Positions 1 to 56,723 of a stretch of DNA of 56,723 bases are shown one piece after another (position 1 is the first letter of the stretch; each line of letters begins with the position of its first letter). Source of the DNA: Bacteroidota bacterium. GTDB taxonomy: Bacteria; Bacteroidota; Bacteroidia; UKL13-3. The stretch is from NCBI GenBank assembly GCA_947456185.1, contig CANGPW010000008.1, forward strand, positions 1-56,723, read 5' to 3'. The translations under genes and the position numbers were made by a program. The notes under the pieces were generated by a model that saw nothing but the letters and a program-made list of their open reading frames with translations, did no database searches and was not told where the DNA came from.

Positions 1-354
1 AATGAATTATCCAAAAAAACAGGTGTTTCTGCTCATACCATACGCTTCTATGAGAAGTCAGGGTTGATAGAGGGCAAGCAAGATGAATCAGTAAAATCAA
101 ATAATTACCTTCATTACGATGATGTAACGATTGAAAAGCTTGAATTCATAAGTGATGCAAAGTCGGTTGGTTTTACTATCAAAGAAATTGGTCAAATCAT
201 CGACGCCTGGTACAATGAGAAATATTCAAAGAATCAAAAACTTGAAATTCTTGATGACAAACTGATTTCTTTAGAACAAAAGATGAAGGAGATAAAAGAA
301 ATGAAGAAACAGTTGCTTCAATTTAAGGATGATGTAGTAAATGACAGGTGTTAG
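1..354 (+). CDS. MerR family transcriptional regulator, 5' end outside window
   Basis: The reading frame is open from base 1 and ends in TAG at 352-354, so only the last 117 residues are present. The first visible residues, NELSKKTGVSAHTIRFYEKS, are the helix-turn-helix and start of the wing of a MerR-family DNA-binding domain; the first recognition-helix residues lie outside. About residues 40-60 (VGFTIKEIGQIIDAWYN) form the second helical pair usual in the family, and the rest is a coiled-coil dimerisation helix rich in Lys and Glu. MerR proteins twist an over-long promoter spacer when an effector binds. The single Cys at the very C-terminus is not enough to assign a metal ligand, so the inducer is unknown. 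A rho-independent terminator follows closely. The family call is secure; the function is not. Confidence 0.85.
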   Translation, partial: NELSKKTGVSAHTIRFYEKSGLIEGKQDESVKSNNYLHYDDVTIEKLEFISDAKSVGFTIKEIGQIIDAWYNEKYSKNQKLEILDDKLISLEQKMKEIKEMKKQLLQFKDDVVNDRC

Positions 355-365
355 GGGTAAAATGA

Positions 366-406
366 AAAAGGGTCATACTATCAAAGTATAACCCTTTTAT
401 CTTTTT
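366..406 (+). terminator. Rho-independent terminator after the MerR gene
   Basis: AAAAGGGT-c-ATACT (366-379) pairs with AGTAT-a-ACCCTTTT (385-398) around a five-base loop and is followed by a T-rich stretch at 400-406. The A-rich 5' side makes it weakly bidirectional, so it could also stop transcription coming leftwards from the recombinase gene. Confidence 0.75.
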
Positions 407-577
407 ACCTGCTCCCCTTATTGACGAAAGTTGCAGCTATTTTTCATTGATTGATTATGGGATTATGTATAAATTTCAAATGTCTTAGAGAACTAAAACT
501 ATCTAAAATAGATGCATAGAAGATAATAATAGTTAGTAAACAAAAATATCCTGTATCGCGAACATGTCTTGAACCTC

Positions 578-1102
578 CTAACGAGTGATGTCAAGATAAA
601 TACTAGTGATTGCGGAGGAGGAATGGTTGAACAAATAAGATAATTTAATCAGTGATGCCTCACTTTGATTGTTTCTTTTCCATACCTCACGTCCAAATGA
701 CTTACGCCAAGTATGCGTGGATATTCTCTTCCCTCTTATACCAGCACGATATGCAAGAATCTTAATCTGTTTGTTAACACCTCTAATCGTTAATGGGATG
801 ATTGGGGTGTTGGTTGAAGGTTCACCCACCTTTCTGTAAATCGAAAGAAGGTTTTGATATAACTCTGGTGCAATTGGTATCTCACGAACCTTTCCGGTTT
901 TCTTTTCACTTATCGCCAGTGATTTCTTACCCAATACGTCAATCCATTTAATTCTCGATAGGTCAGAGAACCTGAGTGCGGTGCTAACACCTAATCGAAC
1001 GACAAGATAATATGTCCACTGTTCGTTTTGGGAAAGGTATTTCAAGAGTTTGTTCAATTCATGTTCTTCAAGTGATTCGGCAGATTTGATTTTTGTAGTC
1101 AT
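578..1102 (-). CDS. Orphan tyrosine recombinase catalytic domain
   Basis: This 174-residue protein is almost only the catalytic domain of a tyrosine recombinase (phage integrase family). The active-site set is visible: Arg44 (STALRFSDL), Lys68/69 in the beta-hairpin (EKKTGKVREI), His130 and Arg133 (HTWRKSFG), His160 (LFNHSS) and the nucleophile Tyr169 (SIYLDI). The N-terminal SAM-like core-binding domain of classical integrases is absent; the frame upstream shows no remnant, and ATG at 1100-1102 is the natural start. Stand-alone catalytic domains of this size occur in Bacteroidota, often with phages or islands. The tRNA-Asn gene 4.6 kb away is a typical integration target, but I found no convincing att repeat. 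It may be active at a small site, a recombination accessory factor, or an element remnant. Confidence 0.8.
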   Translation of the reverse strand: MTTKIKSAESLEEHELNKLLKYLSQNEQWTYYLVVRLGVSTALRFSDLSRIKWIDVLGKKSLAISEKKTGKVREIPIAPELYQNLLSIYRKVGEPSTNTPIIPLTIRGVNKQIKILAYRAGIRGKRISTHTWRKSFGREVWKRNNQSEASLIKLSYLFNHSSSAITSIYLDITR

Positions 1103-1450
1103 AATGGTTCCTTTTTTGAGGCTATGCTACGGCAAAAAGAACAAAGTGCAATGCTAAATTTCTATTTTCATTGAAAATTAATACTTTACGGGTGCCATTA
1201 ACTACAAAAAGAGAACATTAATTAGACAATTTAAATAATTATTAACCAAACTCAGTTTATCCCTAAATTAATTCGCTAATTAAATTCCGACAATATGCAA
1301 GACTTTATTCTCTGAATGATTAAATTTAAAATTACGTTGTAAGAGCTTTTATAAAATACTATTTAAGAGAATCACTATTTTTAAATCATTTAATTATTTG
1401 TTGCGAATAGTTGTGATTTTATTTTAATGACTATACTTTCTATCTGTTTT
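1103..1450. other. Non-coding AT-rich spacer
   Basis: 348 bases between the recombinase start and the end of the secreted-protein operon. I see no credible ORF, tRNA, strong hairpin or tandem repeat. It must hold the recombinase promoter, but no clear TTG/TAnnTTTG pair stands out. Confidence 0.5.
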
Positions 1451-2461
1451 TTACCACCAATTAATTCTAGTGTAATAGCTGTTATTAATTGTTTTAGGTT
1501 GATTCTTCGCAAATTCGATTGCTACCCGTTTAAATGCTTCTGTCCTAACTTTACTCAATTCAAATTCTCTAGCAGCATCTTCTCTTGAGAATCTTAATAA
1601 TTCCTCTTCTCTATTAACTTCGTCTTGATATTGTTTAACCTTAAACTCCCAAGCTGCTCTTTCATTATTTTCAATTTTTGTTCTCATTGTATTAAAAAGA
1701 TTCGTTACTTCTTGCTTACAATTTGACAATGGATGAATCGAAATTAAAATCTGACTTGCATTCTGTGCTGCTGTCCCATTTTGCGTTGATGTCCAAATGC
1801 TATTAGCTTGATTGAGTTTTTCAATACAGTCCATATCGATTTTTTGCTGAAAATATACAATAAGCTTGTCCTGACACTTAATATAACAATTTTGGCAAGC
1901 TGGAGGAATAGAATTTAATTCATAAATTGCCTCATCATATTTCCCTTGCTTTATAAGTGTTTCAGATTTTTTTAAAAATATTTCACAGTTAGTTGAATAG
2001 TAATTTATAATTTTATCTTTCCCATCACTTAAGAATTTTTTCAATTTTATATCATTTGTACTAATCCCTTTAATAGCTTCAATATATGACTTGGTTAAAT
2101 TTTCTCCAACCCCGGTTGTTGAAATATTTGCAGAAGCAAATAGAGTATTATCAATTCCATCCCCTATATAAAATGTAAAATCAATATTCTGCGATATTAA
2201 TGTTGGTGAACCAGATATTATTTGTTTACTTAGAACATTTGGAACTACTGTGATTACAAACCTTGGGTTATATTCATTGCCACCAAGTCCACAAGAAGAG
2301 GTAATTTGGTTAAGTTTATTTTCCAATTGCCCTTTAGCTTCATTAGGAATGTTTATTGATATTGGAAAATAAACATTTAACTTAATTCTATCAGAATCAT
2401 TTTTTTGTGCAAAAATTGTTTGTGTAATTAGCACAAAACTAACAATCATTATATTTCTCAT
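1451..2461 (-). CDS. Secreted protein of unknown function, last gene of a four-gene export operon
   Basis: A 336-residue protein with a signal peptide (cleavage predicted after FAQ, residue ~19), so periplasmic or outer-membrane associated. Residues ~28-135 form a beta-rich domain whose pattern (FVITVVPNVLSKQ, then FTFYIGDG, then ANISTTGVG) recalls CsgG/LPP20-type periplasmic domains, but I cannot name a family. Residues ~165-230 include a TPR-like helical pair (KQGKYDEAIYELNSIP) with CxxC-spaced cysteines (ACQNCYIKC), and ~265-320 is a charged coiled coil. It starts 9 nt after the stop of the preceding gene, so it is translated from the same mRNA. The context suggests envelope assembly or secretion; nothing enzymatic is visible. 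Confidence 0.6.
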   Translation of the reverse strand: MRNIMIVSFVLITQTIFAQKNDSDRIKLNVYFPISINIPNEAKGQLENKLNQITSSCGLGGNEYNPRFVITVVPNVLSKQIISGSPTLISQNIDFTFYIGDGIDNTLFASANISTTGVGENLTKSYIEAIKGISTNDIKLKKFLSDGKDKIINYYSTNCEIFLKKSETLIKQGKYDEAIYELNSIPPACQNCYIKCQDKLIVYFQQKIDMDCIEKLNQANSIWTSTQNGTAAQNASQILISIHPLSNCKQEVTNLFNTMRTKIENNERAAWEFKVKQYQDEVNREEELLRFSREDAAREFELSKVRTEAFKRVAIEFAKNQPKTINNSYYTRINWW

Positions 2462-2470
2462 TTGGCATCT

Positions 2471-2947
2471 TTATTTTAGTTTCTCAAGTAGTTTTAGATA
2501 TATGAATACTTTCTTATTAGAATCTAATTCCGAATTAAATGTACTTATCAGCTCCATAGAACTAACATATCCCATAGAAGTTTCTTTTATAACTTCTGTA
2601 ACATCCTCAACAGAGCCTGAATTGTCTTTGGAACGCTTTTCTGTTGTTGGAATAATTGTTTCGGATGATATATATGAACCATTTAGAAACTGATTAACTT
2701 GTGACTTCGATTTAATTTCAGCAACTCTAACCATATTATTTTCTGATTTGTAGTTTGAAGTATTTAATTCTACTAAAGAAATTAAATATTTATTTTCATA
2801 ATCGAGAAATATTTTTACTCCAATCCAAGGTTGATTGTTGTAGATACGAGTAATAAAGTTTGTCAATACAGTTTTGTTATTATTGTAAGACTGAGCTTGA
2901 ACATTACTAGTTATTAAAAGTAAAAAAAAAGCAAATTTAAATTTCAT
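2471..2947 (-). CDS. Small exported protein of unknown function
   Basis: 158 residues with an N-terminal signal peptide (hydrophobic run FAFFLLLITS, cleavage near VQAQ, residue ~19). The mature part is short, polar and mixed alpha/beta, with no motif I recognise. Its ATG (2945-2947) overlaps the stop of the upstream gene by 4 nt, which implies translational coupling. The only functional clue is membership of the operon with the FlgT/LPP20-like and DUF6175-like proteins; it could be a small periplasmic subunit. It may be absent from family databases. Confidence 0.6.
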   Translation of the reverse strand: MKFKFAFFLLLITSNVQAQSYNNNKTVLTNFITRIYNNQPWIGVKIFLDYENKYLISLVELNTSNYKSENNMVRVAEIKSKSQVNQFLNGSYISSETIIPTTEKRSKDNSGSVEDVTEVIKETSMGYVSSMELISTFNSELDSNKKVFIYLKLLEKLK

Positions 2948-4377
2948 GGCTTAATTACTTTGAATTCTTTAATTGACGAAATAAAATCTAAAGTAGTTTC
3001 AAGATTTTCATAAGTAGAGCCAGAGTATGTTAGACTACATTTAAATAACGCATTAAAGCTGCCAAAATAAATATTTTTTTCAGAAAGAGAAATTCCACTG
3101 AATTTTTCTAGATTGAGGCTATTTATCGATTCGTATTTATTGCTAAACCCTTCATTTTTAGGTTTATACCCTCTCCAATCGCCATCAAAACTTATTGGAG
3201 AAATTTTTATTTCTCTCGATGAATTTTCTAGTATAACCATAACTTTATATGAATTAATATATTGCCATAGTTTATTTGAGAAAAAATTAAAAATTGCTCT
3301 ACGAGATTCTTCAGAACGAAGTAATAAATTGTAGCCGTTATATTTAATTGGATAAACATCTAGTCCAATTTTCCTTCTCTCATAAGCATTGTTGCGTTTT
3401 ACTCTAGTTGAATATTTACTTGGTAATATTTCAATTATCCATTGCTTAGTTTTGAATACCATAACTAAAGTATCACTTTCCCAAAGTTTTCTCGGATAAA
3501 AACCTCTGTCTTCAACTTTTAAATAAATGGGTATGTCTTTTTGGTAAGCATTATCTATTTCTTTATTTACATTTTCCCTGTTTGTTCTTTTATTTATCTT
3601 ATTTAGTTGGGACTTATTACCAACACTGTATGATATTATTTTTTGTCCATTCTCAATACCAGCTAATGAAGCGGGGCTTCCTTTTATCACGTCCCAAATA
3701 TTCCAATCATTGGGAATAGTGAACCCTTTATTTGTATTTAATTCGTATGTGTAATTATAGTCTAAAGCCTTTAAGGTTTTAGATATATGTTCTTGTAACT
3801 GATAAATATTGTTATTTGAAATTATACTTAAATCAAGATTTACTGACCAGCCCCATGGACTATTTATTGGTTCGGATGTTCCAAGTTTATAATCTAAAGA
3901 ATTTTTAAAAACAACATCTGCATAATTAAACATAGAATTAATAATGTTTCTTTCACTTTCTTCAGCAATTTTTTCATTTAAAGCTAATGCCTTAATATTT
4001 GAAGCAAACCCTTGAGCATCATATTTAATATCTTTGCCCTCATTTCTTATAAAAGCAACTATTTTTTCAGTGGATATTAACACTTCTAAGGTAACTGAAT
4101 AAGAACCTCCAATTTCCACCTTACTTACTTCCTTCATATTACTTACTACTCCAGTACTAAAAGTGTAAATTTCATCTTTCTGTAAGATATCATTTGATAA
4201 AAGCGAATTGGAGCTTACAAATGCCCCGTAAACTTTTTCAATTGCATACCTTAGCGCATTTTTACGGGCAACATCATAGGAATTACCTTCGCCTGTGCTT
4301 ATTAATATTGTGCCTTCCTGTCCATACACAAAAGTTGTTCCTAATAAAATTATTATTAATAGTAGTAATGCTCTCAT
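2944..4377 (-). CDS. Secreted FlgT/LPP20-like protein with a PDZ-like segment
   Basis: I take ATG at 4375-4377 rather than the TTG 24 nt upstream, because the signal peptide (RALLLLIIILLGTTFVYG) begins directly there and the overlap with the upstream gene disappears. The 477-residue product starts with a domain matching the FlgT N-terminal/LPP20 pattern: GEGNSYDVARKNALRYAIEK, then GAFVSSNSLL, then a GSYSVTLEVLIS strand. In FlgT this domain helps build the flagellar outer-membrane ring; LPP20 is a lipoprotein. Around residues 225-260 is a degenerate PDZ-like stretch (VIKGSPASLAGIENGQKI), a peptide-binding fold usual in envelope proteases and secretion factors. The rest is unassigned. It is the second gene of the operon. 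Domain calls are by pattern only. Confidence 0.6.
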   Translation of the reverse strand: MRALLLLIIILLGTTFVYGQEGTILISTGEGNSYDVARKNALRYAIEKVYGAFVSSNSLLSNDILQKDEIYTFSTGVVSNMKEVSKVEIGGSYSVTLEVLISTEKIVAFIRNEGKDIKYDAQGFASNIKALALNEKIAEESERNIINSMFNYADVVFKNSLDYKLGTSEPINSPWGWSVNLDLSIISNNNIYQLQEHISKTLKALDYNYTYELNTNKGFTIPNDWNIWDVIKGSPASLAGIENGQKIISYSVGNKSQLNKINKRTNRENVNKEIDNAYQKDIPIYLKVEDRGFYPRKLWESDTLVMVFKTKQWIIEILPSKYSTRVKRNNAYERRKIGLDVYPIKYNGYNLLLRSEESRRAIFNFFSNKLWQYINSYKVMVILENSSREIKISPISFDGDWRGYKPKNEGFSNKYESINSLNLEKFSGISLSEKNIYFGSFNALFKCSLTYSGSTYENLETTLDFISSIKEFKVIKP

Positions 4378-4387
4378 TTTTAAAAAA

Positions 4388-5353
4388 TTATTTTTCACCA
4401 ATAATTATAGTTGCTTCGCCTAATCCTCTTGTTACTAGTTTACAAGTAATATTAAATGGACTAGATTTTAGATATTTTCTCAAATTATTCACAAATTCTC
4501 TGGCATCAAGTTGCTCATTTTTTTCATTTAATAAAGGCACTTTCACTTGTTCAAAAAGCATAAAATTTGTTGTTGCATCAGTTGTGTTAAAATTCCCTTT
4601 CACTGTATTTTTCTTCATCCACTGAATAATATGTTCACTCAGCTCTTTATTATCAAATTCAGTTTCGAGATTTATATTAACGTTATCCCATGTTTGAACC
4701 TTTACAACTATTTCTCGACCATTACTTTGCATGTTATCAAAATGATTCTGAATCTGTGATAAAAATAAATTCATGTTGTTTTTGACAGCACCTAAAATTA
4801 AATCTGGTACAAATTTATTTGAACTTTCACTATTTCCAGTAGAAGAAGCAACTCGCTTATTAGTGTAACTGTCAAAGGCATCTAAGGTATATCTGATAAC
4901 ATATCCACCATTTACATTATTCACTTCCCACCATAATTGAATAACAATATCAGCTTTTACGCGCTTTTTTAATTTATCAAGAGATGTTTCAGTTATTTGA
5001 GAGTTTGAGTTAGAACTTCTTGTTAAACTTTCTTCCGCATTTGTCAAATCTAAGTTTTTAAGGCTTTGCTCAACATCTTTGAGTTCATATCCCTTTTTAA
5101 TCATTAATTCCCCAATTTTTGCTATCACTTGGGCAAGTTCCGTGTCTTCTTGAAATGCTTGTTTGTAGTTAGGAGTCTTTTTCTTGGTTCCTTGGTCCTC
5201 GTAAGTCTCCATGAAATATCTTTGATTACACCAGTTGTCACTTGGCAAAATCATTAATGTTGGCTTTTTGGTTTGTGAAAATGCTGCTCCAACTTTTAGC
5301 AAACAAATGAATAACAAAAAATAGATTTTAAGATGTAAATTTATTATTTTCAT
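4388..5353 (-). CDS. DUF6175-like secreted protein, first gene of the export operon
   Basis: 321 residues with a signal peptide ending near FSQ (residue ~27). The mature N-terminus, KPTLMILPSDNWCNQRYFM, followed by a helical region and VKADIVIQLWWEVN, matches what I remember of DUF6175, a Bacteroidota family of unknown function. The layout (short beta strand with a P-S-D-x-W-C motif, GELMIKKGYELKDVEQSLKN helix, then ADIVIQLWW and a strand ending in DSYTNKRVASSTG) also parallels CsgG/FlgT middle domains, where a GAD-V-I-x-G motif precedes a DxxTG turn. That suggests a periplasmic component of an outer-membrane complex. It heads a leftward operon of four exported proteins. The DUF assignment is from memory and the structural parallel is inference. 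Confidence 0.6.
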   Translation of the reverse strand: MKIINLHLKIYFLLFICLLKVGAAFSQTKKPTLMILPSDNWCNQRYFMETYEDQGTKKKTPNYKQAFQEDTELAQVIAKIGELMIKKGYELKDVEQSLKNLDLTNAEESLTRSSNSNSQITETSLDKLKKRVKADIVIQLWWEVNNVNGGYVIRYTLDAFDSYTNKRVASSTGNSESSNKFVPDLILGAVKNNMNLFLSQIQNHFDNMQSNGREIVVKVQTWDNVNINLETEFDNKELSEHIIQWMKKNTVKGNFNTTDATTNFMLFEQVKVPLLNEKNEQLDAREFVNNLRKYLKSSPFNITCKLVTRGLGEATIIIGEK

Positions 5354-5426
5354 GAACTATAATTTATTGTAATTTTATGAAAGAGTAATTTTTAAAAAAA
5401 AGTAGGAATTCATTTCTAATATTCGC

Positions 5427-5464
5427 AATATAATATTAAAATATAATATTAAAATATAATATTA
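5427..5464. repeat. 13-bp AT tandem repeat, about three copies, in the operon's promoter region
   Basis: The unit AAATATAATATTA is repeated almost exactly at 5426-5438, 5439-5451 and 5452-5464. It lies 75-110 nt upstream of the DUF6175-like start. Read on the minus strand, each copy contains TATATTTTA, a near match to the -7 box TAnnTTTG, so changes in copy number could alter promoter choice or spacing. Confidence 0.75.
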
Positions 5465-5670
5465 ATCAAATCGAACTTTCTTACTTCTTTGACCTACAAC
5501 CCCTCCTGCCGGCAGAAGAGCCTGCTCCCACATCCTGTCTTATATGATACATTTTATTTATAAAATCCCCAAGCTCGATGCCAACGAGGAAGTAATCAAT
5601 TTTAATTCAATTTATGATGTAATACGGTTTTGGGTAAAAGTTGATACACCCTTTTATTTCTTTAAAGGGC
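5465..5670. other. Non-coding spacer with a small GC-rich palindrome
   Basis: No ORF, RNA gene or clear promoter is visible. The only structure is a GC-rich patch around 5498-5530 containing the perfect 10-bp palindrome CTGCCGGCAG (5506-5515), reminiscent of repetitive extragenic palindromes in Bacteroidota. The motif CCTGCTCCC (5521-5529) also occurs at 408-416, at the other end of the 5-kb block; see the rejected list. Confidence 0.4.
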
Positions 5671-5702
5671 AAAAAAGAAAAAGGCGACATTTCTGTCGCC
5701 TT
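5671..5702 (-). terminator. Rho-independent terminator of tRNA-Asn
   Basis: On the minus strand GGCGACA (5700-5694) pairs with TGTCGCC (5689-5683) around a 4-nt loop, followed by an almost continuous U tract (complement of the A-rich 5671-5682). It begins 12 nt after the tRNA 3' end and is a strong, well-formed terminator. Confidence 0.85.
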
Positions 5703-5713
5703 GTCTAGTTTTG

Positions 5714-5787
5714 CTCCCTGGGCTGGACTCGAACCAGCGACCCCATGATTAACAGTCATGTGCTCTAACCAGCTGAGCTACCAAGGA
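5714..5787 (-). tRNA. tRNA-Asn (anticodon GTT)
   Basis: The minus strand folds into a complete cloverleaf of 74 nt. The acceptor TCCTTGG pairs with CCAGGGA (one U-G pair); the D arm is GCTC...GAGC; the anticodon stem CATGA/TCATG encloses loop CTGTTAA with anticodon GTT (complement of 5751-5753); the T arm contains GGTTCGAGTCC. The discriminator is G and CCA is not encoded (the next bases are CAAAA). A promoter lies about 45 nt upstream and a strong terminator follows. The tRNA 3' end faces the accessory block with the recombinase, the usual polarity for a tRNA attachment site. Confidence 0.97.
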
Positions 5788-5832
5788 GTGTTAATGCTTG
5801 TTTTCGTTAGATTTTTTCGTCTTACGAGGGTG

Positions 5833-5863
5833 CAATGATAGGAATTCATAATTAAAAATGCAA
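5833..5863 (-). promoter_or_regulatory. Promoter of tRNA-Asn (Bacteroidota type)
   Basis: On the minus strand, TTG (complement of 5861-5863) is followed after 20 nt by TATCATTG (complement of 5833-5840), one mismatch from the -7 consensus TAnnTTTG. The predicted transcript starts near 5826, about 40 nt before the mature tRNA. Confidence 0.55.
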
Positions 5864-5908
5864 TCTTTGTAACGAAAAAAATTACAAAAAACGTTTAATT
5901 ATTTATTT

Positions 5909-6823
5909 ATGAGTTTATTAGTTGTTGGGTCGGTTGCTTTTGATGCCATAGAAACCCCATTTGGAAAAACAGATAAGATAGTTGGAGGCGCTGCTTCTTA
6001 CATTACATTGTGTTCTTCGTACTTTACCAAAAGTGTAAATTTAGTAGCAGTTGTTGGCGATGATTTTCCAAAAGAATTTGTGAATCATTTGAATACAAAT
6101 GGTGTAAACACAGAAGGTTTACAAGTTAAAGCGGGTGAAAAATCGTTTTTCTGGAGTGGCAAGTATCATAACGATATGAACAGCCGCGATACCATTACTA
6201 CTGAATTAAATGTATTGGCCGATTTTGATCCAATTATTCCTGCTTCTTACCAAAACTGCGAATATTTGATGTTGGGTAATTTAACACCTAAAATCCAACA
6301 AACAGTAATTGAGCGTTTAACCAATCGCCCAAAGTTAATAGTAATGGATACCATGAATTTTTGGATGGAAATAGCCATGGACGATTTATTAGTCACCATT
6401 AAAATGGTAGATGTGTTGACTATAAACGATGAAGAAGCTCGCCAACTTTCAGGTGAATATTCTTTGGTAAAAGCGGCTGCTAAAATTCAAGCCATGGGTC
6501 CTAAATATTTAATTATAAAAAAAGGAGAGCATGGCGCTCTGTTATTTCATGGCAAAGAAATGTTTTATGCGCCTGCATTACCTTTAGAAGAAGTTTTTGA
6601 TCCAACTGGTGCGGGAGATACTTTTGCTGGTGGATTTATTGGTTATTTAGCCAAAACAGGCGATATCAGCTTTGAAAACATGAAGAATGCAGTTATTTAT
6701 GGTTCAGCCATGGCAAGCTTCTGTGTGGAGCGTTTTGGAACTGAAAGATTAGTTAATTTAACGGAAGCAGAATTGAGCAATAGAATTACAGCATTTAAAA
6801 AATTGTCTAGTTTTAACGTTTAA
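5909..6823 (+). CDS. PfkB (ribokinase) family sugar or nucleoside kinase
   Basis: 304 residues, full length for the family. The N-terminal PfkB signature is GSVAFDAIETPFG with IVGGAASYI at ~25-33, and the C-terminal signature DPTGAGDTFAGGF starts at Asp231; Asp237 in GAGD is the catalytic base and the GAG forms the anion hole. These cytosolic enzymes phosphorylate sugars or nucleosides with ATP. The substrate cannot be read from sequence; adenosine, ribose or fructose derivatives are all possible. ATG 5909-5911 is the only sensible start. The gene stands alone, between the divergent tRNA-Asn and a bidirectional terminator, which fits a monocistronic housekeeping gene. Confidence 0.9.
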   Translation: MSLLVVGSVAFDAIETPFGKTDKIVGGAASYITLCSSYFTKSVNLVAVVGDDFPKEFVNHLNTNGVNTEGLQVKAGEKSFFWSGKYHNDMNSRDTITTELNVLADFDPIIPASYQNCEYLMLGNLTPKIQQTVIERLTNRPKLIVMDTMNFWMEIAMDDLLVTIKMVDVLTINDEEARQLSGEYSLVKAAAKIQAMGPKYLIIKKGEHGALLFHGKEMFYAPALPLEEVFDPTGAGDTFAGGFIGYLAKTGDISFENMKNAVIYGSAMASFCVERFGTERLVNLTEAELSNRITAFKKLSSFNV

Positions 6824-6843
6824 TATTTCCAATTATATTTCAT

Positions 6844-6880
6844 AAAAAAAACCTTCAGTTTAAAAGTTGAAGGTTTTTTT
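6844..6880. terminator. Bidirectional rho-independent terminator
   Basis: AACCTTCA (6850-6857) pairs with TGAAGGTT (6868-6875) with a 10-nt loop, flanked by seven A on the left and seven T on the right. It sits between two convergent genes (PfkB kinase and OmpA-family protein) and can serve both. Confidence 0.85.
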
Positions 6881-6897
6881 ATGTTTATTTTTTTAAA

Positions 6898-8919
6898 CTA
6901 TTTTACAATTTTTATTTCAATGGTATTGTTTTTAGTTTCTTCAGTTTTGTTTCTTGGAAATGGTAATTTAGATTCAAAAGCGTAGGCAGCTATTCTTTCT
7001 TTAGCAATACCTTTTTTTGATAAAAACTTGATCAAAGTTTTTGCTCTTTTTTGAACTAATTTCATGTGCTTCTTGTTATCACTAATGGTATCAGCATAAC
7101 TATTAATCACTAAATTATATTCTGGTTTGATAGTAAATAATTTTGCCAATTCTTCTAAACTAATCAATGATGAATCTTTTATTCTTGATGTTTCTGTTTC
7201 AAATGCTAAATTGTTTATTGCATCATTTAAAATTTTCAGTTCTTCAGAAGTTAATACTATTTCCATGGTGTCAACATAAATACCAGGACAACCATTTAAA
7301 TAAAAATTTCCTGAATCGTTTACACAGCTATCATTGATATCAGCTATGCAATCATTGTCTTTATCGGGGCAGCCATTTGTACATGGGTTTCCAGGAATAG
7401 CTATGCAATCATCTTCATTGTCTGAAACGCCATCATTATCAAAATCAGTGCAGCCATGTAATTCAATTGAGCCATAATTTTTCCAACATTTATCTTTTAT
7501 ATTTGGAATGCCATCGCCATCTCTGTCATTGTTTCTTCCAATATTCCAATTGATTCCAGCCCTTATGTTTAAAAAATTAGCTTCATCATATTGCATCACT
7601 GCAATTAAATTATCGCTGAATAAATAGGTTTGAAATGGACCAAGGTTCAAGGAAAAGCCCACACCAGCATTGGTAAAATTGTTGTTATAATAAGTTCCAC
7701 TAATTCTTAAATCCAATATTGACCATACTTTTTTTGTAAAGGCTAAACTTAAAGCAGGATTGAATGTTTTATATCCGAAATTATTAAAGAATACAAAGTC
7801 GAACATGTTATTATAATTTAAGGCATACTGCGCTCCTAAATATAGTTTTGCATTTAAATTAGTGGTGTATGAATTATTAGATTCAGTTGGAACAAAAACT
7901 TTTTTAGTGATTGAATCTTGAAGATTAGTTACTAATGAATCAAATTGATTGATGTCTTTTAAATCAATTCCTTTAAAATTAAACTCTTTGGTATCTAAAT
8001 TAAAACTTCTGTTGTTTTTATTCCAAGTTATATATCCAAAATCTACCACACTGGCTGAAACAGAAACATGTTGATTGAATTTATAATTTGCACCAAAGTC
8101 TATTCCCCAGCCTGTTCCCGAAACATTTTCTCTCCTTTGAAGGAATTCAAATAAATAATCCCCTTCCTTAAAAGATGAGTCTGCTTTACCTGTTCGACCA
8201 ATACCTGAAAATATAGTTTGTTTTAAATCAAAATCATTTTTTCTAAAGTCTTCTATTCCTGCTGTATTTACTTTAAATCCTGCTTTTATATATAGTGAAT
8301 CTTCATTGGAAGATAATTTTAAATTACTCTGTTCGGTATTTACATTTAATAAACCTTGTAAATATTTTACTCTGATTCCAATGCTTAGTTTTTTGTTTAT
8401 TTCTCTGGTGTAACCAACATGATAACTTAACCAAGCTGAAGAATTAAAATTTACATTTCCCAAATCAGCTTGACGGTTCAATGAATTTTGAAAAAAGGTG
8501 GAACCTTGTGTTAAGCCTAAAATATCTTTAGGTGGACTCCCCATAAAATCGAAATTAAATTGAATCCCTAAACTGAAATAATTTTTTTTAATCGCAAATC
8601 CAAAAAAAACAGGATCTATAGCAGTTGAAATTCCCATATTATTAAATGATAATTGAGGGTCTTTAACAATTCGTTTAAATGTACTATCAGGGTTTTCGTT
8701 TTTATTAAATAAATTGGCTAATGTCATTTCTGGTGTTTGTCCACTAATATAAACTGATGGCATTCCAAAAGTAAAATTAGCTATAGGCCTAATTCCAGGA
8801 TTCATTAAATTACTTTGACCAACATTTCTGAAATTGTATAAATTTAAATTTGTTTGAGCTTTAATTTTAGTAATTATGAGTAATAAAGGAATAAAAATAT
8901 AAAGAAAATAATTTTTCAT
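6898..8919 (-). CDS. Outer-membrane protein: DUF5723-like barrel, TSP3 repeats, OmpA-like C-terminus
   Basis: 673 residues with a signal peptide (cleavage near IKAQ, ~22). Residues ~25-450 resemble DUF5723, a Bacteroidota outer-membrane beta-barrel family, starting LYNFRNVGQSNLMNPG. Residues ~465-540 hold calcium-binding thrombospondin type 3 repeats (DRDGDGIPNIKDKC, DFDNDGVSDNEDDC, DKDNDCIADINDSC). The last ~110 residues form an OmpA/MotB-type peptidoglycan-binding domain with INSYADTISDN and KRAKTLIKFL; the usual NRR(V) motif near the end is degenerate (NNTIEIKIV), so diaminopimelate binding may be weakened. It likely links the outer membrane to the cell wall. It follows the lipoprotein gene by 33 nt, so the two are probably co-transcribed. 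Confidence 0.8.
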   Translation of the reverse strand: MKNYFLYIFIPLLLIITKIKAQTNLNLYNFRNVGQSNLMNPGIRPIANFTFGMPSVYISGQTPEMTLANLFNKNENPDSTFKRIVKDPQLSFNNMGISTAIDPVFFGFAIKKNYFSLGIQFNFDFMGSPPKDILGLTQGSTFFQNSLNRQADLGNVNFNSSAWLSYHVGYTREINKKLSIGIRVKYLQGLLNVNTEQSNLKLSSNEDSLYIKAGFKVNTAGIEDFRKNDFDLKQTIFSGIGRTGKADSSFKEGDYLFEFLQRRENVSGTGWGIDFGANYKFNQHVSVSASVVDFGYITWNKNNRSFNLDTKEFNFKGIDLKDINQFDSLVTNLQDSITKKVFVPTESNNSYTTNLNAKLYLGAQYALNYNNMFDFVFFNNFGYKTFNPALSLAFTKKVWSILDLRISGTYYNNNFTNAGVGFSLNLGPFQTYLFSDNLIAVMQYDEANFLNIRAGINWNIGRNNDRDGDGIPNIKDKCWKNYGSIELHGCTDFDNDGVSDNEDDCIAIPGNPCTNGCPDKDNDCIADINDSCVNDSGNFYLNGCPGIYVDTMEIVLTSEELKILNDAINNLAFETETSRIKDSSLISLEELAKLFTIKPEYNLVINSYADTISDNKKHMKLVQKRAKTLIKFLSKKGIAKERIAAYAFESKLPFPRNKTEETKNNTIEIKIVK

Positions 8920-8952
8920 ATAAAATGGATTTTAGATTTAATTATTGAGTTA

Positions 8953-11064
8953 TTATTTTTTAACAGTGGCTATTATTCCTAAACTTATTTTCATTTCGTA
9001 ATCGCTGTATATTTTTATTGGCTTAGTTCCATTGTTTTCAGTTTTTAAAGTAGCATAGGTTTTTATACTATTCACATTTTTATTTTTTAATTTATTCAAT
9101 AATTCTTCCGATAACTTTATTTTTGTTTTACTACTAGCACTTTGAATTGTTTTGCCATTAGCGTTGGTAATAGCACTTGTAATTATTTTACTATATTCAA
9201 CAGAATCTATTGGTGTATTGGTAATATCGTTTACAAATACAATTTTAACGCCTGCTTCAAACGGAAAGTAGTTTTCAATATTCAAACTTAAAGTAACTTC
9301 TTTCATGTCTTTGAATTGTTTTATATCAAATTCGCTTGAATCAATTAAGGTGAGCGATGTAGCTCGAAAAGCCAACGGAATGTCCATCTCAATGTTCAAA
9401 TTAATTGCATCGCCTTGCTTTATGAATTGATTTTTTGTAGGGTCGTTGATAGCATTGGTTACTAATTTACCTAAAATTTTAATTTTACTAGGGGGTAATG
9501 ATAGTAATTCGTTTACTTTTCCATTGTTATTTTTGTTGCTATATACTTGAACAGTATTTTTTATTTGTCCTTGCTCCGCTACAGTTGGATAATTAAAGTC
9601 GAAGGGTTGCAGTTTTGCATCTACAGAGTCACCATTTTTGTTTTTTCCTATAAAATTATATTGAAACTGCAAAGGAACTCCAATTTGATTATTCACTGTT
9701 ATTTTTAATTCAGGTTCATTAAAGTTTAAACCACTTTTTATTACATCAAGAAACGATAAATCAATAAATTCTGTTCCCGCATTTGGAATGTCTATTTGCC
9801 CAAAATAGCCTTCAATATATTCAACACTAGTACTTGATGTAAATATATTCATATTTATATAATCGGTGGGCATAAACGATACTGGTAAACCTGAACTTAA
9901 AACCTTAGCAGAGTATGTTATTGGAACATTGTTATAAGGTTTAGTTCCATTTTGAGTTAAATTTAAACTTACACCTGCTAAATTAATACTTGAATCAATA
10001 TAAAATGAATTGGACCCTGTATATGGAACAGTAATTACCTGAGTAGGGTATGGCAATCCATTTTTAATCGCACCAATAAAGTTAATTGTTAATTCCAAAG
10101 TCTCATTTAATGTAGATTGTGCTACTACATTCACTTTTCCACTAGCAAAGGTTAGTTTTCTTATTCTTTGTGTACTATCTGTTGGAGTAAAATCTACCTC
10201 TTTGTTTTGATTTAACACAATTTGATTTGGAACAATGGCTACTCCCGAAATTGCCTTTAAGTTTTTAGCCTCCGCCTTAAATAATAAAGAGTCGGCATAA
10301 TTAATTAATACAGCAGTAGGAGCCGAGCTATTGGTATTAAAAACTGGCATTTTGTAGCCAAGTTCATTACTTAAAGTAACTCCAGCCAATGATATAGAAT
10401 CAGCTTTACTTGTACCAGGTGCAATGTTCAAATAATTGAACGTACCCAGAAACTGTTCAGAGGGAGAGAGATTATATAAATTAAGTGATATTGTATTTAA
10501 ATTAATGGGCAAATAATTATAAATAGTAATTACCAAATATCCTTGGGAAAACTTTACAGATGAAAATTCGGAAAATACATCAAAAGTTTTCATCGTATTT
10601 ATATTCTCAGTAATGGCTGGAAACACAGCGTTATTACCTTGTAATCCGTCAAAAAGCAGCTTAGTAGTAGGGCTAAAATTGAGAGATAATTCTTGAAGCG
10701 TGGTTTTTTTATAATTTGAAACATTGCCTACAGAAACAACACCTAAAGTGTTATTAATAGCAGTAGTTTTAGTGCTTTCGAACTTAAAAAAATCATTTAT
10801 TTTATAATTAAAAATACTGTCTTCCCTATAAGCAAAATGAATCAATCCAGCACCGTCCACACTCATCTTTAAAGAAGAATCAGACAATATATTTTGCATA
10901 GTAAGATTAGAATTAAAAAGTGGAATACCTACTTCTGGTGAAGGATTATAGCCATTAAATTTATCAAAATCTGTAGTATCTTTTTTACATGAGTTTATAA
11001 TTGATATAATTATAAAAACAATTATAAATTGTATTTTGAATGGACTTAAAAGTTTCATATTCAT
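8953..11064 (-). CDS. Large lipoprotein of unknown function
   Basis: 703 residues. The N-terminus has a hydrophobic segment (IQFIIVFIIISIINSC) with lipobox INSC, so Cys26 is the lipidated residue; the following KKD is common in Bacteroidota outer-membrane lipoproteins. The body is beta-rich with repeated segments of alternating hydrophobic residues, suggesting several beta-sandwich domains, but I recognise no family, catalytic motif or sorting domain. Two in-frame ATGs (11064 and 11058) are equivalent candidates. The downstream gene for an OmpA-family barrel begins 33 nt after its stop, so the two may form one envelope unit. The gap to mfd upstream is only 98 nt. Confidence 0.75.
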   Translation of the reverse strand: MNMKLLSPFKIQFIIVFIIISIINSCKKDTTDFDKFNGYNPSPEVGIPLFNSNLTMQNILSDSSLKMSVDGAGLIHFAYREDSIFNYKINDFFKFESTKTTAINNTLGVVSVGNVSNYKKTTLQELSLNFSPTTKLLFDGLQGNNAVFPAITENINTMKTFDVFSEFSSVKFSQGYLVITIYNYLPINLNTISLNLYNLSPSEQFLGTFNYLNIAPGTSKADSISLAGVTLSNELGYKMPVFNTNSSAPTAVLINYADSLLFKAEAKNLKAISGVAIVPNQIVLNQNKEVDFTPTDSTQRIRKLTFASGKVNVVAQSTLNETLELTINFIGAIKNGLPYPTQVITVPYTGSNSFYIDSSINLAGVSLNLTQNGTKPYNNVPITYSAKVLSSGLPVSFMPTDYINMNIFTSSTSVEYIEGYFGQIDIPNAGTEFIDLSFLDVIKSGLNFNEPELKITVNNQIGVPLQFQYNFIGKNKNGDSVDAKLQPFDFNYPTVAEQGQIKNTVQVYSNKNNNGKVNELLSLPPSKIKILGKLVTNAINDPTKNQFIKQGDAINLNIEMDIPLAFRATSLTLIDSSEFDIKQFKDMKEVTLSLNIENYFPFEAGVKIVFVNDITNTPIDSVEYSKIITSAITNANGKTIQSASSKTKIKLSEELLNKLKNKNVNSIKTYATLKTENNGTKPIKIYSDYEMKISLGIIATVKK

Positions 11065-11162
11065 ATTATTTTAATCACAAAGAAAGTATTTTTCAATTAA
11101 ATTATTCCTATTAATTTGAATAAAACAAATACATTTTTTAATTAACCAGGATTATCTGAACT

Positions 11163-14100
11163 TCAACCTAATTTTTCAATAAAATTTTTCATTTTTTCAA
11201 AAATAAGTGCTCCTTTTTTTATTTCATTAACATTATTCATCAACACTTGTAAGGTTTTACTGGTTTGTTTTAATTTACATGCATGGCCATTTTGTTGTAT
11301 AAATTGGAGTAAGCTTAAAAATAAATTGCTTTCATAATATGCTTTATTTTTTTCAGGCGGAAAAGTGGCAATTAGCAAATTGTTTTTTAGAACAATTTTT
11401 ACAAATCCTAATTTCTTTGCGGATTCCCGCAATTGAATTAAATCTATTAAATCAGAAACTTGTTTAGGTATTGGTCCAAATCTATCAGCTAAATCTTTGG
11501 TAAATTTTTCCAATTCTTCAAAATTATTTATTGCTGAAAGCATGTTATATAAACTTAATCTTTCACCTATATTTCTTACATATTCATCAGGAATCAATGC
11601 TTCAAAATCAGTTTCAATTATACAGTCCTTAGACGATAGTCCTTGGTCTATGGTCTTTTGTCTATCGTCTATAAACACATCTGCAAACTCGTCTTCTTTT
11701 AATTCATGTATGGCTTCATCTAATATTTTATGATACATTTCAAAACCAATTTCCGAAATAAAACCACTCTGCTCTCCACCTAATAAATTCCCCGAACCAC
11801 GAATATCCAAATCGCGCATGGCAACATTAAATCCACTTCCCAAATCACTAAATTCTTCAATAGCTTGTAGTCTTCTGCGTGCATCAATACTTAAATTAGG
11901 AATGCTTGGAACCAACAAATAGCAATATGCTTTTTTATTGTTTCGTCCTACTCGTCCTCGCATTTGATGCAAATCGCTTAAGCCAAACATTTGTGCATTA
12001 TTAATAATAATGGTATTTGCGTTGGAAATATCTAAGCCCGATTCAATTATTGTTGTTGCTACCATTACATCATATTCGCCTTCTATAAATTTCATCATTA
12101 CATCTTCCAAATGGTCGCCTTCCATTTGTCCGTGGGCAACGCAAACTTTTACTCCCGGACATAAAAACATAATTCTATTGGCAATATCATAAATATCTTT
12201 TACCCGATGATGAACCACAAACACTTGTCCATCTCGCTCTATTTCATGTAAAACTGCATCACGCAACAGCTCATCGTTGTAACTATGTAATTCGGTATTT
12301 ACTGGTTGGCGATTTGGCGGTGGTGTATTAATAATTGATAAATCGCGGGCTCCCATTAAACTAAAGTTTAACGTTCGAGGAATAGGAGTGGCGGTTAGCG
12401 TTAAAGTATCAACATTTACTTTTATCGACTTTAATTTTTCTTTGGCTGCCACACCAAATTTTTGCTCTTCATCTATAATCATCAAGCCTAAGTTTTTAAA
12501 CTTCATGTCTTTGCTTAATAATTTATGTGTGCCTATTAATACATCTATTTTTCCATCTGCAGCTCGCTTCAAAATGTCATTTTGTTCCTTTGGTGTTTTA
12601 AATCGGTTAATATAATCAACGTTACAAGGAAAATCTTTAAACCTTTCAGTAAAACTTCTATAATGTTGGTTTGCCAAAATGGTAGTAGGAACTAATATGG
12701 CTACTTGCTTACTATCGCAAACCGCTTTAAATGCTGCTCGCATTGCTATTTCTGTTTTCCCAAACCCAACATCACCACATACCAACCTGTCCATTGGATG
12801 TGGACTTTCCATGTCTTTTTTTACATCGGCAGTTGCAGTAGCTTGGTCAGGTGTATCTTCATACATAAAACTTGCTTCTAATTCTACTTGTAAATAAGAA
12901 TCGGGGCTAAATTGAAAACCGCTTTGCGCTTTGCGTTTAGCATATAATTTTATCAAATCGCGGGCTATGTCTTTTACCTTTTTCTTGGTAGCAGTTTTTA
13001 ACTTTTCCCAAGTGTCGCTTCCCAATTTATTCAATCGTGGTTCAGTACCTTCTTTTCCTGAAAATTTAGTTATTTTGTGCAATGAATTGATGCTTACATA
13101 AAGCAAGTCATCGTTTTTGTATATTAGGCGAACTGCTTCTTGTATGCGTCCGTTTACATCAGTAATTTTCTCCAATCCAGCAAATTTTCCTATTCCATGG
13201 TCTATGTGAACTACAAAATCGCCTGGTTTTAACTCACGTAATTCTTTTAGCGTAATTATTTTTGAATTATTATATTTTGTTTTGGTTTTTCCTCTGTAAA
13301 ACCTGTCAAAAACTTGATGTTCGGTATAACAAGCCATCTTTGAATCATTGTCAATAAATCCTTGTGATAGTCCATGATAAATTGGTTCAAATTCAATGGT
13401 GTTATCTAAATCATTAAATATGGTATAAAGTCTTTCTATTTGTTTGCTCGTATCGCTAAATATAATATTCTTAATTTTTGCCTTCTGATTGTACTTTAGG
13501 TTTTCAATTAATAGTTTAAAGTTTTTGTGAAATGTAGGTTGAGGTGAACAATTAAATTGCACTATTTCATTGCTTTTAAAGCCATTCCTAACTCCAATTT
13601 CTACGCAAGAATATTTATTAATATAATCAAAAAACTGAGTTGAGTTGATGTATAAATCTGAAATATCAGTTAATGCTTTTTTCTCCTTTGGGTCAGCATC
13701 GTTTTCATTTTTACGCATTAAACTTTTTTCAGCTTTTTCTAAGCCATTTTCAAAAAGTTCGGTACTTAGTTTAATATCATCGGTAAAAAAAATGCTGTTT
13801 TCAGGTAAATAATCAAAAAATGTTTGGCGTTTTTGTTCCACCATTTTCTGAACATTTGGAATAATATAAAACCAATCTACTTTCATTATCGAAAGCTGAT
13901 CAATGGGATTAAAAACTCGGATACTTTCTATTTCATCACCATATAATTCAATGCGATAGGGCATGTCGTTACTGAACGAAAACACATCAATAATTCCACC
14001 CCTAATACTAAAATGACCTGCTTCATAAACAAAATCGCTTCTTTCAAAATGATGTTCAGTTAAAAAATCAATAAAAAATTGCATGTCGAAGTTTGAGCCA

Positions 14101-14546
14101 ACTTTTACTTCATAAGTATTTTGAGTTAATTCCACTTCGTTAATTACCATTTCTGTAATTGCATCAATGGTGGTTACAATTAATTCGCCTTGTCCTTGTT
14201 TTTGGTTTAACCTATTTAGGGTTTCAGCTCGTTCAAGTACTAAATTATTTTCTAATAAATCTACTTGAAAATCTCTGCGGTAAGAAGCTGGAAAATATAA
14301 GGTGCTTTTACTTTCCAGTAAACTTTGTAAGTCTGCATAAAAATATTTTGCATCCTCCGCATTGTTAAAAATAAAAACTTGAGTTCTATAATTAAAATGG
14401 TAAATACATGCAGCTAAAATAGCATCAATACTTCCAATTAAACCTTTAGCAAATATTTTACTTTGTTTTTTTTGGTTTAGCTTTTCAGCAATTTTATTGA
14501 TGTTTTCGTTTTGACTGTAAAGCCCTAAAAGTTCTTGAATTTTCAC
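11163..14546 (-). CDS. mfd: Transcription-repair coupling factor Mfd
   Basis: 1127 residues, close to the usual 1100-1150. Mfd removes RNA polymerase stalled at DNA lesions and recruits UvrA. Domains follow the standard order: UvrB-like N-terminal modules, the CarD-like RNA-polymerase-interacting domain (PGDFVVHIDHGIGKFAGL), a helicase core with Walker A GDVGFGKTE (Lys597), the DEEQKFG box (Asp692) and TATPIPRTL, then the C-terminal TRCF domain. The first codon is GTG (14544-14546); no ATG precedes the conserved start. An odd segment (residues ~960-974, IDDRQKT IDQGLSS) is encoded by a heptanucleotide tandem array in a loop before the C-terminal domain. The frame is intact, so the protein is probably functional. 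Confidence 0.97.
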   Translation of the reverse strand: MKIQELLGLYSQNENINKIAEKLNQKKQSKIFAKGLIGSIDAILAACIYHFNYRTQVFIFNNAEDAKYFYADLQSLLESKSTLYFPASYRRDFQVDLLENNLVLERAETLNRLNQKQGQGELIVTTIDAITEMVINEVELTQNTYEVKVGSNFDMQFFIDFLTEHHFERSDFVYEAGHFSIRGGIIDVFSFSNDMPYRIELYGDEIESIRVFNPIDQLSIMKVDWFYIIPNVQKMVEQKRQTFFDYLPENSIFFTDDIKLSTELFENGLEKAEKSLMRKNENDADPKEKKALTDISDLYINSTQFFDYINKYSCVEIGVRNGFKSNEIVQFNCSPQPTFHKNFKLLIENLKYNQKAKIKNIIFSDTSKQIERLYTIFNDLDNTIEFEPIYHGLSQGFIDNDSKMACYTEHQVFDRFYRGKTKTKYNNSKIITLKELRELKPGDFVVHIDHGIGKFAGLEKITDVNGRIQEAVRLIYKNDDLLYVSINSLHKITKFSGKEGTEPRLNKLGSDTWEKLKTATKKKVKDIARDLIKLYAKRKAQSGFQFSPDSYLQVELEASFMYEDTPDQATATADVKKDMESPHPMDRLVCGDVGFGKTEIAMRAAFKAVCDSKQVAILVPTTILANQHYRSFTERFKDFPCNVDYINRFKTPKEQNDILKRAADGKIDVLIGTHKLLSKDMKFKNLGLMIIDEEQKFGVAAKEKLKSIKVNVDTLTLTATPIPRTLNFSLMGARDLSIINTPPPNRQPVNTELHSYNDELLRDAVLHEIERDGQVFVVHHRVKDIYDIANRIMFLCPGVKVCVAHGQMEGDHLEDVMMKFIEGEYDVMVATTIIESGLDISNANTIIINNAQMFGLSDLHQMRGRVGRNNKKAYCYLLVPSIPNLSIDARRRLQAIEEFSDLGSGFNVAMRDLDIRGSGNLLGGEQSGFISEIGFEMYHKILDEAIHELKEDEFADVFIDDRQKTIDQGLSSKDCIIETDFEALIPDEYVRNIGERLSLYNMLSAINNFEELEKFTKDLADRFGPIPKQVSDLIDLIQLRESAKKLGFVKIVLKNNLLIATFPPEKNKAYYESNLFLSLLQFIQQNGHACKLKQTSKTLQVLMNNVNEIKKGALIFEKMKNFIEKLG
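11623..11671. repeat. Heptanucleotide tandem array inside mfd
   Basis: Seven consecutive 7-nt units of consensus TnGTCTA (for example TGGTCTA, TGGTCTT, TTGTCTA, TCGTCTA) fill 11623-11671. GACGATAG (11632-11639) is the inverse of CTATCGTC (11662-11669), so it can fold. It is in frame and encodes a 7-residue periodic stretch in Mfd. Confidence 0.8.
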
Positions 14547-14566
14547 AAATTAGAATAAATAACGAA

Positions 14567-14591
14567 AACCCGAATATACATTATTCGGGTT
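14567..14591 (-). terminator. Strong hairpin with U-rich tail in front of mfd: terminator or leader attenuator
   Basis: AACCCGAATA (14567-14576) and TATTCGGGTT (14582-14591) form a perfect 10-bp stem with a 5-nt loop. On the minus strand it is followed by TTTTCGTTATTT, a terminator-like tail. It could end the transcript of the secreted-protein gene whose stop lies ~230 nt upstream, but it lies downstream of a TATATTTG box (14602-14609), so transcripts starting there would carry it in the mfd 5' leader. Confidence 0.7.
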
Positions 14592-14601
14592 CTCTTTAAT
14601 G

Positions 14602-14609
14602 CAAATATA
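14602..14609 (-). promoter_or_regulatory. Candidate -7 box for mfd
   Basis: The minus strand reads TATATTTG here, an exact TAnnTTTG match, followed by about 55 nt to the GTG start of mfd. No clear TTG is found 19-21 nt upstream, so the promoter is only probable. Confidence 0.4.
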
Positions 14610-14819
14610 TATTTATGGTTTTTTGTTTTAATAAATAAAAAGAAAATTTTAAACATAAAAAATCGACTCTCAATTGAGTCAGTATTTTTATGTTATTCAA
14701 GGCTATTATTTAATTATCACGATCGTTTTGATAAACACATTTTTTTAAGCATTTATTTTTACAAAACGCAATTCATTTTTTATGAACATAATTAATAAAT
14801 TGCTTTAAAATTTGTTAAA

Positions 14820-15644
14820 TTATTTACTGTAAATAGAAATGATATTTTTAGTAAATAAAATTACATTTTCTTTGTTAATATATGTCCAATTTGGTTTTTG
14901 TAAATTAGGTATGCTGTAAATAGTATTTCTAATTCCCATTTTTAAATCAATGCTATTTAATTGATTTTGATTGGTTTCAAATATTTGATAATTTCCTAAT
15001 TGAAAATTTTGTGGATTTTTAAATTTTATAGTTTTAAAATATGCAGCAAATACATCAAATATCAAACAAACGCTGTCATTGCAGAGCATAATTTGATTGG
15101 TATTATCCATTAAAACTGATGGAATAAAATCAGTTTGGGTAAATTGTTTAATATTACCACTACTTTGATTTAACATGCCATCTTTTGTAAGTTTTTTCAA
15201 TTGCAAATCGCCCAAATCAAAAACCCAAATACCATTGTCAAAACTCCTAGCTATAGCAGCTGCTTGGGTAATATTTAGTTTTGTTAAATCTAATTCGCCT
15301 CTGTAAGCAAGGTTATTATCCAATAAAAGTACCCGATTTATTTCTTTATAAAACACATATATTTCCATTGGATTGCTAACATCTAAGCTACTTATATTTC
15401 CATTATAATTATAATTTAAAGTAGCCAATACTTTACCTGAATAATTATATTTATATAACTGATTGGTAGGCGAAACAATGTATATATTTCCAATGTCATC
15501 TGCTTGAATAAACTTTGCATTTACTGTAAATTCTGAAACTAATTTTGAACTATCGAGTATGGTTTGTGCGTTACAATAAGTGGAAAGAAGTATGAAATAT
15601 AAAGTATAAAGTATAAAGTATAAAAGATGAATTTCACTTCGCAT
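14820..15644 (-). CDS. Secreted protein of unknown function, possible beta-propeller
   Basis: The frame is open back to 15854, but that extension runs through a palindromic repeat and simple-sequence DNA and gives a non-signal N-terminus. ATG at 15642-15644 places a signal peptide at the very start (hydrophobic LLYFILYTLYFILLS, cleavage near CNAQ), so I annotate 274 residues. The mature part has repeated units of ~40 residues with aromatic/hydrophobic strands (SGKVLATLNYNYNGNISSLD, NGIWVFDLGDLQLKKL), suggesting an NHL/YncE-like beta-propeller; this is a weak call. The signal peptide itself is encoded by a 7-nt tandem array, so slippage would shift the frame. The frame upstream overlaps the end of the LpxH-like gene, so it may be co-transcribed with it. 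Confidence 0.6.
   Translation of the reverse strand: MRSEIHLLYFILYTLYFILLSTYCNAQTILDSSKLVSEFTVNAKFIQADDIGNIYIVSPTNQLYKYNYSGKVLATLNYNYNGNISSLDVSNPMEIYVFYKEINRVLLLDNNLAYRGELDLTKLNITQAAAIARSFDNGIWVFDLGDLQLKKLTKDGMLNQSSGNIKQFTQTDFIPSVLMDNTNQIMLCNDSVCLIFDVFAAYFKTIKFKNPQNFQLGNYQIFETNQNQLNSIDLKMGIRNTIYSIPNLQKPNWTYINKENVILFTKNIISIYSK
15591..15625. repeat. Heptanucleotide array encoding the signal peptide core
   Basis: Five 7-nt units: TATGAAA, then TATAAAG three times, then TATAAAA. On the coding (minus) strand they encode the hydrophobic core, which shows a 7-residue period (LYFILYT LYFILLS). Because 7 is not a multiple of 3, gain or loss of one unit would change the frame. Confidence 0.85.
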
Positions 15645-15657
15645 TTTGAATTTAGCC

Positions 15658-15725
15658 TCATTGCGAGCAAAGCGTTGCAATCTCAAAAAAAATAATTGTA
15701 GAGATTGCTTCTTGCCTCGCAATGA
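15658..15725. repeat. Imperfect palindrome of the CATTGCGAG...GAGATTGC...CTCGCAATG type
   Basis: TCATTGCGAG (15658-15667) is the inverse of CTCGCAATGA (15716-15725), and GCAATCTC (15677-15684) is the inverse of GAGATTGC (15701-15708). This 68-bp element resembles dispersed extragenic palindromes that I recall from many Bacteroidota genomes. It sits between the LpxH-like gene and the secreted-protein gene. Confidence 0.75.
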
Positions 15726-15789
15726 CGATTTGTCTCGAATTTCATTTACACTTCGCTCTTTGTGTTTTGCACTTCGCACTTTCCTCATG

Positions 15790-16560
15790 TCATTTGTTAT
15801 AAACATAGTTAGCTGTTTCATCAGTATAACTTTTAAGTTCAGCGCCATTTTCATCTATGGAAAAATAGGTATTATATTCCATCCAATCGCCTAAATTTAC
15901 ATAATTACTATTATCTTTTAATTCGTAAATCATGGGTAAATGACGGTGTCCAAACACAAAGTAATCAATGTGCTCGTGCATTAAAAAATTTCGTGCATGA
16001 ATAATTAAATGTTCTTCTTCTTTATAAAATGCATGGTTATCAATATAGGTTTTTTCTTTGCTTTTATGACTAAACCAATTAGCTATTCCAATACCTATAT
16101 TCGGATGAAAAAAAGCAAACATTCGTTGGAATAAATAATTGCGATAAGTAGCTAAAATAAATTTAAAAATTACTTGTTTGGGTCCTAATCCATCGCCATG
16201 ACCAATGTATAATTTTTTGCCAGCAATGGTTTTAATAATAGGTTTGGAATAAACTTTACAACCAATTTCATTTTCTAAATATCCAAATTGCCATAAATCG
16301 TGGTTACCATGAAAAACATGAACAGGAATTGCATCATCAACAAACTCTGCAAGTTTGGCTAATAAACGAATAAAACCTTTGGGAACAACAGTTTTATATT
16401 CAAACCAGAAGTCAAAAATATCGCCAACAATATACAATTCGCAACAACTATTTTTTATGGAATTTAAAAAGGAAATGATGCGTTTTTCTCGAATTAAACT
16501 TTCCTCTAAATTAGGAACACCTAAATGAAAATCAGAAATAAAATAGGTTTTCTTTTGCAA
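15790..16560 (-). CDS. LpxH-like UDP-2,3-diacylglucosamine diphosphatase (metallophosphoesterase)
   Basis: Calcineurin-like metallophosphoesterase with all metal-binding motifs: SDFHLG, GDIFDFW, GNHD, GHGD and GHRHLP. The spacing, the DFW and the GDGLGP stretch match the LpxH branch, which cleaves UDP-2,3-diacylglucosamine to lipid X in lipid A synthesis at the inner membrane. No ATG precedes the conserved core; I choose TTG at 16558-16560, giving MQKKTYFISDFHLG, the usual N-terminus, and a 4-nt gap after the LUD gene. A TTG 27 nt further upstream (16587) would overlap that gene. A second LpxH-like gene lies at 27085, so one of the two may act on another substrate. Confidence 0.85.
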   Translation of the reverse strand: MQKKTYFISDFHLGVPNLEESLIREKRIISFLNSIKNSCCELYIVGDIFDFWFEYKTVVPKGFIRLLAKLAEFVDDAIPVHVFHGNHDLWQFGYLENEIGCKVYSKPIIKTIAGKKLYIGHGDGLGPKQVIFKFILATYRNYLFQRMFAFFHPNIGIGIANWFSHKSKEKTYIDNHAFYKEEEHLIIHARNFLMHEHIDYFVFGHRHLPMIYELKDNSNYVNLGDWMEYNTYFSIDENGAELKSYTDETANYVYNK

Positions 16561-16564
16561 TTGA

Positions 16565-17230
16565 TTAAGCCGTTGTAATGTCGTCAACTATAAATACAAA
16601 AATTTCAGTAGGTCCGTGAGCGCCAATAACTAAAGTACCTTCAATGTCGGCTGTTCTACTAGGACCAGTTATAAAACTTAACAATGAAGGAGCATTTTTA
16701 CCATACCTGTTTTTTACTAATAACATTCCATCTTTTGTTTCCATTACCAATTGCGATTTTTTAGCATAAACAATATGAACAGGAGGCCATATGGTTAGTG
16801 TTCTACTATTAGCAGCCGAACTAACTAATATGGTTCCTGTTCTGGCTATTAATGCTTCACAAGAAGTTATAGCAGCCTGTATTTTTTCAAGTTGCTCGTT
16901 TTTATGGTTATATAATATGCCAGTATCTTTGAGCATATCTTGCAAATGATGTTCCCAACAAAAAAAATGTTTCCATTTTCTTTGTTCTAACAGCGTAATG
17001 AGTTTGTCTAAAAAATCGAATTGGTTACTACAATAAATAAATTCACCATTTACATTGGTAAATTGCTCCGCGAAAATTTCTATTAAGCTTAAATCACTGC
17101 TAGGTTGAACATAAATATTGGAGTCTAAATCAATATTTGTAAATTGATTTTTACTTTTAAAAGTAAGCGCTTGACGAACTTTTTTTAGTATTTTTTCTTT
17201 AGACGTTACTAGTTGCTCCACTATGCGCAA
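16565..17230 (-). CDS. LUD domain protein (LutC/YkgG-like)
   Basis: 221 residues. The C-terminal half has the LUD signature: IARTGTILVSSA at ~130, IWPPVHIVYA, then FITGPSRTADIEGTLVIGAHGP, as in LutC, a subunit of the lactate oxidation complex of Bacillus. LutA and LutB are not adjacent, so its partner is unknown; stand-alone LUD proteins are common in Bacteroidota. No ATG is available: TTG at 17230 or GTG at 17221 could start translation. It precedes the LpxH-like gene by 4 nt, implying co-transcription, although no shared pathway is obvious. Confidence 0.8.
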   Translation of the reverse strand: MRIVEQLVTSKEKILKKVRQALTFKSKNQFTNIDLDSNIYVQPSSDLSLIEIFAEQFTNVNGEFIYCSNQFDFLDKLITLLEQRKWKHFFCWEHHLQDMLKDTGILYNHKNEQLEKIQAAITSCEALIARTGTILVSSAANSRTLTIWPPVHIVYAKKSQLVMETKDGMLLVKNRYGKNAPSLLSFITGPSRTADIEGTLVIGAHGPTEIFVFIVDDITTA

Positions 17231-17266
17231 TGTAATAATTATTTATAATACAAAACAAGCGAGAAA

Positions 17267-17340
17267 TTTTGAATTTTGAATATTGAGTTTTGAATAATGG
17301 ATTAATATGTTCCAAAACCAAGTAATTCAACATTCAAAAT
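17267..17340. repeat. Facing heptanucleotide arrays (empty inverted pair)
   Basis: Left array: TTTTGAA, TTTTGAA, TATTGAG, TTTTGAA (17267-17294). Right array: ATTCAAC, ATTCAAA (17325-17338). The arms 17273-17289 and 17324-17340 are inverse complements at 15 of 17 positions. The right arm ends next to the stop codon of the methyltransferase. There is no ORF in the loop, unlike the pairs around the S23 genes. Confidence 0.7.
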
Positions 17341-17341
17341 C

Positions 17342-18145
17342 TTATTTCCAAGCTTTTACTATTAAGCCAGTACCTGTTTCATGAGTAGAATTGGTATCAA
17401 AATAGTTTAAAACAAAGCTGATTGGAAAAGTAATAATATAATAAAAAGGTAAAATCAGAAAAAATATTTTACTAGCATTAAGCAATTGCATAGGGTATTT
17501 CATACTTAATTTCCAAGCTATTTTTCCTGGATTTCCATAACTGTATAAAATTTCCATTTTCTCAAAACCAGCAGTTTTTAGTTTTTCTGCCATTTCAGCT
17601 ACAGGGTAACCATCGCGTACGTGTTCGCCAATAAAACTTTCACCTGTTTCTTCATGTACATCGCTTCCACCTTGGTCGCTAGGAGTTGAAATTAGAAGCA
17701 TAGCGCCAGGTTTTAATGCTTGATGATAATTGGTAAATACATCTACATCTTCTAAAATATGTTCCATAACATCTACGCAAAGAATCAAATCATACTTGTT
17801 GGAAGCAAAAGGTTTTGTTAAATCAGCAAACTGAAATGTGGCATTATTTAAACCAACTTTTTCAAAAAACTCGTTGCAATCAGCAATTTGTTTTTCCATT
17901 ACATCTAATGAATCAATGGTATAATTATTTTTATGTTTGGCTAAAAAATAGCTGTATTGACCAAAACCAGAACCCGCATCACAAATTAATGCTTTAGGAT
18001 TGTTATTTATCCAAGTTTTTAGTTCACGGTGAATATGCCATGAACGCAACAATAATAAATCTAAAAGGCTGTAAAATATTTTACGTAAAATGGTGAATTT
18101 GTTAAATACAATTCCGAGGTCTTTTTTAATTGGATCGTAATTCAT
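17342..18145 (-). CDS. Class I SAM-dependent methyltransferase with a C-terminal membrane segment
   Basis: 267 residues. Motif I is ICDAGSGFGQYSYFL (~55-69), followed by the acidic SLDVMEKQI, LILCVDVMEHI (motif IV, ~115-125) and LKPGAMLLISTP, the Rossmann pattern of Methyltransf_11/25 proteins. About residues 218-245 (KIFFLILPFYYIITFPISFV) form a hydrophobic segment, so the enzyme may be anchored in the inner membrane. The substrate is unknown; the ubiquinone/menaquinone and cell-envelope branches share these features. Its ATG (18143-18145) is unambiguous. rbfA ends 37 nt upstream on the same strand, so rbfA and this gene may share a transcript. Confidence 0.8.
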   Translation of the reverse strand: MNYDPIKKDLGIVFNKFTILRKIFYSLLDLLLLRSWHIHRELKTWINNNPKALICDAGSGFGQYSYFLAKHKNNYTIDSLDVMEKQIADCNEFFEKVGLNNATFQFADLTKPFASNKYDLILCVDVMEHILEDVDVFTNYHQALKPGAMLLISTPSDQGGSDVHEETGESFIGEHVRDGYPVAEMAEKLKTAGFEKMEILYSYGNPGKIAWKLSMKYPMQLLNASKIFFLILPFYYIITFPISFVLNYFDTNSTHETGTGLIVKAWK

Positions 18146-18182
18146 GAATACTTTTTATGCTATGTAATTATTAAATATAAAT

Positions 18183-18545
18183 CTATTTTCCTTTATTTTC
18201 GTCTTCTTCTTTTACTTTTTTCATTACTTCTTCCATATGAAAAACATAATCTAAACTTTCATCTACAAAAAAAGTAAGTTCAGGAACTATGCGAGCTTGA
18301 TTCTTAATTTTTATCGCTAATTTGTGTCTTATTTCTTTATTATGAACGTTAATTAATTTCAATAATTCCACTTTATTGGTGGCGTTTAAAAAGCTTAAAA
18401 ACACTTTTGCAAAACCTAAATCGGGCGATATTTCTACCTTGCTGATGGTAATAAATGCGTTGTTAAAAGTGTTTCCTTCTCTTAAAAATATATCAGACAA
18501 ATGTTGTTGAATGATGCCTGCAAACTTTTCCTGACGAATACTCAT
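18183..18545 (-). CDS. rbfA: Ribosome-binding factor A
   Basis: The open frame extends to 18632, but the family start is ATG at 18543-18545 (MSIRQEKFAGIIQQHL), giving 120 residues, normal for RbfA. The KH-like fold signature is clear: an N-terminal helix ending in LSDIFLRE, then TISKVEISPDLGFAKVFLSF, and the C-terminal RIVPELTFFVDESLDYVFHMEE. RbfA binds the 30S subunit and helps mature the 16S rRNA 5' end. It usually neighbours nusA/infB or truB in Proteobacteria; here it stands between two methyltransferase genes, as is common in Bacteroidota. The C-terminal tail is short and highly charged. Confidence 0.93.
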   Translation of the reverse strand: MSIRQEKFAGIIQQHLSDIFLREGNTFNNAFITISKVEISPDLGFAKVFLSFLNATNKVELLKLINVHNKEIRHKLAIKIKNQARIVPELTFFVDESLDYVFHMEEVMKKVKEEDENKGK

Positions 18546-18640
18546 TTTATTTTTTAATAACGGCAAATATAAGCGGGCAAATGTAAAATAGCTATTTATG
18601 AGGCAAGAATTTAGAAAAAGGTTTTCATTCAATGGTTTTC

Positions 18641-19291
18641 CTAAAGTTTTCTTACCAACATTAATCCATCGCGAATCGGTAATAAAATATTTTCAACTCT
18701 ATTATCTTCTGTAATTTTCATATTGAGTTCATGTAAAATCTTGGTATCTCTGTTTTTTTCTATGAATACATTGTCCAAAACTTTCCCGCTCCAAAGTACA
18801 TTGTCTAATAATATAAACGAACCAGCAGGAATTATTTCCATTACCAATTCATAATATTTTTCATAATTGGGCTTGTCTGCATCTATAAAAATTAAATCGA
18901 AAGGTTGTTTTAGTGTTCTAATTACCTGGTAAGCATCACCTATGATATGTATAATCTTTCCTGAATTACCAGATTGAACAATATAATTGTTCACCAATTC
19001 TTCATTTTCGGGATTTACATCAACAGTAAAAAGTTTTCCACCATTTTGCAATCCTTCCGCTAAGCAAATAGCCGAATAACCAGTATAAGTTCCTATTTCT
19101 AAAATGAATTTAGGCTTTATCATATGACTAATCATACTTAAAAACCTACCCTGATAATGTCCGCTGATCATTCTTGGTTGAAGAATATTAGCATTTGTAT
19201 GTCTATCTATACTTTTCAAAACTTCATTTTCAGGGGTTGAAAAAGTGTTACAGTAGTGTTGTAAATTTTCAGGAATTAAGTTAAAACTCAT
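18641..19291 (-). CDS. O-methyltransferase (family 3, COMT-like)
   Basis: 216 residues, typical of the caffeoyl-CoA/catechol O-methyltransferase family. The SAM-binding motif is LEIGTYTGYSAICLAEGL (~63-80), then LFTVDVNPENEEL, and the metal-binding motif FIDADKPNYEKYYELV (~134-150) with DNVLWSGKV. These soluble enzymes need a divalent cation and methylate a hydroxyl on an aromatic or CoA-linked acceptor; the acceptor here is unknown. ATG 19289-19291 fits the conserved start. The gap to rbfA is about 95 nt. Confidence 0.88.
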   Translation of the reverse strand: MSFNLIPENLQHYCNTFSTPENEVLKSIDRHTNANILQPRMISGHYQGRFLSMISHMIKPKFILEIGTYTGYSAICLAEGLQNGGKLFTVDVNPENEELVNNYIVQSGNSGKIIHIIGDAYQVIRTLKQPFDLIFIDADKPNYEKYYELVMEIIPAGSFILLDNVLWSGKVLDNVFIEKNRDTKILHELNMKITEDNRVENILLPIRDGLMLVRKL

Positions 19292-19364
19292 GAGACAAAA
19301 GTAATATTTAGAAAAAAATTATCATTAATATTAATTTTAATATAATGTCATATAGGTAAAAAGC

Positions 19365-19401
19365 CATCAAAATCCAATAATTGTCATATTCGATTTTGAT
19401 G
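19365..19401. promoter_or_regulatory. 10-bp inverted repeat upstream of the HmuY/TonB locus
   Basis: CATCAAAATC (19365-19374) and GATTTTGATG (19392-19401) are perfect inverse complements separated by 17 nt. They lie in the spacer between the divergent O-methyltransferase and the uptake operon, 130 nt before the latter. There is no T tract, so an operator is likelier than a terminator. The regulator is unknown. Confidence 0.4.
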
Positions 19402-19530
19402 CTGCTCATAATTAGCAAATTTAGTGTCAAAAAACTGTCATAAGCAATGTATTTGACTTGCGTCATGCTTTATATTTACCAAGTGTAACGACTTTCGCAG
19501 TTCGAAAAATAATTATTAAACAAAAATACA

Positions 19531-20829
19531 ATGAAGAAAAATTTATTTACAATTTTATTTTTAGCAAGCTTTGCTTCAAATTTATTTGCCCAAAGCACCA
19601 CAACTACTGATTCACTAAGTATGACTGTAGGAACATCTGTGGATGTATTTTATAATTTACAAACTGGAAAAAAAGATACAGTGAGTAACAAAAATTGGCA
19701 TTTAGCTTTTGCCGTTAGAAATGCACAACCACCCTCAAGAACAATGCAAGCTGCAACTGTATTAATTAATGAAGGCAGAGGCGTTTCGTTATTTGAAACA
19801 AACAAAACTATGGCAGACTGGAACACTTTTGATACAACGGGTTGGAAAACATGGAAGCCAGCTTTTAATAGTGATTCTAGTTGGGATGTTGGTGCGTTTA
19901 ACAAAAACAGAGACACCGTTCAATCATTTGATTATGGTTGGGGAATGTACAACATGACTTCTCGCGATGTAAGTGGTTCTAAAATTTATTTAATAGCAGT
20001 AGATAATGCTCAAAATCCATTCGGAAATCCAAGTAATTTTAGAAAAATTTGTATTCAAAAAATAGTTTATGACACACAATGGGTTTTTACCATTAGTAAA
20101 TTAGACGGTACAGATAGCAATACAGTTACCATCAAGAAAAAAGATTTTGCTGGTAAATTATTTGCGTATTATAATATGATTACCAATACTGTAATTGATA
20201 GAGAACCAATTCCAGCTAACCAATGGAATTTATTATTTACGCGTTACAAAGCATTAGTAACGCTTGGTCCAACCACTATTATGTATCCAGTTATGGGTGT
20301 TTTACAAAACATGAATACCATGGCATATAGATTAACTGGGCCAACTGCATTTACTGCAAACTACGATACCATGAAATTTTTTCCTAAAATTAGAACAATA
20401 GATTGGGATTGGAAAGTAATAACCACTGCCCCAGGCGAATGGCCAATTGTGGATACTACTGTGTTCTTTACTAAAAATGCTAACCAAATAAACAAAATTA
20501 AATTTACAAGATATTATGCTGCCAGCGATAGACAAGTGATTGTATTTAATAAAACTAAATATGATGCTTTGGCGGTAAATGAAACTATAAAAAATAAATT
20601 GCAAGTAAGTGTATATCCCAATCCAGCAACTGAAAATTTGTTTGTGGAATTAGATTCAAAAACTAAAGCTGCACAAATTACTATAAGTGATTTAAGTGGT
20701 AAATCAATAATAAATACTAAATTGTCAAACCAAAATAACATAGACATTAGTGGTTTACAATTAGGAATGTATATGCTAACAGTTTATACTGAAAATGGCA
20801 GCGAAACTGTGAAGTTTATTAAACAATAA
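19531..20829 (+). CDS. HmuY-like secreted protein with T9SS type A sorting domain
   Basis: 432 residues with a signal peptide (cleavage near FAQ, ~21). Residues ~30-340 resemble the HmuY haem-binding fold: NKNWHLAFAV near 55, which matches NKCWDLAFEA of the lipoprotein two genes downstream, a matching DWDWKV segment, and NKIKFTRYYA, the position of the family's YKLRF motif. The last ~75 residues are a T9SS type A C-terminal domain (VSVYPNPATENLFVEL, ISDLSGKS, LGMYMLTVY, VKFIKQ), which directs export through the SprA-containing translocon and attachment or release at the surface. Its start codon ATG (19531) follows a ~240-nt spacer. The TonB receptor gene begins 19 nt after its stop, so the three genes likely form one operon. 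Haem as ligand is inferred. Confidence 0.75.
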   Translation: MKKNLFTILFLASFASNLFAQSTTTTDSLSMTVGTSVDVFYNLQTGKKDTVSNKNWHLAFAVRNAQPPSRTMQAATVLINEGRGVSLFETNKTMADWNTFDTTGWKTWKPAFNSDSSWDVGAFNKNRDTVQSFDYGWGMYNMTSRDVSGSKIYLIAVDNAQNPFGNPSNFRKICIQKIVYDTQWVFTISKLDGTDSNTVTIKKKDFAGKLFAYYNMITNTVIDREPIPANQWNLLFTRYKALVTLGPTTIMYPVMGVLQNMNTMAYRLTGPTAFTANYDTMKFFPKIRTIDWDWKVITTAPGEWPIVDTTVFFTKNANQINKIKFTRYYAASDRQVIVFNKTKYDALAVNETIKNKLQVSVYPNPATENLFVELDSKTKAAQITISDLSGKSIINTKLSNQNNIDISGLQLGMYMLTVYTENGSETVKFIKQ

Positions 20830-20847
20830 TTTTATCATTCAAATAAT

Positions 20848-22938
20848 TTGAACAATTTCCAACACATTTTTATTAAAAGCATCAACAAGGTATTTTTTAC
20901 CCTGTTGATGCTTGGAAGTGTTTGTTTGGTAAATGGACAAACTACCATAGATACTATTAAAAGTAGGGGATTAAATGAGATAATTGTAACTGGTCAAATT
21001 GGAGAAACAACGCAAAAGAATTCAGTTTTAAAAGTAAAAGTGATTGATATAAAACGCATCAATTTACAAGGAGCCTATAACTTAACATCGCTTTTAGCAA
21101 ATGAGTTAAATATAAGAATAAATTATGACCCAATGCTTGGAAATAGTATTAGTTTACAAGGAATTTCAGGTCAAAATATTAAAGTAATGATTGATGGAGT
21201 TCCAGTGATAGGACGTGAAGGTGGAAGTATTGATTTATCGCAAATAAACCTTTCGAGTGTAGAAAGAATAGAAATGATAGAAGGACCAATGGGCGTTAAT
21301 TTTGGTTCAGATGCAATGGGTGGTGTGATTAATATTATAACAAAAAAAACAGTGAAAAATCACTCAAGAATGAGTGCTGGTTCATATGCCGAAAGTATTG
21401 GACAATATAATTTTGATTTACAGGCAAGCACAGGATTTAAAAAGTTTGGTTTACAAACTAATTTTCAAAGAAATTTTTTCCAAGGATTCTCCACTGATGA
21501 AACATCAAGAGCTAAAACTTGGAAGCCAAGAACACAATATTTAGCCGATTTAAATTTTTCGTACTTCATTAAAAATGGAACCTTAAGATTTAATAATAGT
21601 TTTTTTGATGAAAAAACGACAGATAAAGGCTTATCAACCATCAACTCATTTGAAGGGACTGCTACTGACCAATATTATTTAACAAGACGAATAGGTTCTA
21701 GTTTATTTTACGACAAAAAATTAAATAATAATTGGAGTTTAAACGTAATTGTAACTTATCAAAATTACAGAAGAATTCGCAGGTCTTTATTTATTGACCT
21801 AACTACATTAGACGAGCACTTGGTAAATGACGCGGAAATGCAAGATACCAATTACTTTAATTTATACATGAGCAGAGGAATTTTAACCAATAGAACTGCA
21901 CATAAAAAATTAAATTATCAGTTGGGTTATGAAGTAAATATAGATGAAGTTACAGGTTCCAAAATTCAAAATGGATATGCTTCTATTGGTGATTATGGGT
22001 TGTTTGGAAGTGCTGAATTGAAAGTAAATAAACAGTTAGTAGTTAGGCCTGCCGTTCGATATATATACAATACTCAATTTGCCGCACCTATTATTCCATC
22101 GTTAAACATAAAATTTGATTTGTATACCAATTGGGCCATGAGGGCTTCGTATGCCAGAGGATTTAGAGCGCCATCGTTAAAGGAATTGCATTTAGCTTTT
22201 GTAGATCCAAATCATAATTTACATGGAAATGAAAACTTAAAAGCTGAAACAGGACATAATTTACAGTTAACATTTACCCGCACAAATAAAATATATAAAA
22301 ACTATACTTTAACCATTGAACCAATGATATTTTACAATAAAATAAATAACATGATTGATTTGGTTAGGTTAAATGCTACTACTGTTGCTGCGCAATATAA
22401 TAACATTGCTAATTTTGAAAATGCTGGTTTTAATTTAAATACATCGGTAGCAAGTAATACTGTTTCTATGCAAGTTGGTTATGCTTTTAGTGCAAAGCAA
22501 AACTCAATTATGACGCAAACAAATACAAATACTTACTTTTATACCAACGAATTTAGAGCCAATACAAGTTATACTTTTACCAAAACTGAAACCAGTATAA
22601 GTTTGTTTTTTAAATACAATGGTGCTATGCAAAATTACCAATACAATGTTAACGATAATACCATTATACTTGGTCATATTGGGGATTTTAGTTTGCTTGA
22701 TTTTACGGTAAACAAATATTTTTTAAAGCGTAAAGTAAATGTAACATTAGGCTCAAAAAACATTTTAAATACTACCAATGTGCAAGCAAATTTAGTAAGC
22801 GGTCCGCATGGTAATAACGCAAATAGCGCTTTAATTGCCATGGGCAGAACTTATTTTGCAACACTTAAAATCAATTTAGATTTTATTTCAGCCGATAAAA
22901 ATTCAACAAATAACAAAGAAAAAGCCATTTCTAATTAA
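20848..22938 (+). CDS. TonB-dependent outer-membrane receptor (HmuR-like)
   Basis: 696 residues. TTG at 20848 is the best start because it gives a complete signal peptide (KVFFTLLMLGSVCLVNGQ). The TonB box region reads LNEIIVTGQI; the plug domain follows (~45-165), ending VERIEMIEGPMGVNFGSDAMGGVINIITK; residues ~170-696 form a beta-barrel with the usual RAPSLKELHLAF motif (~445) and C-terminal strands. There is no N-terminal carboxypeptidase-like domain, so it is a haem/siderophore/vitamin-type receptor rather than a SusC. It sits between two HmuY-like genes, matching the hmuY-hmuR pairing of Porphyromonas and suggesting haem or a related cofactor as cargo. Substrate remains inference. Confidence 0.85.
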   Translation: MNNFQHIFIKSINKVFFTLLMLGSVCLVNGQTTIDTIKSRGLNEIIVTGQIGETTQKNSVLKVKVIDIKRINLQGAYNLTSLLANELNIRINYDPMLGNSISLQGISGQNIKVMIDGVPVIGREGGSIDLSQINLSSVERIEMIEGPMGVNFGSDAMGGVINIITKKTVKNHSRMSAGSYAESIGQYNFDLQASTGFKKFGLQTNFQRNFFQGFSTDETSRAKTWKPRTQYLADLNFSYFIKNGTLRFNNSFFDEKTTDKGLSTINSFEGTATDQYYLTRRIGSSLFYDKKLNNNWSLNVIVTYQNYRRIRRSLFIDLTTLDEHLVNDAEMQDTNYFNLYMSRGILTNRTAHKKLNYQLGYEVNIDEVTGSKIQNGYASIGDYGLFGSAELKVNKQLVVRPAVRYIYNTQFAAPIIPSLNIKFDLYTNWAMRASYARGFRAPSLKELHLAFVDPNHNLHGNENLKAETGHNLQLTFTRTNKIYKNYTLTIEPMIFYNKINNMIDLVRLNATTVAAQYNNIANFENAGFNLNTSVASNTVSMQVGYAFSAKQNSIMTQTNTNTYFYTNEFRANTSYTFTKTETSISLFFKYNGAMQNYQYNVNDNTIILGHIGDFSLLDFTVNKYFLKRKVNVTLGSKNILNTTNVQANLVSGPHGNNANSALIAMGRTYFATLKINLDFISADKNSTNNKEKAISN

Positions 22939-22963
22939 AGATAGGTTTTTTAAATATAATAAC

Positions 22964-23950
22964 GTGATAAAATATAAATATATAATACTAATAATTTTTG
23001 CATCAGTGCTTTCATTTACATCATGCGAAAAAACAGAAGTGCCAATTAAATTGCCTCCACGCGGCAATACTTCATTTATATCTATTAATCTTGGAAAAGA
23101 TTTTGAAAAGCAAGCTTTTTATAATTTAAAAGATAGCCAAATAACATTAGTCGATAATAAATGTTGGGATTTAGCTTTTGAAGCAGCACCGTTTGGATCT
23201 AAAATTACTTTAAATGGTGGAACAGATATGTATGCCGCCAGAACCAATAGCAAAACTTTTTTCAATACCAATAATCCCGATACTTTTAACTATAAATGGG
23301 ATGCTCCTTGTGGTTGCTTCGATTCATTAGCGATAAGAACTGAGCCTCCTTTTAACACTTATGTTTATATTATAGACAGGGGTTATTTATATACTACAGA
23401 CAGGTATTTTCAATTTAAACTTTTAAGTATTTCTAATTCTCAATATTATTTTGAATATGCTAGCCTAACAAATCCGAGTGTAATAACTAAAAAATTAATA
23501 GATAAAAATCCTAATAAATTAAACGTATATTTTAGCTTTTCAACGCCTAATACTTACTTAGACTTTGAACCAAATAGAGATGATTGGGATTTTTGTTTTG
23601 TAAAATACAGATTTGTTTTTTATGAAACTACCCCAATTACAAAATATGTGGTAAGAGGTATTTTTATAAATACGTCAAAAATAGTAGTTGCTGTTGACAG
23701 CACTCAAAAATTTGAGGCCATTACTCCAACATTTGCTGACGATAAATGTAAGTATTCAGGATTAAGAGATGCCATGGGCTACGATTGGAAAGTTTATAAT
23801 TTTACAACAGGTCAATACAACGCAAGAACATACGTAAATTACGTAATTAAAAACAAACACAATGATGCTATTTACAAACTTCGTTTCCTTGATTTTAATG
23901 ACAATGGAATAAAAGGAACGCCTAAGTTTGAATACGTTTTATTGAAATAA
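22964..23950 (+). CDS. HmuY-like lipoprotein
   Basis: 328 residues starting with GTG at 22964. The signal peptide ends in the lipobox FTSC (Cys21), so the protein is lipid-anchored, probably in the outer membrane facing out. NKCWDLAFEA followed by ITLNGGTDMYA is the HmuY-family signature (W-D-[IL]-A-F ... NGG), and the C-terminal YKLRFLDFND is the family's last strand. In Porphyromonas, HmuY strips haem from host carriers and passes it to HmuR. Here the gene is the third of an operon, 25 nt after the TonB receptor. The haem-ligand histidines of HmuY are not evident, so other ligands are possible. Confidence 0.7.
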   Translation: MIKYKYIILIIFASVLSFTSCEKTEVPIKLPPRGNTSFISINLGKDFEKQAFYNLKDSQITLVDNKCWDLAFEAAPFGSKITLNGGTDMYAARTNSKTFFNTNNPDTFNYKWDAPCGCFDSLAIRTEPPFNTYVYIIDRGYLYTTDRYFQFKLLSISNSQYYFEYASLTNPSVITKKLIDKNPNKLNVYFSFSTPNTYLDFEPNRDDWDFCFVKYRFVFYETTPITKYVVRGIFINTSKIVVAVDSTQKFEAITPTFADDKCKYSGLRDAMGYDWKVYNFTTGQYNARTYVNYVIKNKHNDAIYKLRFLDFNDNGIKGTPKFEYVLLK

Positions 23951-24015
23951 TACTTCTTATTCTATTAGCATCCGCTAACGTTTCTCACTCTTTGCCAAAT
24001 GCTTGTTGCCCATTG

Positions 24016-24837
24016 CTAATTATCTAAATAATTATCAATAGCATTCCTCACATTTCCGTGCTTTTTAAGCAATTGTTTTGCCTTAGCCTCTGTAATGTTT
24101 AGTTCATCCATGATCATTTTTGTACCACGATCTATTAGTTTATGATTACTAAGTTGCATATCCACCATTTTATTGCCTTTAACCTTCCCTAGTTTAATCA
24201 TTACACTGGTGCTAATCAAATTTAAAACTAGTTTTTGAGCAGTTCCAGCTTTCATTCTTGTACTTCCCGTTACAAACTCTGGCCCAACTATTACTTCTAT
24301 TGGAAATTGAGCTTCAGCAGCTATTGAACTATTTTTATTACAAACTATACAAGCCGTTTTATTACCGTTTTTATTTGCTTTTTGCAAAGCACCTAAAACA
24401 TATGGCGTAGAACCACTTGCAGCAATTCCAATAATAAAATCATTAGGTGTAACATGATATTTTTCTAAGTCTTTCCAACCTTGTTTGGTATCGTCTTCGG
24501 CAAATTCTACCGCTTTTCTAATGGCTTGGTCGCCACCGGCAATAATGCCAATTACCAAACCTTGTGTAACTCCAAAAGTAGGAGGACATTCACTTGCATC
24601 TACTATTCCTAAGCGTCCACTAGTGCCCGCTCCTAAGTAAAATAATCTGCCACCTTTTTGCATTTGAAGATGTGCTTCGTTGATTACTTTTTTAATTTTT
24701 GGTAATACTTTTTTTATTGCCAACGGAACAGTTTGGTCTTGTTCGTTCATACTTTTCAGTAATTCGTCAGTGCTCATTTTTTCTAGGTTATGATAAAGCG
24801 AACTTTGTTCCGTAGTTCTTGAATTTTTTATGGCCAT
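24016..24837 (-). CDS. murQ: N-acetylmuramic acid 6-phosphate etherase
   Basis: 273 residues, normal for the shorter Bacteroidota form. MurQ cleaves the lactyl ether of MurNAc-6-phosphate to GlcNAc-6-phosphate and lactate in cell-wall recycling. The SIS-fold signature GGRLFYLGAGTSGRLG (62-77) is followed by DASECPPTF with Glu83, and EFAEDD with Glu114; both acidic residues occupy the positions of the catalytic glutamates of E. coli MurQ. The UBA-like C-terminal helices (LNITEAKAKQLLKKHGNVR) are present. The gene is divergent from an S41 protease and has its own TACTTTTG -7 box. No MurNAc transporter or AnmK is adjacent. Confidence 0.95.
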   Translation of the reverse strand: MAIKNSRTTEQSSLYHNLEKMSTDELLKSMNEQDQTVPLAIKKVLPKIKKVINEAHLQMQKGGRLFYLGAGTSGRLGIVDASECPPTFGVTQGLVIGIIAGGDQAIRKAVEFAEDDTKQGWKDLEKYHVTPNDFIIGIAASGSTPYVLGALQKANKNGNKTACIVCNKNSSIAAEAQFPIEVIVGPEFVTGSTRMKAGTAQKLVLNLISTSVMIKLGKVKGNKMVDMQLSNHKLIDRGTKMIMDELNITEAKAKQLLKKHGNVRNAIDNYLDN

Positions 24838-24884
24838 AATTTTTAAATTAATTACTTTTATAGGTTTAATAGTTAATAATACTG

Positions 24885-24892
24885 CAAAAGTA
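24885..24892 (-). promoter_or_regulatory. Candidate -7 box for murQ
   Basis: The minus strand reads TACTTTTG, an exact TAnnTTTG, about 50 nt before the murQ ATG. No TTG is present 19-21 nt upstream; instead one arm of an inverted repeat occupies the region, which suggests regulated use. Confidence 0.5.
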
Positions 24893-24902
24893 TCTTACTG
24901 TT

Positions 24903-24946
24903 TTTGTATTGATAAATCATTTTTTAAAACAAATTATCAATACAAA
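24903..24946. promoter_or_regulatory. 13-bp inverted repeat shared by the divergent murQ and S41 promoters
   Basis: TTTGTATTGATAA (24903-24915) and TTATCAATACAAA (24934-24946) are perfect inverse complements separated by 18 nt. The left arm lies on the -33 region of murQ and the right arm ends 6 nt before the TATATTTG box of the protease gene. This looks like a bipartite operator or a cruciform. Confidence 0.6.
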
Positions 24947-24952
24947 TGCTAT

Positions 24953-24960
24953 TATATTTG
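24953..24960 (+). promoter_or_regulatory. Candidate -7 box for the S41 protease gene
   Basis: TATATTTG is an exact -7 match; transcription would start near 24967, about 19 nt before the ATG. The -33 region carries no TTG. Confidence 0.55.
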
Positions 24961-24985
24961 CGCAGCAATTTAAAAAAAATAATAC

Positions 24986-26578
24986 ATGAATTACAGTTTT
25001 CAAAAATGGCAACCATTTATATACGGAACATTAATAGCTTTAGGAATTGGAATTGGATTCATTCTCAGACCATCAGGTTCCTCAAAAATGATTGGCTCGC
25101 AAAATAAATTCAATGAATTATTAGGAATTATTCAAAGCGAATATGTAGATACCGTAAATTTAGATGAAATAGAAACCGAAACTTTCAATGAATTATTGAA
25201 TAAATTAGATCCACATTCTGTATATATTCCTGCTAAAGATTTGCAGGCAGCAAACGAACCATTAGACGGAAATTTTGAAGGCATTGGAGTAGAATTTAAT
25301 ATAGTAAACGATACTATTATGGTTGTGTCGGCCATTAGTGGAGGTCCTTCGGCCGATTTAGGAATACAAAGTGGTGATAGAATTATAAAAGCGGATACTA
25401 CTCATTTGACAGGTGTAAAAATTACCAATGAACAAGTAGTAAAAAACCTAAGAGGTAAAAAAGGAAGCAGTGTCTTGGTTACCATTTACAGGCCGAGTAA
25501 CAAACAAAAAATAGAATATAAAATTACCCGTAATACCATTCCTATTTATAGCATAGATGCTAGTTTTATGTTAGACAATAAAACTGGTTATGTAAAAATT
25601 AGTAGATTTGGAGCTACTACACACCAAGAGTTTTTAGATGCCATTGCAAAGCTAAAAAAAGAAAACTTGCAAAGTTTGGTGTTAGATTTAAGAGGCAATC
25701 CTGGTGGTTATTTAAAAGCAGCGAATGACATTGTAGATGAATTATTAAACGATGGAAAACTAATAGTTTATACAAAAGGACGTGCCAAACCAAAGCAAAC
25801 TTATTTAACTGAAAAAGAAGGAATATTTGAAGACGGAAAATTAGCGGTATTAATTGATGAAGGTTCGGCTAGTGCAAGCGAAATAGTAAGTGGTGCTATT
25901 CAGGATTGGGATCGTGGATTAATTATTGGACGTAGAAGTTTTGGTAAGGGATTGGTACAAGAACCTTTTGAGTTAAACGATGGAAGTGCCATTAGGTTGA
26001 CTATAGCCAGGTATTATACACCCAGTGGACGCTGTATTCAAAAAAAATACAGCGATGGTTATGATAAATATGAAGAAGATTTATTGAACAGATTTGAAAA
26101 TGGTGAGTTAGAAAACGAACTAAAAAATACCATTAACGATACTACAAAATATTATACTAAAATAAAAAACAGAGTAGTTTATAGTGGTGGCGGTATTTCG
26201 CCCGACTTTAAAGTAACCATAGATACTTCATTTAATACAAAGTTTTTAACACATGTAGCCGCATCGGGATTGTTAAATAAAGTAGCCTACCAATATGTAG
26301 ATGCCAATAGAAACAATTTGAACAATTATAAATCAGTTGAAAACTTTATTACCAAGTTTGAAGTGGGTAATGAATTGATTAACCAATTAATCACAATGGC
26401 ACAAAACGATAAAATTACAAAACCAACTGAGGCAGACATGACGCGCTCCGGTGCTTTTATAAAGCAACAAATAAAAGCACTTATAGCTAGGCAAATTTGG
26501 AGAGATGGAGGTTATTTTAAAGTAAATAGTATGAAAGACAAAACCATTCAAAAAGCTATTTTGGAGTTAAGTAAATAA
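24986..26578 (+). CDS. S41 family C-terminal processing peptidase
   Basis: 530 residues. An N-terminal membrane anchor or signal segment (FIYGTLIALGIGIGFIL) puts it in the periplasm. A PDZ domain spans ~85-170 (FEGIGVEFNIVNDTIMVVSA, GIQSGDRII). The protease domain has GYVKISRFG, LVLDLRGNPGGYL and DEGSASASE, where Ser296 is the expected nucleophile, and SFGKGLVQ with Lys321 as general base; the Ser-Lys separation of 25 matches plant D1 protease. These enzymes trim or degrade envelope proteins from the C-terminus. The ~150-residue C-terminal extension is usual in Bacteroidota homologues. Start ATG 24986 is well supported by the promoter. Confidence 0.93.
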   Translation: MNYSFQKWQPFIYGTLIALGIGIGFILRPSGSSKMIGSQNKFNELLGIIQSEYVDTVNLDEIETETFNELLNKLDPHSVYIPAKDLQAANEPLDGNFEGIGVEFNIVNDTIMVVSAISGGPSADLGIQSGDRIIKADTTHLTGVKITNEQVVKNLRGKKGSSVLVTIYRPSNKQKIEYKITRNTIPIYSIDASFMLDNKTGYVKISRFGATTHQEFLDAIAKLKKENLQSLVLDLRGNPGGYLKAANDIVDELLNDGKLIVYTKGRAKPKQTYLTEKEGIFEDGKLAVLIDEGSASASEIVSGAIQDWDRGLIIGRRSFGKGLVQEPFELNDGSAIRLTIARYYTPSGRCIQKKYSDGYDKYEEDLLNRFENGELENELKNTINDTTKYYTKIKNRVVYSGGGISPDFKVTIDTSFNTKFLTHVAASGLLNKVAYQYVDANRNNLNNYKSVENFITKFEVGNELINQLITMAQNDKITKPTEADMTRSGAFIKQQIKALIARQIWRDGGYFKVNSMKDKTIQKAILELSK

Positions 26579-26605
26579 TTACTTTATAAATTTCAATAAA
26601 CAATC

Positions 26606-26989
26606 TTATTTTATATTAAATCTCCAAATTAATATTAACCAAGCCAAAGCAGACCCAATGGAATTTGCTATCATGTCTAAATAATCGAAACTACGGTTTG
26701 TAAATACAGTGGCTTGAAGTATTTCAATAATAATTCCAAATACTGTTCCTATAAAAAATGCTGGAAAAATTATATTGAAACTATTTTTATTAATGTAAAG
26801 TTTTTTGGCAGCTATTGCAATTAAAAATGTTTCAGTTCCAAATAATAGCATATGAGCTAATTTGTCAATTCCAATTAAGTTTGCAAATGAAAATGGAGGA
26901 ATATTATTTCCGTTTGTTCCGCATAAAAAAGTGGCTAATATTGCCCATAAATAGGCGTATTTGTATATTTTAAAATGCTGCTTTAACAT
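26606..26989 (-). CDS. VanZ-like membrane protein
   Basis: I start at ATG 26987-26989 (127 residues), because the longer frame to 27028 would run into the divergent gene's leader and adds a non-conserved stretch. Three to four transmembrane helices are visible. The VanZ pattern is present: DKLAHMLLFGTETFL (~45-59), GTVFGIIIEILQ (~90-101) and RSFDYLDMIANSIGS (~106-120). VanZ-family proteins are small inner-membrane proteins of unclear activity; the founder contributes to teicoplanin resistance. VanZ genes often sit near sprA in Bacteroidota as I recall, and ruvA-sprA lies 2 kb away here. Confidence 0.85.
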   Translation of the reverse strand: MLKQHFKIYKYAYLWAILATFLCGTNGNNIPPFSFANLIGIDKLAHMLLFGTETFLIAIAAKKLYINKNSFNIIFPAFFIGTVFGIIIEILQATVFTNRSFDYLDMIANSIGSALAWLILIWRFNIK

Positions 26990-27084
26990 GTATTCAAATG
27001 TATTTTTTTTTAATAAATAACTTAACAATTTATTTATTTAAAAATCAATTATTAAATGCAAGTTTGCAAAATTTATATATTATA

Positions 27085-27927
27085 ATGAGTAAACGTAAAC
27101 TTAAATTAGCAGTATTATCCGACATACACTTAGGAACATATGGTTGTCAGGCTAAAGCTGTAAACAAATATTTAAAATCAATAGAACCAGAAATATTAGT
27201 TTTAAATGGTGATATTATAGATATATGGCAATTTAGCAAGCATTATTGGCCTAAAAGCCACATGAAAGTAGTTCAACGAATTTTTAAAATGTTGGGTAAC
27301 AGAACTAAAATATACTACTTAACAGGTAACCACGATGAAATGCTGCGAAAATTTACCGATTTCAACTTAGGTAATTTAGAAGTATTAAATAAATTGGTAT
27401 TAGAATTAGATGGTAAAAAAGCATGGTTTTTTCATGGCGATGTGTTTGATATTACCATGAAACATAGCAAGTGGTTAGCTAAACTTGGTGCAGTTGGTTA
27501 CGATTTTTTGATCATATTAAACAGCGTTGCTAATTTTATTTCTGAAAAAATACTGAGAAGAGGAAGATTGTCATTTTCACAGAAAGTAAAACAAGGATTT
27601 AAAAGTGCCATTAAGTTTATTGACGATTTTGAGGAAACGGCTGTTCAAGTAGCCATTGAAAAGAAATACGATTTTGTAATTTGCGGACATATTCACCATC
27701 CAATTATCAAACATTTTCCTACTGATTATGGAACTATTACCTATTTAAATAGTGGTGATTGGGTAGAAAATTTAACAGCTTTAGAATATAACAATGGCAA
27801 TTGGAGTTTATACCACCATATAGTAGAACCGGAAACAGAACTAGAATTATTAGAACAAGAAGAGGAAGAATTAACAGAAAGGACAATGCTTAACATGGAT
27901 GAACTGTTAAAAAACATTGTAAAATAA
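27085..27927 (+). CDS. LpxH-like metallophosphoesterase (second copy)
   Basis: ATG 27085-27087 gives MSKRKLKLAVLSDIHLG, the natural N-terminus; the open frame upstream is not conserved. The 280-residue protein has all metallophosphoesterase motifs: SDIHLG, NGDIIDIW, TGNHDEML, FHGDVFD and CGHIHHP, closing with LNSGDWVENL. The family includes UDP-2,3-diacylglucosamine diphosphatases, and databases often name it so, but it differs clearly from the paralogue at 15790 and has a long acidic tail (ELELLEQEEEELTE). Which of the two serves lipid A synthesis cannot be decided from sequence. It is divergent from the VanZ-like gene with a 95-nt spacer. Confidence 0.85.
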   Translation: MSKRKLKLAVLSDIHLGTYGCQAKAVNKYLKSIEPEILVLNGDIIDIWQFSKHYWPKSHMKVVQRIFKMLGNRTKIYYLTGNHDEMLRKFTDFNLGNLEVLNKLVLELDGKKAWFFHGDVFDITMKHSKWLAKLGAVGYDFLIILNSVANFISEKILRRGRLSFSQKVKQGFKSAIKFIDDFEETAVQVAIEKKYDFVICGHIHHPIIKHFPTDYGTITYLNSGDWVENLTALEYNNGNWSLYHHIVEPETELELLEQEEEELTERTMLNMDELLKNIVK

Positions 27928-27994
27928 CCCAACTCCTGTCAGACGATTAATTGGCCAATGCAAAACCAAGGCGTCATATTGGTAAAAATTATAT

Positions 27995-28309
27995 TTAACA
28001 ACCACATCCTTTTAGTTTTTTGACAGTTCCGTCTTTATAAATAATTTCAGTGGCCTTTATTTTTTCATTGTAAATAATTGTAAATTTTAAATCACCGTTT
28101 TTCCAGCGTTCCTTTTTAATTAATTTACCATTGTTGTCAAAATAAAACCAAGTACCAATTTTAGTATCATTCAATTTTTTACCCTTCATTTTTATTATAC
28201 CATTTGTATAATAATCTTTCACTTTTTGCGTTTGGTTTTGGGCAATTGTAATTTTAAAACAGCACAAGAGAAATGCTAAAAGTATAAATTGTTTGATTGT
28301 TAGGTACAT
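27995..28309 (-). CDS. Small secreted MORN/YwqK-like protein
   Basis: 104 residues with a signal peptide (FILLAFLLCCFKITIAQ, cleavage near residue 24). The mature part consists of MORN_2-type repeats: VKDYYTNGIIKMKGKKL, KIGTWFYFDNNGKLIKKERW, KFTIIYNEKIKATEIIYKDG. Such repeats occur in Bacteroidota exported proteins and in YwqK-type antitoxins; no toxin gene is adjacent, so an antitoxin role is not supported. It ends in KGCGC. It is convergent with the phosphoesterase gene and divergent from ruvA. Confidence 0.75.
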   Translation of the reverse strand: MYLTIKQFILLAFLLCCFKITIAQNQTQKVKDYYTNGIIKMKGKKLNDTKIGTWFYFDNNGKLIKKERWKNGDLKFTIIYNEKIKATEIIYKDGTVKKLKGCGC

Positions 28310-28379
28310 ATATTATATTATTTACACTGCAAAATTAAAAACATTTTATATTTTAGCACCCTTATTTAAAAAATATTAA

Positions 28380-28967
28380 GTGATAGCACATATTCAAGGA
28401 AAAATTAGCGAAAAAACGCCAGCATATATAGTGATAGATTGCAATGGAGTAGGTTATGGAATTCAAATTTCGTTAAATACTTTTGAGCAAATTAGTAATT
28501 TAAACGAAGTAAAACTATTAACTCACTTAAGTATTAAGGAAGATTCACATACACTTTATGGTTTTGCAGACGATGAGGAAAAACAACTTTTTCTTCAATT
28601 AATTTCTGTAAGTGGCGTAGGAACAAATACCGCCCGGATGATTTTATCATCGTTAAAGCCTGCTGAGGTAAAGCATGCAATAGGTAGTGGTAATTGGACT
28701 TTGTTAAAGTCAATAAAAGGAATTGGGCCCAAAACAGCGCAAAGATTGGTGATTGATTTACAAGATAAAATTAAATTAATAAATTTAAATGAGCCTCAAA
28801 ACACCACAAGTGGTGTGAGGAACACCATGATAGAACAAGCGTTATCGGCATTAATATCTTTAGGTTTTGCAAAAAGTGAAGCTGAAAAAGTATTGATAAA
28901 AATAAGACAATCTAATCCAGAGTTTACCGTTGAACAATTGGTAAAACAATCGTTAAAACAATTATAG
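28380..28967 (+). CDS. ruvA: Holliday junction branch migration protein RuvA
   Basis: 195 residues with a GTG start (28380); MIAHIQGKISEKTPAYIVID is the canonical N-terminal OB-fold of RuvA. Two helix-hairpin-helix motifs follow (SVSGVGTNTA, Gly79-Gly81, and SIKGIGPKTA, Gly114-Gly116) for junction DNA binding, and domain III ends with EQALSALISLGFAKSEAEKV. RuvA tetramers hold the Holliday junction for the RuvB motor. The gene lies directly upstream of sprA, a gene order I recall as common in Bacteroidota. Confidence 0.96.
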   Translation: MIAHIQGKISEKTPAYIVIDCNGVGYGIQISLNTFEQISNLNEVKLLTHLSIKEDSHTLYGFADDEEKQLFLQLISVSGVGTNTARMILSSLKPAEVKHAIGSGNWTLLKSIKGIGPKTAQRLVIDLQDKIKLINLNEPQNTTSGVRNTMIEQALSALISLGFAKSEAEKVLIKIRQSNPEFTVEQLVKQSLKQL

Positions 28968-29063
28968 TTTGAATATCAAAAATTGTTTTTAACTATCAAT
29001 TTTCTATCAATTTTATAATAATAATTTAAAAAAACAGACAAAGCCTATTCTTAAAAAACTACA

Positions 29064-32000
29064 TTGATAATTAAAAGAAAACAACCGTTATTATTTCAAT
29101 TAAGTTTAGTTACTATTTTAAGTAGCATGGCCTTGGCATTGGTTTCCACTAATGATGCTAAAGCTATGCATTTGCATAAAAGTTATTTTATGACACCGCC
29201 CGATAGTACACAAAAGAAAGATACAACTACTAAAATGCCGTTTCCTATTAAGGATAAAAAACCTTGGGAAACTACGGTTAGTAAAAATCCATTTGATTTA
29301 AACGACCCTCCAAATATTAAAACCAAATATGAATTAGATTCAGAAAAGAACCAATATAATGTATCGTCTAAAGTTGGAAATTATAATACAAAACTGCCAG
29401 CAAGCGAAGGTTTTAAAGAACGAATGGTTAATGAAAATAAAGTCGCCAATAAAAAATATTTTAACCAAAGGAGTCAAGCTAATAATTTTGCCAAGGGCAG
29501 TAATTTTATTCCTCCAATCATAGTTCCAAGTAAAGTATTTGATAAAATATTTGGGAGCTCAATTATTGATATTAGACCCAGAGGTAATGCAGAACTTATT
29601 TTCTCATATAATGGAAATGAAGTACGAAATCCTGCATATTCATTGCGTCAGCAAAGTACTTCTCAATTTGATTTTAAGCAAAAAATACAATTAAATGTAG
29701 CAGGTTCAGTTGGCGATAAGGTAAAAGTAAACATGAATTATGATACCGAAGCAACATTTGAATTTGAAAATCAAATGAAGTTGGATTATGCAGGTAAAGA
29801 AGATGATATTATTAAAAAAATAGAATTAGGAAACGTAAGTTTACCATTAAACTCTACGCTTATACAAGGAAGTCAAAGTCTATTTGGAGTAAAAGCCACC
29901 ATGCAGTTTGGCCGATTAACAGCTACAACAGTTGTTTCCCAACAAAGAGGAAAAAGTTCAGAAACTACTTTACAAGGTGGTGCAACTAGCACAAAATTTG
30001 AGATTCAATCAAGTGCATACGACATGAATCGTCATTTCTTTTTAGCACAACACTTTTACCAAAGTTTTGACAATTCAGTAGGAAGATTGCCAATTATCAA
30101 TAGCAACGTAAATATTACACGAATAGAAGTTTGGGTTACCAATAGAACCAATGCTTTTGATAATACTAGAAATATTTTAGCATTAGCCGATTTAGGTGAA
30201 GCAAGCCAAAGAATAAATAAATATTGGAATGTTAATACCAGCCCATTTGATACCACATTAGGTAATCAGGTTAATGGATTATGGGGTTATCTAAAAGGAA
30301 GAGGAAATGCTGCTACAACTTCAGGTGTTATTACATATCCTGCAGTTTCTGGTAATTTAAGCCAAGAAAAAAATGTATTGAATCAGTTAAAATCCGATGA
30401 GTTAATTACAGGATTAAAGCCTCAAAGTCAGTATATGTATGTTGGCCAATCAAGAATGTTAAATCCAACTGAATACACTTACAATGCTCGTTTAGGATTT
30501 ATTTCATTGAACCAAGCATTGAACAATGACGATGTATTAATGGTTGCTTATTCAGGTAATGTTGGTGGCGTTGATTTTCAAATTGGAGAATTTAGCTCCG
30601 ACAAAGCACCAGATGCAGTTAATCCAAATGTATTGTTTTTGAAAATGTTAAAAGGGCCATCGCAAAGACCAGATTTACCAACTTGGAAATTAATGATGAA
30701 GAATGTTTATTCATTAAATTCATTTGGAATTCAATCTGCCAATTTTAAGCTAAATGTAATATATGCCGATGATCCATCAGGAGCAGATTTGAATTATTTG
30801 CCCGTTAAAAACGAACCTTTACTTAATAATCAAGCATTGCTAAATGTATTTAATTTAGATAATATGAACATGCAGCAAGAGCGAGTTCAAGATGGAGTTT
30901 TTGATTATGTGGAAGGCATCACTGTAATATCGCAAACAGGTAGAATTATATTACCATCTGTTGAACCGTTTGGTAAATATTTAAAAAATAAGTTTGTTAA
31001 CAATCCCACTTTAGCAGATTATTATTGCTTTAATGCGTTGTATGATAGTACAAAATTTGCAGCCATTCAATTACCTCAATTTGATAAATTCTATTTAACA
31101 GGTTCTTATCAAGGTCAATCAAACAATGAAATTTCGGTTGGTTCCACTAATTTACAACCTGGCTCTGTAAGGGTTACAGCCAACGGAGCTCCTTTAACCG
31201 AAAATGTAGATTATACAGTAGATTATAGTTTGGGAAGAGTACGAATAGTAAATACTGCATTGTTAAATTCAGGTGCAGCTATTAAAGTTTCAAGTGAAGG
31301 AAATAGTTTATTCAATGTGCAGCAAAAAACATTAGTAGGAGCTAGGTTAGATTATAAAGTTCACAAGGATTTGATGTTTGGTTCTACGCTTATTTACATG
31401 AATGAAAAACCCCTGACTCAAATAGTGAATGTGGGCGAAGAGCCAATATCAAATATGGTAGTTGGTTTTGATGGAACTTATAGAAAAGATTCAAGATTTT
31501 TAACCAAAATGGTTGATAGATTGCCATTTATTTCTACCAAAGTTCCTTCATCAATAGCTGTTACTGGTGAATATGCACAGTTAATTCCTGGAGTAAATAG
31601 CGCTTTAAGTCAAGGAGGAACTGGTTACATTGATAATTTTGAAAATGCCGAAATTCCGTTTGATTTAAAAACTCAAAACAGTTGGTTTTTAGCAAGTACG
31701 CCACAAGGGCAATCTGATTTATTTCCGGAGGGAAATTTATTTAACACATTAGAAAATGGAACAAAGCGTGCAAAATTAGCTTGGTATTCTATATCTACTA
31801 GTTTTCAAAATACCAGCGATCCTTTTATGCCACAACATATAAAGGATAATCCAGCTTCTATATCAAAGCATAATGTGCGTCAAATTTATGTGAAAGATAT
31901 TTTTAAAGGCAAACAAATTCAAGCGGGTTTGCCTAATACACAACCAACATTCGATTTGTCATTTTATCCAAAAGAACGTGGTCCTTATAATTTTAATGTA

Positions 32001-35000
32001 AAAGATTTGTTGGACAATGGAAAGTTAAACAATCCTCAAAATAATTGGGGAGGAATCATGAGGAGAATTGACCAAAACGATTTTGAACAATCAAATATTG
32101 ATTACATTGAAATTTGGATGCAAAATCCTTATGAAGACAATCCGAATAGCACCGATAAAGGAGAACTTTTTATAAATTTAGGAAACGTAAGTGAAGATAT
32201 TTTAAGAGATAACAGGCGTTCAGCCGAAAATGGATTAGGAAAAACAACTGATACAACTGTATGGGGAAGAGTACCAAAACAACCAGTTATAAACTTTGCG
32301 TTTGATGCCGATGCTAATCAAAGATTACTTCAAGATGTTGGGTTAGATGGATTAAATGATGAAGCTGAAAGGGCATTTTTTGATAGTGTATATGTTAAAG
32401 AAATCGCCAAAAAATTTGGCCCAACTACTACAGCATATAAGCAAGCTGTTGAAGATCCATCGGGCGATAATTACCATTTTTATTTAGGTGGTGATTTTGA
32501 TGCTGCGCAATTAGATGTATTACAACGTTACAAAGACTTTAATCAAACTCAAGGAAACTCACCTGTTATAGGTCAAGGGAGAGAAACGGCTTATCCAACT
32601 GCTGCCACTAACCAACCCGATGTGGAAGATTTAAATAAAGATTTTACTACCAATGACATTGAAGCTTATTTTCAATATAAAATTGATATTGGTAGAGACA
32701 AATTTGTAATAGGAAAAAATTATGTAACTGACAGTGTAAGAAGTTCCGTTCAATTTGCTAATAATGATGTGGCTCAAGAAACATGGTATCAATTAAAAAT
32801 TCCAATTAAAGAGTTTCAAAAGCAAGTGGGTGACATTACTGATTTTAAATCAGTAAGGTTCATGCGTATGTTCATGCGTGGATTTCAGGATAGTACAGTT
32901 TTACGTTTTGCCTATTTGCAATTAGTAAGAGCCGATTGGAGAAAATATACCGGAAATTTAGAAGCTGGAGGTGAACACAAACCCGTTGATCCAACTGATA
33001 ATACCCAATTTGTGGTTTCAACTGTAAATATTGAAAAAAATAGCGGCAGAACACCTGTTGCCTATACTACTCCTCCAGGAATTAGTAGACAAACAGATTT
33101 TAGTTCACCACAAGCAGTAAAACAAAATGAGCAAGCACTTTCATTATTAGTTTGTAATTTAAAAGATGGTGATGCCAGGGCTGCATTCAAAAATGCAACT
33201 GTTGACATGCGTCAATATGCTAAGCTTCGCATGTATGTTCATGCTGAAAGTTACCAATCAAAAAGTGGCGATTTAAGAGCGTTTGTTCGTTTTGGAACCG
33301 ACTTGGTAAATAATTATTATGAATATGAAATTCCTTTAAACTTAACAACTTTAACAGGAACAAGTGATCCAAATGAAGTTTGGCCAAACGAAATTGTTAT
33401 AACTTTAGAAGATTTAATTGATGCAAAAATTGCAAGGAACAATGCCAATTGGGCATTTACTCTTCCTTTTTCTGTTCAAAAAGGAAATGGCAAAGTAACT
33501 GTAGTTGGTATGCCCGATTTTAGTCAATGTAAAGTATTTATGTTGGGTATTAGAAATCCTAAAAAGGAGAATGGAAGTTTAACAGATAATGGATTACCAG
33601 TATGTGGCGAAGTTTGGTTCAACGAACTTAGAATGACAGAGTTCAATACTCGTGGAGGATGGGCAGCAACGGGAAGGTTACAAGCTAAATTAGCTGATTT
33701 TGGTAATGTGCAATTATCGGGAAGTGTTATTACAAATGGATGGGGTGGAGTAGATAAAAAATTACAACAACGTGCCATGGATGATACTTACAAATATGAT
33801 GTAAGTTCTAATTTTGAATTGGGTAAATTCTTTCCTGTAAAGTCAGGTTTAACAATTCCGTTTTTCTTTTCTTATGGTAATACTTTAATCAGACCATTAT
33901 ATAATCCGTTAAATTTAGATACCAAGTTACAAAAAGAGTTAACTCAAACCACCAATCAGGAAAGAAAAGATTATATTTCAAGAGCATCAGATGATATTAC
34001 AACTCAGCGTGCTTTGAATTTTACCAATGTTAGGAAAAATATAGTTGGAGGTAAAAAAATATATCCTTGGAATGTAGAAAATTTATCTGCTACTTTTTCT
34101 TTCAATGAAACATATAGAAGAAATCAACAATATGCGAGTTATATGCTTCAAATTTATCAATCTGTTTTAGCCTATAATTATACATTTACCAATAAACCAA
34201 TTGAGCCTTTTGCTAAGCTTATAAAATCGAAACATTTGGCTTTGATAAAAGACATTAACTTTAATTATTTGCCATCAAGTTGGGGTTTAAGATTTCAATT
34301 AGATAGACGTTATGGTGAAACAATTAATAGAACCAATGACAATACTGGTGGTTCAGTTTTTATTCCTGCCTATTACGATAAACTTTATACCATGAAAAGA
34401 ACCTACGATTTGGGTTGGAACTTAACTAAAAGTATAAAGCTAGATTATAATGCAATTGCAGATGCTAGGATTGACGAACCAAATGGTAGAATTGATGAAT
34501 CGACTCAGGATAAACGCGATACTATAAGTAATAATTTACTAAAGGGAGGAAGACTTACACAGTTTAACCAAACCATTAGGGGAACCTATACTATTCCAAT
34601 AAACAAATTTCCTTTTTTAGATTTTATTAATCAATCTACATACAGTTACTCAGTTAATTATCAATGGAAACAAGCACCTCCTGCTGCCGATAGTTTAGGA
34701 AATACCATTCAAAACTCTCGACAACAACAACTTAATATTGGAGCTAATTTTATAACACTCTATAATAAAGTAAAGTTTTTAAGGGATATAAACTCACCAT
34801 CAACTGCTAAACAAAATACACCAAAACCAAAACAACCTACAGGTCCAAAAGGTAAAAATGGAAAAGCATTGCAACCTGCTGATGAAACAGAAAAAGAAGT
34901 AAAAGAAATTCCTGTTTTAGCAAAAACATTTTTCAAAATGTTAATGGGATTTAAGAATGTAACTGGGGCATACAGTTTAACCGAAGGAACAATTTTACCA

Positions 35001-36272
35001 GGTTTTAAACCAAAACCAGATTTTATAGGTAATAACAATAATTTATCAGCTCCAGGTTATGGTTTTATATTAGGTGATCAAAATCCTAGTTTCAGATATG
35101 ATGCGGCCAAAAATGGTTGGTTGGCAAATGATTCTAGAATGAATAATGCATTTGCTCAAAATATTCAAGAACGTATTAATGGAACAATAACCATTGATCC
35201 AATTGAGGATTTAAGAATTGTGTTAACTGTTGAAAGATCAAATCAGAGGAACACCACATCTATTTTTAGGTATAATGATTTGGATAGTTCATTTAAAGAT
35301 TTTGGTTTTCAAGAAAGTGGAACATTTAGTACAAGTTATGGAACTTGGAATACATCTTTTTCACCCGAGAATAGTGATGGAATTTCTCAAGTTTTTAGGC
35401 AATTTGAACAAAATAGAAAAGAAATATCTGAACGTTTAGCTATAGAAAAATTTGGATCAACTCAAGGTTTAGCTCGCGATTCTTTTGGATATGTAATTGG
35501 ATATAGCAAAACAAGTCAAGATGTATTGATACCAGCATTTTTAGCTGCCTATAGTGGAACAAATGTCAATTCAGTTGATTTGTCTCCATTCCCTAAATTA
35601 CCTATACCAAATTGGTCTGTAAATTATAATGGTTTATCAAAACTTAAATTCGTTAAAAATTGGGCTTCAAATATTGCCTTAAGTCATCGTTATTCTTCTA
35701 CTTATACCGTTGGAAATTTTTTAACACCTTCAGCTATTAATAGAGATACTGCAGCTGGTGTTACTGATTTTCTTTCACAATTTATTATTAGAACTGTTAG
35801 TATTACAGAACGTTTTGCTCCTTTATTTGGAGTGGAAGTTACCTTGATAAATAATGTAACAGCATCGGTAAAATATAATAAAGACAGAACTGTAAATTTG
35901 GCTTTAGGTAACCGCCAATTAAATGAACAATTAGGCGAAGAATTTACTTTTGGAATGGGTTACAGAACTAAAAAATTAAAAATACCCATAGGTAGAACGC
36001 GTCAATTAGTGTTAGATAATGATATCAATTTTAGGCTTGATTTTTCATATAGAGAAAACGTCACTAAAGTTAGAAATATAGATGTGGAAACTAATATTCC
36101 AGTTCTTGGGCAAACTATTTATAGCTTTAGACCAAGTGTAGAATATCAAATTAATACCAAGCTTATGCTGCGTATTTTTTATGATAGACGCCAAACAAAT
36201 CCTTTAACATCGAACCAATTCCCAACTGTTATATCTAGTGGTGGATTTAGTTTAAGATACACCATTCAATAA
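29064..36272 (+). CDS. sprA: T9SS translocon protein SprA (Sov)
   Basis: 2402 residues, in the size range of SprA of Flavobacterium (~2400). SprA forms the very large single-chain outer-membrane beta-barrel through which the type IX secretion system exports cargo, and is needed for gliding where that occurs. Recognisable stretches are FGSSIIDIRPRGNAELIFSY near 170, the long repeated segments with GTGYIDNFENAEIPFDLKT (~845), GDARAAFKNATVDMRQYAKL, GEVWFNELRMTEF and the C-terminal barrel strands ending in GGFSLRYTIQ. TTG at 29064 gives a plausible signal region (FQLSLVTILSSMALALVSTN). ruvA precedes it by ~95 nt. The HmuY-like protein at 19531 is a T9SS cargo in the same window. Confidence 0.97.
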   Translation: MIIKRKQPLLFQLSLVTILSSMALALVSTNDAKAMHLHKSYFMTPPDSTQKKDTTTKMPFPIKDKKPWETTVSKNPFDLNDPPNIKTKYELDSEKNQYNVSSKVGNYNTKLPASEGFKERMVNENKVANKKYFNQRSQANNFAKGSNFIPPIIVPSKVFDKIFGSSIIDIRPRGNAELIFSYNGNEVRNPAYSLRQQSTSQFDFKQKIQLNVAGSVGDKVKVNMNYDTEATFEFENQMKLDYAGKEDDIIKKIELGNVSLPLNSTLIQGSQSLFGVKATMQFGRLTATTVVSQQRGKSSETTLQGGATSTKFEIQSSAYDMNRHFFLAQHFYQSFDNSVGRLPIINSNVNITRIEVWVTNRTNAFDNTRNILALADLGEASQRINKYWNVNTSPFDTTLGNQVNGLWGYLKGRGNAATTSGVITYPAVSGNLSQEKNVLNQLKSDELITGLKPQSQYMYVGQSRMLNPTEYTYNARLGFISLNQALNNDDVLMVAYSGNVGGVDFQIGEFSSDKAPDAVNPNVLFLKMLKGPSQRPDLPTWKLMMKNVYSLNSFGIQSANFKLNVIYADDPSGADLNYLPVKNEPLLNNQALLNVFNLDNMNMQQERVQDGVFDYVEGITVISQTGRIILPSVEPFGKYLKNKFVNNPTLADYYCFNALYDSTKFAAIQLPQFDKFYLTGSYQGQSNNEISVGSTNLQPGSVRVTANGAPLTENVDYTVDYSLGRVRIVNTALLNSGAAIKVSSEGNSLFNVQQKTLVGARLDYKVHKDLMFGSTLIYMNEKPLTQIVNVGEEPISNMVVGFDGTYRKDSRFLTKMVDRLPFISTKVPSSIAVTGEYAQLIPGVNSALSQGGTGYIDNFENAEIPFDLKTQNSWFLASTPQGQSDLFPEGNLFNTLENGTKRAKLAWYSISTSFQNTSDPFMPQHIKDNPASISKHNVRQIYVKDIFKGKQIQAGLPNTQPTFDLSFYPKERGPYNFNVKDLLDNGKLNNPQNNWGGIMRRIDQNDFEQSNIDYIEIWMQNPYEDNPNSTDKGELFINLGNVSEDILRDNRRSAENGLGKTTDTTVWGRVPKQPVINFAFDADANQRLLQDVGLDGLNDEAERAFFDSVYVKEIAKKFGPTTTAYKQAVEDPSGDNYHFYLGGDFDAAQLDVLQRYKDFNQTQGNSPVIGQGRETAYPTAATNQPDVEDLNKDFTTNDIEAYFQYKIDIGRDKFVIGKNYVTDSVRSSVQFANNDVAQETWYQLKIPIKEFQKQVGDITDFKSVRFMRMFMRGFQDSTVLRFAYLQLVRADWRKYTGNLEAGGEHKPVDPTDNTQFVVSTVNIEKNSGRTPVAYTTPPGISRQTDFSSPQAVKQNEQALSLLVCNLKDGDARAAFKNATVDMRQYAKLRMYVHAESYQSKSGDLRAFVRFGTDLVNNYYEYEIPLNLTTLTGTSDPNEVWPNEIVITLEDLIDAKIARNNANWAFTLPFSVQKGNGKVTVVGMPDFSQCKVFMLGIRNPKKENGSLTDNGLPVCGEVWFNELRMTEFNTRGGWAATGRLQAKLADFGNVQLSGSVITNGWGGVDKKLQQRAMDDTYKYDVSSNFELGKFFPVKSGLTIPFFFSYGNTLIRPLYNPLNLDTKLQKELTQTTNQERKDYISRASDDITTQRALNFTNVRKNIVGGKKIYPWNVENLSATFSFNETYRRNQQYASYMLQIYQSVLAYNYTFTNKPIEPFAKLIKSKHLALIKDINFNYLPSSWGLRFQLDRRYGETINRTNDNTGGSVFIPAYYDKLYTMKRTYDLGWNLTKSIKLDYNAIADARIDEPNGRIDESTQDKRDTISNNLLKGGRLTQFNQTIRGTYTIPINKFPFLDFINQSTYSYSVNYQWKQAPPAADSLGNTIQNSRQQQLNIGANFITLYNKVKFLRDINSPSTAKQNTPKPKQPTGPKGKNGKALQPADETEKEVKEIPVLAKTFFKMLMGFKNVTGAYSLTEGTILPGFKPKPDFIGNNNNLSAPGYGFILGDQNPSFRYDAAKNGWLANDSRMNNAFAQNIQERINGTITIDPIEDLRIVLTVERSNQRNTTSIFRYNDLDSSFKDFGFQESGTFSTSYGTWNTSFSPENSDGISQVFRQFEQNRKEISERLAIEKFGSTQGLARDSFGYVIGYSKTSQDVLIPAFLAAYSGTNVNSVDLSPFPKLPIPNWSVNYNGLSKLKFVKNWASNIALSHRYSSTYTVGNFLTPSAINRDTAAGVTDFLSQFIIRTVSITERFAPLFGVEVTLINNVTASVKYNKDRTVNLALGNRQLNEQLGEEFTFGMGYRTKKLKIPIGRTRQLVLDNDINFRLDFSYRENVTKVRNIDVETNIPVLGQTIYSFRPSVEYQINTKLMLRIFYDRRQTNPLTSNQFPTVISSGGFSLRYTIQ

Positions 36273-36295
36273 AAATTATTCACCTGACTATTAAA

Positions 36296-36313
36296 TATAT
36301 GTATATACATATA
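36296..36313. promoter_or_regulatory. Palindromic operator 1 of the MarR-YceI operon
   Basis: TATATGTATATACATATA is a perfect 18-bp palindrome containing the core ATGTATATACAT, which recurs 35 bp downstream. It lies just upstream of the -33 box of the marR promoter. Confidence 0.65.
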
Positions 36314-36322
36314 AAATAGTTC

Positions 36323-36353
36323 TTGTATATTGTATGTATATACATGTAATTTG
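36323..36353 (+). promoter_or_regulatory. Promoter of the MarR-YceI operon
   Basis: TTG at 36323-36325 is followed after 21 nt by TAATTTG at 36347-36353, one base short of the TAnnTTTG consensus. The start would be about 36360, roughly 10 nt before the marR ATG. A palindromic operator fills the space between the two boxes. Confidence 0.5.
36334..36345. promoter_or_regulatory. Palindromic operator 2, between the -33 and -7 boxes
   Basis: A second exact copy of the 12-bp palindrome ATGTATATACAT, centred 35 bp from the first. Its place inside the promoter spacer predicts that a bound dimer would block RNA polymerase, as expected for an autorepressing MarR protein. Confidence 0.65.
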
Positions 36354-36370
36354 CATCAGCATTTGAATCA

Positions 36371-36865
36371 ATGGGGTTAGAAGAAGAAATAAAGCAAAAA
36401 GAATTTAAAAATAAACAACAAAGAGCTTTTTTAAATTTGATTTTTACTGCTGGACATTTAAGTTTAGCACAAACCCGTTTCTTTAAACCCTATCATTTAA
36501 GTGCGCAGCAATACAATGTTTTGAGAATATTAAGAGGCCAAAATGGAAATCCAGTTACAATAGGATTGATTCAAGAAAGAATGCTTGACATTCAATCAAA
36601 TGCTTCGAGATTAATAGATAAATTAGAAGAGAAAAAATTGGTTCTGCGAATTGTTTGCCCAAAGGATAAACGCCAAATGGACATTACAATTACTCAGGAT
36701 GGTTTGGAAATTTTAAAGGAATTAGATGACAAACTTGACAGTAATGAAAATCGAATCATATTAACTGATCAAGAAGCAGATACATTAAACGACTTGCTAA
36801 ATAAAATAAGAGAGAAAAACAATAGGCAATATGCTCCCGATGCTTCGGGAGGCAATAAGAAATAA
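36371..36865 (+). CDS. MarR family transcriptional regulator
   Basis: 164 residues. The winged helix-turn-helix is clear: LSAQQYNVLRILRGQNGNPV, IGLIQERMLDIQSNASRLID as recognition helix region, and the wing VLRIVCPKDKRQMDITITQDG with the family's DKR motif. N- and C-terminal helices make the dimer interface. It stands directly behind a promoter carrying two identical ATGTATATACAT palindromes and 43 nt ahead of a YceI gene, so it most likely represses its own operon and is relieved by a lipophilic or phenolic ligand; the ligand is unknown. The C-terminal tail is polar and probably disordered. Confidence 0.92.
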   Translation: MGLEEEIKQKEFKNKQQRAFLNLIFTAGHLSLAQTRFFKPYHLSAQQYNVLRILRGQNGNPVTIGLIQERMLDIQSNASRLIDKLEEKKLVLRIVCPKDKRQMDITITQDGLEILKELDDKLDSNENRIILTDQEADTLNDLLNKIREKNNRQYAPDASGGNKK

Positions 36866-36908
36866 ATAATAAAAATAAACAATAACAACTTAAAACAAAC
36901 AAACAAAA

Positions 36909-37523
36909 ATGAAAAAGTTAATCATCGCTGCAGTAGCAGTATTATCATTAGTTGCAGTTGCATTTAAGCCAGCAACAAAAAACACAACTTCTTACAAAGT
37001 AAATGCAGAGCAATCAAGCTTTAATTGGGTGGCTAAAAAAGTAACTGGGGAACACAAGGGTTTAATAAAATTTGCTAATGGTTCCATTGAAACTGACGGA
37101 AAAAATTTAACAGGTGGCAATTTTGATATTGACATGACAAGCATTACTTGTACTGATTTAACTGGCGAATGGAATGAAAAATTGATTGGTCATTTAAACT
37201 CTCCAGATTTTTTTAGTGTTGATAATTTTAAAACAGCTAATTTGAAAATTAAATCTGTAAATGAAATTAAAGGTGTTAAAGCTGGCGCTGATAACTACAA
37301 TGTAGTAGCTGATTTAACAATCAAAGGAATTACCAAAGAAATTACTTTTCCTGCTTTTGTAGTCATTAAAAAAACGGGTGAAGTAGTAGCAAATGCTACT
37401 TTTGATATTGACAGAACTGCATATGATATTAAGTATGGTTCAAAAAGTTTCTTTGAAGGAATTGGCGATAAAGCTATTGATGATAAATTCAATGTTAAAG
37501 TTAGAATTGTTGCTTCAAAATAA
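36909..37523 (+). CDS. YceI family periplasmic lipocalin-like protein
   Basis: 204 residues with a signal peptide (KKLIIAAVAVLSLVAVAF). The mature part has YceI motifs: SSFNWVAKKVTGEHKGLIKF, GGNFDIDMTSI, LIGHLNSPDFFSVDNF, and VVADLTIKGITKEITFPAFV, ending in FDIDRTAYDIKYGS. YceI proteins form an extended lipocalin-like barrel that binds isoprenoid or amphiphilic molecules in the periplasm. It is the second gene of the operon with the MarR regulator, and a strong terminator follows, so the pair is a closed two-gene unit, probably responding to an amphiphile that both proteins encounter. Confidence 0.93.
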   Translation: MKKLIIAAVAVLSLVAVAFKPATKNTTSYKVNAEQSSFNWVAKKVTGEHKGLIKFANGSIETDGKNLTGGNFDIDMTSITCTDLTGEWNEKLIGHLNSPDFFSVDNFKTANLKIKSVNEIKGVKAGADNYNVVADLTIKGITKEITFPAFVVIKKTGEVVANATFDIDRTAYDIKYGSKSFFEGIGDKAIDDKFNVKVRIVASK

Positions 37524-37543
37524 TATAATTTGTTTTGCAACTT

Positions 37544-37577
37544 AAGCCCGTTTCATTATTGATGCGGGCTTTTTTTT
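37544..37577 (+). terminator. Rho-independent terminator of the MarR-YceI operon
   Basis: AAGCCCG (37544-37550) pairs with CGGGCTT (37565-37571), followed by a run of T to 37577. It begins 20 nt after the YceI stop. Confidence 0.9.
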
Positions 37578-37712
37578 GTTTATACAAAAACAAGTTAGGT
37601 AATTAATAATTGCATTCATTTCAAGGAAATAATTCTCTGTTTATTTATCCAAAAGAATTCCAATGAAGGATTGGTTCATAATGAAAAATTGATTTTGAAT
37701 TGATAGAAATTC

Positions 37713-37757
37713 AAAAAAAAACCTGCTTGAATGATTTTTGAAGCAGGTTTTTTTTGT
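37713..37757 (-). terminator. Bidirectional terminator after the E2 gene
   Basis: AACCTGCTT (37720-37728) pairs with AAGCAGGTT (37741-37749), with an A run before and a T run after. On the minus strand it follows the E2 stop by about 20 nt. The gap 37578-37712 holds nothing else that I can identify. Confidence 0.88.
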
Positions 37758-37775
37758 ATATTTAATGATAGTTTT

Positions 37776-39020
37776 TTACACCAATAATTTAACTGGATTT
37801 TCCAATAAATCTTTTAAGGTTTGAAGGAATGATGAACCAACTGCTCCATCCACTACTCGATGGTCGCAACTTAAAGTTACTTTCATAATGGTAGCTACTT
37901 TCATTTGTCCGTTTTCTACAATCACTGTTTCTTTGCTTCCGCCTACTGCTAGTATACAAGCATCAGGCGCATTAATAATAGCAGTAAATTGGTCAATTCC
38001 ATACATACCTAAATTAGAAATGGTAAAAGTGTTACCTTCAAATTCGGTTGGTTGTAATTTTTTGTTTTTAGCTTTATCAGCCAATTGTTTTACCTCGGCA
38101 CTGATGTGTGAAAGTGATTTGTTATCGGCAAATTTTACCACAGGAACAATCAAACCATCTTCAATGGCAACTGCCACACCAATATGTATATGGTGGTTAT
38201 ATCTAATTTTATCGCCTAACCAACTTGAGTTAGCTTTAGGATTTTTGCGCAATGAAGCGGCAACTGCTTTTACAATAAAATCATTCACAGAAATTTTTAC
38301 ATCACCAGTAGCGTTAATGGTTTTGCGTGCGGCATTTAAATTATCCATCACAATTTCCATGGTTAGGAAAAAATGTGGCGCAGTAAATAAACTATCGCTT
38401 AACCTGCGAGCAATTACTTTACGCATTTGCGAAACAGGAACTTCATCGTAACTTTCAGTTCCAACTATAGCAGGAATTGAAATCATTGGCGCTGCCACTG
38501 TATTATTTGAAGTTTGAGCAGCAGGTGTAAATGTTTCTACATCGCGTTTTACTATTCGTCCACCATCGCCACTACCAGCAACTTGGTTCAATGAAATGCC
38601 TTTTTCTTCCGCTATTTTTTTAGCCAAAGGCGAAGCTTTTACTCTTCCTTCATCATGAGTGTTAGTAACTTCTACGGGAATTTCAGCTACAGTATCATTC
38701 GTTGCAGTAACACTTTCAGTTTTTGGAGCATCAGCTTTTGCAGGCGCATTAGCATTGCTTAACAAAGCAGAAATATCTTCTCCTTTTTGTCCAACTACAG
38801 CTATTAAAGCATCCACAGGAACACTGCCTCCGGCTTCAATTCCAATATGAAGTAAAGTTCCTTTTACAAAATTTTCTAATTCCATGGTAGCTTTATCGGT
38901 TTCCACCTCAGCTAAAATATCTCCTGGTTTTATGTCATCGCCCACTTTTTTAAGCCATGATACAATAACACCTTCGGTCATTGTATCGCTCATTTTGGGC
39001 ATGCGTATAGCTTCTGCCAT
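37776..39020 (-). CDS. Dihydrolipoamide acetyltransferase, pyruvate dehydrogenase E2
   Basis: 414 residues. An N-terminal lipoyl domain carries the lipoylation lysine Lys43 in VETDKATMELE; a Pro/Ala/Lys-rich linker leads to the E1/E3-binding domain (~128-160, RVKASPLAKKIAEEKG ... GSGDGGRIVKRDV); the catalytic domain ends in SCDHRVVDGAVG with His387 and Asp391. One lipoyl domain and the starting MAEAIRMPKMSDTMTEG are typical of the pyruvate complex in Bacteroidota, which transfers acetyl groups to CoA in the cytosol. A 2-oxoglutarate E2 is less likely. The E1 genes are not adjacent. The ATG at 39018-39020 is clear. Confidence 0.93.
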   Translation of the reverse strand: MAEAIRMPKMSDTMTEGVIVSWLKKVGDDIKPGDILAEVETDKATMELENFVKGTLLHIGIEAGGSVPVDALIAVVGQKGEDISALLSNANAPAKADAPKTESVTATNDTVAEIPVEVTNTHDEGRVKASPLAKKIAEEKGISLNQVAGSGDGGRIVKRDVETFTPAAQTSNNTVAAPMISIPAIVGTESYDEVPVSQMRKVIARRLSDSLFTAPHFFLTMEIVMDNLNAARKTINATGDVKISVNDFIVKAVAASLRKNPKANSSWLGDKIRYNHHIHIGVAVAIEDGLIVPVVKFADNKSLSHISAEVKQLADKAKNKKLQPTEFEGNTFTISNLGMYGIDQFTAIINAPDACILAVGGSKETVIVENGQMKVATIMKVTLSCDHRVVDGAVGSSFLQTLKDLLENPVKLLV

Positions 39021-39177
39021 TTATTTTTATATAATTATTTTATTTTGTTGCGAAAATAACATTTGCTGTGATATATACCAATGGTAAATAAATTTGTGAA
39101 AAATTATTCTGAATATATTAAAAAAACGCTTCTTCAATTACATTTTTAATTAGTAGTTCAACTCTATATTTGTCAAG

Positions 39178-39234
39178 CAGATTGCGCAGAAAACCGCTGA
39201 ATAATCTGCGAATATCTGTGTGATCTGCGGGAAA
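39178..39234. repeat. Degenerate ~9-nt tandem repeat of the ATCTGCG type
   Basis: Units such as TCTGCGAAT, ATCTGTGTG and ATCTGCGGG follow each other, preceded by looser copies with TTGCGCAGA and CCGCTGAAT. Similar sequences recur between Bacteroidota genes as far as I remember. The surrounding spacer (39021-39254) holds no gene. Confidence 0.5.
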
Positions 39235-39254
39235 TAAATTGAACAATTTTTAAA

Positions 39255-40259
39255 CTATACTGTTAGCAAACTACAGCCTCTCACATCACTATAATCAAGC
39301 CTTCCAAGCACTTCAAAATGATTTTTTTCATTTGTAGAAGGGATAATTTTCCCAATATCTTGTGTTTGAATAAAGCAACATGAATTAATATTTGCCAAAT
39401 CTATTACATTTATAACACCACTTTTGTTTTGGTTTACAAAACTAAAAGGATCTGTATTGTCACTAATTTTAATTTTCATCCAAGGCGCACATTCAAATAT
39501 TCCATCGCAATCGCTGTATGCCTGACTTAATAACTCTGTCATGCCATATTCTGAATGAATTTTATTAACCCCAAAACCATTTTGTAATATTTCATGAATT
39601 TCTTTACGAATCATTTCTTTTTTTCTTCCTTTCATTCCGCCAGTTTCCATGACTATTAACTCCGGAAAATTTATTTGAAATGTTGTTATAAAATCCAATA
39701 ATCCAAAGGTTGCGCCTAGGAGAATAGTCTTTTGTTTTTTTGATTTTAGTTCACTCAATACGTCAAATAATTGTTCATGATTATGCAAATAAAAATTACT
39801 TAGTGAATGACCACTTGCTCTTATTAATTCATCACACATCATAATCAATGAGGATCCTTTTCGTTCCAAATAGGTGGGGAGTAAAGCTAAAAAACAGTAA
39901 TTTTTTATAGGACCATAAAAAAATTCGAATGCTGTAAAAAACGATTTTTTATAAATAGATAAGTCAGTTACCAAGTGTTTGCTTTCGCCTTGACCACTTG
40001 TGCTACTGCTGGTAAAAACAATTTCCTCATTGGTGGTACCACAAATAATTTTTTTAGATTTAAAAAATTGAATTGGTAAAAAAGGTATTTGAGCAACGTT
40101 TGTAACGCTTTTATTGTCAAATATATTATTAAGTTTGCAATATTGTTGGTAAACTAAATTAGTTTTGAATTGGTAAGCAAATGCTTGCAATGCTAGTTCA
40201 TCAAAATTATTAATATTTGATTTGAAAATGGATTTTATAAAATCGTTTGTCTGGAACAT
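39255..40259 (-). CDS. LuxE-like acyl-protein synthetase / acyltransferase
   Basis: ATG 40257-40259 is chosen (334 residues); MFQTNDFIKSIF followed by NNFDELALQAFAYQF is the usual N-terminal pattern, and the extension to 40340 is not conserved. The protein matches the LuxE family of adenylate-forming enzymes: TSSSTSGQGES (~83-93) is the phosphate-binding loop, ETGGMKGRKKEM and IHSEYGMTELLSQAY the A5-like motif. LuxE activates fatty acids and transfers them from a protein thioester in bioluminescence; Bacteroidota homologues have other, mostly unknown roles, sometimes near surface polysaccharide genes. Its ATG shares the tetranucleotide CATG with the divergent lipoprotein gene. Confidence 0.8.
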   Translation of the reverse strand: MFQTNDFIKSIFKSNINNFDELALQAFAYQFKTNLVYQQYCKLNNIFDNKSVTNVAQIPFLPIQFFKSKKIICGTTNEEIVFTSSSTSGQGESKHLVTDLSIYKKSFFTAFEFFYGPIKNYCFLALLPTYLERKGSSLIMMCDELIRASGHSLSNFYLHNHEQLFDVLSELKSKKQKTILLGATFGLLDFITTFQINFPELIVMETGGMKGRKKEMIRKEIHEILQNGFGVNKIHSEYGMTELLSQAYSDCDGIFECAPWMKIKISDNTDPFSFVNQNKSGVINVIDLANINSCCFIQTQDIGKIIPSTNEKNHFEVLGRLDYSDVRGCSLLTV

Positions 40260-40806
40260 GAATGGCAAAATTGCTTTTGTGTCTATAGTTTTATTATTGC
40301 TGCTTAACAGTTGCAAAGAAAATGAAATATATGCTAACATTCCGCTTATTGAATTTAAAAACGTTTATTTTCTGCAAAGTGATGGAAAAGACTCTTTGAT
40401 GAAATTAGTTTTTTCATTTAAAGATGGAGATGGAGATATTGGCTTTGCAGATTCAGACACAACAGCACCTTTTAATCCTTTATTTGATTCTACAGGAAAG
40501 TTATTGAATAAGTATTATTATAATTGTTATGTAGCTTATAGAGAGAAAATAGATGGTGTTTATTGGCCATATATTCCCCCAGGAAAAATTGATACTTTTT
40601 GTTACAAATTTAGGATTCAAAATTTAACTCCAGAAGGAAGACATAAAGCCATAAGAGGCGAATTAGAATTGGATATAAATATTTGTGATGGACAGCGCCT
40701 TTCTGTTTATGATACTGATACTATTATTTATAATATTTATATTTATGATAGATCGCTTAATATAAGTAATATTATAGAAACGCCCCCAATAGTTTGGAGG
40801 CGTTAA
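40258..40806 (+). CDS. Lipoprotein of unknown function
   Basis: ATG 40258-40260 gives a 182-residue precursor with a compact lipoprotein signal (KIAFVSIVLLLLLNSC, Cys19). The mature domain has the motif SFKDGDGDIGFADSD and later YWPYIPPGKIDTFCYKF, a pattern I associate with Bacteroidota outer-membrane lipoproteins of unknown role (a small beta-sandwich that may bind calcium through the DGDGD loop). It starts inside the first codon of the divergent LuxE-like gene, so its promoter must lie in that gene's coding sequence. A short hairpin (AACGCC/GGCGTT, 40779-40804) overlaps its stop. Confidence 0.75.
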   Translation: MNGKIAFVSIVLLLLLNSCKENEIYANIPLIEFKNVYFLQSDGKDSLMKLVFSFKDGDGDIGFADSDTTAPFNPLFDSTGKLLNKYYYNCYVAYREKIDGVYWPYIPPGKIDTFCYKFRIQNLTPEGRHKAIRGELELDINICDGQRLSVYDTDTIIYNIYIYDRSLNISNIIETPPIVWRR

Positions 40807-40830
40807 TTCATTTAATAAATATTTTATTGA

Positions 40831-41079
40831 TTAAAAGTCATCATCATCATCTTCTTCGTCATCAAAATCTTCGAATGATGCAGGTTCTTTTACATTGATT
40901 TCAGTAATGTCATCATCAAAATCTCCATCAATGTCATCGTCTTCTGTAATGTCTAAGTCATCATCATCAAAATCATCATCATCTGATTTTTTTGATGAAC
41001 GTGGGGCTGTGTTTAAATTGTTTGCTCTGCCTGCCGCTGGTTTTGCAATTGTTTTTGCAGCTACTGAATTTAGTTTCAT
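40831..41079 (-). CDS. Small, extremely acidic protein
   Basis: 82 residues. The first ~30 are basic (KLNSVAAKTIAKPAAGRA, APRSSKK), the rest is almost all Asp and Glu (SDDDDFDDDDLDITEDDD). Such a charge split is typical of disordered proteins of Bacteroidota that I have seen annotated as hypothetical; binding of basic proteins, RNA-binding partners or cations is imaginable, but unsupported. The ATG is unambiguous, and codon usage (GAT and GAA rich) argues for a real gene. It faces the lipoprotein gene tail to tail with a 24-nt gap. Confidence 0.6.
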   Translation of the reverse strand: MKLNSVAAKTIAKPAAGRANNLNTAPRSSKKSDDDDFDDDDLDITEDDDIDGDFDDDITEINVKEPASFEDFDDEEDDDDDF

Positions 41080-41280
41080 ATTAAGTGAAATTTATAAATA
41101 AAAATTTGTTTTTACTAGTTTGATTTGTTAACTATTTATTACAGCAAATAAATTAGTAGTTTGTCTAAAATCAAACATAAAAATTATTTTTTTACAAACT
41201 TTTTTTATTGCATTTATTCAAAAAAAAGCAGTTGATAGTTTTTTGTCATATTCGAAGGTTTTTTTGTCAAAAAGATGACG

Positions 41281-42180
41281 TTAATCAAATAAATTGACTG
41301 CGGCTTTAAAAGTATTACAATGTGCATTTACAATATCTGAAATTCTTGGTGAGTAACTTCCTCCCATTTCGCAAGCTACAGGAAAATGATGGTTTTTACA
41401 CAATTCAAAAACTAAAATATCTCTTAGTCTACAAGCTACTAAACTAATATTTAATTTACCAAATTTATATGTTGATAAAATATCTACGCCACAAATATTA
41501 AAATACAAAATCGGGTTTATGCTTTTTAAATACTTCCGAAAATTTATTTTGCAATAGCAATAAAAATTCATCATCATTTATTCCATCAAATAATTCAATG
41601 TCCAAATCCGAAATTTCTTTGTGAAACGGATAATTGTTTTTGCCATGTATACTAAAAGTGAAAACATTTTTATTGTTTTGAAAAACTTGCGCAATTCCAT
41701 TTCCTTGGTGAACATCCAAATCAACAATAAGAATTCGTTCTGCAAGTTTTTTTAATAAATAATTGGCAGCTAAAGCCATGTCGTTTAATATGAAAAACCT
41801 TCGCCTTTATTTGTAAATGCATGGAGTGTTCCTCCGGCAGTATTCATGGCGAAACCAAATTGCAAAGTATACAAAGCGCAATCAATAGTTCCTTGCATTA
41901 TGGTAATTTCTCGTGCCACTAATTTTGCCGATAAGGGAAAACCAATCTTGCGCATTTCACTTTCAGTAAGTTTTAATTGGTTTAAATTTTTCCAATAATT
42001 ATAATCATGTGTAAGTAAAATATTTTCTTCTGAACAATCATTGGGTTCAAATAAATTTTCATTGCTAATAATTCCTTCATATAATAATTGATTTGGAATT
42101 AATTCATATTTAATCATAGGAAACCTATGTCTTTCAGGTAAAGGATGTTGGTAAATTTCTTTGTAGGCAATTTTTAACAT
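41281..42180 (-). pseudogene. Histone deacetylase-like amidohydrolase, two compensating frameshifts
   Basis: Start ATG 42178-42180 (MLKIAYKEIYQHPLPERHRF) reads HDAC sequence to GEGFSY, then hits TAA at ~41785. The homologous sequence continues in another frame (ILNDMALAANYL, VDLDVHQGNG, TFSIHGKNNYPFHKE) to KPDFVF and TAA near 41498, then returns to the first frame (ICGVDILSTYKFGKLN, GGSYSPRISDIV). A one-base loss near 41788 and a one-base gain near 41503, both beside T/A runs, explain this. Also, the tandem active-site histidines appear as Leu-His (GGTLHAF, where GGTHHAF is expected). It is either a decaying gene or two sequencing errors; the Leu change favours real decay. The zinc-site DVHQGNG is intact. 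Confidence 0.8.
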
Positions 42181-42289
42181 TTTAAATAAGGAAGTCTTAT
42201 TTAAATATGATTTTATGTATGATTGCAATAAAAGCAAACAAGAATTCAAAAAAACATTTATTTTGCCAAAAAATAAAATTATAACATCA

Positions 42290-43390
42290 GTGAATATAGC
42301 AGTATTAAAGGAAACCCGTGAAGGTGAAAATAGAGTAGCTTTAACTCCAGCAGTTTGCACTCAATTAATAAAACAAGGTTACGAATGTTTGGTTGAAGAC
42401 AATGCAGGTTATAATTCTAACTTTAGCAATGATGCATATATCAATGTAGGTTGTAAAATTGTTTCAAAAGAAGAAGCTTTATCGAAAGCTAATATTTTAG
42501 CAAAAGTAAATGCTCCTAATGATAAAGAAATAAATAGTATGCAAGCGGGTTCGGCTTGCATTTCGTTTTTATATGCAGCCAATAATCCAGAATTAATTCA
42601 GCAATTAGCTGCTAAAAATATCAGTGCTTTTAGCATGGATGCCATTCCTAGAATTTCTAGAGCGCAAAATATGGATGCTTTAAGTTCTCAAGCTAACTTA
42701 GCTGGTTACAAAGCAGTAGTTTTGGGAGCTTCGCAATTAGGAAAAATTTTCCCTTTATTAATGACTTCGGCAGGAACAATTACTCCTTCTAGGGTGTTAA
42801 TATATGGTGCTGGAGTAGCAGGATTACAGGCTATTGCAACGGCAAAAAGGTTGGGTGCCATTGTAGAATGTACCGATGTAAGACCAGAAACTAAAGAACA
42901 AATTGAAAGTTTAGGCGGAAAATTTATTGAAGTAAAAGATGCAGAAGCAGCAAAAGTAGAAGGCGGATATGCCAAAGAAGTTTCGGCTGATTACTTACAA
43001 AAACAAAAAGAAGCAGTGAATAAAAGTTTGTTCATGGCCGATTTAGTAATTACAACTGCTTTGGTAATGGGCAAAAAAGCACCTATTTTAATTACTGAAG
43101 AACAAGTAAAACAAATGAAATTGGGGGCTGTAATAGTTGATATGGCAGTAGAACAAGGTGGAAATTGTGAACTAAGTGAATTAAATAAAACGGTCGTAAA
43201 ACATGGTGTAAATTTAATTGGTCAAAGTAACTTGCCAAGTACATTGCCTCAAAATGCCAGTGAATTGTATGCTAAAAACATTCAAAATTTATTAACACAT
43301 TTGGCTACCAAAGATGGTTTTAAATGGGAAATGGAAGAAGAAATTACCAAAGGAACTTTGATTACACACGAAGGGAAAATGTTGAAATAA
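42290..43390 (+). CDS. pntAA: NAD(P) transhydrogenase subunit alpha, part 1
   Basis: GTG at 42290 gives VNIAVLKETREGENRVALTP, the standard PntA N-terminus (366 residues); the ATG at 42215 would add a non-conserved extension. This is the NAD(H)-binding domain I: alanine-dehydrogenase-like fold with VLIYGAGVAGLQAIATAKRLGA (~170-190), DVRPETKEQIESLGGKF and VDMAVEQGGNCE. It works with the membrane parts PntAB and PntB to exchange hydride between NADH and NADP+ using the proton gradient. In Bacteroidota the alpha chain is split in two. The gene is divergent from the broken HDAC-like gene. An S23 gene follows before pntAB, which is unusual. Confidence 0.95.
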   Translation: MNIAVLKETREGENRVALTPAVCTQLIKQGYECLVEDNAGYNSNFSNDAYINVGCKIVSKEEALSKANILAKVNAPNDKEINSMQAGSACISFLYAANNPELIQQLAAKNISAFSMDAIPRISRAQNMDALSSQANLAGYKAVVLGASQLGKIFPLLMTSAGTITPSRVLIYGAGVAGLQAIATAKRLGAIVECTDVRPETKEQIESLGGKFIEVKDAEAAKVEGGYAKEVSADYLQKQKEAVNKSLFMADLVITTALVMGKKAPILITEEQVKQMKLGAVIVDMAVEQGGNCELSELNKTVVKHGVNLIGQSNLPSTLPQNASELYAKNIQNLLTHLATKDGFKWEMEEEITKGTLITHEGKMLK

Positions 43391-43430
43391 TTGATAAATT
43401 GTTAGATTGCTGAATTACTAAATTGTTAAC
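43391..43430. repeat. Octanucleotide array, left arm of S23 element 1
   Basis: Directly after the pntAA stop codon come degenerate 8-nt units of the ATTGTTRR type (ATTGTTAG, ATTGCTGA, ATTACTAA, ATTGTTAA at ~43398-43429). They are inverse-complementary to the array before pntAB, with 25 of 32 positions matching in the best alignment. Confidence 0.75.
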
Positions 43431-43437
43431 AAATAAA

Positions 43438-43827
43438 ATGGATGAAAATAACTTTAAATCATACTTATCAATTGATAAAATTGAGGCTTATAACAAAGCT
43501 TTGACATTTAGCAATTTGCTTTGGGATGAAGTTATTAAATTTGATTATTTTGAAAAAAACTCAGTTGGTTTACAATTAGTAAGAGCAGCCGGTTCAGTTT
43601 CAGCTAATATTGCCGAAGGTTTTGGTAGGTATCATAAAAAGGATAAAATTAAATTTTATCAATATGCCAAAGGTTCTGCTTTGGAATGTTATGATTGGCT
43701 ATTAAAATGTAAACATAGGAAATTATTGAATGAAAGTCAATTATTAGATCATATAGAAACAGTTCAGAATTTACCCAAATTAATTAACTATTTAATAAAA
43801 TATACAAACGATAATTTAAAAGAATGA
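43438..43827 (+). CDS. S23-family four-helix-bundle protein (23S rRNA intervening-sequence type), copy 1
   Basis: ATG 43438-43440 (129 residues). The family signature LVRAAGSVSANIAEGFGR (~46-63) is clear, followed by KIKFYQYAKGSALECYDWL; the protein is four amphipathic helices. The family was found as ORFs inside intervening sequences of 23S rRNA genes and includes relatives of the Avd accessory protein of diversity-generating retroelements; the molecular role of S23 is not established. Here it is not in an rRNA gene but between pntAA and pntAB, on the same strand, between inverted octanucleotide arrays. No reverse transcriptase is near, so a DGR is not supported. Confidence 0.88.
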   Translation: MDENNFKSYLSIDKIEAYNKALTFSNLLWDEVIKFDYFEKNSVGLQLVRAAGSVSANIAEGFGRYHKKDKIKFYQYAKGSALECYDWLLKCKHRKLLNESQLLDHIETVQNLPKLINYLIKYTNDNLKE

Positions 43828-43870
43828 TATAAATGGCTAAGTTGATAAATTGCTGAATTGTTTTTTTTTA

Positions 43871-43946
43871 CAATCCAACAATCCAACTATTTAACAATTT
43901 TACAATCTAACAATCCAACAATCTAACAAACCAACAATAAAACAAT
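43871..43946. repeat. Octanucleotide array, right arm of S23 element 1
   Basis: About nine 8-nt units of consensus CAATCYAA (CAATCCAA, CAATCCAA, CTATTTAA, CAATTTTA, CAATCTAA ...) run without gap up to the pntAB ATG. A T run (43860-43869) and a short copy in the opposite orientation (43841-43860) precede them. Confidence 0.85.
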
Positions 43947-44240
43947 ATGTTAACTTTTATCACACAACACATAGAAATGTGCTACCTCATTATCCTCATG
44001 ATATTTGTAGGTATTGAATTAATTGGCCATGTGCCTTCTGTATTACATACTCCATTAATGAGTGGCGCTAATGCGATTCATGGCGTAGTAATTATCGGTT
44101 CTATCATAGTAATGGGACAAGCAGAACAAACACTTTCATTGATATTAGGTTTTTTAGCAGTAGTGCTTGGAACGCTGAATGTAGTTGGTGGATTTGTAGT
44201 TACTGATAGGATGCTAGAAATGTTTAAAAAGAAAAAATAG
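43947..44240 (+). CDS. pntAB: NAD(P) transhydrogenase subunit alpha, part 2 (membrane)
   Basis: 97 residues with three transmembrane helices: CYLIILMIFVGIELIGHVP, AIHGVVIIGSIIVMGQ and LILGFLAVVLGTLNVVGGFV. This is the membrane C-terminal part of the alpha subunit (PNTB-4TM family), ending FVVTDRMLEMFKKKK. Together with the PntB membrane domain it forms the proton channel of transhydrogenase. The length and the conserved GANAIHGVVI loop are normal. It is flanked on both sides by S23 genes with repeat arrays that touch its start and stop codons. Confidence 0.93.
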   Translation: MLTFITQHIEMCYLIILMIFVGIELIGHVPSVLHTPLMSGANAIHGVVIIGSIIVMGQAEQTLSLILGFLAVVLGTLNVVGGFVVTDRMLEMFKKKK

Positions 44241-44267
44241 TTATCAGTTGTTAGTTGTCAGTTGATA
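44240..44267. repeat. Heptanucleotide array, left arm of S23 element 2
   Basis: Four 7-nt units, GTTATCA, GTTGTTA, GTTGTCA, GTTGATA, begin at the last base of the pntAB stop codon and end 9 nt before the S23 ATG. Confidence 0.8.
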
Positions 44268-44276
44268 GGAATTTAG

Positions 44277-44645
44277 ATGGAGTATAAAGATTTAGATGTT
44301 TGGAAAAAAGCAAGATTTTTAGCTAAATCAATTATAGAAGTAACTGAATTATTGCCAAGCAAAGAAAATTTTGCTATTGGCTTTCAAATAAGAAAATCTG
44401 CAATTTCTATCCCGTCAAATATTGCTGAAGGATGCGGCAGAAACACAACTAAAGACACATTACAATTTTTATACATTGCAAGAGGTTCATTATATGAAGT
44501 AGAAACTCAATTAATTTTGTGTTTTGATTTCAATTATATTACAGAAGAAAAATTGAATGAATTGAATGAACAAATAACTGAATGTAAAAAACTATTAAAT
44601 GGTTTTATTAATTACTATATATCAAAACTAAATATCAAAAACTAA
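44277..44645 (+). CDS. S23-family four-helix-bundle protein, copy 2
   Basis: 122 residues from ATG 44277. The start MEYKDLDVWKKARFLAK and the signature IRKSAISIPSNIAEGCGR (~39-56) identify the family; LQFLYIARGSLYEVETQL forms the next helix. It differs strongly from copy 1, so it did not arise by a recent local duplication: the two entered the pnt operon independently. The 3' end includes a 14-nt direct repeat (CTAAATATCAAAAA, twice, ~44629-44660) running through the stop codon. It lies between facing heptanucleotide arrays. Function unknown. Confidence 0.88.
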   Translation: MEYKDLDVWKKARFLAKSIIEVTELLPSKENFAIGFQIRKSAISIPSNIAEGCGRNTTKDTLQFLYIARGSLYEVETQLILCFDFNYITEEKLNELNEQITECKKLLNGFINYYISKLNIKN

Positions 44646-44698
44646 ATATCAAAAACTAAAAAATTATAAAATAAGGTTCATACAGTAGTCTCTTAATC

Positions 44699-44726
44699 TG
44701 ACAACTATCAACCGACAACTATCAAC
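44699..44726. repeat. Heptanucleotide array, right arm of S23 element 2
   Basis: Units TGACAAC, TATCAAC, CGACAAC, TATCAAC end 4 nt before the pntB ATG. The inverse complement of the middle units matches GTTGTCA-GTTGATA of the left arm at 13 of 14 positions. Confidence 0.85.
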
Positions 44727-44730
44727 TAAT

Positions 44731-46146
44731 ATGGAAAACAACATACTACAAATAATCTACTTAATAGGCTCAGTAACATTTATACTTGGCTTAAAATTTT
44801 TAGGAAACCCTGCCACTGCGCGCAAGGGTAATTTAATGGCTGCCTTTGGAATGATCATATCCATTTTTGGTACCATATTTTTATACACCACCGAAGCAGG
44901 TGCACACTTACATAACCTCGGTTTTATATTTGGTGCATTATTAGTTGGAACTGTTGTTGGCTGGATGATTGCCAAAAAAGTTCAAATGACTGCCATGCCC
45001 GAAATGGTGAGTTTATTTAACGGAATGGGTGGCGCTTGTGCCATGTTAATTTCTGTAATTGAATTCAAACATTTAAGTGAAACCGATTTATCATTGGTGG
45101 AACCTTCTCATTTATTAATTATATTATTAGGATTAATCATTGGTTCGGTTTCATTTGCTGGAAGTATTATAGCTTGGGGTAAATTAAGCGGAAACGTAAA
45201 AGACAAATCATTAGGAATGCAACAAGTGATCAATATTGGTTTGTTGTTAGTCATATTGGTTTTAACAACTATTATGATCATGGGCAATGGTGTTTATACC
45301 ATCGAATTATTCTATGCAGTTTTTGCTTTATCATTATTATACGGAATATTATTTGTTTTGCCAATTGGTGGTGCCGATATGCCAGTAGTAATTTCTTTAT
45401 TGAACTCGTTTACGGGTGTAGCTGCTGCTTGTGGCGGATTTTTATACGACAATAAAGTCATGTTGGTAGGAGGAATTTTAGTTGGTTCGGCCGGAACATT
45501 ATTAACCATTGTGATGTGTAAAGCCATGAACCGTTCTTTGTTAAATGTATTGATAGGAAACTTTGGTGGAAATGCCAATGCTGCTGATGCAGTTCCTTCA
45601 AACTTTGAAGGATCAATAAAAGAAGTGACTGCAAGCGATGCAGCTATTTTAATGAAATATGCTAAGAAAGTAATTATTGTTCCTGGATATGGTTTAGCAG
45701 TTGCGCAAGCACAACACATTGTTCACGATTTAGAATTATTATTAGAAGCAGAAGGCATAGATGTAAAATATGCCATTCATCCTGTTGCAGGACGTATGCC
45801 TGGCCACATGAATGTGTTGCTTGCCGAAAGTAATGTAAGCTACGATAAGTTAATAGAAATGGAAGAAGTAAATCCTGAATTTGCTACTACCGATGTGGTA
45901 TTAGTAGTTGGTGCAAACGATGTGGTAAATCCTGCGGCTAAAACCGATCCCACTTCACCTATTTACGGAATGCCAATATTAGATGTAGAAAATGCTGCCA
46001 ATGTGATTGTAAACAAACGAAGCATGAAAGCTGGTTATGCAGGTATTGAAAATGAATTGTTCTATAAACCAAAAACCAGCATGTTATTTGGCGATGCCAA
46101 AAAAGCTTTGACTCAGTTAGTGAGTGAAATTAAGGCTTTGGGATAG
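44731..46146 (+). CDS. pntB: NAD(P) transhydrogenase subunit beta
   Basis: 471 residues, full length. About eight to nine transmembrane helices occupy the first ~270 residues (including GALLVGTVVGWMIAKKVQMT and the LLNSFTGVAAACGGFL loop); the NADP(H)-binding domain III follows with VPGYGLAVAQAQHIVHDL (~310), YAIHPVAGRMPGHMNVLLAE and VVLVVGANDVVNPAAKTDP. It completes the proton-translocating transhydrogenase in the inner membrane, supplying NADPH. A strong UUCG-loop terminator follows. It is the last gene of the operon; the S23 gene before it starts 454 nt upstream. Confidence 0.96.
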   Translation: MENNILQIIYLIGSVTFILGLKFLGNPATARKGNLMAAFGMIISIFGTIFLYTTEAGAHLHNLGFIFGALLVGTVVGWMIAKKVQMTAMPEMVSLFNGMGGACAMLISVIEFKHLSETDLSLVEPSHLLIILLGLIIGSVSFAGSIIAWGKLSGNVKDKSLGMQQVINIGLLLVILVLTTIMIMGNGVYTIELFYAVFALSLLYGILFVLPIGGADMPVVISLLNSFTGVAAACGGFLYDNKVMLVGGILVGSAGTLLTIVMCKAMNRSLLNVLIGNFGGNANAADAVPSNFEGSIKEVTASDAAILMKYAKKVIIVPGYGLAVAQAQHIVHDLELLLEAEGIDVKYAIHPVAGRMPGHMNVLLAESNVSYDKLIEMEEVNPEFATTDVVLVVGANDVVNPAAKTDPTSPIYGMPILDVENAANVIVNKRSMKAGYAGIENELFYKPKTSMLFGDAKKALTQLVSEIKALG

Positions 46147-46172
46147 AATTAAGTAATAAAAAAATTTAAATT

Positions 46173-46203
46173 AAAAGGGTTGGCTTCGGTCAACCTTTTT
46201 TTT
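46173..46203 (+). terminator. Rho-independent terminator of the pnt operon
   Basis: AAAAGGGTTGGC pairs with GTCAACCTTTTT across a UUCG tetraloop closed by C-G (46184-46189), followed by eight T. It begins 27 nt after the pntB stop. Confidence 0.9.
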
Positions 46204-46305
46204 GTTAAAAAGAAAATCGCTTTTAAATAAATTTAAAATTTAAATGGATTTTCGCTAATGGCTTTAGATGGTGAAAACACCAACCGCAAACTAAAATTAA
46301 CGATT

Positions 46306-47196
46306 TTATAATACTTCGCCCAGTGTTGAAAAAACTTCTACACTTGGTAAAAACTTTCTTTCTTTAAGCAAATAGCCATTACCACGAACCAAAATATTTA
46401 CTTTTATATTTTCAATACAAATAGGTGAACTTTCACTTACATCGGTAATATTTGAAAATTTGATATCTCGTCCATCCACAATTACTACCGCTCCGCTGCC
46501 TATCACTTCTAAGTAATTGTTATCAATAACTATTACACCGGTATCTTCGCCAAGGCCAATTCCAGTGCATTGTGGATTGCTTGCTACTGCTTGTGCCAAA
46601 CGGTTAAAACGTCCACGTTTATCAAAATGAGAGTCAATGATTACATTAGGAATAAATGCTAAACCAGTAGTGATTTTTACTTCACCTTTTAAATGTGCTA
46701 ACTCACTTTTACCAGAATAAATCATGGTATTACTCATGGCCATTGCACCCGCACTTGTACCCGCTATTACAAAACTTTCTTCATTGAAATACCTATCGTG
46801 TAATACTTGATAAATTTCTGTACCACCAAAAATACTTGTTAAACGTAATTGGTCACCACCAGAAAATAAAATGCCGTCACAATCTTTTACACGTTGAATA
46901 TATTCAAGATTATGAACGTCTTCACGGTTTCTAATGTTCATTACGCCAGCGCGTTTACAGCCTATTTTGCTAAAAGTGTCAATGTAATTTTGACCTACTT
47001 CTTGCGGAATAGATGATGCGGTTGTTATTACTTCAATTTTTTTATCAATTCCTCCAACTTCTTCTACAAAACGTTTAAGAATTGATAAACTGAAAAAATT
47101 TAAACTTTTATTTGAATGTATATATCCTTTTTCGGGTTCAGTGCCTTTATCTTCAGCACCGCCAATGGATATTAGTTTTCCTTTAGGTGTATTCAA
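46306..47196 (-). CDS. Cyanophycinase (S51 serine peptidase family)
   Basis: 296 residues with a TTG start (47194-47196), MNTPKGKLISIGGAEDKG, the usual N-terminus in this family. The catalytic Ser148 lies in the nucleophile elbow AGTSAGAMAMS; other conserved stretches are FSGGDQLRLTSIFGGT (~111-126), DSHFDKRGRFNRL (~191-203) and GIGLGEDTGVIV. The enzyme cleaves cyanophycin, a polymer of Asp with Arg side chains, to the beta-Asp-Arg dipeptide. Cyanophycin synthetase and isoaspartyl dipeptidase, its usual partners, are not in the window. Related non-cyanophycin S51 peptidases cannot be excluded. Confidence 0.9.
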   Translation of the reverse strand: MNTPKGKLISIGGAEDKGTEPEKGYIHSNKSLNFFSLSILKRFVEEVGGIDKKIEVITTASSIPQEVGQNYIDTFSKIGCKRAGVMNIRNREDVHNLEYIQRVKDCDGILFSGGDQLRLTSIFGGTEIYQVLHDRYFNEESFVIAGTSAGAMAMSNTMIYSGKSELAHLKGEVKITTGLAFIPNVIIDSHFDKRGRFNRLAQAVASNPQCTGIGLGEDTGVIVIDNNYLEVIGSGAVVIVDGRDIKFSNITDVSESSPICIENIKVNILVRGNGYLLKERKFLPSVEVFSTLGEVL

Positions 47197-47250
47197 TTGA
47201 TTTATTTTTAAAAATAAAAATAGTATTCCCCCCGAATATAAATGATATTA

Positions 47251-47288
47251 CAAGTATAAATATTAGCTTATACTAATATTTATACTTG
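47251..47288. repeat. Perfect 16-bp hairpin
   Basis: CAAGTATAAATATTAG (47251-47266) and CTAATATTTATACTTG (47273-47288) are exact inverse complements with a 6-nt loop. It lies upstream of the cyanophycinase gene and downstream of the acidic-protein gene, both leftward. There is no T tract on either side, so it is not a classical terminator. Confidence 0.8.
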
Positions 47289-47320
47289 AACCACATAAAT
47301 ACACAAAAACATAGAAATTA
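47289..47320. repeat. Octanucleotide array, single arm
   Basis: Units AACCACAT, AAATACAC, AAAAACAT, AGAAATTA. The first units resemble the left arm of the facing pair at 53608 (AACCACAT, AGGTACAT), so this belongs to the same repeat type. Confidence 0.6.
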
Positions 47321-47379
47321 GTTTTAAAAATATGTATTGATTTGGTTTTAAATCAAATTTGCGATTTTAAATTTTAAAA

Positions 47380-47772
47380 TTATTCTTTTGGTTCTGTAGG
47401 TTCTTCCGTTTGTTCTTCGTTCAAATAATCGTCTTCACCTTCCCACTCTTGGTCAGGGCTAATCCACTCTTCACCTTCCATCATTTTACGGTATTCTATT
47501 AGTTCTTCTTTGTTGTATTTATTGCTATAATCGCTTAATAAATCTAACAAATAATCTAAATTTGCTACACCATCATCTTCAGTATATTCAAAGGTGTAAT
47601 TACCATTTACTTGAATGTTTTCGTAAGCCAAACGAATCATGCGTACATAACCAGGTTGGTTTAAGTTGTCAATAAAAAATTTACGTAATTCTTTTAATTG
47701 ATTTACTAGCTTTTCACCTTCAAATCCTTCTTTAGCCAAAGTTACTTTTATGGCATCTATCAATTGCTTCAT
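47380..47772 (-). CDS. Small acidic protein of unknown function
   Basis: 130 residues. The first ~100 are predicted helical and soluble (MKQLIDAIKVTLAKEGFEG, LVNQLKELRKFFIDN, YVRMIRLAYENIQ), followed by an acidic tail rich in Glu, Asp and Pro (EEWISPDQEWEGEDDYLNEE). No signal peptide or membrane helix is present. I do not recognise a family, but the ORF has a clean ATG and a composition like its neighbours, and similar proteins occur in Bacteroidota. It is followed by a perfect hairpin and stands between the antiporter and the cyanophycinase on the same strand. Confidence 0.6.
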   Translation of the reverse strand: MKQLIDAIKVTLAKEGFEGEKLVNQLKELRKFFIDNLNQPGYVRMIRLAYENIQVNGNYTFEYTEDDGVANLDYLLDLLSDYSNKYNKEELIEYRKMMEGEEWISPDQEWEGEDDYLNEEQTEEPTEPKE

Positions 47773-47925
47773 TGCTTATTTTTAAATTATAATGAGGGCG
47801 AAAATAAGGTTTTGTTTCAAAATTTACCTACATTTTTAAAAAAAGCTTTTTGTTACTAACATTTTGTATTTAATATTTAGAAATGGTTAATCTTTCTAAT
47901 CATTAAATCATCTAATTTTTAATAA

Positions 47926-49221
47926 TTAAACAAACATGTCATCTTGTTCTTTGTCAAGGTCATCTTGTTCTTTATCAATTTGCCGTTTTACTAATAATTG
48001 CAAAGCTGGGCCAGCCATAATTGATGTTATAACAGCCATAATAACAATGGCTACAAACAGTTTTTCATTGATTAAATCGGCTTGTAAAGCCAATATTGCT
48101 AAAATAATTCCCATTGCCCCACGGGCATTCATTCCAAAACCTACAGCTATACTTTCTTGTTTGGTTAATCCACCCCAAAATGCACCTAAGCCCGCTCCAA
48201 TTAATTTGGTGGCAATGGCTAAAACTAAAACCAATAAAGTAATTTGCAAATCAAAATTAGCAAAAAAATCTACTTTAAAACCAATGGAAACAAAAAATAA
48301 AGGTGCAAAAATATTTGTTACAAATTGATTCACTATTTCACGTGTTTTTTCAGTTAAATGAACACTGTCGCCAAATGCAATTCCAACTATAAAAGCACCA
48401 AATATGGCATGAATACCTATGAATTCTGTAAAGGCAGCGCCCAAAAAAGCCAAACCCAATGAAAGACTTAAAAAACCACCCGGCCAACTAAAGTTTTTTT
48501 GCGCCCATGGCAATGATTTATTGATAATTATTCGTCCAACAGTAAGCATTGCTACCGAATAAAGAATGGTTAAACCTAATGTAAATATAAACCCATGACT
48601 ATGAGAACTAATTTTTAACATTCCCAGAATTACTGAAAATAAAAGCCAACCAACAATGTCATCGAACATGGCAGCTACAATAATTATCATTCCTACTTTT
48701 GACCTAAATAATCCTAAATCCATTAAAGTTCGGGCAATAATTGGTAAAGCAGAAACTGCCAAAGCAGTTCCAAAAAATAAACTAAATAAAATTAATTTTG
48801 AACTACTTGTAAAATATTCGCCAAAAAGTGGGTAGTAATAGTAGGCCACTAAAAAACCAATTGCTAATGGAATAATTAACCCTAAAAAACTTGTTTTTAA
48901 AGCAGTTTTTCCCTGTTGGCGAATGATGGATAAATCAACTTCCATGCCTGCCACAAATAATAACATGATGACTGAAATGGCGGTAATTCCATTAAATGCA
49001 ATCATAGAATTACTATGTTGGTTTAAAACTAAAGTACTAATGTTTGGAAAATAATGGCCTAATAAACTTGGTCCTAAGCAAATTCCAGCTACTAATTCAC
49101 CAACAACCAAAGGCATTTTAAACTTTCGAAAAAACTCACCAACAAGCCTTGCTATTATGAGCAAAACGCCTAAGCTAAATATTAAACTTATTATGTCTTG
49201 TTGACTTAAAGAGGTGTTCAT
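47926..49221 (-). CDS. CPA2-type cation:proton antiporter (Kef/NapA-like)
   Basis: 431 residues with about 12-13 transmembrane helices. The CPA2 pattern is present: FKMPLVVGELVAGICLGPSL (~34-53), FVAGMEVDLSIIRQ, ALAVSALPIIARTLMDLGL (~153-171), VAAMFDDIVGWLLFSV with the ion-binding Asp pair at ~188-189, and AVGFGMNARGAMGIILAI (~362-379). No RCK/TrkA-N domain follows, so it is a simple exchanger. The last residues are a duplicated acidic heptad (DKEQDDL DKEQDDM) encoded by a 21-bp direct repeat at 47939-47980. A universal stress protein gene lies upstream on the same strand, a common pairing for pH or ion control. Confidence 0.9.
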   Translation of the reverse strand: MNTSLSQQDIISLIFSLGVLLIIARLVGEFFRKFKMPLVVGELVAGICLGPSLLGHYFPNISTLVLNQHSNSMIAFNGITAISVIMLLFVAGMEVDLSIIRQQGKTALKTSFLGLIIPLAIGFLVAYYYYPLFGEYFTSSSKLILFSLFFGTALAVSALPIIARTLMDLGLFRSKVGMIIIVAAMFDDIVGWLLFSVILGMLKISSHSHGFIFTLGLTILYSVAMLTVGRIIINKSLPWAQKNFSWPGGFLSLSLGLAFLGAAFTEFIGIHAIFGAFIVGIAFGDSVHLTEKTREIVNQFVTNIFAPLFFVSIGFKVDFFANFDLQITLLVLVLAIATKLIGAGLGAFWGGLTKQESIAVGFGMNARGAMGIILAILALQADLINEKLFVAIVIMAVITSIMAGPALQLLVKRQIDKEQDDLDKEQDDMFV

Positions 49222-49225
49222 TGAT

Positions 49226-49289
49226 AGGTGTTGAAGTTTTTGTGTGTTAAAGTGTTTAGGTGTTGAATTGTTTCGGAGTTTTATGGTTG
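49226..49289. repeat. Octanucleotide array upstream of the antiporter gene
   Basis: Eight 8-nt units (AGGTGTTG, AAGTTTTT, GTGTGTTA, AAGTGTTT, AGGTGTTG, AATTGTTT, CGGAGTTT, TATGGTTG) begin 5 nt from the antiporter ATG. Units are degenerate but the 8-nt phase is kept. No facing arm is obvious. Confidence 0.6.
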
Positions 49290-49365
49290 AATTATAATAT
49301 TGCTTATGGTTGAATTTTCACAATTCTCATTTCTCATTTTTGTCATTCAGTATTTCGAACTCAAG

Positions 49366-50229
49366 TTACTCTTCTTTAACATTTACCAATAATAAATTAC
49401 AAGGTAAATCGGCTAAAGCAAACTCAATGTCTGTTGGAAAAACTCGGTCAATTAAATTCATTTTCCTGTCGGGAGAATTTAAAATCAATAAATCAGCATG
49501 ATGTTCACGTGCATATTTTGAAATAATATATCCTGGTTTTCCTTCTATTCTGTCAATGTTAATTTTTAAATTGCCACAATCATTACAACTTAATATATAA
49601 TTCAATCTTTTGTCTTCTTCTTCAATTAAATTTTCCTTGTGCTTTACAACTTCATTTTCTTTGAATTCATCGCTTCTAATTAAAACAGCTTTGTTCAAAT
49701 CTGTTTCTTGAATTACGTCTACATTTTTAACTTTAAATGCTTTGGCAATTTCAATAGCTACCGCAATGGTGTTTTCGGTTTTTGGATTATTTGAACCTTC
49801 CACCACAATATATTTTAATGGACTTGACTCTATTTTTGGTTCGGTAAGCATTAACATACTACACTTTACTTTTCGGCTTAATTTACGAGCTACACTACCC
49901 ATAATATATTTTATTAAACTTTCTTTTTCTAAAGCCCCAGCTACTAATAAATCAAGTTGTTCTTCATTACAAATATTTAAAATTGTTTCTACTGTTTCGC
50001 CTTCTTGCCAAATTAGTTTTGAATTATTTAACAAGTTATATTTTTCTAAATATTCATTGATAGTTTTAAAATCTACTTCACTTTTATTTCCAACATGAAT
50101 AAAAACCATTTCCGATTTTAAGCCAACTTGCATTTTTGCTGCTTCCGCAATTATCGATTCTAACCTTGGCGAAAAGGCAATTGCAATGCCTATTTTTTTA
50201 AAAACTAATTCTTTTTTCTCTCCACTCAT
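49366..50229 (-). CDS. Universal stress protein, two UspA-like domains
   Basis: 287 residues. Two tandem UspA-like alpha/beta domains: ~8-130 (KKIGIAIAFSPRLESIIAEA ... LDLLVAGALEKESLIKYIMGSVARKLSRKVKCSMLML) and ~140-285 (LKYIVVEGSNNPKTENTIAV ... ADLLILNSPDRKMNL, CNLLLVNV). The ATP-binding G-x2-G-x9-G(S/T) motif is only partly kept in domain 1 (MGSVARKL) and seems missing in domain 2. USPs are cytosolic stress or signalling proteins; next to a CPA2 antiporter, a regulatory role on transport is plausible. The start ATG 50227-50229 is clear. Confidence 0.85.
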   Translation of the reverse strand: MSGEKKELVFKKIGIAIAFSPRLESIIAEAAKMQVGLKSEMVFIHVGNKSEVDFKTINEYLEKYNLLNNSKLIWQEGETVETILNICNEEQLDLLVAGALEKESLIKYIMGSVARKLSRKVKCSMLMLTEPKIESSPLKYIVVEGSNNPKTENTIAVAIEIAKAFKVKNVDVIQETDLNKAVLIRSDEFKENEVVKHKENLIEEEDKRLNYILSCNDCGNLKINIDRIEGKPGYIISKYAREHHADLLILNSPDRKMNLIDRVFPTDIEFALADLPCNLLLVNVKEE

Positions 50230-50307
50230 CTTTTTTATTTATTAATTTTATAAATAGAACAATCAAATATTGAATTTGTTCTATTTTAATTTACAAATTA
50301 AACATAT

Positions 50308-51672
50308 TTATTCGTTACAAAGTAACCATACTAAACTAGTAATTGCGGCAGCACCCAAATTTAATTCACGCTCATTTACATTTTCAAAAATATCGTTTTC
50401 GGTATGGTGATAATCAAAATATCTTTGTGAATCGGGAACATAACCTATTAATGCTTTGCAATTATTTTTCAATGGACCAATATCAGCGCCACCGCCTCCT
50501 AAATCTATTTTATCCCAACCATAATTTCTGAATAAATGCGATTTAGCATTCATGTTTTTATAAATGGTAGAATCACTAATTCCAAACCCACGAGGTACAA
50601 ATCCGCCTGCGTCAGTTTCAATGGCGGCATAATGATTTTCATTGTTTTTTTCTGCTAATTCATCATATTTTATTCCACCACACAAGCCATTTTCTTCATT
50701 CATAAATAATACAGCGCGCAATGTTCTTTCATGTTTTAAATTTAAGGTTTTAAACAAACGCAAAACTTCCATGCTTTGCACACAACCTGCGCCATCATCG
50801 TGAGCACCTTCGCCTACATCCCAACTGTCTAAATGGCCACCAATTAATATAATTTCATTGGCTTTAGTTGTTCCATTTAATTGGCCAATTACGTTATAGC
50901 TCAAAACACTGTCGATGGTATTGTTACAATTTAAGTTAAAGTAAAACTTGGTTTCGTTATTTGTTTTAAGCGATTTACTCAACACATCGGCATGGTCACT
51001 GCTAATGGCACAAGCTGGAATTTTAGGAAACGAATCGTTATAATACATCGCACCAGTATGTGCAAATTTATCGTGAGCTAAAGTCATGCTGCGAACTACT
51101 ACGCCAATGGCACCTAGCTTTGCAGCTTCCGAAGCACCTCGTCCACGTTGGTTTACTGCACCTCCATAAGCTGAGCCAGTACTAATAAATGTTGGGTCCA
51201 TTGGGCGATTAAAGAACACAATTTTTCCTTTCACTTTTTCTTTTCCTAAGCTGCGTAATTCTTCAAAAGTTTTTACTTCAATTACGTTGGCAGTAATGCC
51301 ATCTTTTTGGGTAGAAACAGATCCGCCTAATGCTAAAACACTAAATTCATAAGGTTTATTCTCATTAATTATTTTTCCAATTTCTGTTTTTTTACTTCCT
51401 CTAATCCATTTGGGAACCATTACAGGTTGTAACCAAACACTATCAAAACCATAGGCAATCATTCTTTTGTACATTAATTGAACAGCTTTTGCAGCTTGCT
51501 CGCTTCCGCTAATTCTATTACCAATATGTTTGCACAAATCATGCAAATCGGCATAAGCTTTTCCGTTTGTTAAAACTTCATCCGTAATTTTTTTTATAAT
51601 TATAGAATCTTGATTTTGAGCAAAAGATTGAAAACAAAAAAAAGAAAATAATAGTAGGAAATATTTGTTCAT
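50308..51672 (-). CDS. Secreted M28 family metallopeptidase
   Basis: 454 residues with a signal peptide (FLLLFSFFCFQSFAQ, cleavage ~19). An inserted PA-like domain spans ~125-250. The two-zinc catalytic core has GGHLDSWDVGEGAHDDGAG with His280, Asp282 (support) and Asp292; MNEENGLCG with Glu326 and Glu327; ETDAGG with Asp354; and YHHTENDIF with His422/423. These match aminopeptidases and glutamate carboxypeptidase-like exopeptidases of family M28. It probably degrades peptides in the periplasm or outside. There is no T9SS sorting domain, so it is likely periplasmic. A bidirectional terminator lies upstream, so it has its own promoter. Confidence 0.92.
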   Translation of the reverse strand: MNKYFLLLFSFFCFQSFAQNQDSIIIKKITDEVLTNGKAYADLHDLCKHIGNRISGSEQAAKAVQLMYKRMIAYGFDSVWLQPVMVPKWIRGSKKTEIGKIINENKPYEFSVLALGGSVSTQKDGITANVIEVKTFEELRSLGKEKVKGKIVFFNRPMDPTFISTGSAYGGAVNQRGRGASEAAKLGAIGVVVRSMTLAHDKFAHTGAMYYNDSFPKIPACAISSDHADVLSKSLKTNNETKFYFNLNCNNTIDSVLSYNVIGQLNGTTKANEIILIGGHLDSWDVGEGAHDDGAGCVQSMEVLRLFKTLNLKHERTLRAVLFMNEENGLCGGIKYDELAEKNNENHYAAIETDAGGFVPRGFGISDSTIYKNMNAKSHLFRNYGWDKIDLGGGGADIGPLKNNCKALIGYVPDSQRYFDYHHTENDIFENVNERELNLGAAAITSLVWLLCNE

Positions 51673-51736
51673 GTTTAATGCTATTTATTGTTCAAATATA
51701 TGTTTTGTGCTGTAAATAAAAAGGGAGAAATTTGAA

Positions 51737-51776
51737 AAAAAAAATCCTTACAATTATAATTGTAAGGATTTTTTTT
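51737..51776. terminator. Bidirectional terminator, perfect 26-bp palindrome
   Basis: ATCCTTACAATTA (51744-51756) directly abuts its inverse complement (51757-51769), flanked by eight A and eight T. On the minus strand it ends the transcript of the small membrane protein; on the plus strand nothing points to it. Confidence 0.85.
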
Positions 51777-51784
51777 ATTTAAAC

Positions 51785-51831
51785 CAATCAACTTATTTAC
51801 TAGTCAACTAATCAACATTTCAACAAGCAAC
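51785..51831. repeat. Octanucleotide array ending at a stop codon
   Basis: Units CAATCAAC, TTATTTAC, TAGTCAAC, TAATCAAC, ATTTCAAC, AAGCAAC run from 51785 to the stop codon (51831-51833) of the small membrane protein. The type is the same as at 43871 (CAATCYAA). Confidence 0.7.
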
Positions 51832-52073
51832 TACTTATCATTTAATCCAATTCCAAGGCCAAATAATGCTGCAACTAAGGCTAAGTGAATTAATAAAACT
51901 GCTTTTTGCCAAATAGGTCTTTCATTCCATTTTTGTTCAATATCAAATGGGTCAAAAGCCAGTCCAATACCTATAGAAGCTGCTGCTTGCACATAGTCTT
52001 TTGTGAAAATTGCTTGGTATAATCCTAAGATGATAAAACCAATGTATAAATATTTACTGAAAGGCGTTTTCAT
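51831..52073 (-). CDS. Small membrane protein of unknown function
   Basis: The frame is open to 52181, but ATG 52071-52073 (MKTPFSKYLYIGFIILGLYQ) is the likely start: the upstream part looks like translated spacer. The 80-residue product has two membrane helices (YLYIGFIILGLYQAIFT and AVLLIHLALVAALFGLGIGL) joined by AAASIGIGLAFDPFDIEQKWNERPIWQK. The DPFD and W-x-x-RPxWQK elements look conserved-type, and I recall similar small Bacteroidota proteins without known function. It is close to glyA (136 nt gap to the glyA stop) on the same strand. Confidence 0.65.
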   Translation of the reverse strand: MKTPFSKYLYIGFIILGLYQAIFTKDYVQAAASIGIGLAFDPFDIEQKWNERPIWQKAVLLIHLALVAALFGLGIGLNDK

Positions 52074-52209
52074 ATTTTTTTTAATTATATTCAAGTTTAA
52101 ATATTTGCAAAAAACAAGTTTAGCAAAACTACTCAAAAGGCAAAATTTAAATATAAACGGATTTTTTTTATAAATAAACATTTAACGAATCAACCAGTCA
52201 TCCAATCTC

Positions 52210-53481
52210 CTATTTGTGCAACGGATATTTACCCATCCAAGTATTTATATTTTTTCTAATATCAGCAAGCATGGCTTCATTTTCGTTGTTCATTAAGGCT
52301 GTGTCTATGTATTCAACTATTTGTTCCATATCGGCTTCAGCCATACCACGAGTGGTAATGGCAGCTGTTCCAACACGCATTCCGCTTGTTACAAATGGCG
52401 ATTTATCATCGAAAGGAACCATGTTTTTGTTAATGGTAATATCTGCTTTTCCTAAAACAGCTTCGGCTAATTTACCTGTTAAATTTTTGCTGCGCAAATC
52501 AATTAACATTAAGTGATTATCGGTTCCGCCTGAAATGATTTTATATCCACGACTTACAAATGCATTGGCCATTGCTTGTGCATTAATTGCTACTTGTTGA
52601 ATATAAGTTTTGTAATTATCACTTAAACATTCGCCAAAAGCTACTGCTTTAGCAGCAATTACGTGTTCTAATGGTCCGCCTTGAGTTCCAGGAAAAACTG
52701 CTCCATCCAACAAAGCACTCATCATTTTCAATTCACCTTTTAAGGTTTTTTGTCCAAATGGATTTTCAAAATCATTACCCATCATAATAATTCCACCACG
52801 TGGTCCACGTAAAGTTTTATGCGTAGTTGACGTTACAATATGACAATGTTGAATTGGATCGTTTAATAATTTCCCAACTATTAATCCAGCAGGATGTGAA
52901 ATATCGGCTAATAAAACTGCTCCAACACTATCAGCAATGGCACGTAAACGTGCATAATCCCAATCACGGCTGTATGCCGAAGCACCACAAATAAGCATTT
53001 TTGGTTTTTCTGCATGTGCTTTTGCTTCTACTTTATCCCAATCAATTAAACCTGTTTCTTGATCCACACCGTAAAACGAGGGAACATATAATTTACCAGA
53101 AAAATTAACGGGAGATCCATGTGTTAAATGTCCACCATGAGAAAGGTCGAAACCTAAAATTTTATCGCCAGGATTTAAGCAACCTAACATAACAGCTGCA
53201 TTGGCTTGTGCCCCCGAATGTGGTTGAACATTGGCCCAAGTAGCACCAAACATTTGTTTTAAACGATCAATGGCTAAATTTTCGACTATATCTACCACTT
53301 CGCAACCGCCATAATAACGCTTGCCTGGTAAACCTTCAGCATATTTATTGGTAAGCACACTTCCCATGGCTTCCATTACTTGTGGACTAGTAAAGTTTTC
53401 AGAAGCAATTAATTCTATGCCATGTTCTTGACGACTTTTTTCTTGATTAATTAAATCAAATATAACGGTATCTCTTTGCAT
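52210..53481 (-). CDS. glyA: Serine hydroxymethyltransferase
   Basis: ATG 53479-53481 ([18 protein letters not shown]) gives 423 residues; the frame to 53523 is a non-conserved extension. The PLP-dependent enzyme converts serine and tetrahydrofolate to glycine and methylene-THF. Conserved stretches are [20 protein letters not shown] (22-41), [29 protein letters not shown], and [15 protein letters not shown] with the PLP lysine Lys222. The C-terminal domain with [15 protein letters not shown] is present. A TAACTTTG box lies upstream. The next gene downstream is a small membrane protein with no evident link. Confidence 0.97.
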
Positions 53482-53528
53482 GGTATTTAAAAATATTTTA
53501 CGAAAGTAAATTATAGGAAACAATATAC

Positions 53529-53536
53529 CAAAGTTA
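53529..53536 (-). promoter_or_regulatory. Candidate -7 box for glyA
   Basis: The minus strand reads TAACTTTG, an exact TAnnTTTG, about 48 nt before the glyA ATG. A TTG at the right distance is not seen. Confidence 0.4.
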
Positions 53537-53607
53537 AATAGTTTGATAAAAGTCTATTTAAAAATAGTTTCAAAAAAAATAGTAATAAATAGTTCTTTTA
53601 TTTTTTA

Positions 53608-53746
53608 AACCACATAGGTACATAAAAAACATAGTTTGGATACTGTATTTTACGCTATTAATTTTGGAGAAATTATTGATTATTTTAATTGTATACTCAC
53701 ATTCAACTTATCTCAAAGGATATGTCTTCTATGTTTCTATGTGGTT
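53608..53746. repeat. Facing octanucleotide arrays with an empty ~100-nt loop
   Basis: AACCACATAGGTACATA (from 53608) is the inverse of CTATGTTTCTATGTGGTT (53729-53746), 16 of 18 positions. Both arms are made of ~8-nt units (AACCACAT, AGGTACAT; ATGTTTCT, ATGTGGTT). They fill the spacer between glyA and the LysE-like gene. The loop has no convincing ORF. Confidence 0.75.
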
Positions 53747-53773
53747 CAATTAGCTTTTAAAAGGTACTTTATT

Positions 53774-54424
53774 TTAAACAATTATTTTTTGCACCAAAGA
53801 CCAAACCAATACAAACGCTACAATTACAAACACAATTCCGATGATGTGATTGAGTAATTGTTGTTTTTTTACAGATAGTAAATGCTTTACTTTATTGGCG
53901 GAATAACAGATAACAAATTGGTGAAAAAACATAGCTCCTAATGTTACACTAAAAAATATAACTACTTCAAATAAAGTTGGTAAACTGCTTTTAACAAAAG
54001 CTGCTAATCCTAACCAAAATAGTAAGTTTAAAGGATTGATACTATTAAGCATAATGCCTTTCATAATATAAATAAAATTCCCTCGTGGCTCAATTGGACC
54101 TTCATTAGGATCATTTGCTTTTTTCAAAAAAGTGCTAATACCTAAAATTACTAAAGCCACAAATCCAATTAATCGAATTTCAGTATCTAGTTCCTTTAAT
54201 TGATTTTCGACAAAGCTGGCGCCAAAAATACATAGCGCTATAAAAACCAAATCGCTTAAAAGCATTCCTAATGCGATCAGCAAACCTTTTTTATAACCTT
54301 GTTCTATGCTTGCATGAAGCAATGAAAAAAAACCAGCACCAAATGATAGTGAAAGAATTAATCCTGTTATGTATCCTTTGATGATAGTTTGAATCAAAAT
54401 ATTTTTAAATAAATATGTTGGCAA
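53774..54424 (-). CDS. LysE family exporter
   Basis: Up to 216 residues with six transmembrane helices. The LysE pattern appears at the N-terminus (GYITGLILSLSFGAGFFSLLHASIEQG, usually GP-FF; here the Pro is Ala) and in the middle (KGIMLNSINPLNLLFWLGLAA, the N-P-x-N-x-x-F-W motif). Members export amino acids or related small molecules across the inner membrane. No ATG is available: TTG 54424 or TTG 54397 (giving MIQTIIKGYITG, which looks more like family N-termini). It is divergent from kup. Substrate unknown. Confidence 0.8.
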   Translation of the reverse strand: MPTYLFKNILIQTIIKGYITGLILSLSFGAGFFSLLHASIEQGYKKGLLIALGMLLSDLVFIALCIFGASFVENQLKELDTEIRLIGFVALVILGISTFLKKANDPNEGPIEPRGNFIYIMKGIMLNSINPLNLLFWLGLAAFVKSSLPTLFEVVIFFSVTLGAMFFHQFVICYSANKVKHLLSVKKQQLLNHIIGIVFVIVAFVLVWSLVQKIIV

Positions 54425-54505
54425 AATAACATTAACTATCTAAAAATCACAAAGCATTTTAATTAATAATTTTAAGTGCAAATAAATAAATGTTTTGTAA
54501 AAATT

Positions 54506-54535
54506 TGGTGAATATAAAGTAACAGATACATTTGT
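54506..54535 (+). promoter_or_regulatory. Promoter of kup (consensus Bacteroidota type)
   Basis: TTG (54506-54508), a 19-nt spacer and TACATTTG (54528-54535) match the -33/-7 consensus exactly. Transcription would begin near 54542, 18 nt before the GTG start. Confidence 0.75.
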
Positions 54536-54559
54536 ACTCTTATTTCATAAAAAATAAAC

Positions 54560-56524
54560 GTGGGAGAGCATCAAAGCATTCATAATAAGCTAACATTAGC
54601 CGGACTTTTAGTAACACTTGGAATTATTTTTGGCGATATTGGTACTTCGCCCTTATATGTATTAAATGCAATTGTAGACAAAAATGTCATTACAAAAGAT
54701 TTAATTTATGGTGGACTTTCTTGTATTGTTTGGACCTTAACGCTTCAAACAACATTAAAATATGTATTGATTACATTAAATGCTGATAACAATGGTGAAG
54801 GAGGAATTTTTTCATTGTATGCATTGGTTCGTAGACGTAAACCATATTTAATTTTTCCTGCTATTATAGGTGGTTGTGCTTTATTAGCCGATGGGGTAAT
54901 TACGCCTCCAATTTCAGTTTCTTCAGCTATTGAAGGTTTGCGATTAATAAAATCTGACACATTTAATTTTTCTGAAATTCCTACCGTTCCAATCGTAATT
55001 GCCATTATCAGTTTTCTGTTTTTAATTCAAAGAGTTGGAACTTCTATTGTAGGTAAATCGTTTGGACCAATTATGTTTATTTGGTTTGGAATGATTGCCA
55101 TTTTAGGAATTAGTAAAATTGGGTCACATATTGATGTTTTAAATTGCTTAAATCCATACTATGCTTATAATTTATTGTTTAATTACCATGAAGGATTTTG
55201 GATTTTAGGTGCTGTTTTTTTATGTACTACTGGGGCAGAGGCTTTGTATTCCGATCTTGGTCATTGTGGTAAAAATAATATCAGAGTGAGTTGGGTTTTT
55301 GTAAAATCGGCTTTGCTTTTAAGCTATTTTGGTCAAGGTGCAAATTTATTAGCACATGAAGGACAAACTTTGGCTGAAACAGGTATTAATCCTTTTTATG
55401 ATTTGATGTCACTTGAGTTTTTACCTTTTGGAATTGCTATAGCTACAATGGCGGCAATTACTGCAAGTCAAGCATTAATTAGTGGTTCATTCACATTGAT
55501 TTCTGAGGCTACAAGATTAAATGTTTGGCCAAAAGTAGCTTTAAAGTATCCGAGTGAAATGAAAGGCCAATTATATGTGCCAAGTGCAAACATTATTCTT
55601 TGGGTTGGTTGTATTGGAGTTGTTTTGTATTTTAGAGAATCAAAAGCAATGGAAGCTGCCTATGGTTTAGCCATTACTATTGCCATGTTAATGACTACTT
55701 TATTGTTAGTAAATTATTTAAGAACTATCAAAGTAAATAAATGGTTAGTGGCATTATTGTTATTGGTTTATCTTGGAATAGAAGGTTCGTTTTTAGCAGC
55801 TAATTTGGTAAAATTTTCACATGGTGGTTGGGTAAGTTTAGGAATAAGTAGCATATTCATTTTTATCATGTTAATTTGGTATAAAGGTAGAAAAATCAAA
55901 AATCGTTTAACGGAATTTGTACAGCTAAAAACCTATATTCCTATTTTAGAACAATTGAGTAAAGATGAATCGGTTTCAAAATTTGCAACGCATTTAGTTT
56001 ATTTAACCAGTGCTGATTTAAAGAATGAAATTGAATCAAAAGTGATGTATTCTATTTTGCAAAAGCAACCTAAACGCGCTGATATTTATTGGTTTGTTCA
56101 TATTCATGTAGATGATCAGCCTTATACCATGGAATATAAAGTAGATCATATTGTGCCAAATGATATTGTAAAAGTAGAGTTTAAATTAGGGTTTAGGGTT
56201 GAACAAAAAATTAATTATTACTTTAGAAGAGTAGTAGAAGAATTAGTTTTAAACAAAGAAGTAGATGTTACAAGTAGATATACTTCATTGCGTGAACAGA
56301 ATATTACAGGCGATTTTAAATTTGTAGTTTTACAACGTCATTTATCAACCGAAAACGAATTGTCGGAATTTGAACAATGGATCATGGATGTATATTTTAC
56401 TTTAGATAAATTAAGTTTATCGGAAGCAAAAGCATTTGGACTTGATACTAGTTCCGTATTAATTGAAAAAGTGCCATTGGTAATTACTCCTTTAAAAGAA
56501 TTTAAGTTAAAAAGGACGTATTAA
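54560..56524 (+). CDS. kup: KUP family potassium uptake protein
   Basis: 654 residues from GTG 54560. Twelve transmembrane helices fill the first ~430 residues, beginning with LTLAGLLVTLGIIFGDIGTSPLYVLN, the KUP signature; others are NNGEGGIFSLYALVRRR (~75-91), GCALLADGVITPPISV and GAEALYSDLGHCGKNNIRVSW. A cytosolic C-terminal domain follows. KUP proteins are proton-coupled K+ importers of the inner membrane. A consensus promoter lies just upstream. The stop codon overlaps, by 4 bp, the end of the convergent murF gene, leaving no room for a terminator. Confidence 0.95.
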   Translation: MGEHQSIHNKLTLAGLLVTLGIIFGDIGTSPLYVLNAIVDKNVITKDLIYGGLSCIVWTLTLQTTLKYVLITLNADNNGEGGIFSLYALVRRRKPYLIFPAIIGGCALLADGVITPPISVSSAIEGLRLIKSDTFNFSEIPTVPIVIAIISFLFLIQRVGTSIVGKSFGPIMFIWFGMIAILGISKIGSHIDVLNCLNPYYAYNLLFNYHEGFWILGAVFLCTTGAEALYSDLGHCGKNNIRVSWVFVKSALLLSYFGQGANLLAHEGQTLAETGINPFYDLMSLEFLPFGIAIATMAAITASQALISGSFTLISEATRLNVWPKVALKYPSEMKGQLYVPSANIILWVGCIGVVLYFRESKAMEAAYGLAITIAMLMTTLLLVNYLRTIKVNKWLVALLLLVYLGIEGSFLAANLVKFSHGGWVSLGISSIFIFIMLIWYKGRKIKNRLTEFVQLKTYIPILEQLSKDESVSKFATHLVYLTSADLKNEIESKVMYSILQKQPKRADIYWFVHIHVDDQPYTMEYKVDHIVPNDIVKVEFKLGFRVEQKINYYFRRVVEELVLNKEVDVTSRYTSLREQNITGDFKFVVLQRHLSTENELSEFEQWIMDVYFTLDKLSLSEAKAFGLDTSSVLIEKVPLVITPLKEFKLKRTY

Positions 56525-56723
56525 TTTATAACTTCTAATAAATCTTCCAAACGCATACTTCTTGATCCTTTCATAAACACATTTGTGTCGGATAAAGGAT
56601 TAGTTTTTAAAAACTCTTTACACTCATTTGTAGTGTTAAAAGCATGGAAAATATTTTTTGTTTTCATAAAGTTTTCACCACATAAGAACACGTTTTTAAG
56701 ATTTAATTTCACACATAAATCTA
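56521..56723 (-). CDS. murF: C-terminus of MurF (UDP-MurNAc-tripeptide:D-Ala-D-Ala ligase), partial
   Basis: The frame runs from the window edge (first full codon at 56721) to TAA at 56521-56523, so about 66 residues of the C-terminus are visible. The end, NECKEFLKTNPLSDTNVFMKGSRSMRLEDLLEVI, is characteristic of MurF (K-G-S-R-x-M-x-L-E-x-L). MurF adds D-Ala-D-Ala to the peptidoglycan precursor in the cytosol. The start and the ATP-binding domain lie outside. It converges with kup with a 4-bp overlap. Confidence 0.85.
   Translation of the reverse strand, partial: DLCVKLNLKNVFLCGENFMKTKNIFHAFNTTNECKEFLKTNPLSDTNVFMKGSRSMRLEDLLEVIN

Follow-up and report, generated by a model that had tools for sequence, protein, structure and literature searches.

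S23 genes between facing short-repeat arrays at the pnt junctions of a Bacteroidota bacterium: candidate mobile intercistronic cassettes

In the window, i.e. the whole stretch of 56,723 nucleotides analysed here (contig CANGPW010000008.1), the genes pntAA, pntAB and pntB, whose identities are backed by Pfam matches, are separated by two inserts at the junctions J1 and J2, each of which holds an S23 gene (Table 1). S23 is the four-helix-bundle or 23S rRNA intervening sequence (IVS) protein family. S23_1 and S23_2 lie well above the cut-offs of PF05635 (81.7 and 135.4 bits; cut-off 33.8) and TIGR02436 (82.9 and 129 bits; cut-off 24), and S23_2 also matches NF033474 (E=1.1e-7) and has relatives in the PDB (2gsc, E=1e-18; 2rld, E=5.5e-6). 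The left arrays of both inserts start at the stop codon of the upstream gene. The right array of J1 directly adjoins the pntAB ATG, that of J2 stops 2 nt short of the pntB ATG, and at J1 a partial copy of the left array sits immediately 5' of the right array. The arms are 77% complementary across 39 nt at J1 (43391-43429 versus 43891-43929) and 89% across 27 nt at J2 (44242-44268 versus 44705-44731). An earlier, sequence-only reading of this DNA had described an S23 gene at each pnt junction, facing arrays of 8-nt (J1) and 7-nt (J2) units around each ORF, and their extension from the upstream stop codon to the next start codon; family matches, inverted pairs and TRF agree with it on all three points. 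The partial array copy at J1 and the 14-nt tandem repeat across the S23_2 stop codon are new relative to that reading.

Table 1. Genes and repeat arrays of the pnt locus.
Feature	Position	Strand	Evidence
pntAA	42215..43390	+	ORF; PF05222/PF01262 (AlaDh/PNT N- and C-terminal domains); putative start codon
J1 left array, 8-nt word (about AATTGTTA/AATTGCTG)	43391..43430	+	TRF 43389-43429, period 8; inverted pair I2
S23_1 gene, 129 aa	43438..43827	+	PF05635 E=5.5e-23; TIGR02436 E=1.8e-23
Partial direct copy of J1 left array	43829..43862	+	Direct repeat family D2, 76%
J1 right array, complementary 8-nt word (ACAATCCA/ACAATCTA)	43870..43946	+	TRF period 8/16, 9.6 copies
pntAB	43947..44240	+	PF12769 E=2.2e-32
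J2 left array, 7-nt word (AGTTGTC/AGTTGAT)	44237..44268	+	TRF period 7/14; inverted pair I5
S23_2 gene, 122 aa	44277..44645	+	PF05635 E=1.1e-39
14-nt tandem repeat across S23_2 stop codon	44614..44660	+	TRF 3.4 copies, 94%
J2 right array, complementary 7-nt word (GACAACTATCAAC)	44699..44728	+	TRF 44700-44726 and 44702-44728
pntB	44731..46146	+	PF02233 E=1.9e-179

Such facing arms are rare around other genes. With a threshold of 13.5, the 99th percentile of dinucleotide shuffles, both inserts score above background (J1 16.5, J2 19.5). In a sample made up of the window and another 400 kb from the same genome, 18 of 327 ORFs reach this score: all four S23 genes, the sole GxxExxY gene and 13 of the 322 other ORFs. 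Facing pairs with a score of at least 20 occur only six times in 457 kb; three of them lie at a single S23 locus and another at GxxExxY. The source genome has eight S23 matches, seven of which pass; the eighth scores 12.5 and contains an internal stop. Across Bacteroidota and Cyanobacteriota, facing arms flank 157 of 222 S23 genes versus 1.8-6.3% of cross-locus pairs, although the 222 genes are not independent, because the sets consist of the best-scoring S23 matches with orthologues kept (12 fragments were excluded before the flank tests). The counts are 58/66 in the genus, 12/21 in the family, 14/29 in the phylum, 49/77 in named genomes, among them Flavobacterium, Pedobacter and Mucilaginibacter, and 24/29 in Cyanobacteriota. 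S23 genes without arrays, which the earlier reading had named as evidence against its interpretation, do exist in part, with 65 of the 222 below the threshold. At loci whose two neighbours share one strand, S23 is in sense orientation in 186 cases and in antisense in 8 (the first part of this count comprises 73 rows, one artefact row being left out). DUF559 was considered as a third facing-array gene and rejected: from 30 fetched loci, 6 of the 15 testable ones pass in inverted and 8 in direct orientation, and the flanks are palindromic.

The occupancy of the junctions differs among relatives. Five S23 lineages are found at J1 and J2 in ten related pnt loci (L009-L018). The state of J1, readable in nine of them, is S23_1 in two, S23_3 in four, a nucleotidyltransferase/HepT pair (NTase/HepT) in one and ORF-less in two; J2 holds S23_2 in three loci, S23_4 in three (one copy with a stop), S23_5 in one and no S23 in three. 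The distribution of these states does not match the pntB tree. S23_1 and S23_2 are 27% identical, fall in different clades and are present or absent independently of each other in the relatives, which upholds the two independent insertions proposed earlier. The pattern of old vertical presence with unrelated flanks was not seen, for S23 recurs at these junctions yet is swapped, absent or transferred between genera. Likewise, at the metH-split junction of one genus, S23 genes of two lineages (three genomes each) or GxxExxY (three genomes) are found.

The S23_5 cassette is common to two genera (loci L014 and L024). Its nucleotide identity is 0.894 (S23 CDS 0.915), reaches 0.90-0.97 per 60-column window in the 3' part and drops to 0.80 at the pntB ATG, and the flanking genes are less alike (pntAB 0.749, pntB 0.786). 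Judged by these identities, the cassette has moved between the two genera. In 48 of 60 same-junction S23 pairs, S23 dS is lower than flank dS (median ratio 0.63; higher in the remaining 12), and five pairs combine an S23 dS of at most 0.04 with a flank dS of 0.135-0.338. Synonymous constraint might be partly behind the low S23 dS. The S23 tree groups mostly by junction, and thus many S23 copies are old residents. An array hairpin at empty junctions is clear only in L017 J2 (score 14.5) and L270 metH (22.5), weak in L015 J2 (10.5) and absent in L018 J2 (6.5). The direct copy of the left array at J1 had given rise to the idea that S23 inserts into a pre-existing hairpin with duplication of one arm. 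This was rejected, as a one-sided hairpin exceeds background in only 12 of 222 flanks; the right side of J1 itself scores 11.5.

The arms keep their complementarity while their words turn over in concert. In S23 pairs that are at least 90% identical (n=39) the within-element arm score is 17.8 and the same-arm score between orthologues 48.9, and in pairs below 75% identity (n=73) these scores are 16.0 and 10.9, respectively. In 106 ungapped stems identity is 85% in register versus 65% one unit off, unit variants are mirrored in order between the arms, and one-unit shifts are mostly 7 nt. The arm word also varies among the S23 copies of one genome. Similar words are dispersed without the gene: the source genome, which has 146 TRF arrays in 457 kb, contains 33 intergenic 7/8-nt arrays on 18 S23-free stretches, and 14 of the 33 share S23 arm words. 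Arms of other genera match 0.97 of these 33 arrays and arms of congeners 1 to 11, and because congener arms also match, the word sharing is partly genus-wide. Across different junctions, similarity of S23 and similarity of words are unrelated (Spearman 0.02; 73 of 300 permutations as high). The notion that the S23 sequence dictates the word was accordingly dropped as a general rule, with the exception of the closest S23 pairs (ratio above 0.6), 11 of 33 of which have words in common. The S23 genes themselves have a median dN/dS of 0.105 (56 pairs), indicative of purifying selection.

We consider it likely that S23 and its facing arrays form a mobile, IVS-like cassette that has settled between two operon genes. 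One arm, the S23 ORF and the complementary arm would be inherited, exchanged and lost as one unit, and this unit could pass to another species and enter the corresponding junction there. The arms would act like terminal inverted repeats built from heptamer-like words, and a DNA-level process in which one arm is copied from, or homogenised with, the other could keep them complementary while the word drifts, the cassettes as a whole spreading at the DNA level. S23, a conserved protein whose four-helix-bundle fold is Avd-like, probably binds the arms of its own cassette, in the form of DNA or RNA, and serves the spread of the cassette. The host presumably tolerates the insert because only the intercistronic gap is replaced and the orientation is sense. 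In the mRNA the arms can pair, and RNase III may cut them as in rRNA IVSs; we infer this cutting, the binding of S23 to the arms and the chemistry of mobility. S23 is the sole family-matching ORF between the arms, and neither the transposase or recombinase of a DNA transposon or insertion sequence nor a reverse transcriptase is present in the cassette. A reverse transcriptase as the mobiliser was rejected, since PF00078 has no match in the source genome (94% complete) or in eight of ten congeners and is present in the other two.

Alternatively, the cassette could be an IVS at the RNA level, its arms being kept for a stem in the operon mRNA, where a cut by RNase III would free the S23 stretch and uncouple the cistrons. 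In the predicted folds of the J1 and J2 RNAs the arms indeed pair together (29 bp at J1 and 21 bp at J2 in the MFE structure, with expected values of 26.0 and 20.9 bp). Duplexes of own arms are also stronger than those of swapped arms (median -30.9 versus -15.7 kcal/mol in 72 elements) and beat all 15 swaps in 43 of the 72. The sense bias fits this explanation as well, and in the accessible text on the Coxiella IVS RNase III cuts at the first heptamer repeat (PMC4990558). However, any inverted repeat would be expected to pair, and the arms also surround S23 at the homogentisate dioxygenase junction, whose upstream neighbour is on the opposite strand. Moreover, the 192 stems examined for RNA-stem covariation lack an excess of G.U (217 G.U, 277 A.C and 955 transversions, as raw counts that include sense-strand mutation bias), and the imbalance between G.U and A.C (p=0.008) has the direction opposite to selection on a sense-RNA stem. 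We therefore regard conservation for an RNA stem as unlikely. The earlier idea of IVS-like elements in mRNA is retained in its anatomy, an S23 ORF between complementary arms that pair in both predicted folds, and in the independent insertions, but not in the RNA stem as a selected feature.

If S23 were instead an ordinary, vertically inherited small host protein, the arrays could be its operator or translational control sites. Purifying selection and the mostly monophyletic S23 per junction are in line with this, as is the proposal, in the accessible text on Beggiatoaceae, that heptamer arrays 5' of start codons are translational control sites (PMC4679880). Yet such a gene would hardly be replaced at one junction within one genus by unrelated S23s, GxxExxY, NTase/HepT or nothing, or be exchanged between genera as in L014 and L024, and control sites would not be expected to differ in word from copy to copy within one genome or to face each other on both sides of S23; a resident host gene is very improbable. 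Equally improbable are neutral, expandable intergenic repeats that S23 merely tolerates or lands in, for despite the many other arrays in this genome, some with S23 words, few arrays face each other across the length of a gene outside S23 and GxxExxY, and slippage alone, a reading already weakened by the mirrored unit order, does not hold two arms complementary and mirrored.

Several known systems resemble the proposed mobile cassette in part. In REP/RAYT systems a conserved gene is flanked by facing repeats, and the repeat sequence is also found at dispersed sites where the gene is missing. The S23 cassettes share both features, the latter through the 14 gene-free arrays with S23 words, but lack a Y1-type transposase and have arrays of short words instead of single palindromes. 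A close counterpart is the 23S IVS of Coxiella burnetii, for which the accessible text describes an S23 ORF, a terminal stem and tandem heptamer repeats (PMC4990558). The sense S23 ORF and the complementary, stem-forming ends are common to both, as are tandem repeats beside the S23 start codon (period 7/14 at J2, 8 at J1) and a sporadic distribution with suspected horizontal transfer. In contrast, the pnt cassettes lie in intercistronic gaps of protein operons and not in rRNA, S23 cassettes are many per genome with differing words, and their S23 is under purifying selection instead of decaying. An rRNA location was rejected for ten S23 loci, as an Rfam search at gathering scores of L009 and nine others gave no match. 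Because they are located between pntAA, pntAB and pntB, the inserts are called IVS-like and not rRNA IVSs. The absence of an Rfam match at L009 and of PF00078 from the genome also sets them apart from group I/II introns, and the latter from DGRs, which combine a reverse transcriptase with the accessory protein Avd, a member of the same fold family as S23_2 (NF033474; PMC10053308, in part). In rRNA insertions of CPR bacteria, one site can hold varied ORF families, among them 23S_rRNA_IVP, or a short form that has no ORF, much as in the junctions described here; according to the accessible part of that article, however, these are mostly LAGLIDADG/GIY-YIG homing endonucleases in rRNA, and facing heptamer arrays are not mentioned there (PMC11270868).

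Intergenic heptamer arrays are themselves known from Cyanobacteria, Bacteroidetes and others, where passages of two reports leave their origin unexplained (PMC4679880, PMC4692102). They include TAACTGA arrays (PMC4679880) and the GGGAATC/GGGGA(C/T)T arrays of Xanthomonas and Nostoc, with 70-75 convergent pairs per Xanthomonas genome (PMC4692102). These passages make no link to S23, and no link of S23 to facing arrays outside rRNA was found in the open-licence literature. S23 cassettes would connect three subjects dealt with separately in these papers: the rRNA IVSs with an S23 ORF, the unexplained heptamer repeats and the S23 genes beside cas genes or DGRs. The latter neighbourhoods have been taken as hints of function in parts of two articles (PMC3936711, PMC10053308), but would be weak evidence of it if S23 cassettes generally settle in operon gaps. 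S23 becomes a testable owner of the heptamer arrays, with Flavobacterium, Pedobacter and Mucilaginibacter as candidate culturable hosts. More tentatively, and with the odds somewhat against it, S23 and, in parallel, GxxExxY cassettes may constitute an undescribed mobile class with terminal arrays, in which a single small protein is encoded between facing arrays of words, intercistronic gaps are the sites of insertion, and the arms also seed dispersed heptamer arrays in Bacteroidota and Cyanobacteriota. The 23S rRNA IVS would then be the one case that attracted notice, through the break it caused in a ribosomal RNA, and bacterial heptamer repeats so far unexplained would be traces of this class. 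GxxExxY is a PD-(D/E)XK nuclease, and its cassettes carry CACAGAG-type words.

The S23 genes (PF05635) that the sequence-only reading placed in each junction of the plus-strand genes pntAA, pntAB and pntB are present in the window, and the facing arrays at both junctions are real, standing above shuffled sequence and above the genome's own background. Gene content and related loci point to Bacteroidota as the origin of the window. Empty junctions also occur in relatives. Among ten related pnt loci (L009-L018), J1 (pntAA/pntAB, readable in nine) holds lineage S23_1 in two, S23_3 in four, no ORF in two and, in L018 (genome G018), a nucleotidyltransferase plus a HepT-like gene (PF18765, PF01934) in place of S23; J2 (pntAB/pntB) holds S23_2 in three, S23_4 in three (one with an in-frame TGA), S23_5 in one and no S23 in three of the ten. 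The pntB tree leaves these states unsorted, with S23_1 in the window's genome (G000) and G007, and S23_2 in G000, G008 and G003.

A tblastn search with S23_1 and S23_2 found no relative in 20 pnt loci of other genera or families (L019-L038) and missed a diverged S23 in L024, the one locus of these that an S23-profile rescan covered. J2 of L024 (510 nt) encodes S23_5, and its cassette, that is, the S23 ORF with its two complementary arms, is 0.894 identical to that of L014, although only L014 of the two belongs to the window's genus. Identity is 0.915 in the S23 CDS (0.90-0.97 in its 3' part) and only 0.749 in pntAB and 0.786 in pntB, dropping to 0.80 at the first codon of pntB, which indicates a transfer of the S23_5 cassette into the same pnt junction across genera. 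Contamination of one of the two draft genomes (L014 or L024) may also produce such likeness; however, the pnt operon around the cassette is in each case of the type native to that genome. Recent same-site exchange would likewise fit the synonymous divergence, which is lower in S23 than in the flanks in 48 of 60 same-junction pairs and higher in 12 (median ratio 0.63), although lower synonymous rates in S23 could contribute. In five pairs S23 dS is 0.04 or less against flanks of 0.135-0.338. For the window's own genes, dS is 0.33 between S23_1 and its G007 counterpart (pntAB 0.81, pntB 0.74), 0.51 between S23_2 and that of G003 (pntAB 0.90, pntB 0.67) and 0.054 between S23_2 and that of G008 (pntB 0.215).

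The junction of the split metH agrees with pnt as a second swapping site. In one genus, the junction is occupied by one S23 lineage in G001, G004 and G006 and by another in G002, G007 and G009, while G000, G003 and G005 hold a GxxExxY gene (PF13366, PD-(D/E)XK nuclease superfamily) with facing arrays of its own; the cassette of G000 has a facing arm score of 38.5, the top of 327 ORFs. A survey of the family yielded 30 metH loci, 12 of them unreadable. The 18 with both metH parts contain S23 (7), GxxExxY (1), a receiver-like ORF recognized by eye (3), another ORF (1) or 30-166 nt without an ORF (6). In genus g7, G051 has an S23 insert where G015, G042 and G057 have 30-41 nt.

S23 genes are widespread, with 4 to 12 PF05635 matches per genome in all ten genomes of the genus and matches in 52/58 genomes of the family sample, 116/148 of the phylum sample and 51/98 from the phylum of a Gastranaerophilales locus, which we take to be Cyanobacteriota. 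Facing arms were scored by aligning the 180 nt before every full-length S23 gene to the reverse-complemented 200 nt after it, with 13.5 (99th percentile of dinucleotide shuffles) as the pass mark. The arms passed at 157 of 222 genes, a count that includes orthologues and, outside the genus, best-scoring matches per search and not a random draw. By set, they passed at 58/66 genes in the genus (cross-locus controls 4.4%), 12/21 in the family (4.6%), 14/29 in the phylum (1.8%), 49/77 in named genomes (6.3%) and 24/29 in Cyanobacteriota (5.7%). Other ORFs of the window's genome passed in 13 of 322 cases, and three of the highest adjoin an S23 gene or S23-word cluster on contig C2.

The genes mostly lie in sense between co-directional neighbours: 73 of 82 with both neighbours called in the genus and family set, against eight with a divergent upstream neighbour (seven at the homogentisate dioxygenase junction) and one antisense. 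Sense loci number 22 in the phylum set, 71 in named genomes and 20 in Cyanobacteriota, antisense loci 2, 0 and 5; seven others are mixed and ten of unclear orientation. The genus and family set comprises about 28 distinct junctions. Pfam-checked partners include homocysteine S-methyltransferase/pterin-B12 domain protein (split metH), PaaA-PaaC family/PaaB, ribonucleotide reductase small/large chain, class V aminotransferase/D-2-hydroxyacid dehydrogenase (SerC/SerA by context), SufB-type/ABC ATPase (SufC by context), POR_N/TPP_enzyme_C, glutamate-type dehydrogenase/kynureninase and, in L295, Cpn10/Cpn60 (groES/groEL). At three of 196 S23 loci (L184, L159, L175) a longer ORF in another frame, identical in its relation to S23 in all three, is open across the entire S23 gene; in L159 it matches an N6_N4 methylase.

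Trimmed to their intergenic parts, the arms of 72 elements keep a within-element similarity of about 16-18 whatever the S23 distance. Same-arm similarity between copies at one junction, in contrast, is 48.9 in the 39 pairs whose S23s are at least 90% identical and falls to 10.9 in the 73 pairs under 75%, some of which are different S23 lineages at metH. Single lineages behave in this way as well, for example G003 versus G000 at paaB, with 17.5 and 17.5 inside the elements and 8 and 10 between them. Unit variants follow a mirrored order in the two arms: over 106 ungapped stems identity is 85% in register and 65% when shifted by one unit, and of those above 0.6, 62 have their best shift at 7 nt and 11 at 8 nt. 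Thus, the two arms of a cassette evidently change together. In predicted RNA folds they pair with each other, but the proposal that an RNA stem is the selected feature was not borne out, since selection on sense RNA predicts the opposite of the 217 G.U and 277 A.C mismatches counted over 192 stems (with 955 transversions), counts that still include any sense-strand mutation bias. A cause at the DNA level, e.g., copying of one arm from the other, would fit better.

The words also occur in trans. In 18 S23-free stretches of 20 kb from the window's genome, 14 of 33 intergenic 7/8-nt arrays match arms of its eight own S23 cassettes (score 16 or more), against a mean of 0.97 for arms of other genera (100 draws) and 1 to 11 for those of single congeners. 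The J2 word, for instance, recurs in L125, L134 and L135. Between different junctions, the word is not predicted overall by how similar the S23s are (Spearman 0.02; 73/300 permutations as high); words are shared in 11 of 33 pairs above a similarity ratio of 0.6 versus 0.1-1.2% of pairs below 0.5. The S23 unit therefore seems to arrive at new junctions carrying its word, which would drift afterwards.

Repeat arrays and related features with their coordinates
Locus	Position (nt)	Strand	Feature
Window	49225-49273		8/16-nt array of the GTGTTTAA type; no S23 gene found in the window adjoins it
L120 (G000:C2)	145-7645		word TTCATAC/AAGTATG filling several consecutive junctions around one S23 gene
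L125 (G000:C7)	2671-2943		facing arrays lacking S23, after a metH-like 3' end
L147 (G000:C12)	294-644		GxxExxY cassette in the split-metH junction
L184 (G116)	about 1440-1890	minus	S23 gene inside a longer ORF; this host frame matches N6/MmeI-type methylase and DUF559
L013 (G009:C94)	3216-3290		last 25 pntB codons, duplicated ~300 nt downstream of pntB

The best reading is of a mobile cassette that would work like the rRNA IVS and is probably kin to it. The Coxiella IVS is described with a sense S23 ORF, a 28-bp terminal stem and three GACAGAT heptamers before the ATG, RNase III cutting at the first repeat (PMC4990558). However, rRNA IVS sit in rRNA and the pnt cassettes do not, and for this reason we did not file them as such. 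The Coxiella ORF is also described as probably unexpressed and decaying (PMC4990558), whereas dN/dS here is 0.02-0.27 (median 0.105; 56 S23 pairs of 80% identity or more), which indicates that the S23 protein matters. S23_2 matches the solved structures 2rld and 2gsc (XCC0516), the latter reported as a pentamer of four-helix bundles (PMC4990558). As at the junctions studied here, single CPR rRNA insertion sites are reported to hold varying ORF families, including 23S_rRNA_IVP, or ORF-less forms (PMC11270868). An S23 gene between cmr3 and cmr2 of Pleurocapsa was read as Cas-linked (PMC3936711); an intercistronic cassette would explain its placement as well. The cassettes encode no recombinase and no RT.

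GxxExxY genes offer a parallel to S23: within the phylum, 16 of 30 loci with PF13366 have facing arms, versus 2.6% of 870 cross pairs, and ten of the 30 pass in direct orientation; most of the top fourteen listed have words of the CACAGAG/ACGGAGA kind. DUF559 genes tested likewise differ in arrangement, which is palindromic and direct: at L362, L363, L368, L369, L374 and L377 repeats on both sides are often palindromic and several are direct.
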